Assembly: GCA_016934415.1 (NCBI GenBank)
Contig: JAFGSW010000036.1
Coordinates: 27,571 to 91,570 of the forward strand
Direction of reading: 5' to 3'
DNA: 64,000 bases
Origin: Spirochaetales bacterium
GTDB taxonomy: Bacteria; Spirochaetota; Spirochaetia; SZUA-6; RPPD01
In this document: positions 1 to 64,000 of the stretch, in pieces
How the letters are laid out: every line of letters begins with the position of its first letter
How positions within the stretch are numbered: the first letter of the stretch is position 1
The notes under the pieces: generated by a model
The model's input: only the letters and a program-made list of their open reading frames with translations
What the model was told of the DNA's origin: nothing
The model's database searches: none
Position numbers and translations under genes: made by a program

Positions 1-817
1 CGAGCGCGACGATTGCGTCGAGGCGCGCGTGCGCAACCTCGCCGCCGGAGCGATCGAAACCTTCCGCGCGCGCTACCTCGCGGGCTGCGACGGGATGCAC
101 AGCGCCGTGCGTGAATCCGCCGGACTGCGCTTCAGGGGCGGCATCTATCCCGTATCCTTCTGCATGGCGGACTATACCGATCGCACCGGCTGGGGGGACG
201 AAGCGCATTTCTTCTTCACCGAGCGCGGCCTGCTCGAATCGTTTCCCCTGCCCGGCGGACGGCGCCGCTGGAACGTGAGCCGCCGGCCTCATGGCCCGAC
301 CGAGGCGGAAAATTTTCTCGCGCGCGAGGTGCGGCGGCGCTGCGGCATCGGCCTGAAGCCCGCCGACCGGGTCTTTCAGGCATTCTATCGCGTTTACCAT
401 TACCGGGTCGAACGGTATTATCGGGGCCGGGTGCTGCTCGCCGGGGACGCCGCGCACATCATGTCGCCCATCGGCGGACAGGGCATGAACACGGGCTTCG
501 CGGACGCGGAGGCCGCGGCCCTCCTCCTGACGCGCGACGCGAACGGGGAAAAGGCATTCGACGTCTACCATGCCTGCCGTTCGACGGCCGCCCGCGCCGC
601 GCGCAGGAGAGCCGCATTGGCGATGCTGGCGGGAACGCTGCGCGGTCGTTTTTTTTCGGCTCTGCGCAACTCGCTGCTTTGGATTTTCCTGCGCGCACTA
701 TCAAAAAAAATTCCCGGGTATTGTACCATGTTGACCATACCCTGGGCCGATCCGGCGATTCGGTATAGAGACAGAATTGGAAGGACCGCCGGCGGAAAGC
801 CGGAGCACTCAAAATGA
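1..817 (+). CDS. FAD-dependent monooxygenase (UbiH/PHBH-like), 5' end truncated by window edge
   Basis: ORF contains YLAGCDGMHSAVRESAG and GRVLLAGDAAHIMSPIGGQGMNTGFADA, the GD motifs of flavoprotein aromatic hydroxylases; reading frame is open to the window edge. Confidence 0.85.
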   Translation, partial: ERDDCVEARVRNLAAGAIETFRARYLAGCDGMHSAVRESAGLRFRGGIYPVSFCMADYTDRTGWGDEAHFFFTERGLLESFPLPGGRRRWNVSRRPHGPTEAENFLAREVRRRCGIGLKPADRVFQAFYRVYHYRVERYYRGRVLLAGDAAHIMSPIGGQGMNTGFADAEAAALLLTRDANGEKAFDVYHACRSTAARAARRRAALAMLAGTLRGRFFSALRNSLLWIFLRALSKKIPGYCTMLTIPWADPAIRYRDRIGRTAGGKPEHSK

Positions 818-1896
818 TGGACGAAGAAAATACACCCGTTCTCCGGAGAATCGCCACGGCGGTACCGCCGCAAACGTACTCGCAGGAATTCTGCCTCGCG
901 CTCATGCTCGATCGCTACGCCGATGATCCGCGCGCGCACGCATTGCTTTCGAAGATCTATTCCGTCTCGGGAATCGCCGAAAGGCATTCCGTCATTACGG
1001 ATCCGGGCGATTTCCTAACTGTACCGGACCGTCTCACCACCCAGTCTCGTAATGATATCTTTATTACCGAGGCCAACCGCCTTGCCTGCCTCGCCTGTGC
1101 CGAACTCTTCACGGAGCCTTCTTTGGCGGCGAAGATTACTCACCTCATCACCGTCAGCTGCACCGGATTTTCGATTCCGGGTTTCGGTGCGGAAGTGATC
1201 AGGGAGCTTGAGCTCCCGACGGCGGTGGAGCACTATCACCTCGGGTTCATGGGGTGCGCCGCCTCATTCCCGGCGCTCAAGCTCGCCCGGCATATCTGCC
1301 TGGCCCGGCCCGACGCGAGCGTTCTGATCGTTGCGGTCGAGTTGTGTTCCCTGCACGTGCGCAAGAGCCATCAGGCGGACGTGATCGTCGCCAACTCACT
1401 CTTCGCCGATGGGGCGGCGGCCGCCCTCGTGACCGCCCGAAGGGAGGATCATGACCGGTCCGGCCTGCTGCTCCATGACTTCCGCTCACGGACGCTGCCA
1501 CAACACGCGGGCACTATGGCTTGGAAGATCGGTGCCACCGGGTTCGACCTCTCTCTTTCGACCTACCTGCCGGCCATCATCGAGGGCGCTATCGGTCCAA
1601 TCATGGAGGAAATCATAAATGAAACCCGCGCCGAACGTGAAAAGATCGGGCTCTGGGCCGTGCATCCGGGTGGTCGAGCGATCCTCGATAAATTCGAATC
1701 GGCGCTGCGGCTCTCTCCCGCGGCCCTCGCGTATTCACGCGCGATCCTGCGCGACTACGGCAACATGAGCTCCGCCTCGATTTTGTTCGTGCTGAAAGAA
1801 ATCCTTGAAGCGCCCGTCGCGGGTTTCACGTGCGCCGCCGGTTTCGGGCCGGGTCTCGTGATTGAGACCGCCTTGATGGAAAAGACGGCTGGATGA
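814..1896 (+). CDS. Type III polyketide synthase (chalcone/alkylresorcinol/alkylpyrone synthase family)
   Basis: 360 aa; Cys-His-Asn triad visible: GFMGCAASF (Cys), WAVHPGGRAILD (His), YGNMSSASILFVL (Asn); ATGA overlap with upstream gene. Confidence 0.92.
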   Translation: MMDEENTPVLRRIATAVPPQTYSQEFCLALMLDRYADDPRAHALLSKIYSVSGIAERHSVITDPGDFLTVPDRLTTQSRNDIFITEANRLACLACAELFTEPSLAAKITHLITVSCTGFSIPGFGAEVIRELELPTAVEHYHLGFMGCAASFPALKLARHICLARPDASVLIVAVELCSLHVRKSHQADVIVANSLFADGAAAALVTARREDHDRSGLLLHDFRSRTLPQHAGTMAWKIGATGFDLSLSTYLPAIIEGAIGPIMEEIINETRAEREKIGLWAVHPGGRAILDKFESALRLSPAALAYSRAILRDYGNMSSASILFVLKEILEAPVAGFTCAAGFGPGLVIETALMEKTAG

Positions 1897-2627
1897 AAAT
1901 GTCCCGCTCGTTTCCGCGCGAACGTTCCCGCGAGCGCGAGCTGATGGATTCCTTCTCTTCGGATCCCGATCGGCTCAAGCGCACGCTCGATCAATTCTAT
2001 GTAGTCAACCTGCTCCTTACCCGCGCCCGCGGCCTTTTGGAGCGCTGGTTCATATCCGATATGGCGCGCGATAAAAGCCTCGCCTACACCCTGCTCGACC
2101 TCGGCTCGGGCGGCGGCGATCTCGCGGTCTGGCTCACGCGTCGCGCGAGAAAGCTCGGCGTGAAGCTTCACATCGTCTGCCTGGACCACGATCCTAGGGT
2201 CACGGCGTACGCCCGGGAACGCTGTCGCGCCTTTCCCGAAATCGAAGTGGTCCAAGGACGCGCGTTATACCTCTCCTCTCTGCCGAGCTTCGACTATGTC
2301 TTCGCCAACCACTTTCTTCATCACCTGGCCGATGAAGAGATCGTCGGAGTGATCGAGACGATCGGCGCGCGCACGCGCCGCCGATTTCTCGTTTCCGATC
2401 TCAAACGCTCGCGGCCGGCCTACTTCGCTTATTCCGTTTTCGCGGCCATTTTTTTACGTAACAGCTTTTCGTTCGAGGACGGCCGGCTTTCGATACGGAA
2501 AGGTTTTACAAAAGCGGAATTAGAGGAAATTGTGGCGCTCAGCCGCCTGCGGGATCGCGTGACGCTGCGTTCGATGTTTCCCTTCCGGGTCGTCATTTTA
2601 GGCGCCGACGCGCGCCATCGTGCCTGA
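1893..2627 (+). CDS. Class I SAM-dependent methyltransferase
   Basis: LLDLGSGGGDLAVWL SAM motif I, FANHFLHHL; ATGA overlap with type III PKS stop. Confidence 0.85.
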   Translation: MKMSRSFPRERSRERELMDSFSSDPDRLKRTLDQFYVVNLLLTRARGLLERWFISDMARDKSLAYTLLDLGSGGGDLAVWLTRRARKLGVKLHIVCLDHDPRVTAYARERCRAFPEIEVVQGRALYLSSLPSFDYVFANHFLHHLADEEIVGVIETIGARTRRRFLVSDLKRSRPAYFAYSVFAAIFLRNSFSFEDGRLSIRKGFTKAELEEIVALSRLRDRVTLRSMFPFRVVILGADARHRA

Positions 2628-2639
2628 TCACCGCTCCCC

Positions 2640-3530
2640 TCAGGCAAACAGGGCGGGCGCCAGTAATCGCGCGCCGATGAAGATCGCGAAAAACACGTTC
2701 AAGGCGGTGGATGATAAAAGGTTGAGGCGCATCGCGTGATCGTAATCGGCCTTGGCCGGGTCGCGAAAGGCGATCGCCATCCAATGAAAGAAAAAAACGG
2801 CGGGCACGGCGAGAAAACCGAGAAAAAGCCCCGCCGAAACCAGTCCGGAGAAATGCCAAAGATACGCGAAAAACCCGGCCAGTGAAAAAGCCAGAATGAT
2901 CGCGGAAAATATAAACGTGCCCCTGATTCCGAGAACCAGGCTCAAGGTGAGGTCGCCGCGCTTGCCGTCCTCCTCGTGCTGGTAAATCTGCGTCATGGGA
3001 TAAAAGGAGAAGAGGAAAACAACGGCCAACAGCGCCCCCCACAACGCTTTTACGGTCAACGGCAAAAGCGAAGGCGCCGCCTCCACCCCATACAAAGTCA
3101 TGAGAAAACCCATTCCGCCGGGGACGAGGGCCGTACCGAGAAGGCCGGTCAACGGGTATTTTTTCAAGCGCAGCTTGTCCCAGGAATACGCCTTGGAGCA
3201 CAGGCCGTAAATGAAAACGGAGAGCGAGAATTCCCAGCCGATCAGGAATCCCAAGCCCACGGCCGCGGCGTCCAGGAGGAGCGATATCGGGAGCAGGTCC
3301 TTGTGCACCCGCGGCGGCCGCTTGACCCCGCCGATGCTGTCGGTGTCCCGGTCGTAATATGAATTGAACGAATTGGAGGCCGGATAGAGCAGAAAGTGCA
3401 AAATGAAAAAGACGAGCAGGGCTTTCCAGAGCACGGGCTGTTGCGCCGCGCACAGCCCGAACAGGTATACGGGTAAAAGAAAATACGAAAAAGGAACACG
3501 GAGCAATACGAGTGTCGAGCGAGAAATCAT
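2640..3530 (-). CDS. UbiA-family prenyltransferase
   Basis: NSFNSYYDRDTDSIGG matches the NxxxDxxxD-type UbiA motif; multiple hydrophobic segments; start set at MISRSTLVLLRVPFSYF. Confidence 0.85.
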   Translation of the reverse strand: MISRSTLVLLRVPFSYFLLPVYLFGLCAAQQPVLWKALLVFFILHFLLYPASNSFNSYYDRDTDSIGGVKRPPRVHKDLLPISLLLDAAAVGLGFLIGWEFSLSVFIYGLCSKAYSWDKLRLKKYPLTGLLGTALVPGGMGFLMTLYGVEAAPSLLPLTVKALWGALLAVVFLFSFYPMTQIYQHEEDGKRGDLTLSLVLGIRGTFIFSAIILAFSLAGFFAYLWHFSGLVSAGLFLGFLAVPAVFFFHWMAIAFRDPAKADYDHAMRLNLLSSTALNVFFAIFIGARLLAPALFA

Positions 3531-3662
3531 CGGGTCACCATGAGCGAATATAACGAGGCACGATGGGAGTGACAAGCCGGACCCCGTTATTCCTGCCTTA
3601 AGCGCGTGCCGCACCTAGGATTTTCCCCATTCCCGGGCACTCACCTCACCGCTTTCTCAAGC

Positions 3663-5222
3663 TCATTTGCCTTTACGCTTCGCGAAGACCGCCTTGAGGG
3701 CGGCGGGCTTGTCGAAGGCCATGGAGAATTCCGCCGCGATCGAGACGATCCGCGTCCCCTCCGTCCAGCGCGTGAAGGAGTAGCCCGCGGCGGGGACGGC
3801 TTCCAGACGCGGCGGCCGACAACATGGCCTCAAGGGTGGCAGTGTCGCCTGCGACTGCGGTGTACTTCCCGGCGATGTCGTCCCATTCGACCAGGTCCAC
3901 ACCGTCCTTCCCATTGAGCCCGGCGTGGCCCTTGAGGCATTGCTCGTCGTAGCGCTCGCGCAGGTTGATGAGGCCCCAATACTCGCCGTTCAGGTACATG
4001 ACGACGGGCGTGTAGGCCTGGAGATCGAAGTCGACCCGGCCGCGTAGGACCTCCTGGATGATGGCGTCGCGCGCTAAGCCGCCGTACTCGCTCCGTGCGA
4101 TCACCGCCAGGGACTTCATGTCGAAGTTGCGGCTGAGCTTGCCCACGACCTTGACGCCGGCCCCCTGGGCGAACCTCAGGACGCCCCCTCGTCGAAATAC
4201 TCGAAGAAGACCGGCCGCTCCCAGTCCCGGTTCCAATTGGCCGTGAGCGGCTTGCCCCTGAAGGTCGTCTCCAGGCCATTGCGCCCCTGAATGTAAATGC
4301 CCGTCTCGGCGCCGAAGAATCCGGCCGGCTCGGTCATGAGGGAGACAACCGGCAGATCCGGCTTTCTCATGCCGATGAAGTAGCTCGAGGCGGCGGAGAC
4401 GCTGGGCAGGTAACCGGCCTGGAATACCTTGGCTTTGACGATGAAGCCGAAGTCCCGTTCGCCCGAGTAGCGGTCCGTAGGGTAGGAGAGGCTGTCGGGG
4501 AAGCGGTAGTGCTGAATGCCGGTTCCATCCTCGCGGTTATTGCCGTATTTTTGCGTGGTCCGCCTGGCCCTGGCGGCGACGAGGGGGGTTGAATAGACGG
4601 GAGCGGCCTCGGTCGGCTCCGAACCGTCAAGGGTGTAGCGGACGACCGAGCCGGGGAGGTCGGAGACGATGGAGACGAGCTGATTTTCCGAGTAAAACCC
4701 GCCCGGGGGCGAGAAGCGGGGCGGGGCCGCCTCGCCCGAGAGTCCGGTCGCCTGATTGGCCGAACCCGGCGTCGGGTTCTCGAAAATGACCAGGCGGTTC
4801 CCCGGCCCGGAAGCGCGGCCGAAGGAACAGCCGGGACGGAGCGCGGGCAGCTTGAGCGAGTCGACCAGTCCCTTGTCGGGCGCGCGCAGCCATATCGTCT
4901 CGCCTTCCGAAGAAAGTAAAAAAGAAGCCCGCAATCCACGGCCCTCCCCGCCGCACTGAATGAGGAGGTATCCTCCCTTGGCGACGGCGGTGCCCCGCGG
5001 GATCGTCCAGCCCCCTTTCTTCGATTTCTTGTCCGAGAGGGTATAACCGCCCAGATCGACGGGCGTTGCGCCCAGGTTGCGGAGCTCGATCCAGTCCGAG
5101 GCCGATCCCCTTCCCACGACACGGCCGCTGGAGCTCAGGGCCTCGTTGATGACGACCTGAGCGTTCGATAAAACTGGAGTCGCGAGGAGAAAGAATGCGA
5201 GAACCGTTGTTCTGGCTTTCAT
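3663..5222 (-). pseudogene. Lamin-tail (LTD) / chitobiase-like C-terminal / CotH-kinase-like exported protein, frame-disrupted
   Basis: ORF 4176..5222 has signal peptide, VVINEALSSSG...DWIELRNLG...GGYTLSDKK (LTD) and YTLDGSEPT (CHB_HEX_C-like). CotH-like continuation (YLNGEYWGLINLRERYDEQ) lies in another frame (3673..4236), and a bacterial-repeat-like end (LEAVPAAGYSFTRWTEGT) in a third (3663..3914). Confidence 0.75.
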
Positions 5223-5353
5223 GGGAAAACCCTCCGGAGAACCGCGGCCTTCCGCCCAGCATAACCGATGGGCTCCACCGCATCCAGGCTCCTTACGGAA
5301 TCCGATAGGAAAGGTTATTCACTGCGCCCTGATTGCCGGCACTGAGGCACACG

Positions 5354-6691
5354 TCACTCCGGCTTGAAGGCGAGCCGCACCGCGTCCTGGAGGACGGCCG
5401 CTCCGAGCCAGCCCGGCGTATCGGTCACCGGTCCGATGATTCTCTCAAACCCGAGTTCCTGCGCGGTCTTGAGCCGTTTCTCCGCCTGCCGTATCATCCT
5501 GATCTCTCCGGCCAGGCTCACCTCGCCGCAGACTGCCGTCCGCACCGGGAACGGCACTCCCAGTCGCGCCGAATACAGCGACAGGCAAAGCGGCAGCTCG
5601 ATCCCCACCTCGCGGATCTGCAAACCGCCCGCCACGTTCACGTACGAGTCGTGGTTGGCGAAGGAGATTCCGCAGTACTTCTCGATCACGCCGACCGCCT
5701 TCCATACCAGCCGCGGATCGATGCGGTCCGAGAACACCCGCGGCAGGCCGCCCTTGGCGGGCGCGGCCAGACTCTGCAACTCCACGAGGAGAGCGCGCGA
5801 CCCCTCGATGAGCGGCGCCACCACGATACCGGGTGGAAGCGCCCCGGACCGCTTTTGCAGGAAGAGCTCGTTTGCGTTCTTGATCTGTTCGAGCCCGTCC
5901 TCGTTCATGCGGAAAATGCCGATCTCGTCTACGCTCCCGAAGCGGTTTTTCACGGCGCGCAGGAAGCGGAGGTCCTGGTCGGAGGCCTCGAACTGGAGCA
6001 CGGTGTCCACCAGATGCTCAACCACCTTGGGCCCGGCGATGGCGCCTTCCTTGGTGACGTGGCCCACCAGGAAAAGCGTGGTGCGATGGAGCTTGGCCCA
6101 GTCGGAGAGCTCCTGGACGGCGTACTTCATCTGGTTGACCGTGCCCGGCACCGGCCCCAGGTCGGTACTCTTCAGTGTTTGGATCGAGTCGATGACGACG
6201 AGTACGGGCTTGACCGCTTCAAGCACGCGCCGAAGCGAATCGAGGTCGGTCTCGGTGCAGATTTCGATCCGCTCGGAGAGCGCGCGGATCCGGCCGGCGC
6301 GCAGCTTGATCTGTTCGGGCGACTCCTCGCCCGAGACGAGGAGTACCCGTCCCGGGGATTGGACGCCGGCCGCGACCTGAAGCATGAGCGTCGACTTGCC
6401 GATGCCCGGCTCCCCGCCCAGAAGGACGGTCGAGCCCCGGACGATGCCCCCGCCCAGGACCCGGTTCACCTCGGGGAGCCCCGAATCGAAGCGCACATCC
6501 TCCCGATCCTCCACACGCGTCAGCGGGATGGTGGCCGGCGCGGCGCCGGTCTCACTCTTCTTCTTCACCGGCGAGGGGCCGGCCGCGAAGGTGTTCCATT
6601 CACCGCAGGCCGGGCATCGTCCCAGCCACTTGGGCTCGGTATGGCCGCACGCGCCGCAGATGAACATCGTTTTGTCCTGTTTTCCCGCCAT
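5354..6691 (-). CDS. radA: DNA repair protein RadA
   Basis: N-terminal CGACGHTEPKWLGRCPAC zinc finger, Walker A GGEPGIGKSTL, KNRFGS motif. Confidence 0.95.
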   Translation of the reverse strand: MAGKQDKTMFICGACGHTEPKWLGRCPACGEWNTFAAGPSPVKKKSETGAAPATIPLTRVEDREDVRFDSGLPEVNRVLGGGIVRGSTVLLGGEPGIGKSTLMLQVAAGVQSPGRVLLVSGEESPEQIKLRAGRIRALSERIEICTETDLDSLRRVLEAVKPVLVVIDSIQTLKSTDLGPVPGTVNQMKYAVQELSDWAKLHRTTLFLVGHVTKEGAIAGPKVVEHLVDTVLQFEASDQDLRFLRAVKNRFGSVDEIGIFRMNEDGLEQIKNANELFLQKRSGALPPGIVVAPLIEGSRALLVELQSLAAPAKGGLPRVFSDRIDPRLVWKAVGVIEKYCGISFANHDSYVNVAGGLQIREVGIELPLCLSLYSARLGVPFPVRTAVCGEVSLAGEIRMIRQAEKRLKTAQELGFERIIGPVTDTPGWLGAAVLQDAVRLAFKPE

Positions 6692-6817
6692 GAAGATATT
6701 CTGCCGGTTTCGAATGGACAGGGCAAGGGGGAATGATGGACGCATCTCCGCCTATGCTTAAAAAGTCTGAGTCTTCATTCATATTCCCGGTGAAACGAGA
6801 AGGGCCCGCGAGCGGGA

Positions 6818-8332
6818 TCACGATTTCCCTTCATTCGGCTTGCCGCCACCTTTGGAAGCGCCGCTTTTGGGAAGCACGGCGTTTGTCAGCTCGTTCAGGC
6901 GCCTGCCGGATTCGAACTCCGCCAGGCTCTCCAGGGTGACGCGGGCGATTTCGGCGAGGGCTTCCCGCGTAAGGAACGCCTGGTGGCTCGTGATGATGAC
7001 ATTATTGAAAGTCATGAGCCTCGCCAGGACGTCGTCGGTAATGATCCGGTCCGAACGGTCCTCGAAGAAGTACCCCTCTTCCTCCTCATAGACATCGAGG
7101 CCGGCGGCCCCGATTTTTTCCGCTTTCAAGCCCTCAATGAGCGCGGCCGTATCGATAAGCGCTCCCCGGCTGGTGTTGATGAGGATGACGCCGGGTTTCA
7201 TCAAGCCTATGGTGCGGCCGTTTATAAGATGGCGGGTTTCTGTCATAAGGGGGGCGTGCAGGCTGATGACGTCCGAACGGGAGAGGAGCTCCTCGAGGGA
7301 CACGTAGGCAAGGCCCGAGGCGGAGGCGAATTCCTCGTCGTGGAGGGCGTCGTGGCCGAGCACGGTCATGCCGAAACCCCGGAGGACGGCCGTCAGGCAT
7401 TTGCCGATCTTGCCGACACCGACGATACCGGCGGTTTTTCCGAAGAGATCGAAGCCTACCAGGCCGGAGAGCGAAAAGTTGCCCTCCCGGACGCGATTGT
7501 AGGCCCGGTTGATTTTCCGGTTCAGGGCCAGGAGCAGGGCCGCGGCATGCTCGGCCACGGCGTGCGGCGAATAAGCGGGCACGCGGGTGACGCTCAGACC
7601 GAGGTCGCGGGCGGCCTCGACATCGACGTTATTGAATCCCGCGCAACGCAGGGCGATGAGCTCCACTCCCTGGCGCTTCAGCTCCTCGAGCACCGGACGG
7701 CTCACATCGTCGTTGACGAAAGCGCAGACGGCCTTGAATCCGGAGCAGAGGAACGCGGTTTCCAGGCCGAGCCGCGGCTCGAAATAATGGAGGGCGAAAC
7801 GGCCGCGGTTGGCAGCCTCGAACGCCTCCCGTGTGTACGGCTTGGTGTCGAAGACCGCCGCCTTCAGGCGCCGGTCGAGCTCCGGCGACAGGAGTTGGGC
7901 GACGGTGCGGGTTTCGGAACGAAGCTGGCGGCTCAAATGGGCGAGCAGCCGGCGGGCCAGATCGACGTTCCGGGACAGAATTTCCTGAAAGGTGTTCTTG
8001 TCCAGTCTGAAAAGTTCGACGTTTCCCTTGGCACGAAGGGTGGCCGAGCGGACGTCCTCGTCGAACAGACTCATGACACCGGCCACCTCGCCGCTGCGGA
8101 GGACGGTGATCTCCACCTCGGCGCCGCCGGGCCCCTGTTTCGTGACGGCGACCTCCCCCGTGACGATGACGAACATTTCCTCCCCGGGATCGCCGTCGCG
8201 GCAGATGACGTCGTCCCGTTTATAATAAACTTGATCCAGCTTCTGCGAGATGAGCGCCAGCGATTCGGGATCCAGTCCCGCGAAAATTTCCGCCTTTTTC
8301 AGCAATTCCGAAAGATCGATTCCGTTCTTCAT
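6818..8332 (-). CDS. Cyclic nucleotide-binding domain fused to D-2-hydroxyacid (D-lactate) dehydrogenase
   Basis: N-term CNB-like GDPGEEMFVIVTGEVAV...GEVAGVMSLFDEDVRSATLRA; C-term LdhA-like AVCAFVNDDVSRPVLEELKRQGVELIALRCAGFNNVD...GKTAGIVGVGKIG...NTSRGALIDT...SHQAFLT. Confidence 0.92.
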   Translation of the reverse strand: MKNGIDLSELLKKAEIFAGLDPESLALISQKLDQVYYKRDDVICRDGDPGEEMFVIVTGEVAVTKQGPGGAEVEITVLRSGEVAGVMSLFDEDVRSATLRAKGNVELFRLDKNTFQEILSRNVDLARRLLAHLSRQLRSETRTVAQLLSPELDRRLKAAVFDTKPYTREAFEAANRGRFALHYFEPRLGLETAFLCSGFKAVCAFVNDDVSRPVLEELKRQGVELIALRCAGFNNVDVEAARDLGLSVTRVPAYSPHAVAEHAAALLLALNRKINRAYNRVREGNFSLSGLVGFDLFGKTAGIVGVGKIGKCLTAVLRGFGMTVLGHDALHDEEFASASGLAYVSLEELLSRSDVISLHAPLMTETRHLINGRTIGLMKPGVILINTSRGALIDTAALIEGLKAEKIGAAGLDVYEEEEGYFFEDRSDRIITDDVLARLMTFNNVIITSHQAFLTREALAEIARVTLESLAEFESGRRLNELTNAVLPKSGASKGGGKPNEGKS

Positions 8333-8680
8333 GTAATTACCTTTCTTCCCTTAAGGGTAAAAAGAAACATGGAACCGGTCAAGTTTTCAACCGGCTGCGA
8401 AGACGCCCGACGGTATGGCGCGTCATGAGCTCCGGGGGGAACCGCTTCATTTGATGAGCATGAGTTGAAATCCTGCAATCCAATCAGAAGCACAGCAAAA
8501 ATTCTGAACGAATAAGGAAAAAGGGAGAGACGCGTGCGCGTCATTGAAATTATCCGAGAACTACGCCCCGATCGACAACCGAATTTTCAGAAGCGTGCCA
8601 AAGATAAAAACCGATCACTGAATCTTCTGTTTTAATTGCATTGGTTCTAGTAAAACGGTACACTGGGTGACGAATAGGCG

Positions 8681-9304
8681 ATGAACATCCCTGTAGCCGC
8701 TCGCTTTATCCTACTCTCGCATATGTTCCTCACGTCCGCGATCGGCTTGTTCGCAGAGGAAGCCGATGAGGACGGGATTGTTTCTGTAAAGACTGATATG
8801 CAGAATGCCGCTGCTGAGAACAATACCGCCTTTTCGCCCTCCTTCACCCTGGGACTCACCCCGAGCGCCTGCCTTTCATTGGGAAGGCTGACGGCGGCCA
8901 CCATCGGCGGCACCCTCCGCTTCACCTGGCGGCCCATCCGGGACTTCAGCCTTGACGCCGCGGCCTCGGCCCGTTGGCTTATCGGCCACGATTTCTCACT
9001 GACGGTCTCCTGCCTGTGGTCGCCGCTCCGGTCGGGCGCCTGGTCGCTCGGTTTCGGCGCCTCACTCGGCTTATCCCATGAAAGCCGAATGATCGGCTAT
9101 ACCCAGGACGACCCCCCGCCGGACAGCGGAGTGTACGGGCCGTACGGCGCGGCGGCCGCCGCGATAGTCGCCGCGCCGATTCAACTCCGCCTGGAAAAGG
9201 TCGACTTTTCCATTCTCAGGATCTCGGGCGGCGTGTTGTTCGGGGCATGGGTCACCGCTCCCATTTTCACGGTTGAACTTTTTGAGATCGCCGTACATTT
9301 ATAA
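8681..9304 (+). CDS. Hypothetical exported protein
   Basis: Signal-peptide-like N-terminus; open frame on same strand as following genes. Confidence 0.55.
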   Translation: MNIPVAARFILLSHMFLTSAIGLFAEEADEDGIVSVKTDMQNAAAENNTAFSPSFTLGLTPSACLSLGRLTAATIGGTLRFTWRPIRDFSLDAAASARWLIGHDFSLTVSCLWSPLRSGAWSLGFGASLGLSHESRMIGYTQDDPPPDSGVYGPYGAAAAAIVAAPIQLRLEKVDFSILRISGGVLFGAWVTAPIFTVELFEIAVHL

Positions 9305-9318
9305 GGAAAGGCCGTAGA

Positions 9319-10269
9319 ATGAGTATCGTGCTGAAAGCCATCGCTGTTCTTTTGGCGGCCGTCCTGCTCATTTCATGCTCGGGCAGTTTCCTCCTGAGCG
9401 ATCTCGACGCGACCGAGCAAGCCCTCATACAAAGCGCGGTGGACGATGTGAGCTCCACCCTGCTCTACACGACCCTCGAGACCATCGACGGCTCCCGGAC
9501 CACTCGGGCTGACTGCGAGAGCGCGGCCCTCGCCCTGCTTTCAGCGGCCGTGTCCCCGAAACCCGGTTCGTCTGCCGCGATCATTCCGGTGGACGGCAAT
9601 GATAACATCATCGCGGAGCTGCCGGGAAACGAACCCGCCCTGCCTCCCGTCATCGTGACGGCGCATTGGGATTGGGTGTACGCACCGGCCATGGAAGACA
9701 ATGCCTCGGGTATGGCCGGCGTGATCGAAACCGCGCGCATCCTCGCCACCAGGAGTTGCCGGCGCACGATCCGCTTCATTCTTTTCGACCATGAGGAATG
9801 GGGAATGGTCGGATCCGAGGCTTATGTGTCCGGTCTCTCGGCCGCGGACCTGCCTGACTATTTCGTCAATTACGATATGATCTCCTATACCTCGTCCTCC
9901 CCCGACACCCTCTGCCCGATCGCGCGTCAGACCGCGGGCGATTATATCGTCGCCTTGACTCCGGAGTGGGCGGCCGAATCGGTGGCCGAGTTCACCCGGG
10001 ACGCCCGGCTCTTCGTCCCCGACCTGCGCTTCTATGCAGCCACCCTGCCCTCGGATTATTCATCCTCGCCCCTGATCAACAACGCCACGCGCTCGGACAA
10101 TGAATCCTTCTGGAACCGGCGGGCCCATGGGCTTTTCTTCACGACCGCCGACCGCGACCCCTATTACCACAGCCCGCAGGACACGATCGACACCCTCGAC
10201 ATCGCATTCCTCACGAAAGTCGTCAAGGCCGGTCTGGCAACGATCTGCGTGAGGGCGGGAATACAATAG
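9319..10269 (+). CDS. M28-family zinc peptidase, putative lipoprotein
   Basis: Lipobox-like LLISCSG; VTAHWDW...EDNASGMAGVIETARIL...FILFDHEEWGMVGSEAY metal-site pattern. Confidence 0.85.
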   Translation: MSIVLKAIAVLLAAVLLISCSGSFLLSDLDATEQALIQSAVDDVSSTLLYTTLETIDGSRTTRADCESAALALLSAAVSPKPGSSAAIIPVDGNDNIIAELPGNEPALPPVIVTAHWDWVYAPAMEDNASGMAGVIETARILATRSCRRTIRFILFDHEEWGMVGSEAYVSGLSAADLPDYFVNYDMISYTSSSPDTLCPIARQTAGDYIVALTPEWAAESVAEFTRDARLFVPDLRFYAATLPSDYSSSPLINNATRSDNESFWNRRAHGLFFTTADRDPYYHSPQDTIDTLDIAFLTKVVKAGLATICVRAGIQ

Positions 10270-10312
10270 AAATCCGTCATATCCCGACTCCGCGTCGGAA
10301 ACGGGGGACACC

Positions 10313-11029
10313 ATGATCAGATGCTTATACCGTTTATTTTATCTTTCCGCGATTTTGGTCATCGGGCTCCTTGCATCTTGCACGGCCTCCAAGATCGCCT
10401 CGGGAGACTTTGCCGAGATCCAGGCCCGGGTCGACGCCCTGGAAAAAAAGGCGATCGAGAAGAAGGAATTCTCTCAAGACGACAAGGCTTTCCTCAAGGA
10501 CCTGTATTCCAGCCTGGCGTTCGGCGGCCGGTTCATCGGCCACAACGAGGCGGCTGATATGCTCGAGCGCTATCTGGCGGGCACGGGCGAGTCACTGCGA
10601 CTCGGCTCCGGGGCCTACGAGGCGAACGCCAAGGTGAAGGCCGCCATGGAAAAATTAAAATCACGGATCAGGGCCGACGCGGCCCGGGGAAAGGTACGGG
10701 ATAAATATTCCTCCGATAGAATAACCGTCACCGTTTCCGAAGACGCGCGGCTCTTCTACTTTTCCAACGTTTTTTTCGTTATGGCCATTCCGGAAAAAAC
10801 CGCTGACGGCCGGTACCGGATCCGATTCCGGGTGGATCTGACCGCCCGCTTTATTTCCTACGCCGAAGAGAAAGCCCGCTATGGAAAGTACGGTCGCGTC
10901 CGTACACCCTTCGTTAAAAACGACAAGGGCGAAGTCTTCACTCTTGACGACGGACTGTCGCAATATTTGACCGTCATCGGGTTGGCGAAGGTATTCGACT
11001 ATTATTCGGAGTGGACGGTCAATTTATAA
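10313..11029 (+). CDS. Hypothetical lipoprotein
   Basis: N-terminal ILVIGLLASCTAS lipobox. Confidence 0.65.
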   Translation: MIRCLYRLFYLSAILVIGLLASCTASKIASGDFAEIQARVDALEKKAIEKKEFSQDDKAFLKDLYSSLAFGGRFIGHNEAADMLERYLAGTGESLRLGSGAYEANAKVKAAMEKLKSRIRADAARGKVRDKYSSDRITVTVSEDARLFYFSNVFFVMAIPEKTADGRYRIRFRVDLTARFISYAEEKARYGKYGRVRTPFVKNDKGEVFTLDDGLSQYLTVIGLAKVFDYYSEWTVNL

Positions 11030-11269
11030 CGATCGTTTCCGCACTTCGTTTAAACCAGAATACGCACGTCCATGAAAAAAATAAAGGACTTTCGAAACCG
11101 ATCCGGCCGACCCATGATGAGAAGAAACATCCGCTTCTTTCACGTTTACGGTATCCAGCCGTTCGATACGTCGCTTTCGCTAAAGGAAAAGCGGTTGAAA
11201 AACCCATTCACCTCGAATTACACTTAGGAGATAAGTCCGGCGGGATGAAAAAAAGCGACGGAGAGTAAA

Positions 11270-13156
11270 ATGATCTTCAACAGACGAAAAATCGAGTCGC
11301 AGCTCGGCCGACGGTTGGCGCTGTGCGTCCTTTTCCCAGCTACCCTCGTCCTGTTTCCGCCGCTCGTCACGCAGGAAAAAACCGTTCCGGCCGACGGCGC
11401 CAGCCTCATCGCGGGTGGAATCGAAGCCTTCCGGCCGGGCGGGACATCCGGCAAGGACGCGGCGGTCGAGACGGTCGCCGTCGTCGGACAGCCGTTCACG
11501 CGGGCGCTCCGCGTCCGGACCAGGGCGAAACCGAAGAACGATTGGGACCTGCAGGCTCAGGCAAAAACCGCGATCGCCGTAAAGCGCGACGACACCGCAC
11601 TCGCGATCATCTGGGCGCGCGCCGTGGCAACGAGCGATGAAATGGGCGAAGCCACGCTCACGTTCGTATTCGAGCGGGCCGGGGATCCGTACACCAAGTC
11701 GGTCCAGTATCAAATGAAACTCAATAGGGACTGGCGGCGCTTTCTCATACCGTTTGCCGTCCGGGAAAGCTATCCCGCGGGCGGCGCGCAATGCAATCTC
11801 AAATACGGATATCTCCCCCAAACCATCGAAATCGGCGGAGTGGAAGTGCTGACCTTCGGCCGGGCGGTGCCGCTCGAGGACCTTCCCAAGACAATCATCA
11901 GGGTTCGCTACCAAGGGCGTGAGCCGGACGCGCCCTGGCGGAAAGCGGCGGCCGAAAGGATCGAACGCTATCGGAAAGCCGATCTCACCGTCGTCGTGCG
12001 CGACCGGCGCGGCCGGCCCGTGGCGAACGCCGCGATCGCGGTCGCCATGCAGCGCCACGCCTATGATTTCGGTGCGGCCGTCACGGCCCGGATGCTCACC
12101 GGCGAAAACGAAGACAGCCGCCGCTACCGCACCATCGTCGAGGAAAACTTCAATAAAGTGGTGTTCGAAAACGATCTGAAAATCGGTCCCTGGGAAGCCG
12201 GTAAGAAATCGGCCCCGACCGCGAACTTCAACATGTCGAATACGATGCGGGCCCTCGCCTGGTGCCGGGAACGCGGCATCCTCGTCCGCGGCCACACCCT
12301 GCTCTGGGGACCTCTCGACAAGCGGTTCTACCTGAAAGCGCTGGGCTTCGACATCGACGGCGGCGACTGGGAAAGGATGAAGGGGCTCCTCCTCGCGCAC
12401 CTCGAGCAAAAAGCCGAAGCGACGAGAGAGTACGTCTCCGAATGGGACGTCATCAACCACCCCGTGGCGACCTGGGGCGACAAAGGCCGCACCTGGGAGA
12501 CCGTGCTCGGCCGCGGCTTTTACGCCGACGTCCTCCATCGGGCCCGGGCGCTCAATCCCGGCCAGCTCCTCTACATCAACGAGGGCTCGGATTTTCCGGG
12601 CGACGATGAAGGCGTGAGGGCCGCCTACGAAGGACTCATCCGGGATCTCAACGCCGCCAAGGCGCCGCTGGACGGCATAGGCTTCATGAGTCACTTCGGC
12701 GAATCGTCGCTCACCGGGATGGATTCGGTCTGGAGGCTCATCGAACGCTACGCGAAGTTCGGACTGAAACTCCAGTCGACCGAGCTCGACGTCGGGACCG
12801 GCGGGGACGAGGAAGGCCAGGCCGATTACTACCGCGACTTCATGACGGTGTTCTTCAGCCACCCGGCCACCGTCGGCATCGTTCTGTGGGGGTTCTGGGA
12901 AGGAAGTCACTGGAAGCCCGATCGCGCCCTCTGGCGGAAAAATTGGGAGATAAAGCCCTGCGGCCGGGTTTGGCTCGACCTCGTCAAGAACCGGTGGTGG
13001 ACAAACGCGGCCGGAAAAACCGGCGCGGCCGGAACCTTCGAAACCCGCGGATTCCTCGGTGATTATGAAATTACCGTGACCGCGGGAGGCAAAAAAAAGA
13101 ACGCGCGGTTGAATCTCGAGGCCGGAGACGTAAAACGGGAAATCATCATCGACTGA
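11270..13156 (+). CDS. GH10-like (endo-1,4-beta-xylanase family) protein with N-terminal beta-rich domain
   Basis: RGHTLLWGP, WDVINHP, LLYINEGS, QSTELDV: GH10 landmarks, with the acid/base Glu position read as His. Confidence 0.8.
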   Translation: MIFNRRKIESQLGRRLALCVLFPATLVLFPPLVTQEKTVPADGASLIAGGIEAFRPGGTSGKDAAVETVAVVGQPFTRALRVRTRAKPKNDWDLQAQAKTAIAVKRDDTALAIIWARAVATSDEMGEATLTFVFERAGDPYTKSVQYQMKLNRDWRRFLIPFAVRESYPAGGAQCNLKYGYLPQTIEIGGVEVLTFGRAVPLEDLPKTIIRVRYQGREPDAPWRKAAAERIERYRKADLTVVVRDRRGRPVANAAIAVAMQRHAYDFGAAVTARMLTGENEDSRRYRTIVEENFNKVVFENDLKIGPWEAGKKSAPTANFNMSNTMRALAWCRERGILVRGHTLLWGPLDKRFYLKALGFDIDGGDWERMKGLLLAHLEQKAEATREYVSEWDVINHPVATWGDKGRTWETVLGRGFYADVLHRARALNPGQLLYINEGSDFPGDDEGVRAAYEGLIRDLNAAKAPLDGIGFMSHFGESSLTGMDSVWRLIERYAKFGLKLQSTELDVGTGGDEEGQADYYRDFMTVFFSHPATVGIVLWGFWEGSHWKPDRALWRKNWEIKPCGRVWLDLVKNRWWTNAAGKTGAAGTFETRGFLGDYEITVTAGGKKKNARLNLEAGDVKREIIID

Positions 13157-13179
13157 TCGAAGCTGATCACACCGCGTCG

Positions 13180-13413
13180 CCCCTCCGCCTCGGGTTTTTC
13201 GCCTCGCATAAGGGGAGCAACATGCAGGCCATCCTCGACGCCTGCCGGAACGGGACCTTGCAAGCAGAACCCCGCGTCGTGATCAGCAACAGCTCAAGCT
13301 CAGGCGCCCTCAAGCGCGCCGAAGTCGCCGGAGTGCCCGCCTTTCACGTGAGGGGCCGGACGATGCGGCGGAGGAACGCGGTTGTACTCTCTCCTGCTTT
13401 ACTTGACGATTAA
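13180..13413 (+). pseudogene. Phosphoribosylglycinamide formyltransferase (PurN)-like N-terminal remnant
   Basis: Frame reads LRLGFFASHKGSNMQAILDACRNGTLQAEPRVVISNSSSSGALKRAEVAGVPAFHV upstream of and through ORF 13222..13413; the rest of the enzyme is missing. Confidence 0.75.
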
Positions 13414-13432
13414 GTTTTTTTAACTTTACTAT
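13403..13432 (+). promoter_or_regulatory. Predicted sigma70-type promoter: TTGACG-18-TACTAT, spacer contains AAGTT-TTTTT-AACTT palindrome
   Basis: Read directly upstream of ORF 13515. Confidence 0.5.
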
Positions 13433-13514
13433 TATTGGAGTTTCTGACCGAAACCCTACACCGCCCCAAAAAGCGCTGGCGCGGAGGTGAAATTGTGAGG
13501 CACAAGGAGCAATT

Positions 13515-14075
13515 ATGAAAAAACTGGTTGTTTGCCGCGTTTGCGGCTACGTCATGGAAGAAGGCAAAGTCGGAGACCGGTGCCCGGCCTGCGGCGTGCC
13601 GGCCACGGCTTTCCAGGAGTACACCCCTGTTATGAAGCCCAAACGCGAATTATGGTTGAGTTTCGATGTCCATCCGGTGCTCGTTCATTTCCCCGTGGCG
13701 TTTACGGTCGCCACACTCGTTCTTTCGGTGATCTCCCTGCTGTTCACCGGTACCGCCCGCGGCCAACTCGACGCCGCCGTCCTCGTTTTGAGCGTCCTTC
13801 TGCCCTTCACCGTGATCGTGAGCGCGGCCGCCGGGATCGTCGACGGAAAAGTGCGGTTTAAAAGGATCAACACGCCGCTCCTCGTCCGAAAGATCATCCT
13901 CGGCGTCGTATTCCTCTCCTTCTCGGCGGCCATGATCGTGCTGATACTGGTCTCAGGACTCGGCCCGGCCGGTGTTTTGATCGCGTTTCTGCTATGCAAC
14001 GCAGGAGCTCTGGTCTGCGCGATCATCCTCGGCCTGATCGGGAGATCGATCGCCTGCGCGCGAACCCCCGGCTGA
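13515..14075 (+). CDS. Rubredoxin-like metal-ribbon domain fused to DUF2231-like membrane domain
   Basis: CRVCGYVMEEGKVGDRCPACGVP (2x CxxC) followed by FDVHPVLVHFPVAFTVATLVLSVIS and several TM segments. Confidence 0.8.
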   Translation: MKKLVVCRVCGYVMEEGKVGDRCPACGVPATAFQEYTPVMKPKRELWLSFDVHPVLVHFPVAFTVATLVLSVISLLFTGTARGQLDAAVLVLSVLLPFTVIVSAAAGIVDGKVRFKRINTPLLVRKIILGVVFLSFSAAMIVLILVSGLGPAGVLIAFLLCNAGALVCAIILGLIGRSIACARTPG

Positions 14076-14279
14076 TCCTCGGGCACATTTCGCGGAACGA
14101 GGCGCGGACGTCTTGTTCCCCTGAGGCGTTTTTGATACACTCGACCATAGGGTGATGACAGACTATAGAGTCGTTGTCGTCGCCTTTCTTTGTTTCTACC
14201 CCGACGACCAACGACGGCGCCGCCGCCCTCGCCTCCCCCGGCGTGAACGGGCGCACGAATCATCCCGAGGAAACGCGTC

Positions 14280-15320
14280 ATGAATGAGACATTGAGTTAT
14301 AAATCGTCCGGCGTCGACATCGACGCCGCCAACAGTCTGAAGCGGGAACTCAAGACGATGCTCCGCAACGACGACCCGCGCGTCCTCAATGGCGTGGGCG
14401 CCTTCGGCTCGCTCTATCGCATCGGCTTTCCGGAGATGGCGGACCCGGTGCTCGTCTTGAAAACCGAGGAACCGGGCTCGAAACAGCTCCTCGCCTTCCG
14501 GCACGACCGGTTCGAGTCGATCGGGCACGACATGATCAACCATCTCATCAACGACTGCATCGTCATGGGCGCACGGCCGCTGGCCGCGCAGGACGCGATC
14601 ATCTGCGGGAAACTCGAAAAGGACAAGGTGAAGCGAATGATCGCGGGCATTGACGCGGCTTGCCGCGCCCAGGGCTGCACCCTCACCGGGGGCGAGGTAT
14701 CCGAGCAGCCGGACGTGATCGAAGCCGGCCGGTACATCCTCACCGCGAGCGTGGTCGGGATCGTGGACCGCGCCGACGTGATCGACGGCTCGGGCATCAA
14801 GGCCGGAGACGCGGTCATCGCCGTCGAATCGAGCGGCCTTCATACCAACGGCTACAGCCTGGTGCGCAAGCTCCTCGAGCGCAACCCCGGCCTCGAGCGC
14901 TGGATCGTCGGCGGGCCGTATTTCATTGACCGCATCCTCGAGCCTCATCGCTGTTATTACACTTACCTGAAAGATCTCTTCCCGCGGAAAATCATCCGGG
15001 GCATGGCCCATATCACCGGCGGCGGCATCCGTGAGAATCTCAACCGCATCCTCCCGCAGGCGATCGACGCCCGGATCGATCTCGGCGCCTATCGGGTCCC
15101 GCCGGTCTTTTCCATCATCCGGGGGGAAAGCGGCGCGGACGACGATGAAATGCTGCGAACCTTCAACCTGGGCGTCGGCCTTGCGATCGTATGCGCGTCG
15201 GAGGACGTTGAGTCGATCCTCGGCCACCTGAAAAAGAAGGATCTTCCCGCCTGGCCGATCGGCGAGACGGTCAAAGGCGAAGGCAAGGTCGCGGTCAAGG
15301 GCGCGCTTCAGTGGACGTGA
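14280..15320 (+). CDS. purM: Phosphoribosylformylglycinamidine cyclo-ligase (AIR synthase)-like protein
   Basis: GVGAFGSLYRI, HDMINHLINDCIVMGARPLAAQD, LTGGEVSEQP, VIAVESSGLHTNGYSLVRKLL, MAHITGGGIRENLNRILP. Confidence 0.85.
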   Translation: MNETLSYKSSGVDIDAANSLKRELKTMLRNDDPRVLNGVGAFGSLYRIGFPEMADPVLVLKTEEPGSKQLLAFRHDRFESIGHDMINHLINDCIVMGARPLAAQDAIICGKLEKDKVKRMIAGIDAACRAQGCTLTGGEVSEQPDVIEAGRYILTASVVGIVDRADVIDGSGIKAGDAVIAVESSGLHTNGYSLVRKLLERNPGLERWIVGGPYFIDRILEPHRCYYTYLKDLFPRKIIRGMAHITGGGIRENLNRILPQAIDARIDLGAYRVPPVFSIIRGESGADDDEMLRTFNLGVGLAIVCASEDVESILGHLKKKDLPAWPIGETVKGEGKVAVKGALQWT

Positions 15321-15667
15321 GCGCGCGGGAACGGAGCGGCCGCGCGCCTCAGAGGCTTTACGGGAAGCTGTGCACCGTCGTCTGGGACTGGAACGGCACT
15401 CTGCTCAATGACATGGAGGCCTGCATCCGGTCCATGAACCTGATGCTCGAAAATCGCAGCCTTCCTCCCATCGACTTCGAAACGTATCGGAACGTCTTCA
15501 CGTTCCCCGTCATCGATTACTACCGGGCCGTCGGGATCGATCCCGTGAAAAACGGCCACCAGAACCTGGACCGGTTCCGGTTCGGCCCCAATGCCCGACT
15601 CGTCCCAAACCTGCCTGAAGCGAAAAAAATCATCTTGGCCCCGGTCAATCCTCGAGTGAGCCGATAA
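15311..15667 (+). pseudogene. Truncated HAD-superfamily hydrolase
   Basis: VVWDWNGTLLNDMEACIRSMNLML...RNVFTFPVIDYYRAVGIDP is HAD motif I and cap, then the sequence diverges and stops at 118 aa, lacking motifs II-IV. Confidence 0.65.
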
Positions 15668-15760
15668 TATACCGTACTCTTTTCTTCAACAGGCCGTTCG
15701 GCATATTGTCCGCAAACGGGCGTCGGGCTATTATTGTAAGGAGGAGGCGAAGGGCGAACC

Positions 15761-17083
15761 ATGGCCTTGAGCGATCTTTTGGATTTTTTGGGCGATGAAA
15801 AAGCCAAGCTTTTTAAAGCCGTCGATTACATCAACACCTACTACCACCAGATCGCCGTCTCGCTGCAATCCCTCCGCGACAACCTCCTCCCCTACTCCTT
15901 CACCGCCCAGGCGGGCTGGAAGGAGACGATCGACAAGCGGTCCGCGGAGATCAAGGTGCCCGAGATCCGTCCGCAGAACGTCTACGGCGATCCGGACTTC
16001 AACTCGAACGTCCTCGTCCGGCTCATCAACAACATCGTCGCCGTTCAGAACACCGCCCTGGCCAACCCGGAGGGCGTGAGCAGCGCCGACTGCCGGCTCG
16101 TCTCCCGCTCGCATCGGTTTCTCCTCGCCTTCCTCGACGAGCAATTCTCCAACTCGAACATCGCCGCGCTCAATAAACCGCAGCGCGACCTCGCTTTCTC
16201 CGTCAAGCACACGATCGAGAAGCGCATCCGCGAAAACATCGACCCGTTCTTCGCGCACCTGGCGACGATCCTCGAAGACGTCTACCGCGTCAAGCTGGCC
16301 GGACACGTCAAGCCGATCGTCGAGACCCTTGGCAATTACAAGAAGAACCCGGGCCTCTACGACGAGCTCATCGCCCGCAAATGCCGCGAGTTGGGCTTAA
16401 AAAGCGATCCCGAGCAGAACCTGGCGGTCCTCGCCGACCTGGACAAGAACGAAGCCGTGATCACGGCCGAGGTGAAGGCCAAGTACGAGGGGACGGGAGA
16501 CAAAAAGACTGCCGGCCGCTACTTCAGGCTCAAGGAAATCGCCCTGCGCTACGGCTCGCAGGCCGACAACCTGGCGGCGCTGGTGTATTTCCTCAAGGAG
16601 ACCGAGCGGAACCTCCTGCGCATCTCGATCTTCCGCCGCATCGGCCTCGCCCTGAAAAACCTCTTCTCCGGCAGGCGGAGGGAGATCACTCCCACCAACA
16701 TCGTCTTCACTTACGTGCCAGACAGGGGTAAAATCGAGCGCCGGCGCGCGTCGCTCAACGACCTGGTGAACGACGCCTCGTTTTTCTACAAATACCTGGT
16801 CAAGCTCAAGGAGGACCTGGAGACCGAGTCCTACGTCAGGATCCACACACCGCAGAATATCAAGGACCTGGACAAGTTCATCGATACGAGCTTTGCCACC
16901 CTGGCCGACGTGCTGGAAAAGTGCCATGGTTTCCGCGACTGGCTCGGGCGGGAGAACAACCGCCGCCTGCTCAGGCGCATTCCGGACAAGCGGCAGGAGG
17001 ATTTCAACAACCTCCTCCTCCACATCAACCGCACCTGTATCGTGAACAGCTACAACCTGCAGGAAATCGAGAAGCGTAAATAG
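15761..17083 (+). CDS. Conserved hypothetical protein (440 aa, no motif recognised with certainty)
   Basis: Long ORF with plausible composition; leader AGGAGGAGGCGAAGGGCGAACC before the ATG. Confidence 0.7.
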   Translation: MALSDLLDFLGDEKAKLFKAVDYINTYYHQIAVSLQSLRDNLLPYSFTAQAGWKETIDKRSAEIKVPEIRPQNVYGDPDFNSNVLVRLINNIVAVQNTALANPEGVSSADCRLVSRSHRFLLAFLDEQFSNSNIAALNKPQRDLAFSVKHTIEKRIRENIDPFFAHLATILEDVYRVKLAGHVKPIVETLGNYKKNPGLYDELIARKCRELGLKSDPEQNLAVLADLDKNEAVITAEVKAKYEGTGDKKTAGRYFRLKEIALRYGSQADNLAALVYFLKETERNLLRISIFRRIGLALKNLFSGRRREITPTNIVFTYVPDRGKIERRRASLNDLVNDASFFYKYLVKLKEDLETESYVRIHTPQNIKDLDKFIDTSFATLADVLEKCHGFRDWLGRENNRRLLRRIPDKRQEDFNNLLLHINRTCIVNSYNLQEIEKRK

Positions 17084-17104
17084 GAGCGAAGTCGCAGTCC
17101 CGCC

Positions 17105-17305
17105 TTACTTTTTCGGAACACGTTTTTTCAGGAAAATACCGACGATCGCCAGGAGCGCCCCGGCGACGGCCGTCACCAGGCCGATACCTTCCCAGGTCGA
17201 GCTGCCGGTCATAAAACTTCCCGGCGGCACGCTGATCCCCTGAAAAAAACAGACGCCCCCGACGAGGATGAGGACGATTCCCACGACAATTAAAAAGACT
17301 TTCAT
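17105..17305 (-). CDS. Small two-TM membrane protein
   Basis: MKVFLIVVGIVLILVGGVCFFQG...GIGLVTAVAGALLAIVGIFLKKRVPKK. Confidence 0.6.
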   Translation of the reverse strand: MKVFLIVVGIVLILVGGVCFFQGISVPPGSFMTGSSTWEGIGLVTAVAGALLAIVGIFLKKRVPKK

Positions 17306-17429
17306 TTTAACCTCCGCAGAAAACCTTTTCGCGTGTTTTCCGGTTCTAAAATACCGAGGTCCGGTGTTTGTCGTCAATGGCAGACTTCCGCCGACGATTT
17401 CGATTGAGTTATGATTTTCCGGAGGACGG

Positions 17430-19070
17430 CTACAGCTCGAAAAAATGCCTGGCGATGGGCATGCGGCGGCCCATGCCGAAGGCGCGCGGGGAGACTTTCA
17501 GGACCGGCGGGGCTTGGCGGCGCTTGTACTCGGCCCGGCCCACCATCTTTACCACCTTCTCCACCGTGGCGCGCGGGTGGCCCTTGGCGCACAATTCGTC
17601 CACGCTCAAGTTGCCGATGAGGAGGTCGGCAAGGATGCGGTCCAGGAGCTCGTACGGCGGCAGGGTGTCCTGATCGGTCTGGTTATCCTTGAGCTCGGCG
17701 GTGGGCGCCTTGGTGAGAATCGATTCGGGGATGACCTCCCCGTCGCGGTTCATTTCGCGGGCGAGCGCGTAGACGTCGGTCTTGAAGAGGTCGCCGATGA
17801 CGGCCAGGCTCCCGCACATGTCGCCGTAGAGCGTGCAGTAGCCGGTGGCGAGCTCGCTCTTGTTCCCGGTGTTGAGGAGCACGGAATCGAACTTGTTGGC
17901 GTAAGCCATGAGAAAAAGGCTGCGGATCCGCGCCTGGATGTTCTCCTCGGTGACGTCCGGCGCGCGCCCGGCGAACACCGGCGCCAGGGACTGGAGCACG
18001 CGCGGGAAGACCGATTCGATGCTCACAACATCGAAACCGACGCCCAAGTTGGCGGCGAGCAGGCGCGCGTCGGCGAGGCTTTGCGGCGAGGAATACCGCG
18101 ACGGCAGCGCGAAAGCGTGCACGTTCTCCGGTCCCGCGGCGCGCGCGGCCAGGACCGCCACGAGGGCCGAATCGATCCCGCCGGAAAGACCGAGGTGCAC
18201 GCGTTTGAAGCCGCACTTGGCGAGGTAATCCCTGAGGCCGAGCACGAGGGCACGCCCGATCTCGTCGCAGCGGCCGAGGGGCGGCGGGGCCTCCCCGCCG
18301 GTCTTCTCGGTGTCGACGACGAGCGTGTCCTCGGCGAAGGGCGCGGCCGCGGCCTCGACGCGCCCCAGCCGCGATACGAAGAACGACTGCCCGTCGAAAA
18401 TGAGGCTGTCATTGCCCCCGACCATGTTGACGTAGCAGACCGGCACGCCCGAGGAGCGGCTCAGGTCCGTGACCAGGCCGCGGCGCACGTCAAGCTTGCC
18501 CGCGTAATAAGGCGATGCCGAGGGCACGAGCAGGAGCTCGGCGCCCAGATCGAGGAGCTCCTTCACCGGGTCGACCGGGTACCGGAGGGCGGCGCGCCGT
18601 TCCTTCTCCCACCACACGTCCTCGCAAACGGCGATGCCGATCCGCTTCCCCTTGAACGGGAAAATGCGCCGCTCCGCGGCCGGCTCGAAATAGCGCGCCT
18701 CGTCGAAGACGTCGTAGGTCGGCAGCAGCGTTTTCGCCTGGGTGAACTGGATCTTGTTCCCGTGAATGAGGGAGACGGCATTGACGAGCCCTTTGCCGCG
18801 CCCGGTGCGGTTCTTGTCGATGTAGCCCACGACGATGCCGAGCCCGGCCGGCGCGCGATGCTGGAAAAAACGTACGGCTTTCAGGCACTCGTCCGTGAAG
18901 CGCTCCTGGTCCAGAAGATCGAGCGGCGGATAGCCGCACACGCACAATTCCGGAAACACGGCCAGGTCGGCGCCGGCCTTGTCCGCGGCCTCCGCCATGG
19001 CGACCATTTTTTCGGCGTTTCCTTGGAAATCGGCGATGGTGCTGTTGAGCTGGAGCAGGGCGATTTTCAT
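17430..19070 (-). CDS. nadE: Glutamine-dependent NAD+ synthase
   Basis: Nitrilase-type amidase domain MKIALLQLNSTIADFQGN...VFPELCVCGYPPLDLL plus synthetase GLSGGIDSALVAVLAARA and NTGNKSELATGYCTLYGD. Confidence 0.95.
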   Translation of the reverse strand: MKIALLQLNSTIADFQGNAEKMVAMAEAADKAGADLAVFPELCVCGYPPLDLLDQERFTDECLKAVRFFQHRAPAGLGIVVGYIDKNRTGRGKGLVNAVSLIHGNKIQFTQAKTLLPTYDVFDEARYFEPAAERRIFPFKGKRIGIAVCEDVWWEKERRAALRYPVDPVKELLDLGAELLLVPSASPYYAGKLDVRRGLVTDLSRSSGVPVCYVNMVGGNDSLIFDGQSFFVSRLGRVEAAAAPFAEDTLVVDTEKTGGEAPPPLGRCDEIGRALVLGLRDYLAKCGFKRVHLGLSGGIDSALVAVLAARAAGPENVHAFALPSRYSSPQSLADARLLAANLGVGFDVVSIESVFPRVLQSLAPVFAGRAPDVTEENIQARIRSLFLMAYANKFDSVLLNTGNKSELATGYCTLYGDMCGSLAVIGDLFKTDVYALAREMNRDGEVIPESILTKAPTAELKDNQTDQDTLPPYELLDRILADLLIGNLSVDELCAKGHPRATVEKVVKMVGRAEYKRRQAPPVLKVSPRAFGMGRRMPIARHFFEL

Positions 19071-19095
19071 GCGCGGCGCGTCCTCCCTACGAAGC

Positions 19096-19122
19096 TGTTG
19101 AAAAAGCTCAACTTTTTCAACA
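19096..19122. repeat. Inverted repeat/hairpin TGTTGAAAAAG-CTCAA-CTTTTTCAACA in the nadE leader
   Basis: 11-bp perfect arms, 5-nt loop; same core recurs at 63848..63900. Confidence 0.85.
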
Positions 19123-19335
19123 ACCTGATAACGGGTTTTCACTATACAGCCAAAAACGATTTGATCCAAGCCGTGCGGACCGGGAGGAATATCGCATGGC
19201 TTTTTTCCCCGGCTTTTCACGTGCTCCCAAGATTGCGATTTTTTGGGACTGTAATTAAATGCCGTATTGATAATTGCCGCCGTTGCCGGCCCACAGGTTG
19301 ACGATCCACGGGCAACTCGCTACTATGAGCGGCTG

Positions 19336-19980
19336 ATGCAATCCGTCCTCGTCACTGATACGCACAAACCGCTCGGCCTCAATCTCGTCAAAGCGTTTGC
19401 GCAAAAGGGATTGAATGTGGTGGCCGCCCCGTCGGACGAGCCCGAAGAAAACTCCCGTAAAAAACCGTACGACGCTTTCAAGAAAAAGCCGGTGGCGGTC
19501 GTTCCCTGGAACCGCTCATCGCCCCTCTCGTCCAAAAACCTGATCCTGCGCGGCCTCCAGCGGTTCCCGGACCTCGACGCGGCGCTCATCCTGCTCCCGC
19601 CCCTGCCGCCGGGATCGCCGTTCTCCGAGCTCAAATACCTGGACGTGGAGACCGTGCTCGACATCTGGCTCAAGGGCTCGATCCTCCTCGCCCGCGACCT
19701 GTTCGGCCATTTCGCCGGCATGAAAGGCGGTTCCCTCTCGTTCGTCAGCCTCTCCCTGCCCAAGAGCGCCGGCGTATCGCTCCTCGACGACCTCTGCCGC
19801 GAAGCCGTGCTCGTTATATGGAAAGATTTGCTCAAAGACGCCAGGGCGAGCGGCATCGCCCTTAATGTCTTCCTTTCACGAGCTACGGACGCCCGGGCAT
19901 ACGCCGAATTCATCGCCAAGACATCCACGGAGAAATGTAACAAGCCCGGCGGTAGGCTGTTTTATTTTCAGTGGAAATGA
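19336..19980 (+). CDS. SDR-like Rossmann-fold protein, putative
   Basis: MQSVLVTDTHKPLGLNLVKAFAQKGLNVVAAPSD resembles an SDR N-terminus; no clear YxxxK. Confidence 0.55.
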   Translation: MQSVLVTDTHKPLGLNLVKAFAQKGLNVVAAPSDEPEENSRKKPYDAFKKKPVAVVPWNRSSPLSSKNLILRGLQRFPDLDAALILLPPLPPGSPFSELKYLDVETVLDIWLKGSILLARDLFGHFAGMKGGSLSFVSLSLPKSAGVSLLDDLCREAVLVIWKDLLKDARASGIALNVFLSRATDARAYAEFIAKTSTEKCNKPGGRLFYFQWK

Positions 19981-20064
19981 TACGCCTCCGACAACCGATA
20001 GATTCGGGAATTCCCGATTGCGAAGATGTAGTATAATCAATGATGACAACGTGAAAGGGTGTGC

Positions 20065-20772
20065 ATGAAGTTATTTCGATTGTCCATCCCGCTTTTAGTC
20101 GGCGCACTGCTTCTCGCCTGCACCGCCTCCACCTCGATCACCTTAAGCGGGGACGGCGGGGGCGCGTGCGATTTCCGCCTGAGGCTGGAGAAACCCTTCG
20201 TCGATTACCTGCTCGACATCGGGGAGGCCGGCGGATTGTTCACCGACCGGGCGAAGGCCGTCATCTTCGACCTGGCCCAAATCGAGAAAAAACTGAAGCG
20301 GTACGACGGCGTGACGATCGCCCGACTCCGCGCTCCGTCGGCAGGCGAGCTCGACATCTCCTTCACGTTCAAGAACCTGGACATCTTCACCCGTCCGGGA
20401 GACCTTTCGCCGAACGGGAGCCTGCTCGCGGTTTCAAACGGCGAACGGAAATCGATTCGCCTGCGTCTCGACAAGGGGACGGTCAACTCGATTCTCACTT
20501 CGTTCATCAAGGTAAAGGGCTCCGAAGTTGAATATTTCCTCCCGCGCTCGGGAGAGACGAAAGCGGACTACTACGACAACCTGGACTTCGCTTTCGACGG
20601 GGGAGGGGCGCTATTCAGAAAATCGACTATTGTCATGCTCGTCAGCGTGTACGGAAAGATTCTTGACCACAACGGCGAATTGAAGAGCCCCTCTTCCGTA
20701 CGGTTCAGCGTGCCGTTGGAGAGCGTGCTCTTCCTGGACAAGCCTGTGGAATACTCAATTGTCTATGAATAA
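20065..20772 (+). CDS. Hypothetical lipoprotein
   Basis: MKLFRLSIPLLVGALLLACTAS lipobox. Confidence 0.65.
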   Translation: MKLFRLSIPLLVGALLLACTASTSITLSGDGGGACDFRLRLEKPFVDYLLDIGEAGGLFTDRAKAVIFDLAQIEKKLKRYDGVTIARLRAPSAGELDISFTFKNLDIFTRPGDLSPNGSLLAVSNGERKSIRLRLDKGTVNSILTSFIKVKGSEVEYFLPRSGETKADYYDNLDFAFDGGGALFRKSTIVMLVSVYGKILDHNGELKSPSSVRFSVPLESVLFLDKPVEYSIVYE

Positions 20773-20800
20773 CACACTCTTCTTGAGGCTTTATTGTGAG

Positions 20801-20938
20801 GAGGACACGGAGAACACAGAGGGAAGAGGAGCACATGGAGAGGAAAGAAAAGTATCAAAAAATTCCCTTACTCTATCCTGCCATTCTTAACTTGATATTC
20901 CTCACTCTCACTTTCTTCTCCGTGTTCTTCATGTCCTC
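20801..20938. repeat. Intergenic inverted-repeat element with ACACGGAGAACACAGAG-type termini
   Basis: Left arm GAGGACACGGAGAACACAGAG (20801..20821) matches the reverse complement of 20918..20938 at 18/21 positions. Confidence 0.7.
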
Positions 20939-20971
20939 TCGATGAGCGTATAGGTCCAGAGGTATATACGA

Positions 20972-21001
20972 TTGACACGGGTATCATTCTCTTATTACAC
21001 T
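20972..21001 (+). promoter_or_regulatory. Predicted sigma70-type promoter of tRNA-Arg (TTGACA-18-TACACT)
   Basis: Perfect -35 at 20972..20977, 18-nt spacer, partial -10 at 20996..21001. Confidence 0.6.
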
Positions 21002-21012
21002 TTACATCGCTC

Positions 21013-21086
21013 GCCCCAGTAGCTCAGTTGGATAGAGCATCGGTTTCCTAAACCGGTGGCCGTGCGTTCAAGTCGCGCCTGGGGCA
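21013..21086 (+). tRNA. tRNA-Arg (anticodon CCT)
   Basis: Acceptor GCCCCAG/CTGGGGC, D arm GCTC..GAGC, anticodon loop TTCCTAA, T loop TTCAAGT. Confidence 0.93.
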
Positions 21087-21104
21087 TTTTCTTTTTCCCG
21101 CCGG

Positions 21105-22103
21105 TCAGGTAAGCGCCGCATATTTCAAGAGCGGCCTCTGTTTCACGAAATCGTAAATGAAAAGCTCGAGCAGTATCCGGTGTACGTTCTGATTGTGAGC
21201 CCGGACCAGGGGGTCGAACCGGGAAACGACGGCCGTGCCGTGAAGGAGCTCTTCCAGGCGGAAATTGGCGCACGCGTCGCCGTACAGCTTCTGCTGCCGT
21301 TTGGATCTCACCGACAGCTTCTGGAACGCCTGTTCCCGGGGGACGCCGCGGTCGAGGAGCAGAAAGAACTGCACGAGATTGTTGAGCTGCCAGCTCACGC
21401 CCGAGAGAATGCGGACCGCATCCTCGTCGCGCGAGAGGAGCATCTTGTCGAGGATTTCCAGGCAGACCGCGAAGTCGCGCCGGACGAGGCCTGAAAAGAG
21501 CGTAAACACGTTTTCTTCCTTGCCGTGGAAGACGTACTGCTCAATGTGTTCGTATCGGATCGCGCCTTCCTTGCCGAAGAAGAGCGCGAGCCGCTCGCAG
21601 ACGGTCGCCAGTTCCCGGGTGTTGTTTTCCACCGTCTCGCACAGGAAATCGAGCGCCTCCTCCTCGACGGCCAGACCGCGTTTCGTGAAGAACGATTTCA
21701 CCCAGCCGCGTTTCTGGTGCTCCAAAAGTTCCCAGAATATCTTCCGGTTGGCCAGCGGGATCCGTTCCTCGAGCCCGGAGGAGGACAGTCGCGTCTCATC
21801 CGAGCACAGGACGAGCAGGCTGTCGGCCGACGGGCGTTCCAGATAGCCCGAGAGAAGAACGGCGTCGCCTTTCGGGAGGGCTTCCGCTCCATAGACGATG
21901 ACGACCTTGTATTCGGAAAAGAGCAGCCGGTTCTGAAGCAGCGAGACGATCTCCAGGGCGGGCGTCTCGGGCACGAAGAATTTGTACACCTCGGGCGCGG
22001 CCCGCCGCTCTTTTACGGTCCCCGCAACGAGCGAGCGGATGAATTCGTCCTTTTCCCCCGTTTCGGGGCCGAGGAGAAGCCAGGCGGACGGTTTAGCGGT
22101 CAT
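21105..22103 (-). CDS. holA: DNA polymerase III subunit delta
   Basis: WLLLGPETGEKDEFIRSLV; C-terminal HolA-like architecture. Confidence 0.75.
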   Translation of the reverse strand: MTAKPSAWLLLGPETGEKDEFIRSLVAGTVKERRAAPEVYKFFVPETPALEIVSLLQNRLLFSEYKVVIVYGAEALPKGDAVLLSGYLERPSADSLLVLCSDETRLSSSGLEERIPLANRKIFWELLEHQKRGWVKSFFTKRGLAVEEEALDFLCETVENNTRELATVCERLALFFGKEGAIRYEHIEQYVFHGKEENVFTLFSGLVRRDFAVCLEILDKMLLSRDEDAVRILSGVSWQLNNLVQFFLLLDRGVPREQAFQKLSVRSKRQQKLYGDACANFRLEELLHGTAVVSRFDPLVRAHNQNVHRILLELFIYDFVKQRPLLKYAALT

Positions 22104-22701
22104 AACGGCGTATGATGCATACGAGCCTTCCGAGGATTTTCACGTCCTGGGAAAAGATCGGCGCGAAAGATGCGTTCTCAGCCTTGAGCATGATGCGGTT
22201 TTTCTGCCGGAAGAAGCGTTTCAGAGTGACGGCTTCATCGATGAGGGCGACGACGATGTCGCCGTTCTCAGCGTGATTGCGATGGTTGATGACGGCGATG
22301 TCCCCGTCCAGGATCCCCGCGTCCTGCATGCTGTCGCCTTTGACGTTAAGCACGAAGTACCTGCCCTTGCCCAGGAATTGCGCCGGCACCCGGATGGTTC
22401 CGTCGAAATTCTCCGCCGCGAAAAGCGGCTTGCCGGCGGCGACGGTCCCCAGGACCGGGAGCTTGGTGATTTTGTCGCTCTCCTCCCCCTCGTCCAGCAC
22501 CACCTCGATGGCGCGGGACCGGTTGTCGTGGCACTTGAGGCACTTCTTTTTCTCGAGAGCCTTGATGTGGTCGTAGGCTCCCTTTACCGAAATCTTGAAC
22601 TTGTCCGCCACCTCGCGGATGGTGGGCGGGTATTTATGCGCGTCGATGAAGTCCTTGATGAATGTGAGCACTTCTTTTTGTTTGGCGGTCAACCCCTTCA
22701 T
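22093..22701 (-). CDS. lexA: LexA repressor
   Basis: LTAKQKEVLTFIKDFIDAHKYPPTIREVADKF; VAAGKP cleavage-like site; GDSMQDAGILDGD Ser and LKRFF Lys. Confidence 0.95.
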   Translation of the reverse strand: MKGLTAKQKEVLTFIKDFIDAHKYPPTIREVADKFKISVKGAYDHIKALEKKKCLKCHDNRSRAIEVVLDEGEESDKITKLPVLGTVAAGKPLFAAENFDGTIRVPAQFLGKGRYFVLNVKGDSMQDAGILDGDIAVINHRNHAENGDIVVALIDEAVTLKRFFRQKNRIMLKAENASFAPIFSQDVKILGRLVCIIRRYDR

Positions 22702-24068
22702 TTTCCCCTCTCGACCGTGATACCGTATTTCTTGAGCTTGCTGTGGAGATTGCTCGGGTAGAGACCGAGCGCCTGCGCGGTCTTGGAAATGTTGCTCTTG
22801 TGCTCATGCAGTTTCCGTGTGATGAATTCCTTCTCAAACTCCTCTTTGGCTTGATTCAGATTAAGGTGTTCGAATTCCTTGAGGCGCGCCGTGTCCCGTT
22901 CGGTGGACATCGCGCCCAGGTACTGGGCGACGGCCGCTTCCGATATGACCGGTTCCTCGGTCATGATGTTCACCCGCTCCATGAAGTTCTTGAGTTCGCG
23001 GATGTTGCCGGGCCAGGCGTAGGCTTCGAGCGTGCGCATGGCGTTTTCCGAAAGCGTCCGGGGCTCGCTCACCTTGGGCGGCTTGTATTTTTCCATGAAA
23101 TAGGAGATGAGAAACGGGAGGTCTGACAGGCGCTCGCGGAGCGGCGGGACGAAGACGGGAATGACATTGAGCCGGAAGAAGAGATCCTCGCGGAAGCGAC
23201 CCGCCTTGATCTCCTTCTGGATGTCCTTATTGGTCGCCGCGATGATCCGCACATCGACCTCGATCTTTTCCTCTCCACCGACGCGCTCGAAGGTGAGCTC
23301 CTGGATAACGCGTAGAACCTTGGCCTGGGCGCTTAAGGAAAGGTCGGCCACCTCGTCCAGGAAGATGCTCCCCCGGTGGGCGAGTTCGAATCTCCCCTTG
23401 CGCTGGGCCACGGCCGAGGTGAAGGCTCCCTTCTCGTGGCCGAAAAGCTCGCTTTCGATCAGCGTGTCGGGAATCGCGGCGCAATTCACTTCCACGAACG
23501 GGCCGGCAGCGCGCCGGCTTTTCAAGTGGATGGCGCGGGCCACGAGCTCCTTGCCCGTGCCATTCTCCCCGAGGATAAGAATACGGGCGTCGGAGGCTGC
23601 GCTCTGATCGATGATGGCCCGGATCTTTTGCATGGACTCGCTCTCGCCCACCATGCGATCCTCTATGAAGAGCGTGTTTTTAAGGTTGCGGTTTTCCTTG
23701 CGCAGGCCTTCGAGGGCCAGGGCATTGCGCACGACGGTGATGGTGCGCTCGAGCGACAGCGGCTTTTCGAGGAAATCGAACGCGCCGATCTTCACGGCGT
23801 TGACCGCCAAATCGATGTTGGCGTGGCCGGAAATAATGATCACCTCGATGTCGGGGAAGTCGGTTTTCAGTTTTTTCAAGACGTCGATGCCGCCCATGTT
23901 GGGGAGCCACACGTCGAGGATGACGAGATCGACAGGGTTGGTTTCAAGAAGCGACAGTCCCCGCAGGCCGTCCTCGGCGAGGAGCACGTCGTATCCCTCG
24001 TCGGCGAGCACGTCCTTGAGCACGGACCGGATTCCCTGTTCGTCGTCAATGATCAAAATGGAAGGCAT
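22698..24068 (-). CDS. Sigma54-dependent response regulator (NtrC/NtrX type)
   Basis: Receiver LVILDVWLPNMGGID; AAA+ GENGTGKELVARAIH, ELFGHEKGAFTSA; C-terminal Fis-type HTH. Confidence 0.95.
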   Translation of the reverse strand: MPSILIIDDEQGIRSVLKDVLADEGYDVLLAEDGLRGLSLLETNPVDLVILDVWLPNMGGIDVLKKLKTDFPDIEVIIISGHANIDLAVNAVKIGAFDFLEKPLSLERTITVVRNALALEGLRKENRNLKNTLFIEDRMVGESESMQKIRAIIDQSAASDARILILGENGTGKELVARAIHLKSRRAAGPFVEVNCAAIPDTLIESELFGHEKGAFTSAVAQRKGRFELAHRGSIFLDEVADLSLSAQAKVLRVIQELTFERVGGEEKIEVDVRIIAATNKDIQKEIKAGRFREDLFFRLNVIPVFVPPLRERLSDLPFLISYFMEKYKPPKVSEPRTLSENAMRTLEAYAWPGNIRELKNFMERVNIMTEEPVISEAAVAQYLGAMSTERDTARLKEFEHLNLNQAKEEFEKEFITRKLHEHKSNISKTAQALGLYPSNLHSKLKKYGITVERGK

Positions 24069-25844
24069 TTACGCGTTCTCCATCGGCACATCGATGAAAA
24101 AAGTTGTCCCCAACCCTTTTTTCGTCTCGAACCATACATTGCCGTTGTGGTCGAATACGATGCGCTCGACGATCGACAGCCCGAGGCCCGTTCCGCCTTT
24201 CTTCGTCGTGAAATACGGATTGAACACGAAGCCCTGAATGGATTCGTCGATCCCGGTCCCGTTGTCTCGCACTTGAATTCTACAGTAGTCGGTTTTCCCC
24301 TTTTTGACAAGGTCCGCGCGGATGAAGACGGTTCCTCCTCCAGGCAACGCGTGAAAGGCGTTCACGATGAGATTGGCGAAGACCTGCTTGAACTGGTTGG
24401 GATCGACCGAAATGACGAGGGATGGATCCACGGAGTCGGCGCTGATGGCGACATTGGCGGCCAGGGTGGCGTAGACGGACACCACCTCGGAAACGAGGGA
24501 TTTGAGGCTCACCCGTTCCCGCCGCGGATCGGGAAGCTTGGCGAAATCGTTGAATTCCTTGAGCATTTTATCGAGGTTGTTCACCTCGAGGATGATCGCC
24601 TGCACCGAATTCTCGACGACGCTCCGCAGATCCTCCCCTCCCGCTTCCTGAGAATCAAATTTTTTCCTGATCCGCTCCGCCGCCAGCTTGATGGGCGTGA
24701 GCGGATTTTTGATCTCATGCGCCAGCCGCTGGGCGATTTCCTGCCAGGCCGCGATCTTCTCCGTCTTGAGGAGTTTCTTCTTGGACGCGTCGAGCTCGCT
24801 CACCATGCCGTTGAAGGAATCGATCAGGTTGGCGAGCTCGTCGCCGGAACGGGCGAGAATACGGATCGACAGATCGCCCTGGGCCACCCGCCGGGTGGCC
24901 TCCTCAAGGTTGATGATCGGCCGGATGATCTCTTCGGAAAGGAGGAAACTCACGATGATGGACAGGAGAAGGATGGGAAAGGAGAAGAAGAAATAAAAGA
25001 GGATGATGCCCGTCTGGAGCATCCCCTTGAAACGCGTGAGCTGCTCGAAGATCTCCTTGGATTCCGACAGGCGCTGCGCCTCGGCGTCGAAACCGCGCGG
25101 CAGAGTGATCCCGAAGACGACGTAAAGCGGAGCGCCTCCCCGCCGAGCCACGTACAGGTAGCGGAAGACGGTGGAGTCGCCCTTTTCCGACTTGGGGAGC
25201 AGGCCCGAGACGGTGTCCGGTCCCGTCGCGATCCGCAGACGGGCCTCCGGGATCCCGGCGAAGAACGTCTCCTCGCCCCGCGCGTTAAACACTTCGAGCG
25301 ACTGGATTTCCGGGTTCACGGTGCGGACGTTTTCCCAGACGGCGCGGGGATTTGAGGCCGCCGGCCCGACGAGTTGGGGGAGGAGCGGGCTCGCGCCGAA
25401 GGTGCGCAGGTTGTTCACCTTCCCTTGATAGTAATCGATCGCGATCCGCCACGCGCTCTTGAACACGTCGTTCACCTGGGTGATGAACTGGGCGTTGATG
25501 AGTGAATTGAGGAACGTGACGGCGAGCGTCGTCTGGGGAACGGCGGAAAGCACCGCGATGAGGGCGAAAAAGAGGATCAGCCTGAGCTTGAACCTCGCGC
25601 CCGGCGTTTTCTTGATCCTTTCGCGGAGAAGCTTCACGACATTGACGACGATCATTCCAAGAAGCACGAGGGGCAGCACGATGAGGGCGGCAATGACGAG
25701 AATATTGGCGACCGGCTGAGCGCTCGTGATATTAAGAATGATCTGCTGGGAAAAGACGATGATGACGGCGATGAGGATGATGTAGAAAAGGATCATCACG
25801 AGGAGAATGACAGAGGTGGAACTGCCGGTTGTTTTCAAACGCAC
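24069..25844 (-). CDS. Membrane sensor histidine kinase (NtrY type)
   Basis: HAMP-like region, RLAHEIKNPLTPIKLAAERI H-box, VRDNGTGIDESIQGFVFNPYFTTKKGGTGLGLSIV. Confidence 0.93.
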   Translation of the reverse strand: MRLKTTGSSTSVILLVMILFYIILIAVIIVFSQQIILNITSAQPVANILVIAALIVLPLVLLGMIVVNVVKLLRERIKKTPGARFKLRLILFFALIAVLSAVPQTTLAVTFLNSLINAQFITQVNDVFKSAWRIAIDYYQGKVNNLRTFGASPLLPQLVGPAASNPRAVWENVRTVNPEIQSLEVFNARGEETFFAGIPEARLRIATGPDTVSGLLPKSEKGDSTVFRYLYVARRGGAPLYVVFGITLPRGFDAEAQRLSESKEIFEQLTRFKGMLQTGIILFYFFFSFPILLLSIIVSFLLSEEIIRPIINLEEATRRVAQGDLSIRILARSGDELANLIDSFNGMVSELDASKKKLLKTEKIAAWQEIAQRLAHEIKNPLTPIKLAAERIRKKFDSQEAGGEDLRSVVENSVQAIILEVNNLDKMLKEFNDFAKLPDPRRERVSLKSLVSEVVSVYATLAANVAISADSVDPSLVISVDPNQFKQVFANLIVNAFHALPGGGTVFIRADLVKKGKTDYCRIQVRDNGTGIDESIQGFVFNPYFTTKKGGTGLGLSIVERIVFDHNGNVWFETKKGLGTTFFIDVPMENA

Positions 25845-26006
25845 GCGCGGAACCTTTCAATGTTGCAAAGCCGATCAGATCATGTACAAAATTGTCTGCC
25901 GCCTCGTTGTACGAAGCGTATCACACAGGCGTATTTCTTTCCAGTCGTCATGCTCAACGCCGAGGGAAAACCGGATGATGAAAGACTTGCCTTCTTCAGG
26001 GTCAGG

Positions 26007-26600
26007 CTAGGGGAAATCGACCCGCACCCAATCCGATTCGATAACTCCCGATGAGGACAACAGATAAACGAGGGTGAGAGGGGCGATAAGCTGCACCGGG
26101 TAGACTTTCGCGCGCAGGCGCAAGAAGCATCGCTCTCCGGCGCGCGACCGCATGAATTCGCCGAGCGGGTACCGGGAAAGGGTCGCGAAGGCGGCCGCGA
26201 AATCATTTTCCCGCGCGTAGGTCGTTTTTCGCCCCGTTTCGTCCTCGAGCACGAATACATTTTCGTAGAAATCCTCGTAGCCGACGATCGACACCGTTTT
26301 TTCGAGTACGATAATGTCGCCTAAAAACGAGAGCAGACCCTCGCGCGGCTTGACGAGCTGGACCGTGAACACCACCCGGGATTTCAATCCCGACTCGATC
26401 GGTTCGAGGACGTCGCGCATGGAATCGAGGGTGAAAGCGGCCGAAAGATAGACGCGGCCCTTTTCGGTAACGAGCGCGGCGGACAGGCGGCCGCCGGAGG
26501 CGTCCTGGGCGGCGAGCGGAAGGGGCGCCAGAAACAAACCGCAGGCGAGGAGGAGGCGGGTCGCCCTACTCCTCCTGGAATTTATTGTTAAATAATTCCG
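26007..26600 (-). CDS. Hypothetical exported DUF4390-like protein (start codon uncertain)
   Basis: Signal-like LLLACGLFLAPLPLAAQ then GRVYLSAAFTLDSMRDVLEPIESGLKSRVVFTVQLVKPR; long ORF start at 26672 overlaps HPr. Confidence 0.6.
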   Translation of the reverse strand, partial: RNYLTINSRRSRATRLLLACGLFLAPLPLAAQDASGGRLSAALVTEKGRVYLSAAFTLDSMRDVLEPIESGLKSRVVFTVQLVKPREGLLSFLGDIIVLEKTVSIVGYEDFYENVFVLEDETGRKTTYARENDFAAAFATLSRYPLGEFMRSRAGERCFLRLRAKVYPVQLIAPLTLVYLLSSSGVIESDWVRVDFP

Positions 26601-26832
26601 CGATGGCGTTGACGGCCTCTTCCTCATCGACTCCCTCCGCCACGATCTTGATGGAGGTATTGTACACGGCACCCAGCGTGATGACCCCCATGATCGATTT
26701 CCCGTTTACCCGCTCATTGTTTTTTTCGAAATAAATCGACGACCTGAACTTCCCGGCGGTCTGAACGAGCAGCGCGGCGGGCCGGGCGTGAATGCCGGCG
26801 CGGTTCTGTACGGTGACGGTCAACTCCCTCAT
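26566..26832 (-). CDS. ptsH: Phosphocarrier protein HPr
   Basis: GIHARPAALLV His site and NGKSIMGVITLGA Ser site. Confidence 0.93.
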   Translation of the reverse strand: MRELTVTVQNRAGIHARPAALLVQTAGKFRSSIYFEKNNERVNGKSIMGVITLGAVYNTSIKIVAEGVDEEEAVNAIAELFNNKFQEE

Positions 26833-26853
26833 GTACGGCAGGCGTCCTTCCGG

Positions 26854-27828
26854 CTATTCGTTTTCCGAATAAAACGAACGCGCCCGTTCCGTTTCCAGCC
26901 AATTCATGATTCTCCGGTTGAATTCCTTGGCCGGATTGTAACCGAGCTTCTTCAACCGTTCGTTCATGGCCCCGGTTTCGATGATGATGGGCACGTTGCG
27001 CCCGGGTTTCACGGGCACCTGGAGACACGGCACGTTGACCCCGAGGATCTCCGTGGTGTTCTCCTCCATGCCGATCCGGTCATATTCCTTGCTCGTGTCC
27101 CATTCCTCAAGCTGAACAACAAGCTGGATCTGCTTCCGGTCGCGGATCGCGCCCACGCCGAAGAGATGCGTCACGTTGATGATCCCCAATCCGCGGATCT
27201 CCATGTGGTGGCTGGCGATGGTGTTGACCCCTTTGCCCATGAGGAAATTGCCGCTGACGCAGCGTACCTCGACCGCGTCGTCCGCCACGAGCCGGTGCCC
27301 GCGCTCGATGAGCTCGAGCGCGATTTCGCTCTTGCCGATCCCGCTCTCCCCGATGATCAGCACCCCGATGCCGAACACCTCGACGAGGACGCCATGCATG
27401 TTTTCCTTGGGGGCGAAAACATTGCTCAAGGCCCTGATCACGCGGGTGGAGAATTCCGATGAGGAGAGGTCGGTCTGCAGAATGGGGCACCCGCTCTCCT
27501 CCGCGCGGGAGAGAAAATACGGCGTCGGATCAAGGTGATGGGTGAAGACGCAACACGGGAGCGAATAGGTGAAAATTCTCTGAATGGTGTCGAGCCGGCG
27601 GTCCTGTTCGAGCTTGGTGAGGAAGGCGTTTTCGCCGCGACCGAAAATCTGCAGCCGCTGCTCGGCGAAATTGTCGAAAAAGCCGCTCAAGGCCAACCCC
27701 GGGCGGTTGAGCTCGGGCACGGTGATTTCGCGCACCAACCCCGGCCGGCCGGCGATGCACTTGAGATTAAGCGCGTCGTGCTCTTTTAGGTCAAGCTGGA
27801 GAAGATCCAGCACGGTAAATTTATCCAT
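26854..27828 (-). CDS. hprK: HPr kinase/phosphorylase
   Basis: GESGIGKSEIALELIERGHRLVADDAVEV Walker A and HprK signature region. Confidence 0.95.
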   Translation of the reverse strand: MDKFTVLDLLQLDLKEHDALNLKCIAGRPGLVREITVPELNRPGLALSGFFDNFAEQRLQIFGRGENAFLTKLEQDRRLDTIQRIFTYSLPCCVFTHHLDPTPYFLSRAEESGCPILQTDLSSSEFSTRVIRALSNVFAPKENMHGVLVEVFGIGVLIIGESGIGKSEIALELIERGHRLVADDAVEVRCVSGNFLMGKGVNTIASHHMEIRGLGIINVTHLFGVGAIRDRKQIQLVVQLEEWDTSKEYDRIGMEENTTEILGVNVPCLQVPVKPGRNVPIIIETGAMNERLKKLGYNPAKEFNRRIMNWLETERARSFYSENE

Positions 27829-27918
27829 GCTGCAGGCCTCTACCGCGCGGCTCGAACACGTCCGCGCCCGTTCTTGTGATTGTGATGAATAGCAGGATAC
27901 CCGAAAAAGCCAATCAGA

Positions 27919-28224
27919 TCAATCGGCGGCGGCTTTGTGCTCCTTGACCCGTTCCTTCTCCTTGATGACGTTCGTGCTGATCTTTTTAAACAGCTTGTCG
28001 ATGCCTTCGTGGATATGAAAATCAGTGAGATGGATGAATATCTGGTTTCCCCAATGAAAATGAACATTGGCTTCAAATTTAAACCCGGCCTTTTCCTTGA
28101 CGATGGCGAAATGAATGCTGACGATGTCCCTCTCGTCGCATACCAGCCGCTGCACCTTTTTATCTATCAGCTGACGGTCGGCCTCGGTGACTTCGTAATG
28201 GACTCCGCGAATCTCGATATTCAT
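27919..28224 (-). CDS. hpf: Ribosome hibernation promoting factor, short form
   Basis: MNIEIRGVHYEVTEADRQLIDKKVQRL...IHEGIDKLFKKI. Confidence 0.88.
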   Translation of the reverse strand: MNIEIRGVHYEVTEADRQLIDKKVQRLVCDERDIVSIHFAIVKEKAGFKFEANVHFHWGNQIFIHLTDFHIHEGIDKLFKKISTNVIKEKERVKEHKAAAD

Positions 28225-28329
28225 TGGTGCTCCTTTCGCATGATCAGGAAACCCGCTTGTCGGGCGGCCCCGCGTTTCAAATATACTTCTTTTCGGCGCC
28301 GGCGTGTTCCGTCGGCGCAGGTACACGTT

Positions 28330-29709
28330 TCATTTTTTCCGGTCGAAGGAAGAGAGAATGCCCAGCTCGTGCCGGTATTTGGAAATCGTCCGCCGGGCGA
28401 TCTTGATCCCCCGGTTGGCGAGAATGTCGACGATCTCGTTGTCGGAAAGGTTTCGCTCTTCCTTCTGGATCATCTCCTTGATGATCTGCTTCACCCCCTC
28501 CTTGGAAAACCGCGATCCACCCGAACCGATCCCTGAAATTGAGTTGGTGAAGAAATACTTAAGCTCAAACACGCCCCATTCCGTCTGCACGTACTTGCCG
28601 GTCGTGATGCGGGACACGGTGGCCTCGTGCACCCCCACTTCGGCCGCGATATCCTTGAGTGTAAGCGGCACGAGGTATTGCTGGCCCTTCCTGAAGAACT
28701 CGCGCTGGAACTCGACGATCGCCCGGCACACCTTGACCAGTTTCTCGTTCCGCTGGTTGATGCTCCTGATGAACCATTTGGCGTCATTGATGTTCTGGGT
28801 CACGAACGTCTTTAGGTCCTTCTCCTTTTTGTGGGCGGCATCGTCCTTGATTTGATTGAAGAAAGGATTAATGCCGAGCACCGGTATTTCCTCGTCATTG
28901 AGTTGAATGACGAACTCGCCCTCCACGATCTTAACTCTCAGGTCGGGGATGACATACCTCGGTTCCTCGGCTGAAAAATTCCGGCCCGGAATCGGCTCGA
29001 GGGTCTTCACGTACTCAAGGGCGGTCTTGATCTCCTCTTCCTTCAATCCCAGTTCCTTCGCGACTTCCTTCGTCTTGCCTTTTTCAAGGCGATCGAGATG
29101 CCCCTCGATGAGGCGGACGGCGTCCGGGTGGGCGCGGGGATCGCATTTCGCCTGCACGAGGAGGGCTTCCCGGTGGTCTTTCGTGCACACCCCCGGCGGA
29201 TCGAAACCCCGGATGATGTCCATGAGCTTGTACAGGATGGGATACTCGCTCGCGGGCACGAGACTTTCCGGGAACTCGCGGTGGAAGCCATTGTCGTCGA
29301 GATTCTGGATGAGGAGTTCTCCGATGCGGTACCAGTCGGACGGGAACGCCTGGAGACGGAGCTGCCAGAGCAGGTGCTCATGCAGGGTTTCCGGCCGGGT
29401 GAGAACGCCTTCCATGAACTTGCGCTTGGCGTCGCTGTCCCCCGGTGCGCGGGCGATGAACCCCGAGTCGGAGGTCTCTTCGAAGAAATTTTCCTCCTCG
29501 GTTTGCGAGGGGCTCTCCGAGGACACCTCGTCGTACGAATCGGACGTGCGGTCCTCGATGATCTCGAGAGCCGGATTTTTCTCGATTTCTTCGCGGATGG
29601 TGGTCCGTAGTTCCTGGATTGGAAGCGCCATGATCTTGATTGCCTGGAACAGCTGAGGGCTTAATTTGAGCTTCTGCACCTGCCGGAATTCAGGCCTCTG
29701 GATCTGCAT
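28330..29709 (-). CDS. rpoN: RNA polymerase sigma-54 factor
   Basis: N-term Q-rich activator region, C-term ARRTISKYRHELGILSSFDRKK RpoN-box region. Confidence 0.95.
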   Translation of the reverse strand: MQIQRPEFRQVQKLKLSPQLFQAIKIMALPIQELRTTIREEIEKNPALEIIEDRTSDSYDEVSSESPSQTEEENFFEETSDSGFIARAPGDSDAKRKFMEGVLTRPETLHEHLLWQLRLQAFPSDWYRIGELLIQNLDDNGFHREFPESLVPASEYPILYKLMDIIRGFDPPGVCTKDHREALLVQAKCDPRAHPDAVRLIEGHLDRLEKGKTKEVAKELGLKEEEIKTALEYVKTLEPIPGRNFSAEEPRYVIPDLRVKIVEGEFVIQLNDEEIPVLGINPFFNQIKDDAAHKKEKDLKTFVTQNINDAKWFIRSINQRNEKLVKVCRAIVEFQREFFRKGQQYLVPLTLKDIAAEVGVHEATVSRITTGKYVQTEWGVFELKYFFTNSISGIGSGGSRFSKEGVKQIIKEMIQKEERNLSDNEIVDILANRGIKIARRTISKYRHELGILSSFDRKK

Positions 29710-29792
29710 CCCTTTCTCGTTCCTCCCCTCAATTCTCTATAATCCCACACCTGTTTTCCAGTGTTTTTGCGACTTCCGCCCCCGTCCGGCCG

Positions 29793-30533
29793 TCAGCGCA
29801 TGTTGAAATCCTCTCCCAGGTAGATGCTGCGGGCGACCTTGCTTTTCAGAAGCTCCTTTTTCGTGCCGGAAGTGACGATTTCCCCCAGGTTGATGATGTA
29901 CGAACGCTTCGTGATCTCAAGCGTGTAATGCACGCTGTGGTCGGTGATGAGAATGCCGATTCCCTTTTTCGCGAGGTCGCCCACGATGCGCTTGATCTCC
30001 GACACGGCAATGGGATCAATGCCGGCGAAGGGCTCGTCCAGGAGCAGAAATTTCGGCTCGCGGGCCAGAGCGCGCGCGATCTCGGTTCGGCGCCGCTCGC
30101 CGCCGGAAAGCGTGTACGCCATTTGTTTCCTGATTTTCACGATACCGAGTTCTTCGAGCAGCTCCTCGAGTCTGCGTTTCCTCTCGGCGTTGGTGAGGTC
30201 GTTCCGCATTTCGAGAACGGCCCAGACGTTCTTCTCCACCGTCATTTTCCTGAAAATGGAAGCTTCCTGGGGGAGGTATGAAATTCCTTCGCGGGCCCGC
30301 CGGTACATAGGCTCCTGTGAAATCTCCTTGTTGTCGAGGTAGATTTCGCCCGCAGTCGGCTTGATGAAACCGACGATCATGTAAAAGATCGTCGTTTTAC
30401 CCGCGCCGTTGGGCCCGAGCAGACCGACGATTTCCCCCACCTTCATGGTGAAGTCGACGTTCCGGACCACCCGTTTGCGCCCGAAATTCTTGACGAGTCC
30501 GCGCACCTCGAGTGTCGACGTTTCGGGGTTCAT
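29793..30533 (-). CDS. lptB: LPS export ABC transporter ATPase LptB
   Basis: GLLGPNGAGKTTIFYMIVGFIKP, LSGGERRRTEIARAL, LLLDEPFAGIDPIAV. Confidence 0.95.
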   Translation of the reverse strand: MNPETSTLEVRGLVKNFGRKRVVRNVDFTMKVGEIVGLLGPNGAGKTTIFYMIVGFIKPTAGEIYLDNKEISQEPMYRRAREGISYLPQEASIFRKMTVEKNVWAVLEMRNDLTNAERKRRLEELLEELGIVKIRKQMAYTLSGGERRRTEIARALAREPKFLLLDEPFAGIDPIAVSEIKRIVGDLAKKGIGILITDHSVHYTLEITKRSYIINLGEIVTSGTKKELLKSKVARSIYLGEDFNMR

Positions 30534-31312
30534 GGACTCACCTTTTCCCGCGACGCCGGGGCGGGTGTCTTGGGCGGATTCGACGGCGCGGGCGGCGGAG
30601 TGGGTGAAGGGGTAGCCGACGGCGAGTGAGTCTCCGACGGGGTCGGGGTAGCCGACGGGGCGGGAGTCTCATCCTCCTTTTTTTCGGTGTTGACCTGGCC
30701 CTCGACGTTGCCCTCGAGCTTGACCTCGTCCTTCTTGAGATCGATGATGATCTTCTGCGCCCGGTAGGTGTCGCCTTTCCAATAAACAACCGGCAGACCG
30801 GTGAGCTCCAGTGTGTCCGTTTTCCTCATATATTTGGCGAATTCGGACCGGCAGGTCATATTTTCCTTGAGGATCCTGACGCCGATTTGGATGATGGTGA
30901 TATCGTCGTCCTCGTGGTTCTCAATATAGCCGCCCTTCACAACGACCTCGTTTTTGCGATCCACCATGACCGCGTTCCCCCGCACCTGGGAGACTTTGCG
31001 ATTGCGGTCGTAAAAGAGCTGGTCGCTCGTGAGCTCGAGGCCGCGCTCCACGTTCACGAGATGGACCGAGCCGCGGCAGTCGGCGTATACCAGGTTCTCG
31101 CCGTACAGCTCGATCTCATTCGCCCTGATGTTGTTGGCGTCCGAGGTGATCCGGGCGTTGCCCGAAAGGAGCGTCCGTTCCTTCCCCTTTGCAAAAACGC
31201 TGCGCACACTGTTCCCGGAAAAGGAAAACACGTCGGCCGCAAGCGGCGGGAAAAAACCGATGAGAAGAATGACGAGAACCAGGCTATTGATTATCGGTTT
31301 CTTCTTTTTCAT
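30530..31312 (-). CDS. lptA: LptA/OstA-like LPS transport protein with Pro/Thr/Ser-rich C-terminal tail
   Basis: OstA-like repeats (RTLLSGNARITSDANNIRANEIELYGENLVYAD) then TPAPSATPTPSETHSPSATPSPTPPPAPSNPP. Confidence 0.8.
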   Translation of the reverse strand: MKKKKPIINSLVLVILLIGFFPPLAADVFSFSGNSVRSVFAKGKERTLLSGNARITSDANNIRANEIELYGENLVYADCRGSVHLVNVERGLELTSDQLFYDRNRKVSQVRGNAVMVDRKNEVVVKGGYIENHEDDDITIIQIGVRILKENMTCRSEFAKYMRKTDTLELTGLPVVYWKGDTYRAQKIIIDLKKDEVKLEGNVEGQVNTEKKEDETPAPSATPTPSETHSPSATPSPTPPPAPSNPPKTPAPASREKVSP

Positions 31313-31862
31313 ACACATAACGCCCATGGACGGCGGCGGTAAACGTCAGGGTCTTGCGGGCGGCGTCAATTGTAAAATGCCTGCCTTCGATGTACGACCC
31401 GTCGTCTTTCTCGATCCGCACGACTTCGTTTCCCTTGCTTTGAAGCAGGCGATCGTCTTTTTTCCAGAAGAGGGAGGCCGCCGAAAAACTCACCTTGTCC
31501 GCCGTCGAGTATCCGTAGACGCCGCCCGACAGATCGGCGTTCTCCGTATCGGTATGGTACACGGCGCTGCCGGCCCGGCCGTCGATCGCCACGGCGCCGG
31601 CGTCATCATACTCGACGAATCTGACCTTGGTGAGCACCGTGGTCTTCTTGCGGTTGTACATCTGCGCCCGCTCGGCCTCGAGCTGGAAGACCATTTTTTG
31701 GCCATTGACGGCGGTATGCACGAAGTTTTTGAACACGAGGTCCGGCACGGATTCCTCAAGCTCCGTCCCCTCTTCACCCTCCTTGTAGTCGAGTGAGCAT
31801 CCCATGACCCAGAAAACGGCCGTCAGGAGAATAAAAAACAAACAGCGTCTAGGGTTACGCAT
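31284..31862 (-). CDS. lptC: LptC-like LPS export protein
   Basis: Lipobox VMGCSLDYKEGEEG; VFQLEAERAQMYNRKKTTVLTKVRFVEYDDAG; position upstream of lptA-lptB. Confidence 0.8.
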   Translation of the reverse strand: MRNPRRCLFFILLTAVFWVMGCSLDYKEGEEGTELEESVPDLVFKNFVHTAVNGQKMVFQLEAERAQMYNRKKTTVLTKVRFVEYDDAGAVAIDGRAGSAVYHTDTENADLSGGVYGYSTADKVSFSAASLFWKKDDRLLQSKGNEVVRIEKDDGSYIEGRHFTIDAARKTLTFTAAVHGRYVYEKEETDNQ

Positions 31863-33456
31863 GGCGGAAACACACCTCGACAAAATTCTTGAACAGCGGG
31901 TGGGGGGCGGTGGGTTTGGACTTGAACTCGGGATGAAACTGCACGCCGATGCCCCAGGGGTGGTCCTTCCACTCGACGCTCTCCACGAGCTCGCCGTTAT
32001 CGGTCGTCCCGCTCATGACGAGCCCCCCCTGCTCGAGAGGTCCGCGATACCTGTTCGACACCTCATAGCGATGACGATGCCGCTCGTGGATCACGGGCAC
32101 GCGATAGACTTCCTTGATCCTCGTTCCTTCCTTGAGGAAGGAGGGGCTCGAACCGAGACGCATGCTCGCGCCCATCACCTTTACGTTTTCCTGCTCCTCG
32201 AGCAGGCTCACCACCGGGTCGCAGCCGTGGGGCGCGAATTCCGTGGAATTGGCCTCGGTGAGCCCGAGCACGTGGCGCGCGAATTCAATGACCATGATCT
32301 GCAGACCGAGGCAAATCCCGAAGTAGGGGATGCCCTTGGTGCGGGCGAACTGGGCCGCCCGGATCATGCCCTCGATGCCTCGCTCGCCGAAGCCCCCCGG
32401 CACGAGCACGCCGTCCACCTGCCCCGAAATCCGGTCCGAGTCGGTTTCAATCTTCTCCGAGTCGAATTTTACGAGCTCGACCCGGCGCTGCAGCGCGATC
32501 CCGGCGTGCTGGAGCGCCTCAAAAATGGACTTATACGCATCATGAAGCTCAAGATATTTCCCGACGATCCCGATGCGAACCTTCTTTTCCGAAGCAATGT
32601 AGCCGTTGATCGTCTTTTCCCATTCCTTGATCTTCTTGTTGCGAGATTCGGGATCGAGTCCCATCTTCTTTATGATGATCTTGTCGATTCCCTGTCCGTG
32701 AAACAACACCGGGATCTCGTAGGTGGTGGTTTTCACGTTGTATGCCGAGATGACCGCATCTTCCTCGACGTTGGTGAAGAGCGAGATTTTTTTCTTAAGA
32801 CCGTCGTTTAAGGGCACCTCGGCGCGGCAGAGGAGAATATCCGGCTGGATGCCGAGCTCCTGCAGACCCTTGACCGAGTGCTGGGTCGGTTTCGTCTTCA
32901 GCTCACCCATGGAAACCGTCGGCACGAGGGTGAGGTGGATATAGAGGACGTTCGGTTTGCCCGGGTCGTGAATGAACTGGCGCGCCGCCTCCAGAAACGG
33001 AATCGATTCGATGTCTCCGACCGTCCCGCCGATCTCGACGATGGTGACGTCGACGCCGGGCCGCTCGCCTATTTTCAGGATCCGACGCTTAATTTCGTCG
33101 GTGATGTGGGGGATGACCTGCACCGTGCGGCCCAGGAAGCGGCCCTCCCGTTCCTGGCGGATGACCTCCTGGTAGACCTGGCCGGTGGTGATCGAGTTGT
33201 CCCGGGAAAGCGGACTATCCGTGAAGCGGGAGTAGTTCCCGAGGTCGAGGTCGGTTTCCGCTCCGTCGTCGGTAACGTAGACCTCTCCGTGCTGGTAAGG
33301 ATTCATGGTCCCCGCGTCGACATTGATGTACGGATCGATCTTCACCATATGGACCGACAGCCCGTGCCCCTCAAGGAGATTGGCAATGGAAGAAGCGGCC
33401 ACGCCCTTGCCCAGGCTGGAACAGACGCCGCCGGTGACGAAAATGTATCTGCTCAT
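31855..33456 (-). CDS. pyrG: CTP synthase
   Basis: MSRYIFVTGGVCSSLGKGVAASS, KIDPYINVDAGTMNPYQHGEVYV, PYFGICLGLQ. Confidence 0.97.
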   Translation of the reverse strand: MSRYIFVTGGVCSSLGKGVAASSIANLLEGHGLSVHMVKIDPYINVDAGTMNPYQHGEVYVTDDGAETDLDLGNYSRFTDSPLSRDNSITTGQVYQEVIRQEREGRFLGRTVQVIPHITDEIKRRILKIGERPGVDVTIVEIGGTVGDIESIPFLEAARQFIHDPGKPNVLYIHLTLVPTVSMGELKTKPTQHSVKGLQELGIQPDILLCRAEVPLNDGLKKKISLFTNVEEDAVISAYNVKTTTYEIPVLFHGQGIDKIIIKKMGLDPESRNKKIKEWEKTINGYIASEKKVRIGIVGKYLELHDAYKSIFEALQHAGIALQRRVELVKFDSEKIETDSDRISGQVDGVLVPGGFGERGIEGMIRAAQFARTKGIPYFGICLGLQIMVIEFARHVLGLTEANSTEFAPHGCDPVVSLLEEQENVKVMGASMRLGSSPSFLKEGTRIKEVYRVPVIHERHRHRYEVSNRYRGPLEQGGLVMSGTTDNGELVESVEWKDHPWGIGVQFHPEFKSKPTAPHPLFKNFVEVCFRHA

Positions 33457-33539
33457 GCCGCATCATATTATTTCGATTCGTTAGGCCTCTGTCAACTGAG
33501 GTTTCCGGGGGAGGATTTTCTATAAAGAACCTGGAATCC

Positions 33540-33745
33540 AGGAAGGACACGAAGCGCACGCCTCGACGAAGTTATCGCAAGCGAAGTCGAGGGACTCGGG
33601 GCAGGCTCCGGAAACGACGAACACGAAGTAAAAAAAGGGAAAATGAATCTGATTTGAGTAGATCATTGCTTATATTATCTTTTCCTTCGTGTACTTCTTC
33701 CTCTTCGTGAACTCGCTGGAAACTTCGTTGCGAAATACATGTCCT
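33540..33745. repeat. Degenerate inverted-repeat element, ACACGAAG-rich
   Basis: Left GGAAGGACACGAAG...GAACACGAAGTAAAAAAAGGG and right CCTTCGTGTACTTCTTCCTCTTCGTGAAC...ATGTCCTC are imperfect reverse complements; internal CCTCGAC/GTCGAGG stem. Confidence 0.5.
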
Positions 33746-33800
33746 CTTTTTCATCACTTTGGCGGAATAATCGATCCTGTTCAACCATGTTGACTGCGCA

Positions 33801-34259
33801 CTAGTTCTTGAATTCGAAATCCGAGGTCACGCCGCGAAAAAAATGGTTGTTCTCAAACAGACCACGGTGGTTGGTTTGCCCCTCGATGATTTCTTCCTTG
33901 ACGAAAATAGGCGTTTTAAGTCGCACGGCCAGGGCCAGACCGTCCGAAGGCCTGACTTCAATTCGATAGTGCCTCAGTCCCTTGCGGTAAAACAATTTCG
34001 CGAAATACTTGCTGCCGTTCATTTCGTAGATTTCCACCCGCTCGACCTTGAAGCGATGGACGAGGAAAAAATGGACGAAAAGATCGTGGGTGAGCGGCCG
34101 GGTCGCGCGCATCCCTTCCAGCGCCATGATAATGGCGATGGCCTCGGCCGGCCCGACGCCGATTGAGACGTTCCGTTTATTATCGTCCGTCCGAAGGATA
34201 ATGAACGGCATATCCGACACTTGGTCCAGAATGACGCCTTTGACTGACATCTTTTGCAT
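33801..34259 (-). CDS. Bifunctional nuclease (DUF151) family protein
   Basis: FIILRTDDNKRNVSIGVGPAEAIAIIMALEG, VEVRPSDGLALAVRLKTPIFVKEEII-type C-terminus. Confidence 0.85.
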   Translation of the reverse strand: MQKMSVKGVILDQVSDMPFIILRTDDNKRNVSIGVGPAEAIAIIMALEGMRATRPLTHDLFVHFFLVHRFKVERVEIYEMNGSKYFAKLFYRKGLRHYRIEVRPSDGLALAVRLKTPIFVKEEIIEGQTNHRGLFENNHFFRGVTSDFEFKN

Positions 34260-34612
34260 AATCCACCTTGACTCGGAAAGGCACCCGCACGGGCGCTTCT
34301 CCCGGCGAGCGAGCGGTTGCGGCGCAGTCTCGAGCGCGCATCCTAATAACCGTCTCACCCCCCGCTACTCGTATTATACTCCCCATTTTAAATTTTATCA
34401 TCACCCCCGGCGGCAAACCACTGGTCGGTACGTCTTAATCCCGATTATAAATTTGACGGAAGATATGGCGTCCACTACAATTTGATTACAGTCGATCAAA
34501 ACCAGGACTGATGTAAAGAGCCATCGCCTCGGACCCGCGTACCGATCCGCCCGGCAGCCGGAAATCGGCAATGCGGTTGTCCCCGGTATTCAGGGGTTGG
34601 CGGCGGGAGCAC

Positions 34613-35449
34613 ATGGCGGGAATACTGGCCGATACCGAATTTCAACTCTTCAGCCGGCTCATTTACGAGCAAAGCGGAATCCATTTTTCGGAGATGAACC
34701 GTTCCATCCTCGACACCCGCCTTCAGGAGCGCCTGAAAATCACTCAGCGGCAAGACGTCAAGAATTATTACGACTACATCATGCGGAATCCGGACGAGAT
34801 GAAAATGCTTCTCGATTCGGTGACCACGAACCTCACCCGTTTCTTTAGGAACACGGGCCAGTTCGAAACGCTCGAGCGGTTCGTCCTTCCCGACCTCGTC
34901 GCCTACAAGACCAAAATCAACCAGCCGCGGGTGCGGGTGTGGAGCGCCGGCTGCGCCACGGGCGAGGAGCCGTACTCGATCGCCTTCGTGCTCAAGGAAA
35001 AGCTGCCGCGCCACTTCGATCTCGAAATCATCGCCTCGGACCTGAGCCTGAAATCGATCATGACGGCGCGGGAGGGGTACTACCCGGAATCCAAAATCGA
35101 AGGCGTGCCGGGCCCCTACCTCGCCAGGTATTTCGAAAAGCAGGAGAGCGGCTACCAGGTGAAAGAGGAAATCAAGTCCCTCATCCGGTTCGATTACCAC
35201 AACCTTAAATTCGACTCGGGTCTGCAACACGTCGACATTTTATTCTGCCGCAATGTCATCATCTACTTTGACGAGGCCGCTCAGAAGGCGGTCATCGAGC
35301 GTTTCTGGAAGATCATGGGCCCCCACTCCTACCTTTTCCTGGGCCATTCCGAATCGCTTTTCGGCATGAATACTCGGTTTGCGTTCGTCAAGACGGATTG
35401 GTCGATCATTTACCGGAAATTCATCGACGATGGGGAGAAAAAGCCGTGA
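34613..35449 (+). CDS. cheR: Chemotaxis protein methyltransferase CheR
   Basis: VTTNLTRFFRN, VWSAGCATGEEPYSIA, VDILFCRNVIIYF. Confidence 0.95.
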   Translation: MAGILADTEFQLFSRLIYEQSGIHFSEMNRSILDTRLQERLKITQRQDVKNYYDYIMRNPDEMKMLLDSVTTNLTRFFRNTGQFETLERFVLPDLVAYKTKINQPRVRVWSAGCATGEEPYSIAFVLKEKLPRHFDLEIIASDLSLKSIMTAREGYYPESKIEGVPGPYLARYFEKQESGYQVKEEIKSLIRFDYHNLKFDSGLQHVDILFCRNVIIYFDEAAQKAVIERFWKIMGPHSYLFLGHSESLFGMNTRFAFVKTDWSIIYRKFIDDGEKKP

Positions 35450-36525
35450 GCGCGGTCATCAAGGTACTCATCGTCGACGACTCGTCGCTCATGCGCAAAC
35501 TCATCTCGAGTTTTTTCGAAAAGACGGGCGACGTCGAGGTGGTCGGCACGGCCATGAACGGCCGCTTCGCTCTGCAAAAGGCGGAATCCCTCGCGCCGGA
35601 CGTCATCATCCTCGACATCGAAATGCCCGAGATGAACGGGATCGAATTCCTGAAGGAAAAAAAGCGCCGCGGCCTCGAGGTTCCGGTCATCATCCTCTCC
35701 TCGCACGCCGAACGGGGGGCAAAGGTGACGATGGAGGCGATCGCGGCCGGCGCGCAGGATTTCCTGCTCAAGCCGCAGGCGGAGAGCGGGCGCGGCTTGC
35801 CGCAGGTGGCAGACCAACTCCTCCAGCTCGTCCGCATTTACGGCCGGCTCGGGCGGCATGGAGAGCGTCCGCTTGGTCTCGAGACCGAGGCGCCCGCGCA
35901 CCAGGCGGAAGCGGTCGCCCCCCTTAAAAAGAGGATCCCGCTCTGCGCGCCCGGCACCATCGAGGTGATCGCCATCGGGATTTCCACCGGCGGTCCGAAT
36001 GCGCTGCGCACGATTTTCCCCAAGCTGCGCGGCGACCTCGGCATTCCCCTGCTTGTCGTCCAGCACATGCCGCCGGGATTCACCCAGGAATTCGCGCTCA
36101 GCCTGGACCGTATCTGCCCGCTCGAGGTGAAGGAAGCGGCGGACGGTGACATCATTACGGCGGGCCGGGCGCTCATTGCGCCCGGGGATAAACATCTGGC
36201 CGTCGTGCGGAAGCCGCTCGCCCGGGTGGCGCGGCTCGAGGACACCGAGCCGCTGCACGGACACAAACCATCGGCGGACGTGCTTTTCTCCTCCGTGGCC
36301 AAAGTCTACGGAAATCACGCCTGCGCTCTCATCATGACGGGGATGGGAAAAGACGGGGCGGAAGCAATCGGCGACATTTACGAGGCGGGCGGCATCACCG
36401 CGGCCCAGGACGCCGAGTCGAGCGTCGTCTACGGCATGCCCAAGGCGGCCGTCGGGCTCGGCTACATCCGCCGCGTCCTCCCGCTCGCGGACATCCCCGA
36501 TTTCCTGAACCGCCTGAACCGATAG
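35446..36525 (+). CDS. cheB: Protein-glutamate methylesterase CheB
   Basis: GTG start overlapping cheR stop; receiver VIILDIEMPEMNGIEFL; GISTGGPNALR, VVQHMPPGFT, LIMTGMGKDGAEA. Confidence 0.95.
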   Translation: MSAVIKVLIVDDSSLMRKLISSFFEKTGDVEVVGTAMNGRFALQKAESLAPDVIILDIEMPEMNGIEFLKEKKRRGLEVPVIILSSHAERGAKVTMEAIAAGAQDFLLKPQAESGRGLPQVADQLLQLVRIYGRLGRHGERPLGLETEAPAHQAEAVAPLKKRIPLCAPGTIEVIAIGISTGGPNALRTIFPKLRGDLGIPLLVVQHMPPGFTQEFALSLDRICPLEVKEAADGDIITAGRALIAPGDKHLAVVRKPLARVARLEDTEPLHGHKPSADVLFSSVAKVYGNHACALIMTGMGKDGAEAIGDIYEAGGITAAQDAESSVVYGMPKAAVGLGYIRRVLPLADIPDFLNRLNR

Positions 36526-36541
36526 AAGAAAAACCGGCGAA

Positions 36542-37021
36542 TCAGCCGATCGACAGGCCGGTCCCGATTTTCTCCATCACCTGCGGCCAATCCTTTTTTT
36601 TGCGGATCATGCGCCACACGAAGGCGAATACCACGGCCAGGACGAATCCGGCGGCGCCTCCGAGGAGACGCGTCCCCTCCCGGGCGGACGGTACGAGCAA
36701 GAGCAGCGCCGCGTAGCCGAGCAGGAACGCGGCCACGGGAAGGACGAACACCAGCAGGGCGGCTGTGACCGTCTTTTTATTATCGAGCGCGACGACCACC
36801 CGATCGCCCACCTCGAGATGCAGGTTCGCGGGATTGTCCGCCTGGATCGTCCTCTGCTTGTCCCCCGCCAAAGCGCCGCACACGGAACACCCCGCGGCGC
36901 GACCGCCCGCCCCGCCTGAGTTCTCCGTCCCGGTCGAACAACCGGCGCATAATAGATCGTTCTCAAGCGCAAGATGGACGATCCCGCGCTCGAGGCTAGT
37001 CACTCTCCCTATCTCCCTCAT
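36542..37021 (-). CDS. RseC-like membrane protein
   Basis: Cys-rich LLCAGCSTG...GCSVCGAL followed by LEVGDRVVVALDNKKTVTAALLVFVLPVAAFLLGY. Confidence 0.75.
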   Translation of the reverse strand: MREIGRVTSLERGIVHLALENDLLCAGCSTGTENSGGAGGRAAGCSVCGALAGDKQRTIQADNPANLHLEVGDRVVVALDNKKTVTAALLVFVLPVAAFLLGYAALLLLVPSAREGTRLLGGAAGFVLAVVFAFVWRMIRKKKDWPQVMEKIGTGLSIG

Positions 37022-37820
37022 GAAACACCTCGAGGCACGGCCTTTTCACCGTTTCGATGCCGAGCGCCGTGCCGTCCGGCCCGATCTCCACCACCGCTCC
37101 CTGGAGCTCCAGGTGCTCGCACTTCACCTTGGAGTATTCCGGAATCTGGGTGAGGAATTTCCGGATCTCGACATCGGAATCCAGGCCGCCCACGGAGTAA
37201 CTGTTCCCCGTCCGGCCCGTGTCGCATATCACGGCCGTCTTTCCGCCCATGATCCTGGCGTCGGCGGTCAGCGCCTTTGAATGCGTGCCGATCACGGCGG
37301 ACACCTTCCCGGCCAGGTGGTAAAACATCGTATATTTCTCGGACGTCGTCGTCGCGTGGAAATCGACGAGGATGATCTTCGTCTGTCCGCTCATTTTTTC
37401 GGCAAGCGTCAAGGCGCTGAAAAACGGATTGCCGAGATGGGTGCGATCGAACCCGGACATCCCGAGCAGGGAGACGACGCCGATCTTGCCCCGCGGGGTG
37501 TCGTATACCATGAAGCCGCGCCCCGGATTGCCGTACGGGTAGTTGGCGGGGCGGAGCAGGTAGGGGGCGCGGGCGATATGCTCGACGATGTCGCGCTTGT
37601 AGTAGATGCATTCTCCGCCCGTGATGACGTCGACCCCCAGCTTCCGCACGTAGATCGCGTGGTTGCGCCCGATGCCGAAACCGCCGGTGGCTCCGTCGCC
37701 GTTTGCGACGACGAAATCGATGCCGAGCTCTTTTTTCAGCTTGGGAAGCAGGTGTTTCACGGTGAACACGCCGCACTTGCCGACGATCTCTCCGATAAAA
37801 AGCACCTTTACGGTTTCCAC
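36996..37820 (-). CDS. ymdB: YmdB-family metallophosphoesterase
   Basis: METVKVLFIGEIVGKCGVFTVKHLLP, VANGDGATGGFG, DFHATTTSEK, GTHSKALTADARIM. Confidence 0.9.
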   Translation of the reverse strand: METVKVLFIGEIVGKCGVFTVKHLLPKLKKELGIDFVVANGDGATGGFGIGRNHAIYVRKLGVDVITGGECIYYKRDIVEHIARAPYLLRPANYPYGNPGRGFMVYDTPRGKIGVVSLLGMSGFDRTHLGNPFFSALTLAEKMSGQTKIILVDFHATTTSEKYTMFYHLAGKVSAVIGTHSKALTADARIMGGKTAVICDTGRTGNSYSVGGLDSDVEIRKFLTQIPEYSKVKCEHLELQGAVVEIGPDGTALGIETVKRPCLEVFHEGDRESD

Positions 37821-38019
37821 TCGATTGCGCTCCTCGCCCGCCGACGGAATTCATGAGGACCGCGATTCTCCGGAAAGGCTAACCTCTTTTCCGGAAAAAC
37901 GGCTGCGGCGCGCCCTCCTCCGTCCGTCATGGTATACGTAAAAAATACTGGAATTGCCGCCGGGTGTAAAGTCGATGCGGATTTGCCTCCCACAGGCGCA
38001 CCCGGCACCGCAAAATCCG

Positions 38020-38613
38020 TCACCCGGGAATGAATCCCATTCCGATATAATACGTTTCGAACGATTCGCTTCGCGAGGCCTGTGGCTTGAAACCGCGCGC
38101 CGTCTTGAATCGGGACCGCAGACGGGCCAGGTACTCACGCTCGCCCGCTCCCTGGAAAATCTTCACCGCCAGGCTCCCCCCGGCCGAAAGGCAATCCGCA
38201 GCGATATCGAGCACCCTCTCGGCCAAGGCCATCGATTGGGCGGCGTCCAACTCCCGGGTGCCGGTGGTGGCCGGCGCCGCGTCGCTCACGATGAGGTCGA
38301 ACGGCGCCCGGCTGCGGATCCGCGTATATACGCCCTCTTCGAAAATGTCCCCGGAAATATACAGATAGCCGGGTGTCCCGGCCGGCACCGCGATCGCGGG
38401 CGCCAAGTCGACGCCCGTCACCTCTCCCCCGCCCTTCAATTTCTCGAGAAGAAGGATGCTGAAGCTGCCGGGCGCGGCGCCGATGTCGAGAACGCGGGCC
38501 CGCGGCCGGAGGAGGGGAAATTTTTCGAGGATTTCCCGAAGCTTAAAAACCGAACGGGCGGGATATCCTTCGGCTCTGGCCTTGCGGCCGAAATGATCTT
38601 GAGGTCTCGGCAT
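38020..38613 (-). CDS. rlmE: 23S rRNA (uridine) 2'-O-methyltransferase RlmE
   Basis: GYPARSVFKLREI, LDIGAAPGSFS, LIVSDAAPATTGT, SLAVKIFQG. Confidence 0.92.
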   Translation of the reverse strand: MPRPQDHFGRKARAEGYPARSVFKLREILEKFPLLRPRARVLDIGAAPGSFSILLLEKLKGGGEVTGVDLAPAIAVPAGTPGYLYISGDIFEEGVYTRIRSRAPFDLIVSDAAPATTGTRELDAAQSMALAERVLDIAADCLSAGGSLAVKIFQGAGEREYLARLRSRFKTARGFKPQASRSESFETYYIGMGFIPG

Positions 38614-38703
38614 TTGACGAGTGTACCAAAATCAAAAGAGAAGGGAAACCTCGTATAAATCCGGTGAAGGAAATCATCTACACGCGTCGATACTATCATT
38701 AAG

Positions 38704-39375
38704 ATGACCGGATTTTTCTGCCGGGTATTCTCCGGCGCATTCATACTCCTTTTTTCGGTCGGAGCGTTCGGCGAGGACCTTCTCTCCATCGATATCTGGT
38801 GCGAAGTCCAGCCGATGTCCTTCTCGCCCGACGCGGACAACGCACCCCTCGAAGCGGACGCCTACCGCGCCCTTTTCGAGGAAGCGCGCCTCATTTTCAG
38901 CGGCATGATTTACGGGTACGAATTCGACTACGTCCCCCTCGATAAAAGCCGCGGTGTCCGCGAGTATCTCGTCGTCACGCCGATCGCCGAGGTCGCCCGC
39001 GGGGACGCGAACCTCCGCTACGTTTCCGGCGAGCTGGCCGACGGCCGGCTGTACGGCCGCTTCAACTACACGCTTGAAAAATACCAAAGCGCGCGGCGCG
39101 AGAGTTGGCGAACGATCATTGTGCCCGCCGCCGACGGGAAGGGCGAGGGCAAAATCTGGGCGGACGCGGAAGGAAAAAAAACCTCACGAGAACAGGCCAT
39201 CAAGGAAGCCCTCAGGAATTACTTGAGGCCCCGGGTATTCAACAAGCCGCGTGAGATCAAAGGCGAGGTCATATTCCTCGAAAGCCCGCTCATGAGCGTC
39301 CGGGCCGGAACCTACATCTCAATGGTCAAGGTGAAGATCAACATCAAGGAAATCATCCCCTACTCCGTATTTTAA
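38704..39375 (+). CDS. Hypothetical exported protein
   Basis: Signal-peptide-like N-terminus; open frame. Confidence 0.6.
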   Translation: MTGFFCRVFSGAFILLFSVGAFGEDLLSIDIWCEVQPMSFSPDADNAPLEADAYRALFEEARLIFSGMIYGYEFDYVPLDKSRGVREYLVVTPIAEVARGDANLRYVSGELADGRLYGRFNYTLEKYQSARRESWRTIIVPAADGKGEGKIWADAEGKKTSREQAIKEALRNYLRPRVFNKPREIKGEVIFLESPLMSVRAGTYISMVKVKINIKEIIPYSVF

Positions 39376-39526
39376 CCGTGTTTCGAAACCCCGCTCCACA
39401 ACGGGAGCCTTTTCCATGCAGCCCCGCCCGCCAAAGATGACAATCGGGTAAAATTGTAGTACTGTTTGGAAGTGGGTCGGGAAACGGCGCCCCGGACCCG
39501 ACTGCTTCGGATTCGAGGAGGCCGCC

Positions 39527-41173
39527 ATGCGGAATCGAAAAACGATCGGAATTGTGCTGCTGGTACTGGCGGGCTGCGTCGCCTGGCCCGGTTTTATTAT
39601 CGCGCAAAACGACGATCAGGGAAAAACGTTCGTCATCGGCTTGAGCGATCAAGACCTGACCTTCAATCCCCTGCACGCCCACACCTCCACAGACGTGCAG
39701 ATTCTCACCGCCTTGTTCGAAGGTTTGGTCTCTTATCACCCCTTCACCCTGGAGGCGGTGCCGGCGGCGGCCGCGAGCTGGGACGTGTCCGACGACAAGA
39801 CCGTGTACACCTTCCACCTGCGCGACAACGCCCGGTATTCCAATGGGGATCCGATTACGGCGAATCAATTCCGCGACGCCTTTCTCCAAGTCCTCAACCC
39901 GAAGGAAGCGGCCGAGTACGCGGTGTATCTGGATGTCATCAAGGGCGCCGCCGCGTACCGGCAGGGAAAAACGAAAGATCCCTCCACCGTGGGCATCCGC
40001 GCCGTCTCCGACACCACGCTTGAAATCACCCTCGAAAAACCGGCCGGCCATTTTCTGAAAGTTCTCTGTCTGTGCAATTTCGTGCCCCTCCACCCATCGC
40101 TGCGGAACTCGCCCGACTGGGACCGGAAAACAGGCTTTGTCGCCAATGGCCCCTTCCAGGTGAGTAAACGGGATAAAAACGAGATTCTGTTGACGAAGAA
40201 TAAGTATTACTGGGACGCGGACTCGGTGAAGATCGATTCGATCCGGCTGCGCCTCGCCGATGACCCGAAAGTCATGTCCCAGGAAGTAAACGCGGGGAAA
40301 ATCAACTGGACGACGCTCCAGGCCTGCAACTACTCGCTCTTGAACGCGCAGGCGAGGGAGAAGATCGTCCCCAATACCATGTTCGCCACCAGTTTCCTCT
40401 TCTTCATCTGCGACAAGAAACCCTACAGCGATCCTGCGGTGCGGCGGGGCCTCGCGCTCATCCTCCCCTGGAAGGACATCCGCTCGCGTCAATATTCGCT
40501 CTACCCGACCTCGCGGCTCATCCCCCAGATCCCCAAATACCCCGACGTCAAGGGAATCGCCGAGCAGAACGTCTCCGAGGGCCTCGCCCTGCTTGAAAAG
40601 GCCGGATACCCGAAGGGCAAGGGCCTGCCGCCCGTCTCCATCCTCATCTCGAAAGGCAATACGCTCTTCGCGGACATGATCGCCAAAGCCTGGAAGGAAA
40701 ACCTGCAGGTGGAGGTGAAATTCGAGGAAATCGACGGGAAGGATTTTTTCACCGCCATCGGCAGGCACGACTACACCTTGAGCTCGTATACCTGGATCGC
40801 CGATTTCGCCGATCCCCTGGCCTTCCTGCAGATGTGGACGACCGGGAGCAAGCTCAATGAAGCCCTCTACGCAAACCCGGCCTACGACGCGCTCTTGGGC
40901 GAATCGCTCTCCGCCACCGGTCTCGATCGCTATAAAAAACTCGCCCAGGCGGAGGAGCTCCTCCTGAACGAGGCCGTCGTTCTGCCCATCGACCACATCG
41001 CCGCCTTCAACCTGATCGACTCGGAATCGATCGCGGGCTGGTATCCCAACCCCCTGGACATCCACCCCCTCAAATACATAGAGATCAAAAAGGAAAGGCT
41101 CAACAAGTGGATCGTCCGCGGCGGCGTTCCCCCGGCAGCCGGCTTGCAGGCGGACACGCCGCGATCAGAGTGA
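39527..41173 (+). CDS. Peptide/oligopeptide ABC transporter substrate-binding protein (OppA-like, SBP family 5)
   Basis: LTFNPLHAHTSTDVQILTALFEGLVSYHP...YTFHLRDNARYSNGDPITANQFRDAF. Confidence 0.92.
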   Translation: MRNRKTIGIVLLVLAGCVAWPGFIIAQNDDQGKTFVIGLSDQDLTFNPLHAHTSTDVQILTALFEGLVSYHPFTLEAVPAAAASWDVSDDKTVYTFHLRDNARYSNGDPITANQFRDAFLQVLNPKEAAEYAVYLDVIKGAAAYRQGKTKDPSTVGIRAVSDTTLEITLEKPAGHFLKVLCLCNFVPLHPSLRNSPDWDRKTGFVANGPFQVSKRDKNEILLTKNKYYWDADSVKIDSIRLRLADDPKVMSQEVNAGKINWTTLQACNYSLLNAQAREKIVPNTMFATSFLFFICDKKPYSDPAVRRGLALILPWKDIRSRQYSLYPTSRLIPQIPKYPDVKGIAEQNVSEGLALLEKAGYPKGKGLPPVSILISKGNTLFADMIAKAWKENLQVEVKFEEIDGKDFFTAIGRHDYTLSSYTWIADFADPLAFLQMWTTGSKLNEALYANPAYDALLGESLSATGLDRYKKLAQAEELLLNEAVVLPIDHIAAFNLIDSESIAGWYPNPLDIHPLKYIEIKKERLNKWIVRGGVPPAAGLQADTPRSE

Positions 41174-41308
41174 CGGGGAATCCCCTTTTGACTCCAATCC
41201 GTTTTTCAAGTATACTACCTGCGGCATACATGACTCAGGCAACATTTCCGGACACGATTTCATGACAAGCGGCTTCGCGCTCCAGACCTTCCAGATTGCG
41301 ACAAAGGA

Positions 41309-41929
41309 ATGATGATGAAGAAAATTCTGAAGAAAGCCAAAAAACAGACTCAGAAAGCCGCCGCCAAAAAAACTAAAAAACCCGTAAAAACCAAGGCGAA
41401 GGCGAAGAAACCGGCCAAAAAAAGGGTATCTAAATTTAAAAATCTAAAATACTCCCTCCACCAAAAAATCGTCTATCCACTGCACGGCGTGGGAGAAATC
41501 ACCTCCATCGAGGAACGGGTGTTCCTGGGCAAGAAAACCGTGTATTACATCATTTACCTGGACGTGCCCGATATGACCGTCATGATGCCGGTCACCGAAG
41601 CCGACGAACGGGGCATCCGATCGATCGTCCATAAAAAGGAAGCCCTCAAGGCCCTCACCGTCGTCGCCAAGGATTTTCAGCCGGTTTCCGCCGACTGGAA
41701 AATGCGCTATCAGATGAACCTCGAGCTCCTGAAAAAAGGAAGCGTCCTCGATATCGCCAAGGTCGTCCGTTCCCTGTACAACCGAAGCAAAATCAAGGAG
41801 CTGCCCATCCTCGAGCGAAAACTTTTCGACAACGCGATCAAGCTCCTCATCGATGAAATCGCCTATTCCCTCCGCAAGGAAAAGGACGAGGTGGAGGCGA
41901 TGATCTACAAGAAGATGGAGTCGAAGTGA
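41309..41929 (+). CDS. carD: CarD-family transcriptional regulator with Lys-rich N-terminal tail
   Basis: KKAKKQTQKAAAKKTKKPVKTKAKAKKPAKKR then QKIVYPLHGVGEITSIEERVFLGKKTVYYIIYL. Confidence 0.9.
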   Translation: MMMKKILKKAKKQTQKAAAKKTKKPVKTKAKAKKPAKKRVSKFKNLKYSLHQKIVYPLHGVGEITSIEERVFLGKKTVYYIIYLDVPDMTVMMPVTEADERGIRSIVHKKEALKALTVVAKDFQPVSADWKMRYQMNLELLKKGSVLDIAKVVRSLYNRSKIKELPILERKLFDNAIKLLIDEIAYSLRKEKDEVEAMIYKKMESK

Positions 41930-42597
41930 GCGGCTGCGCCGCCCTCGTCACCGCCGCCGGATCGAGCGTCCGCATGGGAGCCGGGGAAAAGAAGGAATAC
42001 AGGACGCTCGACGGCATGCCGGTGCTCGCCCGGAGCCTCCTCGCCTTCAGGGAAACGGGGCTGTTCTCGACGCTCCTCGTCACGGTTCCTCCCGGCCACA
42101 TCGAGCGAGTCCGGGAATTGCTCGGTCCTTTCCTGCCGACCGAAGACATCCGGTTCGTCGAGGGCGGCACCACCCGGAAGGCATCGGTTTTCAACGGCCT
42201 CAAGGTTCTGGCCGAAAGCGCGGAACCCGACTATGTGCTGATCCACGACGCGGCCCGGCCGTGGATCTCCCCCGAGCTCATCCGCTCGGTCCTCGAGGCC
42301 GCGCACGCGCACGGCGCGGCCGTGCCCGTCGCCGATATATGCGACGCGCTCGTGGAGACCAGCCCCGACGGCGAAGTGACGCGGCACATCCCCAAGACCA
42401 ATCTCCGCGCGGTGCAGACGCCGCAAGGGTTTCGGTTCCGCGACATCTGGGATGCGCACCGAAAAGCCCGCTCCTCCCGCATAACGTTCTACGACGACGC
42501 CCAGGTGCTCATGCACGCGGGGAAAACCGTCTTCACCCTGCCGGGCGATCCGGCCAACCGTAAAATCACCTATCCATGCGATCTGGGGGGACAGTGA
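41926..42597 (+). CDS. ispD: 2-C-methyl-D-erythritol 4-phosphate cytidylyltransferase
   Basis: LVTAAGSSVRMG, LIHDAARPWIS, AVQTPQGFRF; GTG start overlapping carD stop. Confidence 0.95.
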   Translation: MSGCAALVTAAGSSVRMGAGEKKEYRTLDGMPVLARSLLAFRETGLFSTLLVTVPPGHIERVRELLGPFLPTEDIRFVEGGTTRKASVFNGLKVLAESAEPDYVLIHDAARPWISPELIRSVLEAAHAHGAAVPVADICDALVETSPDGEVTRHIPKTNLRAVQTPQGFRFRDIWDAHRKARSSRITFYDDAQVLMHAGKTVFTLPGDPANRKITYPCDLGGQ

Positions 42598-43064
42598 GGA
42601 TCGGTTTCGGGTATGACATCCACCGGCTCGTGCCGGGGAGAAAACTCATGCTCGGCGGGTTTCAGGTGCCGTCCGAATACGGCGAGGACGGCCACTCCGA
42701 CGGCGACACCCTTATCCACGCCCTGGTCGACGCCCTCCTTGGGGGGCTGGCGCTCGGGGACATCGGATCGTTCTTCCCGCCCTCGGACCCTCTATACAAG
42801 AATATCAACAGCGCCATATTGTTGAAGGAAACGGTGAGGTTCGTGAAGGAGAAACGCGCCCGGGTGGCGAACGTCGATTCGACTATCATTCTCGAACAGC
42901 CCAAGATCGGACCTTTTCGCGAAAAAATAAGGGAATCGCTCGCCGCTCTTCTCGAAATCGAGCCGTCCCGCGTGTCGATCAAGGCCAAGACCAAGGAAGG
43001 CGCCGACACGACGGGCCGGGGCGAAGCGGTGGAAGCATACGTCGTCGTGCTCTTGGAAGATTGA
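42594..43064 (+). CDS. ispF: 2-C-methyl-D-erythritol 2,4-cyclodiphosphate synthase
   Basis: RIGFGYDIHRL, GHSDGDTLIHALVDALLGGLALGDIGSFFPPSD. Confidence 0.96.
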   Translation: MRIGFGYDIHRLVPGRKLMLGGFQVPSEYGEDGHSDGDTLIHALVDALLGGLALGDIGSFFPPSDPLYKNINSAILLKETVRFVKEKRARVANVDSTIILEQPKIGPFREKIRESLAALLEIEPSRVSIKAKTKEGADTTGRGEAVEAYVVVLLED

Positions 43065-43283
43065 GCCTCCGTTCCGGCTTTATGTCCCTAAAACCTCTCT
43101 AGAAATCGACCTTCTCCTCCCTCATTGAATCTGAAATAAAAATCTTGCCATTTAAACGATATTTCGGTATATTTTGCGCCATTATCGACAGAATGAGGAA
43201 AATATGGTGCGCGTCGCCGTCCACCTCCGGGAAACGGACGGCAAGCGCAGAAGGAGGATTCTCTGACCCGGCTTGTCATAGTC

Positions 43284-43925
43284 ATGCTCGTGCCCATCCT
43301 CATCACCTGCACCCAGTTCGCCCTCACCGGCGACAGCGGCACATTCGTGAAGGCCATGGCCGCGCCCGTTGTCGGGAGCGAATCCCAACCCGTCGGCTTG
43401 ATCCTGGAGAACAATACCGATGCAGACGCCGATCTGGCCCTGGCACTTTTTAGGAATTCCCTGACCCGCGGTATCGTGGTCGATTTCTACAATTCGATCA
43501 CGCGCTCCGCAGAGATCACCCAGGCCGTCCTCGAAGCCGCGGCCGAATATTCCATCCCCCCCTCCCTCGCCTTCGCCCTCTGCGGCGTGGAAAGCCAGTT
43601 CAACAGCCGCGCCCTCAACCGCAATGCCGTTTCCATCGACCGCGGCCTGTTCCAACTCAACTCGCTTTCCTTCCCGGAGCTCACCGAGTCCGATTTTTTC
43701 TCGGTACGCAAAAACGCCGAGCATGGGATGAAGCATTTACGCTACTGTCTCGACCGCGGGGAAAATGAGGTGGTGGCGTTGGCCATGTACAACGCGGGCG
43801 AGGGTCGGGTTTCGGACACCGGTGCGCCCAAAACGACTCTCACCTACATCTCAAGAATTCTCGACCTGAAAAGCGAGTTGGAAACCCGGTTTCGCGAGAC
43901 GGTGCTCGAAAAATTCTCTTCCTGA
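43284..43925 (+). CDS. Lytic transglycosylase-like (SLT) protein
   Basis: SLAFALCGVESQFNSRALNRNAVSIDRGLFQLNS...MYNAGEGRV. Confidence 0.8.
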   Translation: MLVPILITCTQFALTGDSGTFVKAMAAPVVGSESQPVGLILENNTDADADLALALFRNSLTRGIVVDFYNSITRSAEITQAVLEAAAEYSIPPSLAFALCGVESQFNSRALNRNAVSIDRGLFQLNSLSFPELTESDFFSVRKNAEHGMKHLRYCLDRGENEVVALAMYNAGEGRVSDTGAPKTTLTYISRILDLKSELETRFRETVLEKFSS

Positions 43926-43973
43926 GTTACTGCATCTGGAATATTCAAGACAGGCGGCGGGTTGAAAAGGGAT

Positions 43974-44056
43974 GCCCAGAGGGGGATTTGAACCCCCACG
44001 ACCTTGCGGCACTAGACTCTGAATCTAGCGTGTCTACCAAGTTTCACCATCTGGGC
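43974..44056 (-). tRNA. tRNA-Leu (anticodon CAG)
   Basis: Acceptor GCCCAGA/TCTGGGC, anticodon loop TTCAGAG, long variable arm TGCCGCAAGGTCGT. Confidence 0.92.
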
Positions 44057-45104
44057 GCTGAAATATATTGTACTCAGTATCGCATTGCTGTGTCAATTGC
44101 CCGCACGCCGCGGCGATATCGGATCCCTTTTCCTTGCGTACGCATGCCTCCAGGCCGAGCTCCCCGAGCCTCCCCGCGAAGGCTTTGACCGCGCGCTCGT
44201 CCGGCGGTTCGAAATCGATTCCCGCCACCCGGTTCCAGGGAATGAGATTGACGAAAGCGGGCAGGCCGCGCGCGAAACCGGCCAGGGCGCGGGCGTCGGC
44301 CGGCGAATCGTTGACCCCGGAAAGAAGAATGTACTCGAACGTGATGCGGTTGTTCGTCAGGTCGGTGTAATGACGGAGCGCGGCTTTCAGTTCGGGCAGC
44401 GGATGCCTGGCCGCGATCGGCATGAGTTTCTCCCGCACCTCCTGCCTGGCGGAATGGAGCGAGACCGCCAGCCGCGCCGGGATCTTTTTTCCGGGGAGCT
44501 CGCGAACGGCGGGCGCGATGCCGGCCGTGGAAAGGGTCAGCCGCCGCGACGAAATTCCGAAACATCGCTTGTGATTGAAAATGAAAAACGCCCGGGCCGA
44601 CTCCTCGGGATTCAGGAGCGGCTCGCCCTGCCCCATGGCCACGCAATTGGAGACGCGCACCATCAAGTCCCTCTCGATCGCCATCACCTGCCCCGTCATC
44701 TCATACGCCGCCAAATTCCGTTTGAACCCGCCGCGGCCGGTGGCGCAGAACCGACAGCCCAGGGCGCAGCCGGCCTGGGTGGAAAAGCAGACGGTGTACC
44801 GGCCCTCTTCGGGGATGAGGACGCTCTCAACCTTCACGCCGTCGACCAGCCGAAACAGGTATTTTCGCGTGCCGTCGGCGGAGACGCGTTTATCGGCGAT
44901 GGCAGGCAGTTCGATCGAGAATACTTCCGCCAACTCCCGACGCAGGCCTTTCGGGGCCGAGGTGAGGCTCTCCCAATCCGGATCGCGCTGTTTGTAGAAT
45001 TGATCGAGGACCTGGCTGGCGCGGTATCCCGGTTCGGAAAAGCGTTCCTTAAAAATCGATGCGAACTCCCCGGGCAACAGCCCGAGGAGATGGTGTTTCA
45101 TCAT
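44034..45104 (-). CDS. rlmN: Dual-specificity RNA methyltransferase RlmN
   Basis: Radical SAM CRFCATGRGG, CVAMGQGEPLLN, GSDIAAACGQL; stop codon lies inside the tRNA-Leu gene. Confidence 0.95.
   Translation of the reverse strand: MMKHHLLGLLPGEFASIFKERFSEPGYRASQVLDQFYKQRDPDWESLTSAPKGLRRELAEVFSIELPAIADKRVSADGTRKYLFRLVDGVKVESVLIPEEGRYTVCFSTQAGCALGCRFCATGRGGFKRNLAAYEMTGQVMAIERDLMVRVSNCVAMGQGEPLLNPEESARAFFIFNHKRCFGISSRRLTLSTAGIAPAVRELPGKKIPARLAVSLHSARQEVREKLMPIAARHPLPELKAALRHYTDLTNNRITFEYILLSGVNDSPADARALAGFARGLPAFVNLIPWNRVAGIDFEPPDERAVKAFAGRLGELGLEACVRKEKGSDIAAACGQLTQQCDTEYNIFQRPDGETW
44067..44096 (-). promoter_or_regulatory. Predicted sigma70-type promoter of tRNA-Leu inside the rlmN 3' end (TTGACA-18-TACAAT)
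   Basis: -35 44091..44096, -10 44067..44072 on minus strand, about 11 nt before the mature tRNA 5' end. Confidence 0.75.
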
Positions 45105-45205
45105 ATGTGAAATAGTATAGTGAGAAAACAGGGCGAGGAAAACCGACGTCAGACCCGGCCGTGCGGAGAGGGATACGCACGCCGCCGAGAAAAAATCCTT
45201 TGCCG

Positions 45206-45673
45206 CTATTGCCTATGATACACTGAGTACCGCGCGCCTTTGGGATCGATCTTGGAAGCACCCGGCTGGACCTCAAGCGTCTTTCCGTCCGGGCTGATCC
45301 GGTCGAGCGTCTCCCACGACATCCCGAATTCGGCGAGGGTGACCGTGGAAAGGCCGTACGAGTAGCCCTTTTTATCCTTCCAGATTTTCTTATAGACCGC
45401 TTTTCCTTTGTAAACCTCTCCCGACCCGTCCGCGTTGTCATAAGCGGCGTAATCGAAACCGCCGTCCTTCCTGGCCGTGTACACAACTTTCGCAGATCGC
45501 CCCTCTCCGTTATAGTCGGGATTGATCCAGGTGCCGGCAATGGCGTGAACGGGGGACCCCGGCGCCTGAGGAACGGCCGGCGGAGACGCCTCCCCTCCCC
45601 GTTTTACGCATGCGGAAAAGGTCAATACCAGAACAACAACCGCCCATACAGAAAAAACATTTCGCACAATCAT
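45206..45673 (-). CDS. Hypothetical lipoprotein
   Basis: VLVLTFSACVKRGGEASPP lipobox. Confidence 0.65.
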   Translation of the reverse strand: MIVRNVFSVWAVVVLVLTFSACVKRGGEASPPAVPQAPGSPVHAIAGTWINPDYNGEGRSAKVVYTARKDGGFDYAAYDNADGSGEVYKGKAVYKKIWKDKKGYSYGLSTVTLAEFGMSWETLDRISPDGKTLEVQPGASKIDPKGARYSVYHRQ

Positions 45674-45940
45674 GATTTGCTCCTTTCTCCGATTTTAAAC
45701 GATTTCCTATTCATCATTTTATCAAGGTTTCATATCGATCACTACATATTAAAAGGTTTTTTTAAAATTCCGGTTTCCTTGAGTCCGGCGTCTTTATACC
45801 GCATATCGTGCCTCATCGGGGAAGCCTCGCTCACCGGCGACATCAGGCTGGAAGAGCCGATTCCGAACGGCTTTTCCTGTAACACCGGTCTCTGTGGATG
45901 GTTTTTCATTCATCTCATCAATTCCATGGAGAGCGCTTGA

Positions 45941-46843
45941 ATGAATAAGGAATGCATCACCGTCGTTTTTGTCCTCGCCTGCTCCGCTCTCTGGGGCAAT
46001 CCGGATCTCGTCGCCTCGTGCAATCAATTGATTGGTGAGGGAAAAACTGCCGAATGTCTATCATTGCTCGACTCGGCCCTCCAAACCGCGGCCACTCCGC
46101 GGGAGAAGGCGACCGTCAAGTGGCTCACTTCGCGAACCGTATTCGTCGCCGCGCAAAAAAAGACCCAAGACAAAACAGCCGCGGACGATCTGCTCCGCGA
46201 ATACGAGAAAGGCGCCGCACTCGCCTCGGAGGCGATCGACCTCGATCAAACGTCGGGCGAAGCATATTTCTGGAGGGCGTCCCACCGGGCGAGTTGGGCG
46301 CGGATCAAAGGCGGTTTGGCCGCTTTGGGCAAAGTAGGATCGGTGAAGGACGACCTGGCGGCCGCCGTGCGGCTGAAACCCGATTTCGCGAACGCCTATT
46401 ACGTGCTCGGCCTCCTCTACGCGAGCCTTCCCGGGTGGCCACTCTCTTTCGGCGATAAGGATTACGCCGTCTCGCTCTTGCGCAAGGCGGTCGACAGCGT
46501 ACGGAGCGAAGCCGACGCCTTTGGAATGAGTTTAAATCTCGCGTATTTTCTCTGGGAGCGAAACTTAAGCCGGGACAGCCGCCTTGACAGGTGGAAAGGA
46601 ATCGCGGGCGAGTACGCCAAGCGAAACGATCCGGCGGACCGCAACTGTTTCTTTGAGGGAGGAATCGATAACTCCAAGGCCCCGGACTATGCCGACCGAC
46701 CGATGGGAGAGCTCGCTGACCGAGAGGAGGCTTTGTCGATCGTTTCCTACTTGGAAAAAAGGATCAAGGAATCGGCACAGGGCGATACCGAAAAGGAAAA
46801 GTATTTGGAGGCGGTAGAACAAGTGAAAAAGAGAATGAAATAG
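45941..46843 (+). CDS. TPR-like exported hypothetical protein
   Basis: Signal-like N-terminus; helical repeat-like AIDLDQTSGEAYFWRA and AVRLKPDFANAYYVLGLLYA. Confidence 0.65.
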   Translation: MNKECITVVFVLACSALWGNPDLVASCNQLIGEGKTAECLSLLDSALQTAATPREKATVKWLTSRTVFVAAQKKTQDKTAADDLLREYEKGAALASEAIDLDQTSGEAYFWRASHRASWARIKGGLAALGKVGSVKDDLAAAVRLKPDFANAYYVLGLLYASLPGWPLSFGDKDYAVSLLRKAVDSVRSEADAFGMSLNLAYFLWERNLSRDSRLDRWKGIAGEYAKRNDPADRNCFFEGGIDNSKAPDYADRPMGELADREEALSIVSYLEKRIKESAQGDTEKEKYLEAVEQVKKRMK

Positions 46844-46987
46844 CCGAGGAAGATATTGGAAAAAGAGCGGTGCCTCAAATTGGTAGGCGCTCCTGAAAAC
46901 AGGATTAATAGTCCCGACGCCCCGGGGCAAATAGACCGTTCCCGGATTATGGACCCGAGGTCACCGCTCAATAATCTGATAAAAATA

Positions 46988-47060
46988 TGGAGGATAGGGG
47001 ATTCGAACCCCTGGCCTATTGATTGCGAACCAATCGCTCTACCAACTGAGCTAATCCCCC
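46988..47060 (-). tRNA. tRNA-Ala (anticodon CGC)
   Basis: GGGGGAT/ATCCTCC acceptor with G3-U70, anticodon loop TTCGCAA, T arm AGGGG TTCGAAT CCCCT. Confidence 0.93.
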
Positions 47061-47204
47061 GTTGGACCTATCGGATACTTTTTGACACTTTTTCGTAAAA
47101 AAAGCAAGATGACATAATGTAGCATCAGATGATCGAAAAGTCGATAATAAGCCGATGCACTCACGCGTAAAACCGAACGTTTCGAAGCTTGGTCCGACGG
47201 GTTC

Positions 47205-48131
47205 CTAGAGTTCGATTTCCATTCCCTCGCGGGCGCCTACAATTTGAAGGCTGGATTTCCCGGCAATCCGCTTCTGATATTTTTCGAGAAGCGCATCCAA
47301 CTCGTCGTCCTTCCGCATGGGATCGTGGTGGAAGCACACTATTTTTTTCACCTTCGCCTTGTGGGCGGCATTGATGGCGTCCTCGAAGGAGGTATGGCCC
47401 CAGCCCACTTTGCCGGCCAGGTATTCCTTGTGGGTGTACTGCGTGTCGTGGATGATGAGATCGGCGCCGTACATGAACTTCATGATCTTCTCGTTTTCCT
47501 GCCGGGCGGCGAGATCGCCTTCCCGGGCCGCCTCCTCGTCGTAGTCGGGCGCGGAAGGGTCGGTGGCGAAGACATTGCGGAAGGGTTCGGTGTCGAAGAG
47601 CGTGCAGAACACCTTGCCCTCGAACTCGAAGCGGTAGCCGAGGCAGAGGACCGGATGGTTCAGGTACTTGGTGGTGACGTGGATCCCGTCGCCGATGTCG
47701 AGCTTGCTCTCCTTGAGCGCGATGTACTTGATCTTCGCGGCGAGCTCGTCCTGGCGGACAGGGAAATAGCGGTAACGGAGCTGCTCCCCTATGATTTTAT
47801 CGAGCGTGTCTTCCTCGTACGTGACCGGGCCGTAAATCGTAAGCTCGGTCTTGGGGATATAGATGGGAGTGAAGAACGGAAACCCCATGATGTGATCCCA
47901 GTGGGTATGGGTGAAGAAGATCTCGGTCTTGATGGGTCCCTTGGGAAGGTCGGTCTTGAGGAGCATGTTCCCCAGATCGCGGACGCCCGAGCCTGAGTCC
48001 ACGATGACGAGCCGATTTTTTTTCCCGAAACGAAGCTCAAGGCAGGCGGTATTGCCGCCGTAGCGAACCGTGTCCGGACCGGGGCAGGGGATGGAGCCCC
48101 GCACGCCCCACAGACGAACCTTGATCGCCAT
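47205..48131 (-). CDS. MBL-fold metallohydrolase
   Basis: LWGVRGSIPCPGPDTVRYGGNT, FFTHTHWDHIMGFPFF, DLIIHDTQYT, GWGHTSFEDAI. Confidence 0.9.
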   Translation of the reverse strand: MAIKVRLWGVRGSIPCPGPDTVRYGGNTACLELRFGKKNRLVIVDSGSGVRDLGNMLLKTDLPKGPIKTEIFFTHTHWDHIMGFPFFTPIYIPKTELTIYGPVTYEEDTLDKIIGEQLRYRYFPVRQDELAAKIKYIALKESKLDIGDGIHVTTKYLNHPVLCLGYRFEFEGKVFCTLFDTEPFRNVFATDPSAPDYDEEAAREGDLAARQENEKIMKFMYGADLIIHDTQYTHKEYLAGKVGWGHTSFEDAINAAHKAKVKKIVCFHHDPMRKDDELDALLEKYQKRIAGKSSLQIVGAREGMEIEL

Positions 48132-48140
48132 GGCCCGTTC

Positions 48141-49022
48141 CTACTTCGCCACTTCGAGGAATATCTGGGCCTTGGCGATGGCGTCCCGAATCTCGTCCTC
48201 AAGGCTGTCGAGATAATCCCAGTTGATTTCGAGGTAACTGAAGACATCGTCCTTGATGACTTCCGGGTAGCGGTCCCCGGAAAAGCCTATCTCATTGGCG
48301 TTCGCGAAGTAATTGGCGGCGGCCACGGTATAGACCATGGTCTGGTACTTGCCCTCATAGGCGAAATATTTGTGGTGGAATTCCACAACGTCCCGGATGT
48401 CCTCGGAGAGTTTCCAGTTTTCGATGATGAGCTTGCCGACGTCCCCGTGGTCGAGCTCGAAAAGCGATTGCTCCGCCAGATAGAGGGGAACGCGCCGCCG
48501 CTCGCACTCGGAAAACACCTCAAAGTATTTCTCCGAGATCCGGTTGTTGAGCGGCACCTTGCCGATGTCGTGGAGCAGCCCGGCGATGAAAAATTCCTCC
48601 AGGTTCTTCGCGTCCACCTTGAGTTTCCGGGCGATGAGCTTGGCCGTGACTCCGACGCAGATGGAATGCCGCCAGAAGCCCTCCATGTTCAGGGCCTGGA
48701 AGTTCTTGGAACCCCCGATCTGGGTGAGGACCGCCGTGCTCAACGCCAGGTTTTTAACCGTGTTGATGCCGAGCATGATGATGGCGCGGACGAGGGAGGT
48801 GACCTTCTGGGAGAGGGAGTAATACGCGGAATTGATGAGCTTCATGACCCGGCCCATGAGCACCGGATCGAGCGAAATGAGCTTGTTGAGGTCGGCGGGC
48901 GAGGTCTTCGGGTCATTGCAGAGCTGGAGAATCTTCGACACCGTGGTCGGCAGGCTGGGCATGCGTTCGATATAGGTGTTCATCAAATAGAGCACGTGCT
49001 CCCGATTATTTAGCACTGACAC
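48141..49022 (-). CDS. HDOD-domain protein
   Basis: IERMPSLPTTVSKILQLCNDPKTSPADLNKLISLDPVLMGRVMKLINSAYY, LLHDIGKV. Confidence 0.9.
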   Translation of the reverse strand: MSVLNNREHVLYLMNTYIERMPSLPTTVSKILQLCNDPKTSPADLNKLISLDPVLMGRVMKLINSAYYSLSQKVTSLVRAIIMLGINTVKNLALSTAVLTQIGGSKNFQALNMEGFWRHSICVGVTAKLIARKLKVDAKNLEEFFIAGLLHDIGKVPLNNRISEKYFEVFSECERRRVPLYLAEQSLFELDHGDVGKLIIENWKLSEDIRDVVEFHHKYFAYEGKYQTMVYTVAAANYFANANEIGFSGDRYPEVIKDDVFSYLEINWDYLDSLEDEIRDAIAKAQIFLEVAK

Positions 49023-52000
49023 CCCTTATTTTCCCGAGGATACCATCAATTTTTCTCCGTAGCAACACGCTCATTTCAGGATCGGGCATAAACTCCGAAA
49101 GGTTCTTCATAAATGAAAAGGTAGAAACCAGCTTCTCGTTCGTCAAGCCGCTCTCTCCAACCTGAAAACGGATCGGAAAAGTGCGCTCGATGCGGTGAAA
49201 CAGCCCCGGTTTTCCCGAAAGCCGTCCCCGAAGCATCTCCAGCCTGACGCGCATTTCGTTCTCAAGAAAACGGAATCGGGGTTCCAGCGGGAGATAGCTT
49301 GAAATATTCGCCAGGTAATTCGATAGGCGAAGGGGTTTTCCGGTCCCCGGGACGGTTTTCCCGCCCGATTCTCCCTCATCCGGATATTCGTCCAAATTGG
49401 CGCGCACGTTGTCGAGGAAGGATTTCAGCCCGGCTTTCGCCGGTTCGGCCGTTTCGATCTCCTCGGCCTTTTCGTCCTCGTTTATCTCCAGTCCCAGGTC
49501 CTCGGGCCCTTCTTCAATGGTGATGTCCCCCTCGCCGCCGGGTTTGACCTCGTCCTCCACCGATTCGTCCTGCTCCGACTCTGCCTTGCCTGAACCCTGT
49601 TCAGCGGCTTCTTCGGGCGGTGCGGTGGAACCGGCGGGAATTTCTTCATCGGGAGGCTTGTCTTCCGCCAACTGCTTGAGGACTCCGGGCGACTCGCCCT
49701 CCGCCTCAATCTCCTCAAGCGGCGCGTTTTCCGGCGCCTCCTCCTTTGGTTTGTCGACCGCAGTCAGCGGCGGCTGGGTGAACATGATGACCGGCGGGGG
49801 AATGGGCGGTTGCGCCATCTGCCGGGCGAGGAGGCTGCTTGAAAGGATTGAGTCTTTCATCGCCCGCCCGAGCGATTCGATGGATTCCTTCATCTGTCCC
49901 GCGAGGTGGTTGAGCGCCTCGGTATCATACTGCGGCTGTGAAGGCTTGGGGAGCGACTCCCCGGCGGCGCCCGAGGACGGAGGCGCTTGGAGGGGCGGTT
50001 CCTCGGCGGCAATCGGCGGCGACGGCGCTTGAGCGACAAGTCCGTCGGCGGCACGCTGGGACGGGGGAGGGGAAGCGGCGGACGCCCGCAAAAGCTCCTC
50101 TTCGGTGAAATACCCTTCGTCTTCGACAACCGGAACCGGCCGGCTCCGCTTGCCCGCCTTTTTCCCCGGCACCCTGCGCTCCCGGCCGCGCTGCGGGCTC
50201 TCCGCATAGATGGGTTCTCCGTCCAGAAGATTCATGAGGGAGGGGGCGCCCTGCCCCTCGATCTGGACGACCTTGACGACCGTCTCTCCCGTGGGCTGGT
50301 CGAGGGGCTTGACGTCCTCGTTCCGCTCCTCGAGGGTGATCTCCTCTTCTTCCTCTTTCACCGCGAATACCGGCTCCCGGCCGCCGAAGTCGATGATCGG
50401 AACCGTATCCGACTCGCCGGCGGCTCTTTCGAACAACATGGCGTCGCCTGATGGAATGACTTCCCTGGCCGGCGCCGCAAACGCCGCCTTATACTCTTTC
50501 AGGTTCTTTTCCCATTGTTCCTTGAAACTCGCCTCATAGCCGGTGACTGTCTCTTCGTACAATTTGATCGTGTCCGCGAGGTTCTTCACTTTTCCGATCT
50601 CGTCGCTTGAGCCCTGCTCGGTGATGATCTCATTGAGGAGCGCAAGGGCGTCCTCCTGCATTCCCTTTTCCTTGTACACCTTGACGAGCATGAGGAGTAT
50701 TTCCGGCTCGCGTTTTCCGGTCTTCAAGACGTCGAACAGCGCCTGCTGCGCCGCCTCGAATTTTTTTTGAGTGAGGAGGACGTCGGCCAGCACCACGGTC
50801 GCCTGAGGGTGGCGCGGGTGACGTGACAGGAACCGCCCGAGTTCCTCCTCGGCCCGTGCGTATTCGCCCCGTTCCTGGTAGGCGAAGGCCAGGTCGAGGT
50901 TGAAATCGAGATCATCGGGGTCGAGCTTCCGGATTCGGTCCCGAATCTCGAGCGCCCTGTCGATCCGGCCCCTCTTCAAGTGGACGCGGCCGAGGGCGCG
51001 GATAGCCTCTCGGTGCTCCGGCGACCGCGCGAGGATTTTCTTGAATCGGCGCTCCGCCTCGTCGTACCTCCTCTGTTCGAGGAGTATCAGGCCGGTCCGA
51101 GCGAGGGCCGTGTCGTTGTAGGGATCCTCGCCCAGCAGCCGGTCGAGCTCGCCGAGGGCCTCCTCAGGCGACCCGGCCGAAGCATGGAGCAGGGCGAGAT
51201 TGAGCCTCGCTTTCCTGAAGCCGGGGTTGATCCTCAGGGCCTCTTCGTAGTGCTCACGGGCGCCGTCGACGATGTTTTCCTCGGCCAGGATGACGCCCAG
51301 GTTGTTGTGCGCTTCGGCGTTGGCCGGATCGGCTTTCAATATCTCACTGAAGAGCTCCCGGGCGCGTTCGTATTCCCGGCGGCCCTGCAGAACGAGAGCC
51401 AGGTTGTTCTTGGCGGGGATGAATCCCGACCGGTGCTTGAGGGCCAGCCGGAATTCGGTCTCGGCCTCCTTCAACCGGTTCTTGTTCTTGTAGATCACTC
51501 CGGCGTTATAGTGAAGCCGGGCGTTCTTCGCGTCTATCTGCAGACCCTTGTGGTACATCCGGAGGGCGTCTTCGTGCCGCCCGGTTTTTTCCAGAACCGT
51601 GCCCAGGTTGTTGTAGGCGAGGACGTAGTTCGAATCATATTCGATGGCTTTTTGATAAAAATCGACGGACTTTTTCGGCTGGTTCAAGTCCTTGTAGAGG
51701 TTGCCCAGGTTGTAGTAGACGTCGGCGCGGCGCGGCTCCAGCTTGACGACCCGCATAAAGGAGTCCAGTGCCTTGTCCGCGTCGCCTTTGTTTTTGTAGG
51801 CCACGCCGAGGTTGTTGTAGGCCTCGACATTGTCCCCGCGCGCCTGAATGACCTTGCGGAACAGGGCGATGGCCTTTTCATACTGCCCCTCGCGTTCGCA
51901 GATGCTCCCCAACAAGTTGCAAATGACCGGGTTGTCGCTCTCTTGTTCGCGCAGTTTCTCGAGAAGCCGGCGGGCGAGGGTGTACTCGCCCATGAGGAAG

Positions 52001-52047
52001 GCGGTCTGCGCGCGCTGAAGCGCCTCCGCGAAGGTCATGGAGCTCAT
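49006..52047 (-). CDS. Large TPR protein with acidic/Pro-rich low-complexity C-terminal half (1013 aa)
   Basis: Many TPR units (NVEAYNNLGVAYKNKGDADKALDSFMRVVKLEP); C-terminal region rich in E/P/A. Confidence 0.92.
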   Translation of the reverse strand: MSSMTFAEALQRAQTAFLMGEYTLARRLLEKLREQESDNPVICNLLGSICEREGQYEKAIALFRKVIQARGDNVEAYNNLGVAYKNKGDADKALDSFMRVVKLEPRRADVYYNLGNLYKDLNQPKKSVDFYQKAIEYDSNYVLAYNNLGTVLEKTGRHEDALRMYHKGLQIDAKNARLHYNAGVIYKNKNRLKEAETEFRLALKHRSGFIPAKNNLALVLQGRREYERARELFSEILKADPANAEAHNNLGVILAEENIVDGAREHYEEALRINPGFRKARLNLALLHASAGSPEEALGELDRLLGEDPYNDTALARTGLILLEQRRYDEAERRFKKILARSPEHREAIRALGRVHLKRGRIDRALEIRDRIRKLDPDDLDFNLDLAFAYQERGEYARAEEELGRFLSRHPRHPQATVVLADVLLTQKKFEAAQQALFDVLKTGKREPEILLMLVKVYKEKGMQEDALALLNEIITEQGSSDEIGKVKNLADTIKLYEETVTGYEASFKEQWEKNLKEYKAAFAAPAREVIPSGDAMLFERAAGESDTVPIIDFGGREPVFAVKEEEEEITLEERNEDVKPLDQPTGETVVKVVQIEGQGAPSLMNLLDGEPIYAESPQRGRERRVPGKKAGKRSRPVPVVEDEGYFTEEELLRASAASPPPSQRAADGLVAQAPSPPIAAEEPPLQAPPSSGAAGESLPKPSQPQYDTEALNHLAGQMKESIESLGRAMKDSILSSSLLARQMAQPPIPPPVIMFTQPPLTAVDKPKEEAPENAPLEEIEAEGESPGVLKQLAEDKPPDEEIPAGSTAPPEEAAEQGSGKAESEQDESVEDEVKPGGEGDITIEEGPEDLGLEINEDEKAEEIETAEPAKAGLKSFLDNVRANLDEYPDEGESGGKTVPGTGKPLRLSNYLANISSYLPLEPRFRFLENEMRVRLEMLRGRLSGKPGLFHRIERTFPIRFQVGESGLTNEKLVSTFSFMKNLSEFMPDPEMSVLLRRKIDGILGKIRGVSAK

Positions 52048-53537
52048 TTTTTGACCTCGGACGGCCGAGCCGACTTCTCTTCGTGAAACTCGCTTAAGTG
52101 CGCGGGGGTGGCGGTATCGTAGGCGGCCACGGCGAAGAAATAGAGTTTGCCGTTGGTAAGACCGGAGAGTTCGAAGGTGGTGACGTTCCCCACGTCGATC
52201 GGGGATTTTCCTTCGGCGGCGCCTTCGCCCAGGTAATTGAGCGGGGCCTCGCCGTAAAATACGAAATAGCCCTTCACGTCGTCCTCGACGACCGGCTTCC
52301 AGGAGAGCGTCACTTTGCCGTCCCCGGCAACCGCTCTTAAGTCGGCCGGGCTCGGCGGAGCCAGGGCCGGCTCGTAGACGATGTCGATGGAGAAGAGGCG
52401 AGGCGAAACTTCATTGCCGCCGTCCGGGAAAAACTCGACCATCAGCTGAACGTAGCGCCCCGTGAGTCCGTTGCCGAACGACTTTCCCGGCACGAAGGGG
52501 CGCCAGTCGCCTTTCAACCGCTCGAAGGTGTCGAAAGAGTCCGAAGCGCGGATGTAGAAGTCGATTTCGGTATCGCCCGGCTGGTCGAGGAGGGCGTTCA
52601 CCCTTTTTACCACCGTGCCGGTGGAGCCGAGGTCGAAGACGCGGCTCGTGGCGCGCCCGCGCGCCTCCGAGTACCGGTGAAGGAGTGGAGTCTTCACGTA
52701 CTCGGCGCTCACCCGCAGCTCGTCCATGAAACCGGTGAACCGGGGGGCCACGGAGAGCGACGAATGCTCGGCCTCGCCGATCAAGGGCACGCACGCCTGG
52801 GAAGACTCCAGACCGGAGACGGTCGTGTAGCGGGTCCCGGCGGGAACGTCGTCCACCAGGTATTCCAGGATCCCTTCCCGGTTGTTGAAACGGAGGAGGT
52901 GGTGTCTCCACCGGCGCGGGATCAGGCTCTCCACGCTCTCAAGCTCGAAGCGGAAAGGCTCACCGGTGGCGGGGGTGAAAAGGTTTTCGAACGTCCACAC
53001 CAGGGTGCGCCGCCGCACCCGGCACTCGAGGGTCTGGGGGATGAGTTTCCCGCCGTAGCGTCGATAGCCTTTCCAGGCGAAGACGACTTCCCCGTCGGCG
53101 AGGGCGGCCGGATAGAGCCAGAACTCGATTGAAAAATCGGTCCAGACCGAGCCGGGGCCGAAAAGCGCGCCGGAGAGGGGTTCGAGGACGATCCCGCCAT
53201 TTCCGGAAAACACGCCCGCCCCTTTCCCGAATTTGGCGTATTTTTCGTTTACGCCCGCCGACGATGAGGTAATCGAATAGTGCCCGGTCTCCTCACGTAA
53301 AGGCGGGGAATTGAAATGAAGCAGGAGGTCCGTCGAGGGCCCGACCGGATATTCGCTGTCCGCGAGGCATAAATCGGCAAAGCCTCCCCGCCCCGGAAGC
53401 GCGGTAAGGCCCTCGATTTTCGGGAAAGCCGCCCACTGTTCCCCCCCGCCCAGGGCGATGGTCCGGTCGCGGGCGAAGAGCGGGCCTCCGGCGACGACGA
53501 GCAAAGCTGCCATAATGACGCGAAAACGGATTTTCAT
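52044..53537 (-). CDS. Exported LamG-like/fibronectin type III protein
   Basis: Signal peptide; WTDFSIEFWLYPAALADGEVVFAW (LamG-like); PSPADLRAVAGDGKVTLSWKPVVEDDVKGYFVFYG (Fn3). Confidence 0.75.
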   Translation of the reverse strand: MKIRFRVIMAALLVVAGGPLFARDRTIALGGGEQWAAFPKIEGLTALPGRGGFADLCLADSEYPVGPSTDLLLHFNSPPLREETGHYSITSSSAGVNEKYAKFGKGAGVFSGNGGIVLEPLSGALFGPGSVWTDFSIEFWLYPAALADGEVVFAWKGYRRYGGKLIPQTLECRVRRRTLVWTFENLFTPATGEPFRFELESVESLIPRRWRHHLLRFNNREGILEYLVDDVPAGTRYTTVSGLESSQACVPLIGEAEHSSLSVAPRFTGFMDELRVSAEYVKTPLLHRYSEARGRATSRVFDLGSTGTVVKRVNALLDQPGDTEIDFYIRASDSFDTFERLKGDWRPFVPGKSFGNGLTGRYVQLMVEFFPDGGNEVSPRLFSIDIVYEPALAPPSPADLRAVAGDGKVTLSWKPVVEDDVKGYFVFYGEAPLNYLGEGAAEGKSPIDVGNVTTFELSGLTNGKLYFFAVAAYDTATPAHLSEFHEEKSARPSEVKK

Positions 53538-53811
53538 ACTTCTCTCTCAATTATCGGCATATCGACCTTTTTTCTAACCGCGGTTTATCAATCTTACACT
53601 TACAATTGAAAAATATCCATAAATTTTATTTGACTCCACCCCTCAGCGGGGTTAAAATGAATCGTGCTGAAAAAGACGCAGGCGTATAAGCCCGTGCGTC
53701 TCATTCCGGTTTCATTCTCAGACAGGATCTTTTTTCACTCCCAGCCTGGAAAAGCGCGGGGGGAGTCGGCCGTCGGTCTTTTTCAGCGTTCCCGATTTAT
53801 TTGGACCGATA

Positions 53812-54563
53812 TGTGGGACGATAAACTGAAAGACATCCTTGCTCACATCTCCCAAAAAAAACTGGATCCGGCGGAGGCGCACGCCAAAATCATGGAGATG
53901 ATTTCCCTCGAGCTCGGCGTGGCCGAAGTGGACGTGGCGCGCCATGTGCGGACGGGATTTCCGGAGGTGGTCTTTTGCCCGAACAAGACCGATGACGATA
54001 TCGCCTCCATCGTCAAGGCCCTCACCGCTTTTCACGAAACCGTGCTCTGCACCAAGGCCCGTCCGTCGACGTTCGCGCTTCTTTCTCGGGAACATCCGGA
54101 AACAAGGTATTACGAAAAAAGCGGCGCCATCGTCATCGGAAAATTGAAGGAGGGAACGGGCAAGGTCTCGGTCGTGTGCGCCGGCACCTCCGACATTCCC
54201 GTGGCCGAGGAAGCCGCGGTCACGGCGCGCTGTCTGGGCGCCGCGGTGGACACGCATTGGGACGTGGGCGTGGCCGGCCTCCATCGCCTGCTTTCCAAAA
54301 TCGCCGATCTGCGCCGGAGCCGCGCCATCGTGGCCGTGGCCGGCATGGACGGCGCCCTGCCCTCGGTCCTGGCCGGCCTCGTGAGCTGTCCCGTCGTCGC
54401 GGTGCCCACCTCCGTCGGCTATGGGGCGAGCTTCGGCGGCGTGGCCGCCCTCCTCACCATGCTCAACTCGTGCGCTCCGGGCGTGGCCTCCGTCAACATC
54501 GACAATGGGTTCGGCGCGGGATACATCGCCTCGCTCATCAACAAGAGAGGGGAGGGCGATTGA
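53812..54563 (+). CDS. larB: Nickel pincer cofactor biosynthesis protein LarB
   Basis: VVCAGTSDIPVAEEAAVTARCLG...VAVAGMDGALPSVLAGLVSCPVVAVPTSVGYGASFGGVAALLTMLNSCAPGVASVNIDNGFGAGY. Confidence 0.93.
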
Positions 54564-55651
54564 TCTTCCTCGATTTCAAGCCCGGAGTCACGTTTTCGCT
54601 GCTCTTGAAAGCCATGGCCGAAACGGCCGGGGAGGAGTCTGCCGAACTGCGCGCCCGGCGCCCCAACGCCGACGGGCCGCTTGCCTCTCTCTGGTCCAAA
54701 GCCTGGGCCGAATCCTCGATCGACGGCCTCATCCGCGTCCTGCAATCGGGCTGCCGGACCCTGCCGCCCGTCACGCTGAAAACCGCGGAAACGCCCGAAG
54801 GGGTGAACCGGGACGAGCTCACGGCCCTTTTTGCGCTCGCGGGCGCCGCTTCCATAGACCCCTTCGAATTCTCTGCTTATATTTCTATCTCGATGTTAGC
54901 AGGGCGGGACGCACCGGAGCGGCGGTTGCTCGTTCCTGTCGTCGGCGCCGATTCGCCCGAGGCGGTCTTTTCCATTTTGCAGAATACGGCCGTGGTCATA
55001 AACCCCCAAGCGGAAATCATTTCTCCTTTTCTCGCCGCATCTATAAGGACGCGTTTCTCTCCGTTCGCCCGGCGGGCGGAGGGGGGGCGATTCCTCAAGG
55101 CCCTCACCTGGACGGATCCGCTCGCGCCCGGGTCACTGGCCCGGGCCTTCTTCTACGATGAGGCGGGTTCCGAGACGGATGAGGATGTAGTCGCGGTCAT
55201 CGAGGCCAATCTCGACGACATGACGCCGGAAATCCTGGCCCGAGCCGTGCAGGTCCTCATGGAGAACGGCGCGCTCGATTGCGCAGTGGATGAGATCGGC
55301 ATGAAAAAGGGACGAATCGGTTTCAAGCTGGAAGTAATGGCCCGGCCCGAAGACCGGACGAAGATGGAGGAGCTTCTCCTCCTCCACACCTCGACGTTCG
55401 GCGTGCGTACGACGCTGGCCGAACGGCGCGTTCTGAAAAGGAAAACGGAGTATTTCGAATCGTCCTACGGCCGCTTGCGCGTGAAACGGGGATATTTTCA
55501 CGGGAAATGCGTCAGGGCCGTCCCCGAATACGAGGACGTGGCGGCCATAAGCGAGCAGAGCGGCGTCCCGCTCATCCGACTTTATGCTGATGTCGCGGCG
55601 GAAATCGCCCGAGAATCAACGTATCGGCAGGGGCCGTCCGCCAAGGAGTAA
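54560..55651 (+). CDS. larC: Nickel pincer cofactor biosynthesis protein LarC-like, atypical N-terminus (TTG start proposed)
   Basis: VIEANLDDMTPEILARAVQVLMENGALDCAVDEIGMKKGRIGFKLEVMA, LHTSTFGVRTTLAERRVLKR; overlaps larB stop. Confidence 0.85.
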   Translation: MIFLDFKPGVTFSLLLKAMAETAGEESAELRARRPNADGPLASLWSKAWAESSIDGLIRVLQSGCRTLPPVTLKTAETPEGVNRDELTALFALAGAASIDPFEFSAYISISMLAGRDAPERRLLVPVVGADSPEAVFSILQNTAVVINPQAEIISPFLAASIRTRFSPFARRAEGGRFLKALTWTDPLAPGSLARAFFYDEAGSETDEDVVAVIEANLDDMTPEILARAVQVLMENGALDCAVDEIGMKKGRIGFKLEVMARPEDRTKMEELLLLHTSTFGVRTTLAERRVLKRKTEYFESSYGRLRVKRGYFHGKCVRAVPEYEDVAAISEQSGVPLIRLYADVAAEIARESTYRQGPSAKE

Positions 55652-55653
55652 AT

Positions 55654-57075
55654 GTGACCAAGAAGGAATTCCCCAAAATCCACTTTTACGATCATGATGT
55701 CGTGGAAATTTACACGCAAACCTGGCACTGGATGAAGGATTTCTGGAAAGCGGGCACGCACAGAAACGGCCTCTGCTCCAAGTATTTCAATTTCCCGACG
55801 AACGGCCGGATCAACCAGTTCGAAGCGATATTTTCGACCTTCTTCCTCGTCTACAGCAACAAGGTGTTCCCGGTCCACCCCGTGCTGGATAACTTTTACG
55901 CCAAGCAGGAGACGGACGGGGCCATCCGGGGCGAATACGACGAGACCACCGGCAAACCGATTTTATCCAAGAAAAACCCGCAGGGAGTTCTCCCGCCGCT
56001 TTTTTCCTGGGCCGAGTACAACATGTATCACAAGACCGGGTACAAGAAGCGCATCAAGGAAATCATGCCCAAGCTCGAGAAGTACTACAACTGGCTGGAA
56101 GCGAACTTCAAATGCCAAAACGGGCTCTATTCGGTGCCCCTGGCGGCGACCACGATGGAAAACTCTCCCCGCGGCGACGCCCATTACCCGATCGACTTCA
56201 ACTGCCAGCAGGCGATCAACACCCTCTACATGGCCCACTTGAGCGACATCCTGAACGACAAGGACAAGAGCTACCGCTATAAACGCTATTATTTTTCGCT
56301 CAAGACGCGGATCAATTCCCTCATGTGGAACAATACCGACGGTTATTACTACGACCTCGACAAGAAGGACAAGCAGATCAAGGTGAAATCCATCGCCTCG
56401 TTCTGGCCCCTCCTCGCCGAGATCCCGACCGAGGAAAAAGCCGCCAAGCTCATCGCCCACCTGGCCAACCCCAAGCAGTTCGGGCTCGAGAACCCGTTCC
56501 CGACGCTGTCCGCCAAGGACAAGAATTTCGAAAAAACCGGCTACGGCTACCGGGGATCGGTGTTCCCGCCCTTCACCTACATGGTGATCAAGGGACTGGA
56601 AAAATACAACCGCCACGACCTGGCGAGGGAATGCACCATCCGCCATCTTTACATGGTGATGGATACCAAATACCCGGACAATGAGAAGGGCGAATCGCTC
56701 TGGGAGGCCTACCAGCCCCTCCAGGCGGGAATCGCCAAGTGGCCCAAAAGGGAAAACTTCCCGCGCCGGCGCTTTCTCCCCTATGCCGCCCTGTCCACCG
56801 TGGCGCTGGTCATTGAGAACCTCGTCGGCCTGGTGATTTCCTTGCCCCGCAAGACCGTCGATTGGATCGTCCCGACCCTGGAAATCATGGGAATCGAGGA
56901 CCTGTCATTGCGGCGCAATCTCATCACGATTTTAAGCAACAAGAGCGCGCGCGGTTGGGAAATCAAGCTGGAATCGGAAAAGCTGTATTATTTCACGATT
57001 CACATCATCGGGCAGAAGAAAAAGACCCTGCCCATTCCTTCTGGGAAATGCTCGCTGTTGATTGAGAAAATATAA
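55654..57075 (+). CDS. Trehalase-like / MGH1-like (alpha/alpha)6 glycoside hydrolase
   Basis: TWHWMKDFWKAGTHRNGLCSKYFNFPTNGRINQFEAIFSTFF, FNCQQAINTLYMAHL, LMWNNTDGYYYDLDKKD, YGYRGSVFPPFTYMVIKGL. Confidence 0.75.
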   Translation: MTKKEFPKIHFYDHDVVEIYTQTWHWMKDFWKAGTHRNGLCSKYFNFPTNGRINQFEAIFSTFFLVYSNKVFPVHPVLDNFYAKQETDGAIRGEYDETTGKPILSKKNPQGVLPPLFSWAEYNMYHKTGYKKRIKEIMPKLEKYYNWLEANFKCQNGLYSVPLAATTMENSPRGDAHYPIDFNCQQAINTLYMAHLSDILNDKDKSYRYKRYYFSLKTRINSLMWNNTDGYYYDLDKKDKQIKVKSIASFWPLLAEIPTEEKAAKLIAHLANPKQFGLENPFPTLSAKDKNFEKTGYGYRGSVFPPFTYMVIKGLEKYNRHDLARECTIRHLYMVMDTKYPDNEKGESLWEAYQPLQAGIAKWPKRENFPRRRFLPYAALSTVALVIENLVGLVISLPRKTVDWIVPTLEIMGIEDLSLRRNLITILSNKSARGWEIKLESEKLYYFTIHIIGQKKKTLPIPSGKCSLLIEKI

Positions 57076-57076
57076 T

Positions 57077-57090
57077 AATATTATAATATT
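57077..57090. repeat. 14-bp perfect AT-only palindrome AATATTATAATATT
   Basis: Self-complementary; in an AT-only island in a GC-rich region. Confidence 0.7.
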
Positions 57091-57273
57091 TTTATATTTC
57101 CTCGGGTGTTCCCTCGCTCTCTTTTTTTGCTTGTATTCCGGCAGGTGGTATTTTCTTCATGCCCGCTTCACAAGCCTTTAAAATCGTTTTTTTGTAACAG
57201 TGGTAAAGATCGAACTCAAACGACAATCAGAGGTGGACGCACGGGCGGCCTGCATCGGCGAAAGGCCTCGCCC

Positions 57274-57302
57274 TTTACTTTTTCCTGCCTTAATTTTATA
57301 AT
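57274..57302 (+). promoter_or_regulatory. Predicted gyrB promoter TTTACT-17-TATAAT
   Basis: Perfect -10 TATAAT at 57297..57302, 17-nt spacer. Confidence 0.6.
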
Positions 57303-57322
57303 GAAAAATCTTAGCGGTTTGA

Positions 57323-59257
<1,935 letters not shown>

Positions 59258-59299
59258 CCCCGCAGTCTCCGCACCCGCTCGCTCTCAAGGAGTCGACGA

Positions 59300-61732
59300 A
59301 TGACCGAAAGCAAAGAAAAGGTAATACCGGTTCCGATAGAGGACGAGATCAAGGACTCGTACCTCAATTACGCGATGTCGGTCATCGTGAGCCGCGCCCT
59401 GCCGGACGTCCGGGACGGGCTCAAGCCCGTGCACCGGCGCATCCTCTTCGCCATGAACGAGATGGGGCTGCGCTCAAACACCGCCTACAAGAAAACCGGC
59501 CGCATCGTCGGCGACGTGCTCGGCAAATACCACCCCCATGGCGACCTCTCCATCTACGACGCGCTCGTGCGCATGGCCCAGGACTTCTCGCTCCGCTACA
59601 CGATGGTGGACGGACAGGGGAATTTCGGCTCCATCGACGGCGACCCGCCGGCCGCCATGAGGTACACGGAAGCGCGCCTGGCCAAGGCCGCCGAGGAAAT
59701 GCTCCTCGACATCAACAAGGACACGGTCGATTTCGGGCCCAACTACGACGACTCCCTCGAGGAGCCGCTCGTCCTGCCCGCCGCCCTGCCGTTCCTGCTC
59801 ATCAACGGGGCGAGCGGCATCGCCGTCGGCATGGCCACCAACATGCCGCCCCATAACCTGCGCGAGATCGCGGAAGCCGTGGTGGCCCTCATCGACACCC
59901 CCGACATGAGCCCGGCCCAACTCATGGAGATCGTCAAGGGTCCGGACTTCCCGACCGGAGGCATTATTTACGGGCGGCAGGCGATCAAAGAGGCGATCGA
60001 GACCGGCCGGGGACGGATCCTGGTTCGCGCCCGGGTGGTGCTCGAGGAGCTCAAACAGGGGAAAGAGGCGATCATCATCACGGAAATCCCCTACCTGGTG
60101 AACAAATCGGCGCTCATCATCCGCATCGCCGACCTTATCAAAGACAAGAAAATCGATGGCATCACCGACATCCGCGACGAGTCCGACCGGAACGGGATCC
60201 GGGTGGTGATGGAGCTGCGGCGCGGCGCCGTGCCGAAGATCATTTTAAACCAGCTCTTCGCCAATACCCAGATGCAGGTCGCGTTCAGCGTCAACAACAT
60301 CGCTCTCGTGAACGGGCGCCCTCAGATCAACACCCTGAAGGACCTGCTCGGTTTTTTCATCCGGCACCGGCGGGAGATCGTCACCCGGCGGAGCAGATTC
60401 GACCTGAAAAAAGCCGAGGAGCGCGCCCACATCCTCGAAGGCCTGAAGATCGCCCTCGAAAACATCGACGAGGTGATCGCGCTCATCAAGCAATCCCAGA
60501 CCGTCGACATCGCCCGGGCCGCCCTCGTCAAACGCTTCACGCTCTCGGAGATCCAGGCCCAGGCCATCCTCGACATGCGCCTGCAGCGGCTGACCGGCCT
60601 CGAGATGCGGAAAATCATCGACGAACTCAAGGAAGTGTTGGCCCTCATCGCCTATCTGAAAGACCTCCTCTCGAGCGAACGGAAGATATTAAACGTGGTC
60701 AAGAACGAGACGATCGAACTCTCCAAGAAGCACGGCGACGACCGGCGTACGGAGATCGTGGACGATGAGGTGGAGAAAATGGAAATCGAAGACCTCATCC
60801 CCGAAGAGGACATGGTCGTCCTCATCAGCAATCGCGGACTTTTTAAGCGTCTCCCCCTCTCCGCCTACCGGCGCCAGAATCGGGGCGGCCGCGGTTCCTC
60901 GTCCTCGAGCCTGACGAGCGAAGATTTCATTACCACGATTTTCATCGCCTCCACCCACGATTACGTCCTTTTCCTCACGAGCGCCGGCAAGGCTTACTGG
61001 ATCAAGGTCCACGAGATCCCCGAGGGCTCCAAGGTCTCGCGCGGGCAGAGCATCAAGACGTTCCTGGCCGTGGGAGACAGCGAGGACATCACGGCCTTCA
61101 CCCCCATCACCGGATTCAACGAGACGTCCTATATCTTCATGGCCACGCGCGCCGGCATCGTGAAGAAAGTGAAGACGAGCGAGTTCGCCAACGCGCGCCA
61201 GCGGGGCATCGCCGCCATCAACCTCGACGAGGGCGACCGGCTGATCCAGGCCACTCTCTCCAAAGGCGACGGGGACATCGTGCTGGTGACCGCGAAAGGG
61301 CTGGCTCTGCGCTTTTCAGAAAAAACCGTCCGCCCCACCGGCCGCTCCTCGCACGGCGTGACCGGCATTAAGTTGGGGTCGGAGGACGCGGTCATCGGGG
61401 CGTTCCCGGTCGTGCCGGACGAAGAGATGGTCGTCATCAGCGAGTTGGGATACGGAAAACGCATCAGCTACGAGCTCTTCAGCCCGCACGGCCGGGCCAC
61501 CCGCGGCCAGCTGTGCTATAAAGTGAGCTCCAAAACAGGGCGGTTGACGGCCGCGCTTTCGGTCGCCAAAGTCGACGACCTGATCTGCATCACGTCCCAG
61601 GGCAATACCATCAAATTGAAGCTGCAAAGCGTCCCGGCGCTGGGGAAGACCGCGGTCGGCGTTCGAATTGTGGAAGTGATGGAGGACGATCGGGTGGTCG
61701 GAATCGCCCGGGAAGAAAAAGAAGAAGAGTAG
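59300..61732 (+). CDS. gyrA: DNA gyrase subunit A
   Basis: [56 protein letters not shown]. Confidence 0.98.
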
Positions 61733-61775
61733 CCGTTTTCAAAATTCCAAAACCGATGGACTGATATCATCGGAT

Positions 61776-63644
61776 TCATTTCAATCCATAACCATACGGA
61801 AAAAGGACGCCCCGTCCGACCGTTTTGCTCAACGGTACGGCGGCCATCGATTTCGGCCAGGTGAAGGACAATTTCCCGGAAAAAGAATAATCTCCGAACA
61901 TGACTTCGGCCACACCCGCGCCTTCGGTTCCCGGGAGCCAGGCGGCCACGATTGCGTCGGCCAGGGGGAGAATTTGATCGATGATGATCGGCCGGCCGGA
62001 GAGAATGATCACGACAAGCTTCGCGCAGGAGCGGCGTACTCGTCGTACGATTTCAACTTGATCCTTGGGGAGTGAGAGATCGGCGCGGTCGCCGAGTCCT
62101 TCGGCATAGGGTTTCTCACCCACCACCACGATTCCGACGGCCGCTTTCCCCGCCGTTTCAAAATCCCCGTAGGCCTTGTATCGAACCGCGGAGTCTCGCG
62201 CCAGGACAGATCGGATTCCCGAAAGAATCGTCGTTCCCTCTGTCATGGCCCCCGTTCCACCCTGCCACTCGATGGTCCACCCGCCGCACTGGCTCCCCAG
62301 ATCGTCGGCCAGCGGGCCGGCCACCAGAATTTCCGGAAGGTCCCGGGACAGGGGGAGGGCGTCCGCGTTTTTCAGCAGCACGAGTGATTTTCTCACCGCC
62401 TCCCGCGCCAGGGCCCGATGCGCGTTCGACCCGACGATGGGGAGGAGATCGCGGTTGGCGAACGGCCGCTCAAACAGGCCAAGCTCGAACTTGACCCGGA
62501 GGATGCGCCGCACCGCGTCATCGATCCGTTCGATCGAAACGTCCTTCGCTTCGACCGCTTTTTCAAGGGCTGAGCCAAAACTCCGCGCATCGAACGGGAT
62601 CATGATCATATCGAGACCGGCATTGATCGACGTCACTACCTGACTGTAGTAGTCGCCGCCGAGCTGGTCGATCGCCTTCCAGTCTGAGACGAGGAATCCG
62701 GAAAATCCCAACTCGCCCTTGAGCACGTCCGTGAGCAGATATTTGTGCGCATGCATTTTCATTTCCCGCCAGCTCGAGAAAGAGACCATGATGCAACGGG
62801 CTCCCTCTTTGACTGCTTCGGCATAAGGAGGAAGGAACAAACGCCTGAGCGTCTTCTCGTCGCATTGGGTGATTCCCTGATCGAGCAGGAACTTTCCGCC
62901 CGCGTTCGAAAGCCCTGCCAACCAGGCCGTGCCTCCGTCCCCGATAAAATGTTTGGGTGTGGCGAGTACCGTGGAAGGCGCGCCGAACCCGTTCCCGTTA
63001 TCATTCTGCTGTCCTCGTAAAAAGGCCGCTGCCAACTCCGTCACGAGGGTCGTATTTTCGCTGAAGCCCTCATACGTGCGTCCCCAGCGAATGTCCTGCG
63101 GCACGGCCACGCACGGGGCGAAATTCCAGGTCACGCCCGTGGCGCGCATTTCGATCGCCGTCATGCGGCCTATTTTTTCGGCCAGGTCCGTATCGCGCGT
63201 CATCCCCAGACCGATATTGTGGGGAAAGATGACGGTGCCTTTGACGTTATTGTGGCCGTGTACGGCATCGGCGCCGTAGAGGAGAGGAATGCCCAGGCGG
63301 GTTTTGAGCGCCTGTCGCTGGAAAGCGTCGGTCATGTCGGCCCAGGACTCGGGAGTGTTCGGCAGGGGATATCCGCCGCCGCCGCTCAACACCCCGCCGA
63401 GCAGATACTCGGAAATCGTGTTAAGACGAACACTGTTTTTCTCGACCAAAGTCATTTGACCTATTTTTTCCTTGAGAGTCATCCGGGACAGAAGATCGGT
63501 CACCCGGTCCTCGATCCCGACGTTCGGGTCTTTATAGACGATCGAGTTCGATATTTTTTGTTCGATTGATTGGCACGTAAGCCCCGCAGCGCTCAAAAGG
63601 ATCAATATCAAAATCTGAGGAATACCCGGCTTTCTTCGCTTCAT
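61776..63644 (-). CDS. GH3 beta-glucosidase, putative lipoprotein
   Basis: LLSAAGLTCQS lipobox-like; IPLLYGADAVHGHNNVKGTVIFPHNIGLG; GFLVSDWKAIDQL (catalytic Asp). Confidence 0.93.
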   Translation of the reverse strand: MKRRKPGIPQILILILLSAAGLTCQSIEQKISNSIVYKDPNVGIEDRVTDLLSRMTLKEKIGQMTLVEKNSVRLNTISEYLLGGVLSGGGGYPLPNTPESWADMTDAFQRQALKTRLGIPLLYGADAVHGHNNVKGTVIFPHNIGLGMTRDTDLAEKIGRMTAIEMRATGVTWNFAPCVAVPQDIRWGRTYEGFSENTTLVTELAAAFLRGQQNDNGNGFGAPSTVLATPKHFIGDGGTAWLAGLSNAGGKFLLDQGITQCDEKTLRRLFLPPYAEAVKEGARCIMVSFSSWREMKMHAHKYLLTDVLKGELGFSGFLVSDWKAIDQLGGDYYSQVVTSINAGLDMIMIPFDARSFGSALEKAVEAKDVSIERIDDAVRRILRVKFELGLFERPFANRDLLPIVGSNAHRALAREAVRKSLVLLKNADALPLSRDLPEILVAGPLADDLGSQCGGWTIEWQGGTGAMTEGTTILSGIRSVLARDSAVRYKAYGDFETAGKAAVGIVVVGEKPYAEGLGDRADLSLPKDQVEIVRRVRRSCAKLVVIILSGRPIIIDQILPLADAIVAAWLPGTEGAGVAEVMFGDYSFSGKLSFTWPKSMAAVPLSKTVGRGVLFPYGYGLK

Positions 63645-63680
63645 GCAAACCCCTTACAGGAAAAATGAGATTTTACAGCA

Positions 63681-63739
63681 GGCTGTTGGATAAACCGTGT
63701 TTTCCGCTTCGCGGAAAACCAGCGGTATTTCCAACAGCC
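63681..63739. repeat. Nested inverted repeat (GGCTGTTGGA...ACCG...GTTTTCCGC-TTC-GCGGAAAAC...CGGT...TCCAACAGCC)
   Basis: 10-bp outer, 4-bp middle and 9-bp inner complementary arms read directly. Confidence 0.8.
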
Positions 63740-63847
63740 TCCATAGATAAAAACCAGAAATTACCGGAACTCATTATATGATATTTTTCATGGTTTTTCT
63801 GGCTATTTTTACATAATTCCTTATATCCCGAATAGACTCCGGTAATT

Positions 63848-63900
63848 TCATTTATCGGGTTGTTGAAAAAGCTCAACTTTTTCAACAACCCGATAAATGA
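63848..63900. repeat. Perfect inverted repeat: 24-bp arms, CTCAA loop
   Basis: TCATTTATCGGGTTGTTGAAAAAG / CTTTTTCAACAACCCGATAAATGA. Confidence 0.95.
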
Positions 63901-64000
63901 TAATCAAGCGTACATAGGGCTTCCTGAAAAAGTCAAAAACAGCCCTTTACGACACAATAGTACCTATATGTGAGATAGCGGACCGCCCGCCGATAGCATA

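Follow-up and report, generated by a model that had tools for sequence, protein, structure and literature searches.

A conserved monooxygenase–type III polyketide synthase–methyltransferase operon in spirochaetes, a rare UbiA-family neighbour linked to cytochrome bd, and a possible lipid quinone pathway

The left end of a 64,000-nucleotide stretch of a spirochaete draft genome of 4.06 Mb (G000:C59:27571-91570; referred to below as the window) carries an overlapping run of genes for a flavin monooxygenase (FMO), a type III polyketide synthase (PKS) and a class I methyltransferase (MT). This trio is conserved as a unit in Spirochaetota. It is followed by a convergent gene for a rare type of UbiA-family prenyltransferase; the other members of this subgroup are encoded in cytochrome bd operons. 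We propose that the trio may produce a lipid quinone, that UbiA may belong to the same pathway and that the product may serve as a redox carrier; taken as a whole, this reading is tentative, and we put it at somewhat less than an even chance. The features on which it is based are as follows.

1..817, + strand: FAD-dependent monooxygenase (FMO; UbiH/PHBH-like), PF01494; the C-terminal two thirds lie in the window
814..1896, + strand: type III PKS, 360 aa; triad C116/H284/N317, W281
1893..2627, + strand: class I SAM-dependent methyltransferase (MT), 244 aa; nearest model PRK06202, under its cut-off
2640..3530, − strand: UbiA-family prenyltransferase, rare subgroup (other members in ubiA-cydA-cydB operons), 296 aa from ATG
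13515..14075, + strand: rubredoxin-like and DUF2231-like membrane protein; homologues in ubiA-cydAB operons and in the PKS cluster of genome G020, association tentative

Re-reading of the coordinates confirmed the four-gene layout given in the preliminary description. FMO, PKS and MT form one overlapping run on the plus strand with ATGA junctions at 814-817 and 1893-1896, and 12 bp separate the MT stop, which ends at 2627, from the convergent UbiA stop codon, which begins at 2640. The UbiA frame is extendable to 3614. The FMO frame spans base 2 to 817 and is open at the left window edge (PF01494, 110 bits); the FMO sequence shows GAGATG, DG and GD motifs. Extension of the contig to the left, from which further cluster genes had been hoped for, completed the FMO and nothing else. 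The whole FMO gene (414 aa, L002:9144-10388) has 428 bp of its 5′ end left of the window and is the first gene of the operon, whose order is FMO-PKS-MT. Upstream of it on the same contig are genes for a lipoprotein-like protein, a diguanylate cyclase and clpX/clpP/tig, and no pathway genes. The genes are real, the trio being found together in dozens of other genomes.

Pfam matches assign the four products to FAD_binding_3, to the N and C domains of chalcone/stilbene synthases, to class I methyltransferases and to UbiA. The PKS is over the cut-off for PF02797/PF00195. Its Cys-His-Asn triad, already recognized in the preliminary description, proved to be invariant in 52 of 52 aligned rows. DpgA (NF042429), which came out as the closest PKS model, was rejected as uninformative: the PKSs of Deinococcus and Roseomonas score alike. 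The MT reached 176 bits with NCBIfam PRK06202 (cut-off 243). In 50 of the 52 PKS rows the third residue ahead of the catalytic His is a Trp, Trp281. The same residue in ArsB, as opposed to Gly in ArsC, has been tied to resorcinol versus pyrone cyclisation (PMC9927152); our alignment consists of the 52 PKS rows, and the comparison to ArsB is by reported residue number. Since PKS18, a solved pyrone synthase, likewise has a Trp three residues before its catalytic His, we treat Trp281 as consistent with resorcinol-type cyclisation and not as diagnostic. An AlphaFold model of the PKS, built with three sequences, had a mean pLDDT of 41, too poor for judging the acyl tunnel.

The PKS was searched for in 60 relatives, 395 genomes of the phylum and 398 genomes of the class, and 46 loci were retrieved. 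The class is Spirochaetia, since members of the class sample were recognised as Borrelia turicatae and B. anserina by plasmid matches of 100%. An FMO gene was found beside the PKS at 35 of the 46 loci, an MT gene at 43 and both at 34, all neighbour-gene counts being lower bounds because contigs end within some of the loci. The order and coupling of the trio are the same across many Spirochaetota families. Trees of PKS, FMO and MT recover matching family-level groups, which indicates that the trio has been inherited as a unit. The combination of PKS, methyltransferase and flavin hydroxylase, singled out earlier as the logic of the locus, is thus borne out as a co-inherited set. The window PKS, FMO and MT are themselves long or unplaced branches in their trees. 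The window PKS does not group firmly with the one family whose ubiA is linked to cyd genes (see below; p-AU 0.063), and the trees speak neither for nor against a recent joint transfer of the four genes between that family and the window genome. A match in a Heimdallarchaeota MAG consisted of the PKS alone.

At 35 of the 46 loci a divergent UbiE-like methyltransferase is encoded between FMO and PKS, and all four genes (FMO, UbiE-like, PKS and MT) occur at 28. The UbiE-like protein matches PF01209 (126 bits) as well as MenG/UbiE models, and its presence in most clusters appears to be a new feature of the setting. There is no such gene in the cluster of the window genome, where only a weak match was found elsewhere; two genomes of the cyd-linked family, G364 and G427, gave no match or a weak one. 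An NADH-dehydrogenase-like flavoprotein is added at 7 of the 46 loci, at the cluster end in six and upstream of FMO in G132. The start of FMO overlaps nosD in G458, with two nosL-like genes upstream; carotenoid genes follow MT in G364; and ACP and ketosynthase genes join the PKS cluster in G074 and G111.

The UbiA of the window is under every curated cut-off (44.8 bits for PRK12884 with a cut-off of 269, 32 for BchG with 212, and 20 for CtaB with 210). These models do not identify it as a MenA, a UbiA or a haem O synthase, and the suspicion that it might be an ordinary ubiquinone, menaquinone or haem enzyme was not substantiated. Its aspartate motif is N56-x3-D60-x-D62 and its second motif is QIYQHEED. 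No orthologue was found in the 60 relatives or in plasmid records. Two of the 394 other genomes of the phylum (G364 and G427) have one, at 43-44% identity (42-44% being the value for the two orthologues aligned), as do 4 of the 397 other genomes of the class (G364, G427, G458 and G464), all from one family. As to conservation of all four window genes together, it was seen for the trio and not for UbiA, which adjoins the PKS at the window locus and at 0 of the 45 other loci; UbiA was accordingly rejected as a conserved cluster member.

In all four of these genomes, ubiA is located directly upstream of cydA, with a gap of 19-32 bp in the three that could be fully read. The operon begins with ubiA-cydA-cydB-rbx in G364, G427 and G458, the fourth gene encoding a rubredoxin-like and DUF2231-like membrane protein. 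A homologue of this protein adjoins the FMO gene of the G020 PKS cluster, and another is encoded in the window at 13515-14075 (36-38% identity). The PKS is present in G364, G427 and G458, unlinked to ubiA in all three, and was not found in G464, whose genome is 80% complete. Co-occurrence of UbiA and PKS, with the window genome left out, gave hypergeometric p = 0.0005 in the phylum sample and 0.004 in the class sample, kinship being ignored. Since the genomes with both CydA and UbiA are one family, which may count as one event, these genome counts are not independent. The gene contexts (cyd, the rubredoxin-like gene, nosD) are suggestive of respiration. No CydA, subunit I of cytochrome bd, was found in the window genome. 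Neither the cytochrome bd link of this UbiA subgroup nor the UbiE-like gene usual in the clusters had been noticed in the preliminary description.

We also looked for the known quinone pathways. MqnC had no match in the window genome or in any PKS-clade genome tested, and MenB over the cut-off was absent from the same genomes except for G078, which has a stand-alone PKS; genomes with distant PKSs only gave strong MqnC matches. Since the absence of MenB and MqnC is probably common across the class, and few cluster-free genomes were covered by the comparison, we read it as part of the background and not as a correlation. A 2014 survey listed no quinone for Spirochaetes and found futalosine-pathway enzymes in about 6 of 22 genomes (PMC3914697). 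The open-access literature offered nothing useful on methyl-plastoquinone synthesis or on Spirochaeta quinones. Some spirochaetes have cytochrome bd without MenB or MqnC. An MqnP-like UbiA is encoded in G030 and G055, in the latter beside MqnL, UbiX and an ABC importer and without MqnC, which is likely a menaquinone salvage set. Some relatives may therefore salvage menaquinone, and the absence of any quinone cannot be assumed for all genomes. A decayed menA-like fragment, covering profile positions 123-267 only, is present in the window genome on the same contig.

From the gene families we infer the following pathway, including its starter, its prenylation step and its respiratory role. The PKS would extend a fatty acyl starter with malonyl units to an alkylresorcinol-type ring, MT would methylate the ring on carbon or oxygen, and FMO would use O2 and NAD(P)H to hydroxylate it, giving a hydroquinone or quinone. 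UbiA would contribute to this redox-lipid pathway, most likely by transferring an isoprenoid onto the hydroquinone, and the product would carry electrons in the membrane of a lineage that synthesises neither menaquinone nor ubiquinone. The trio probably yields an alkylresorcinol or quinone that is methylated and hydroxylated; for this product being a redox carrier we see the chances as evenly divided, and action of UbiA on it is possible, with the balance leaning slightly the other way. The most far-reaching version would be that spirochaetes without menaquinone or ubiquinone synthesis use a new respiratory quinone with a type III PKS ring and dedicated UbiA prenylation, one family encoding the UbiA in a cytochrome bd operon that is fed by this quinone. 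In its entirety, this version is somewhat unlikely.

Several observations count for a redox carrier: the UbiE-like protein at 35 loci, of a kind that C-methylates quinol rings, the NADH-dehydrogenase-like flavoprotein at 7, the nosD overlap in G458, the linkage of ubiA to cydA with PKS in three of the four genomes concerned, and the absence of MqnC and, save in G078, of MenB. Analogous operons of Mycobacterium and Streptomyces, moreover, produce respiratory polyketide quinones (PMC9927152). Counting against it are the lack of CydA, so that no known quinol oxidase that would use the product was identified in the window genome, and the position of UbiA on the opposite strand, beside the PKS at a single locus. 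FMO requires O2, and the host is, by inference, probably anaerobic or microaerobic. Planctomycete trios in Corynebacterium yielded methylated alkylresorcinols and no quinone (PMC10896814).

The trio might, instead, be an ordinary phenolic-lipid operon of the srs, hid or planctomycete kind, whose product, a methylated alkylresorcinol or alkylquinone, would serve the envelope or chemical defence, with UbiA as an unrelated neighbour. We regard this as a serious possibility, if a doubtful one. The convergent ubiA is not co-transcribed with the operon and adjoins the PKS only once, the distributions of PKS and UbiA are mostly separate (44 versus 5 of the 398 class genomes), and like trios without UbiA exist in Deinococcus and other phyla. 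However, of the five class genomes with UbiA, four also have the PKS, the UbiA subgroup is linked elsewhere to cydAB, the PKS cluster repeatedly has redox genes at its side, and the chance of a rare ubiA adjoining the operon is, by a rough estimate, about 1 in 1000-2000 genes.

Two other explanations concern the fate of the UbiA and PKS products. UbiA could prenylate an imported aromatic acid in a menaquinone-type salvage that feeds cytochrome bd, the PKS operon being a separate lipid pathway. The UbiD(MqnL)-UbiA(MqnP)-UbiX genes by an ABC importer in relatives without MqnC and the menA-like remnant on the window contig agree with such a scheme. It is nevertheless improbable: the cyd-linked UbiA is neither MenA- nor MqnP-like (best model PRK12884, 36-37 bits), neither UbiD nor UbiX is encoded beside the cyd-linked ubiA, and in the window genome ubiA adjoins the PKS and not cyd. 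More improbable still is a scheme in which alkylpyrones or a small aromatic acid, and not a resorcinol, come from the PKS and are converted by FMO, MT and UbiA to a meroterpenoid secondary metabolite. The sequence does not reveal the specificity of the type III PKS here, the Trp is shared with PKS18, and the carotenoid, ACP and ketosynthase genes at three of the loci would fit such a metabolite; yet Trp281 in nearly all relatives is as in the resorcinol-forming ArsB and not the pyrone-forming ArsC (PMC9927152), and FMO and the UbiE-like methyltransferase better suit a phenol or quinol ring.

As for novelty, the FMO-PKS-MT trio is of a known and widespread type, represented by srs, pkq, hid, Deinococcus and planctomycete operons (PMC9927152, PMC8086630, PMC10896814). 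Its combination with UbiA is not new as chemistry, since AgqD, which resembles UbiA, O-prenylates an alkyl-methoxyhydroquinone (PMC3227686, PMC10896814). What appears to be new is the setting, namely spirochaetes without menaquinone synthesis and a UbiA subgroup common to a PKS locus and cytochrome bd operons; no published description of it was found in the open-access literature. The link of the UbiA subgroup to cytochrome bd may be a sign that bacteria lacking the usual quinones have a respiratory one that has escaped notice, and the locus names a testable set of genes. A polyketide quinone, if made, would account for what feeds cytochrome bd in spirochaetes without MenB or MqnC, and respiratory polyketide quinones would then extend from actinobacteria to a distant phylum.

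Among known systems, srsABC of Streptomyces griseus and pkqABC of Mycobacterium and Streptomyces likewise combine a type III PKS, a methyltransferase and a flavin/oxidoreductase gene in one operon with quinone logic, and a respiratory role has been demonstrated in actinobacteria (PMC9927152). The spirochaete locus differs in its order FMO-PKS-MT, in its UbiA neighbour and in the UbiE-like methyltransferase of many relatives; also, actinobacteria switch from menaquinone, whereas the spirochaete host lacks MenB and MqnC. The agq cluster of Actinoplanes missouriensis, responsible for alkyl-O-dihydrogeranyl-methoxyhydroquinones, shares a type III PKS and a UbiA-like prenyltransferase, AgqD, and its PKS-derived alkylresorcinols are prenylated and hydroxylated (PMC10896814, PMC3227686). 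It belongs to another phylum, and the spirochaete UbiA is convergent, lies outside the operon and has relatives in cytochrome bd operons; the comparison with AgqD is by description only.

The hidABC operon for cyanobacterial hierridins and the planctomycete and Deinococcus operons are tricistronic and contain the same three enzyme types, with no prenyltransferase save in one hierridin-like cyanobacterial cluster (PMC8086630); at the loci inspected, neither a UbiE-like nor an NADH-dehydrogenase-like partner accompanies them. With AgqD (PMC3227686), that cluster provides a precedent for UbiA, which had been thought to set the locus apart. The Deinococcus trios are plasmid-borne, and all three of their proteins match those of the window (identity of 42% for PKS, 36-37% for FMO and 32-34% for MT); the class I methyltransferase, held at first to be a distinguishing mark, thus has a homologue in Deinococcus-type operons. 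PKS and MT homologues with an annotated FAD enzyme are also present in Roseomonas, Methylobacterium, Psychrobacter and Paludisphaera. Finally, the UbiA, MenA and MqnP enzymes of ubiquinone and menaquinone synthesis have the PF01040 fold family and the aspartate motif in common with the window UbiA, which is distinguished from them by scores far under all curated cut-offs, by its QIYQHEED second motif and by relatives encoded upstream of cydAB.

The FMO-PKS-MT operon (flavin monooxygenase, type III polyketide synthase, methyltransferase) is accompanied by further genes in related Spirochaetota, listed here by fetched DNA stretch (L) and genome (G):

L021:8129-9277, L022:5137-6282 and L180:4937-6070, NADH-dehydrogenase-like flavoprotein, at the PKS cluster end
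L072:7988-9630 (G111) and L074:4240-5906 (G074), genes for an acyl carrier protein and a beta-ketoacyl synthase, inside the PKS cluster
L077:2932-8972 (G364), genes for a phytoene desaturase-like protein, a phytoene synthase and a lycopene cyclase, after FMO-PKS-MT on the same strand

The flavoprotein closes the cluster in two families of these relatives, and its nearest model, TIGR03169, scored below the cut-off. The acyl carrier protein and beta-ketoacyl synthase of G111 and G074 perhaps supply a special acyl starter. Close to the PKS locus of the window lies a family 10 (xylanase-type) glycosyl hydrolase gene (11270-13156).

A stand-alone PKS of Candidatus Heimdallarchaeota MAGs (L018:1360-2499) was placed within the spirochaete clade of the PKS tree, reflecting either transfer or a binning error.

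Two further loci match menaquinone-related models:

G000:C59:1333-1887 (L041:1333-1887), menA-like remnant of 184 aa, on the window's contig, left of the window
L124:4409-7329 (G055), MqnL-type decarboxylase, MqnP-like UbiA and UbiX, adjoining an ABC importer

In profile comparison, MenA models were matched by the remnant over their second half only; it resembles a decayed prenyltransferase gene. The G055 decarboxylase scored 641 bits (cut-off 496), and L028 of G030 holds a gene related to this set. Both genomes are without MqnC. The set and its importer probably serve menaquinone precursor salvage in spirochaetes.

What the first reader, a model, noticed from the sequence alone, without database searches (positions are those of the whole stretch)
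6818..8332. D-lactate dehydrogenase with a built-in cyclic nucleotide-binding domain
Seen: a single 504-aa ORF starts with a CNB-like domain (GEVAGVMSLFDEDVRSATLRA, retaining the G-E and R of a phosphate-binding cassette) and continues without interruption into a full LdhA-like enzyme (VNDDVSRPVLEEL, RCAGFNNVD, GKIG, NTSRGALID, SHQAFLT). Established: CNB domains gate kinases, channels and Crp-type regulators, and LdhA is the fermentative D-LDH. Inference: direct allosteric control of lactate fermentation by cAMP, cGMP or another ligand. I do not recall this architecture as characterised.
Basis: partly seen in the sequence, partly recalled or inferred. Interest (0 to 1): 0.72.

Follow-up and report, generated by a model that had tools for sequence, protein, structure and literature searches.

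The report
Lactate dehydrogenase with CRP-type sensor domain
A fermentation enzyme that makes D-lactate carries, in one protein, the signal-sensing half of a CRP-type gene regulator; the fusion arose once and is conserved in at least 12 uncultured bacterial species, and its altered pocket suggests the signal may not be ordinary cyclic AMP.

Summary
The minus-strand ORF 8332-6818 (504 aa) is a CRP-type cyclic-nucleotide-binding (CNB) domain (residues 7-155, with C-helix and hinge) followed without a break by a complete LdhA-type D-lactate dehydrogenase. It is not an assembly error: 11 other species carry the same fusion, mostly Spirochaetota plus two genomes of a small separate phylum. The LDH halves form one clade (99/97), so one fusion event fits, and the CNB half is under strong purifying selection. 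The ribose-binding Glu (CRP E72) is V/I/M in all 12, and its salt-bridge partner (CRP R123) is Q/K/Y/H. The anion-binding G85, R95 and S96 are invariant, and the cassette is the most conserved stretch of the domain. This resembles the cassette of NtcA, which binds 2-oxoglutarate. Best reading: an LDH allosterically gated by a CRP-type sensor for an anionic ligand, either an atypically bound cyclic nucleotide or a small metabolite. The genome has at least 10 class III cyclase domains, so cyclic nucleotides are probably present. Ligand and regulation are untested. New variant of the known CNB-gated enzymes.

The parts
6818..8332 (-). Complete CNB-LdhA fusion gene, 504 aa
   Evidence: fusion found in 11 other genomes
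7868..8314 (-). CRP-type CNB sensor, residues 7-155: N-helix, beta roll, cassette, C-helix 123-147, hinge
   Evidence: PF00027 at residues 35-122; matches M. tuberculosis CRP over residues 6-155; AlphaFold secondary structure
8036..8092 (-). Phosphate-binding-cassette equivalent, residues 81-99 GEVAGVMSLFDEDVRSATL; V86 stands where CRP has E72; G85, R95, S96 and A97 invariant
7892..7966 (-). Predicted C-helix, residues 123-147; invariant S134, L137, R138, A145, L147; Q136 at the position of CRP R123 / NtcA R129
6887..7867 (-). LdhA-type D-lactate dehydrogenase, residues 156-482; catalytic residues R389, E418, H450; D328 at the end of the NAD-binding beta strand

Best explanation
The protein is an NAD-type fermentative D-lactate dehydrogenase (pyruvate + NADH to D-lactate) with the sensor half of a CRP-family regulator fused to its N-terminus. 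The LdhA stands after the CRP hinge, where CRP carries its DNA-binding domain. Proposed mechanism: the sensors pair through their C-helices; an anionic ligand is held by G85/R95/S96 of the cassette and reaches the C-helix; binding shifts the C-helices and hinge, and so alters the subunit arrangement or cooperativity of the LdhA multimer, switching lactate production up or down. The ligand is an anion: either a cyclic nucleotide bound without the usual ribose-Glu contact, or a small metabolite such as a 2-oxoacid or sugar phosphate. Shown: the fusion, its single clade, its conservation, the pocket residues and the intact catalytic residues. Inferred: that the domain binds a ligand, dimerises as in CRP, and regulates LDH activity.
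For: Domain calls and PDB matches. The CRP similarity runs through the C-helix to the hinge (CRP R142 = R155, invariant) and then goes straight into LdhA. The ten complete fusion LDH halves in the tree form one clade, support 99/97, in 98% of bootstrap trees. The cassette is the most conserved 19-residue window of the CNB (mean pairwise identity 0.72 against 0.45 for the rest). Synonymous sites are saturated while CNB pN is 0.045 between L090 and L097. All 12 keep G85, M87, S88, R95, S96, A97. Catalytic R389/E418/H450 are invariant in every member that covers them. LDHs of this subfamily are already allosteric tetramers, and two of three studied respond to fructose 1,6-bisphosphate and metal ions (PMC4230899). 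The genome has at least 10 class III cyclase domains over cut-off and 23 CNB matches.
Against: No binding or kinetic data. The AlphaFold model (15 sequences, mean pLDDT 74.6, pTM 0.45) has a low-confidence linker (142-151), so domain packing and oligomer are unknown. No conserved gene neighbours point to a signal. Some CRP-family sensors have become ligand-free (PMC12937710), so a purely structural role is possible.
Confidence: 0.6

Rival explanations
1. Canonical cyclic-nucleotide control: cAMP or cGMP binds the CNB domain and directly gates LDH, despite the missing Glu.
For: PF00027 well over cut-off; R95-S96-A97 of the cassette invariant; at least 10 class III cyclase domains in the genome. 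Epac CNBs also lack the Glu (cassette GQLALV in PMC2246266 Table 1) and, from general knowledge, still bind cAMP.
Against: The ribose-contacting Glu is V/I/M in 12/12 and the CRP R123 partner is Q/K/Y/H. Most other CNBs in the same genome keep the F-G-E motif, so the loss is a property of this protein.
Confidence: 0.3
2. Direct metabolite sensor: the pocket binds a small anion (a 2-oxoacid such as 2-oxoglutarate or pyruvate, or a phosphorylated glycolytic intermediate), giving feed-forward or carbon-nitrogen control of LDH.
For: At the start of the cassette the family matches NtcA's G-V-L-S rather than CRP's G-E-L-G, with the Arg kept. In NtcA the Gly/Arg pair holds the 2-oxoglutarate carboxylate (PMC12937710). 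Losing the ribose contact while keeping the anion site fits a smaller anion.
Against: NtcA's R129 and E134, which also contact 2-oxoglutarate, are not conserved here (Q/K/Y/H at 136; T/N/G/I/A at 141). After the Arg the motif stays CRP-like (R-S-A-T, not R-F-Y-H).
Confidence: 0.3
3. The CNB domain is a ligand-free assembly module that only sets oligomeric state or localisation.
For: Some CRP-family proteins bind no ligand (PMC12937710); the ribose Glu is lost; no conserved neighbours.
Against: The cassette is the most conserved part of the CNB, with G85, R95 and S96 invariant. In the ligand-free proteins of that review the cavity is filled with salt bridges, whereas here a hydrophobic residue replaces the Glu.
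Confidence: 0.2
4. Assembly or annotation artefact joining two genes.
For: The genome is a draft in 102 contigs.
Against: The fusion occurs in 11 other genomes, forms a single clade, and both halves are under purifying selection.
Confidence: 0.01

Closest known systems
Fermentative LdhA-type D-lactate dehydrogenase (P. aeruginosa 5z20, E. coli 3wx0/5z1z, F. nucleatum 5z21)
   Same: Residues 154-480 align end to end, about 50% identical, catalytic Arg/Glu/His conserved
   Different: Those enzymes have no N-terminal sensor domain; about 150 residues are added here
CRP/Fnr-family sensor domain (E. coli CRP; M. tuberculosis CRP 3d0s)
   Same: Beta roll, cassette with G, R, S, A, long C-helix and hinge
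   Different: No helix-turn-helix: LdhA follows the hinge. Cassette Glu and C-helix Arg are replaced
NtcA (2-oxoglutarate-sensing CRP-family regulator)
   Same: Cassette begins G-V-L-S, with the Glu replaced by a hydrophobic residue and the Arg kept
   Different: NtcA's R129 and E134 are not conserved here; no DNA-binding domain
Other CNB-gated enzymes: mycobacterial acetyltransferase Pat, CNB-pyridine-nucleotide oxidoreductases, PKA/PKG, Epac
   Same: A CNB domain coupled to a catalytic function as an allosteric switch
   Different: Different enzyme; Kannan et al. 2007 list no CNB-dehydrogenase family

Membership tests
CNB superfamily (PF00027) | CNB domain above the curated family score | tested here: met
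   79.7 bits against cut-off 27.5; predicted helices and strands in CNB order
Canonical cAMP/cGMP-binding CNB | Cassette Arg (CRP R82 / PKA R209) that holds the cyclic phosphate | tested here: met
   R95 invariant in 12/12
Canonical cAMP/cGMP-binding CNB | Cassette Glu (CRP E72) that contacts the ribose | tested here: not met
   V/I/M at residue 86 in 12/12
Canonical cAMP/cGMP-binding CNB | Binds cAMP or cGMP | not testable with these tools
   Needs ITC or fluorescence binding
CRP/Fnr transcription factor | C-terminal helix-turn-helix after the hinge | tested here: not met
   LdhA follows the hinge; Pfam finds no HTH
LdhA-type D-lactate dehydrogenase | PF00389 + PF02826 with end-to-end similarity to fermentative D-LDHs | tested here: met
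LdhA-type D-lactate dehydrogenase | Catalytic Arg, Glu, His and NAD-type Asp | tested here: met
   R389, E418, H450 invariant; D328 conserved except Asn in two members
LdhA-type D-lactate dehydrogenase | Reduces pyruvate to D-lactate with NADH; tetrameric | not testable with these tools
   Needs the purified enzyme
NtcA-type 2-oxoglutarate sensor | Cassette Gly, hydrophobic residue and Arg (NtcA G76, V77, R88) | tested here: met
   G85, V/I/M86, R95
NtcA-type 2-oxoglutarate sensor | C-helix R129 and E134 that contact 2-oxoglutarate | tested here: not met
   Q/K/Y/H at 136; T/N/G/I/A at 141

The most novel reading that the evidence does not exclude
The CRP-type domain has been retooled to sense a metabolite (2-oxoacid or sugar phosphate) or another non-cAMP anion, making this a central-metabolism enzyme gated directly by a CRP-type sensor with a ligand specificity not yet described.
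Probability: 0.3. Interest if true: 0.75.

Novelty: new variant of a known kind. Interest (0 to 1): 0.55.

Why it matters
CRP-type signalling usually controls metabolism through transcription. Here the sensor is built into the fermentative enzyme itself, so a second messenger or metabolite could set lactate output within seconds. The invariant non-canonical cassette is a clean, testable case of how CNB domains change ligand. In the window's genome this is the only LdhA-type gene found, and no member of the L-LDH/malate dehydrogenase family PF02866 was found (genome about 93% complete), so the switch may control the cell's main lactate branch.

Tried and rejected
Assembly error: rejected (11 other genomes). 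Repeated independent fusions: not needed; one clade with 99/97 support. Function from gene neighbourhood: immediate neighbours are shared only by the closest pair, L090 and L097. L091 as a clostridial gene, per its record title: doubtful, because its phylum holds only 6 genomes in the collection, two with the fusion, so it is neither Clostridia nor Spirochaetota there. AlphaFold: too weak at the linker to judge domain packing; its fold search listed only dehydrogenases in the top 50. dN/dS could not be computed as a ratio for most pairs because synonymous sites are saturated. A collection-wide search for other CNB + 2-hydroxyacid dehydrogenase fusions with a canonical cassette was not possible: one scan only, and its patterns came from this family.

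Full report
Observation. The minus-strand ORF 8332-6818 encodes 504 aa. Pfam finds cNMP_binding at residues 35-122 (E 1.6e-22) and the two domains of a D-isomer 2-hydroxyacid dehydrogenase from 159 to 482 (E 3.6e-29 and 6.7e-53). In the PDB the second half matches fermentative D-lactate dehydrogenases end to end, best P. aeruginosa LdhA 5z20, E 8.5e-113, and Foldseek on the AlphaFold model agrees. The first 160 residues alone match PKG, PKA and CRP structures; with the M. tuberculosis CRP the match runs over residues 6-155.

Not an artefact. In the window's own assembly the gene sits at 34.4-35.9 kb of a 91.6-kb contig. The same fusion is a single open frame in G002 (70% identical) and G018 (62%) of the same order, in four genomes of family f68 elsewhere in the phylum (G242, G229, G263, G205) and in G424, in L095 and, cut by a contig end, L093 = G271, and in G435 (L091) and G438 (L146). 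That makes 12 species with the window's. Record titles place most of them in Spirochaetota. G435 and G438 belong to a phylum with only six genomes in the collection, so the title 'Clostridia' is doubtful and transfer between phyla is likely. In the window's order 3 of 26 genomes carry the fusion. In the sample of 393 genomes of the phylum, the window's genome and five others carry it in full and one in part. It is rare but widely scattered.

One origin. In a maximum-likelihood tree of 56 LDH sequences the ten fusion sequences form one side of a branch with 99/97 support, in 98% of bootstrap trees. G002, G018 and G424 also carry a separate, sensor-less LdhA. The window's genome shows only the fusion as an LdhA-type match; its next 2-hydroxyacid dehydrogenase match is far weaker (35% identity). 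It has no match to PF02866, the L-LDH/malate dehydrogenase family.

Selection. Between L090 and L097 synonymous sites are saturated (pS 0.84) while the CNB has pN 0.045. Other pairs give CNB pN of 0.23-0.28, again against pS of 0.73-0.77. The sensor is maintained, although in four of the five pairs it evolves somewhat faster than the LDH half.

The pocket. Aligned with CRP and NtcA (sequences checked against PDB entries), the window residues correspond as follows: G85 = CRP G71; V86 = E72; R95 = R82; S96 = S83; A97 = A84; Q136 = R123; E140 = T127; T141 = S128. The cassette's real Glu, which contacts the ribose (general knowledge) and in CRP is salt-bridged to the C-helix Arg (PMC12937710), is gone together with that partner. 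The cassette is nevertheless the most conserved 19-residue window of the domain (0.72 against 0.45). That points to a conserved anion site with altered recognition of the rest of the ligand. Most of the other CNB domains in the same genome keep F-G-E, so this is a property of the fusion family. None of the non-fusion loci confirmed in the genome scan carries the GE[VLA]AG[IVM]MS motif, although that scan's patterns were themselves derived from this family.

NtcA comparison. Kannan et al. 2007 (PMC2246266) give the NtcA cassette as GVLSLLTGSDRFYHAVA. NtcA binds 2-oxoglutarate, with Gly76 and Arg88 holding one carboxylate and Arg129 and Glu134' reaching the ligand from the C-helices (PMC12937710). 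The fusion family shares the Gly-hydrophobic-[LM]-Ser...Arg part and not R129 or E134. It is NtcA-like at the cassette but does not meet the definition of an NtcA-type 2-oxoglutarate site.

Mechanism. CRP-type sensors pair through the C-helix and pass ligand binding to the domain after the hinge (PMC12937710; PMC6243067). Here the domain after the hinge is an LdhA, of a subfamily whose characterised members are tetramers with cooperative and, in two of three, effector-activated kinetics (PMC4230899). The simplest reading is that ligand binding re-sets the C-helices and changes the LDH assembly or its cooperativity. The model predicts a 25-residue C-helix (123-147) but the linker 142-151 is of low confidence, so the geometry is inference. 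The genome has at least 10 class III cyclase domains over cut-off, so cyclic nucleotides are probably present; this keeps atypical cyclic-nucleotide binding in play.

Novelty. CNB domains fused to or gating enzymes are a known kind (acetyltransferases, oxidoreductases, kinases). A CNB-LdhA fusion is not in the Kannan classification, and no paper found in the library searched here describes it; subscription literature was not searched. It is best rated a new variant of a known kind.

Noticed in passing
window 8348-8357: A perfect 10-bp palindrome CCCTTAAGGG lies just upstream of the Shine-Dalgarno-like AGAAAGG of the fusion gene; possible operator, read by eye.
   Followed up: no
window 3663-5222 (-): A gene with lamin-tail (LTD) and chitobiase C-terminal domains looks split over overlapping frames (4176-5222 and 3673-4236), as if frameshifted; sequencing error or decayed gene.
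   Followed up: no
fusion residue C44, window 8201-8203 (-): A cysteine at residue 44 of the CNB is invariant in all 12 fusion members but is not shared by CRP, NtcA or three other CNBs of the genome; possible redox role.
   Followed up: partly
L095 5995-7449, L096 5983-7434: These two fusion members have Asn in place of the NAD-type Asp (window D328), which may change NAD/NADP preference.
   Followed up: no
L091 65-1528, L146 7-1464: The fusion also occurs in two genomes of a phylum with only six genomes in the collection; L091 nests inside the Spirochaetota fusion clade, so horizontal transfer is probable.
   Followed up: partly
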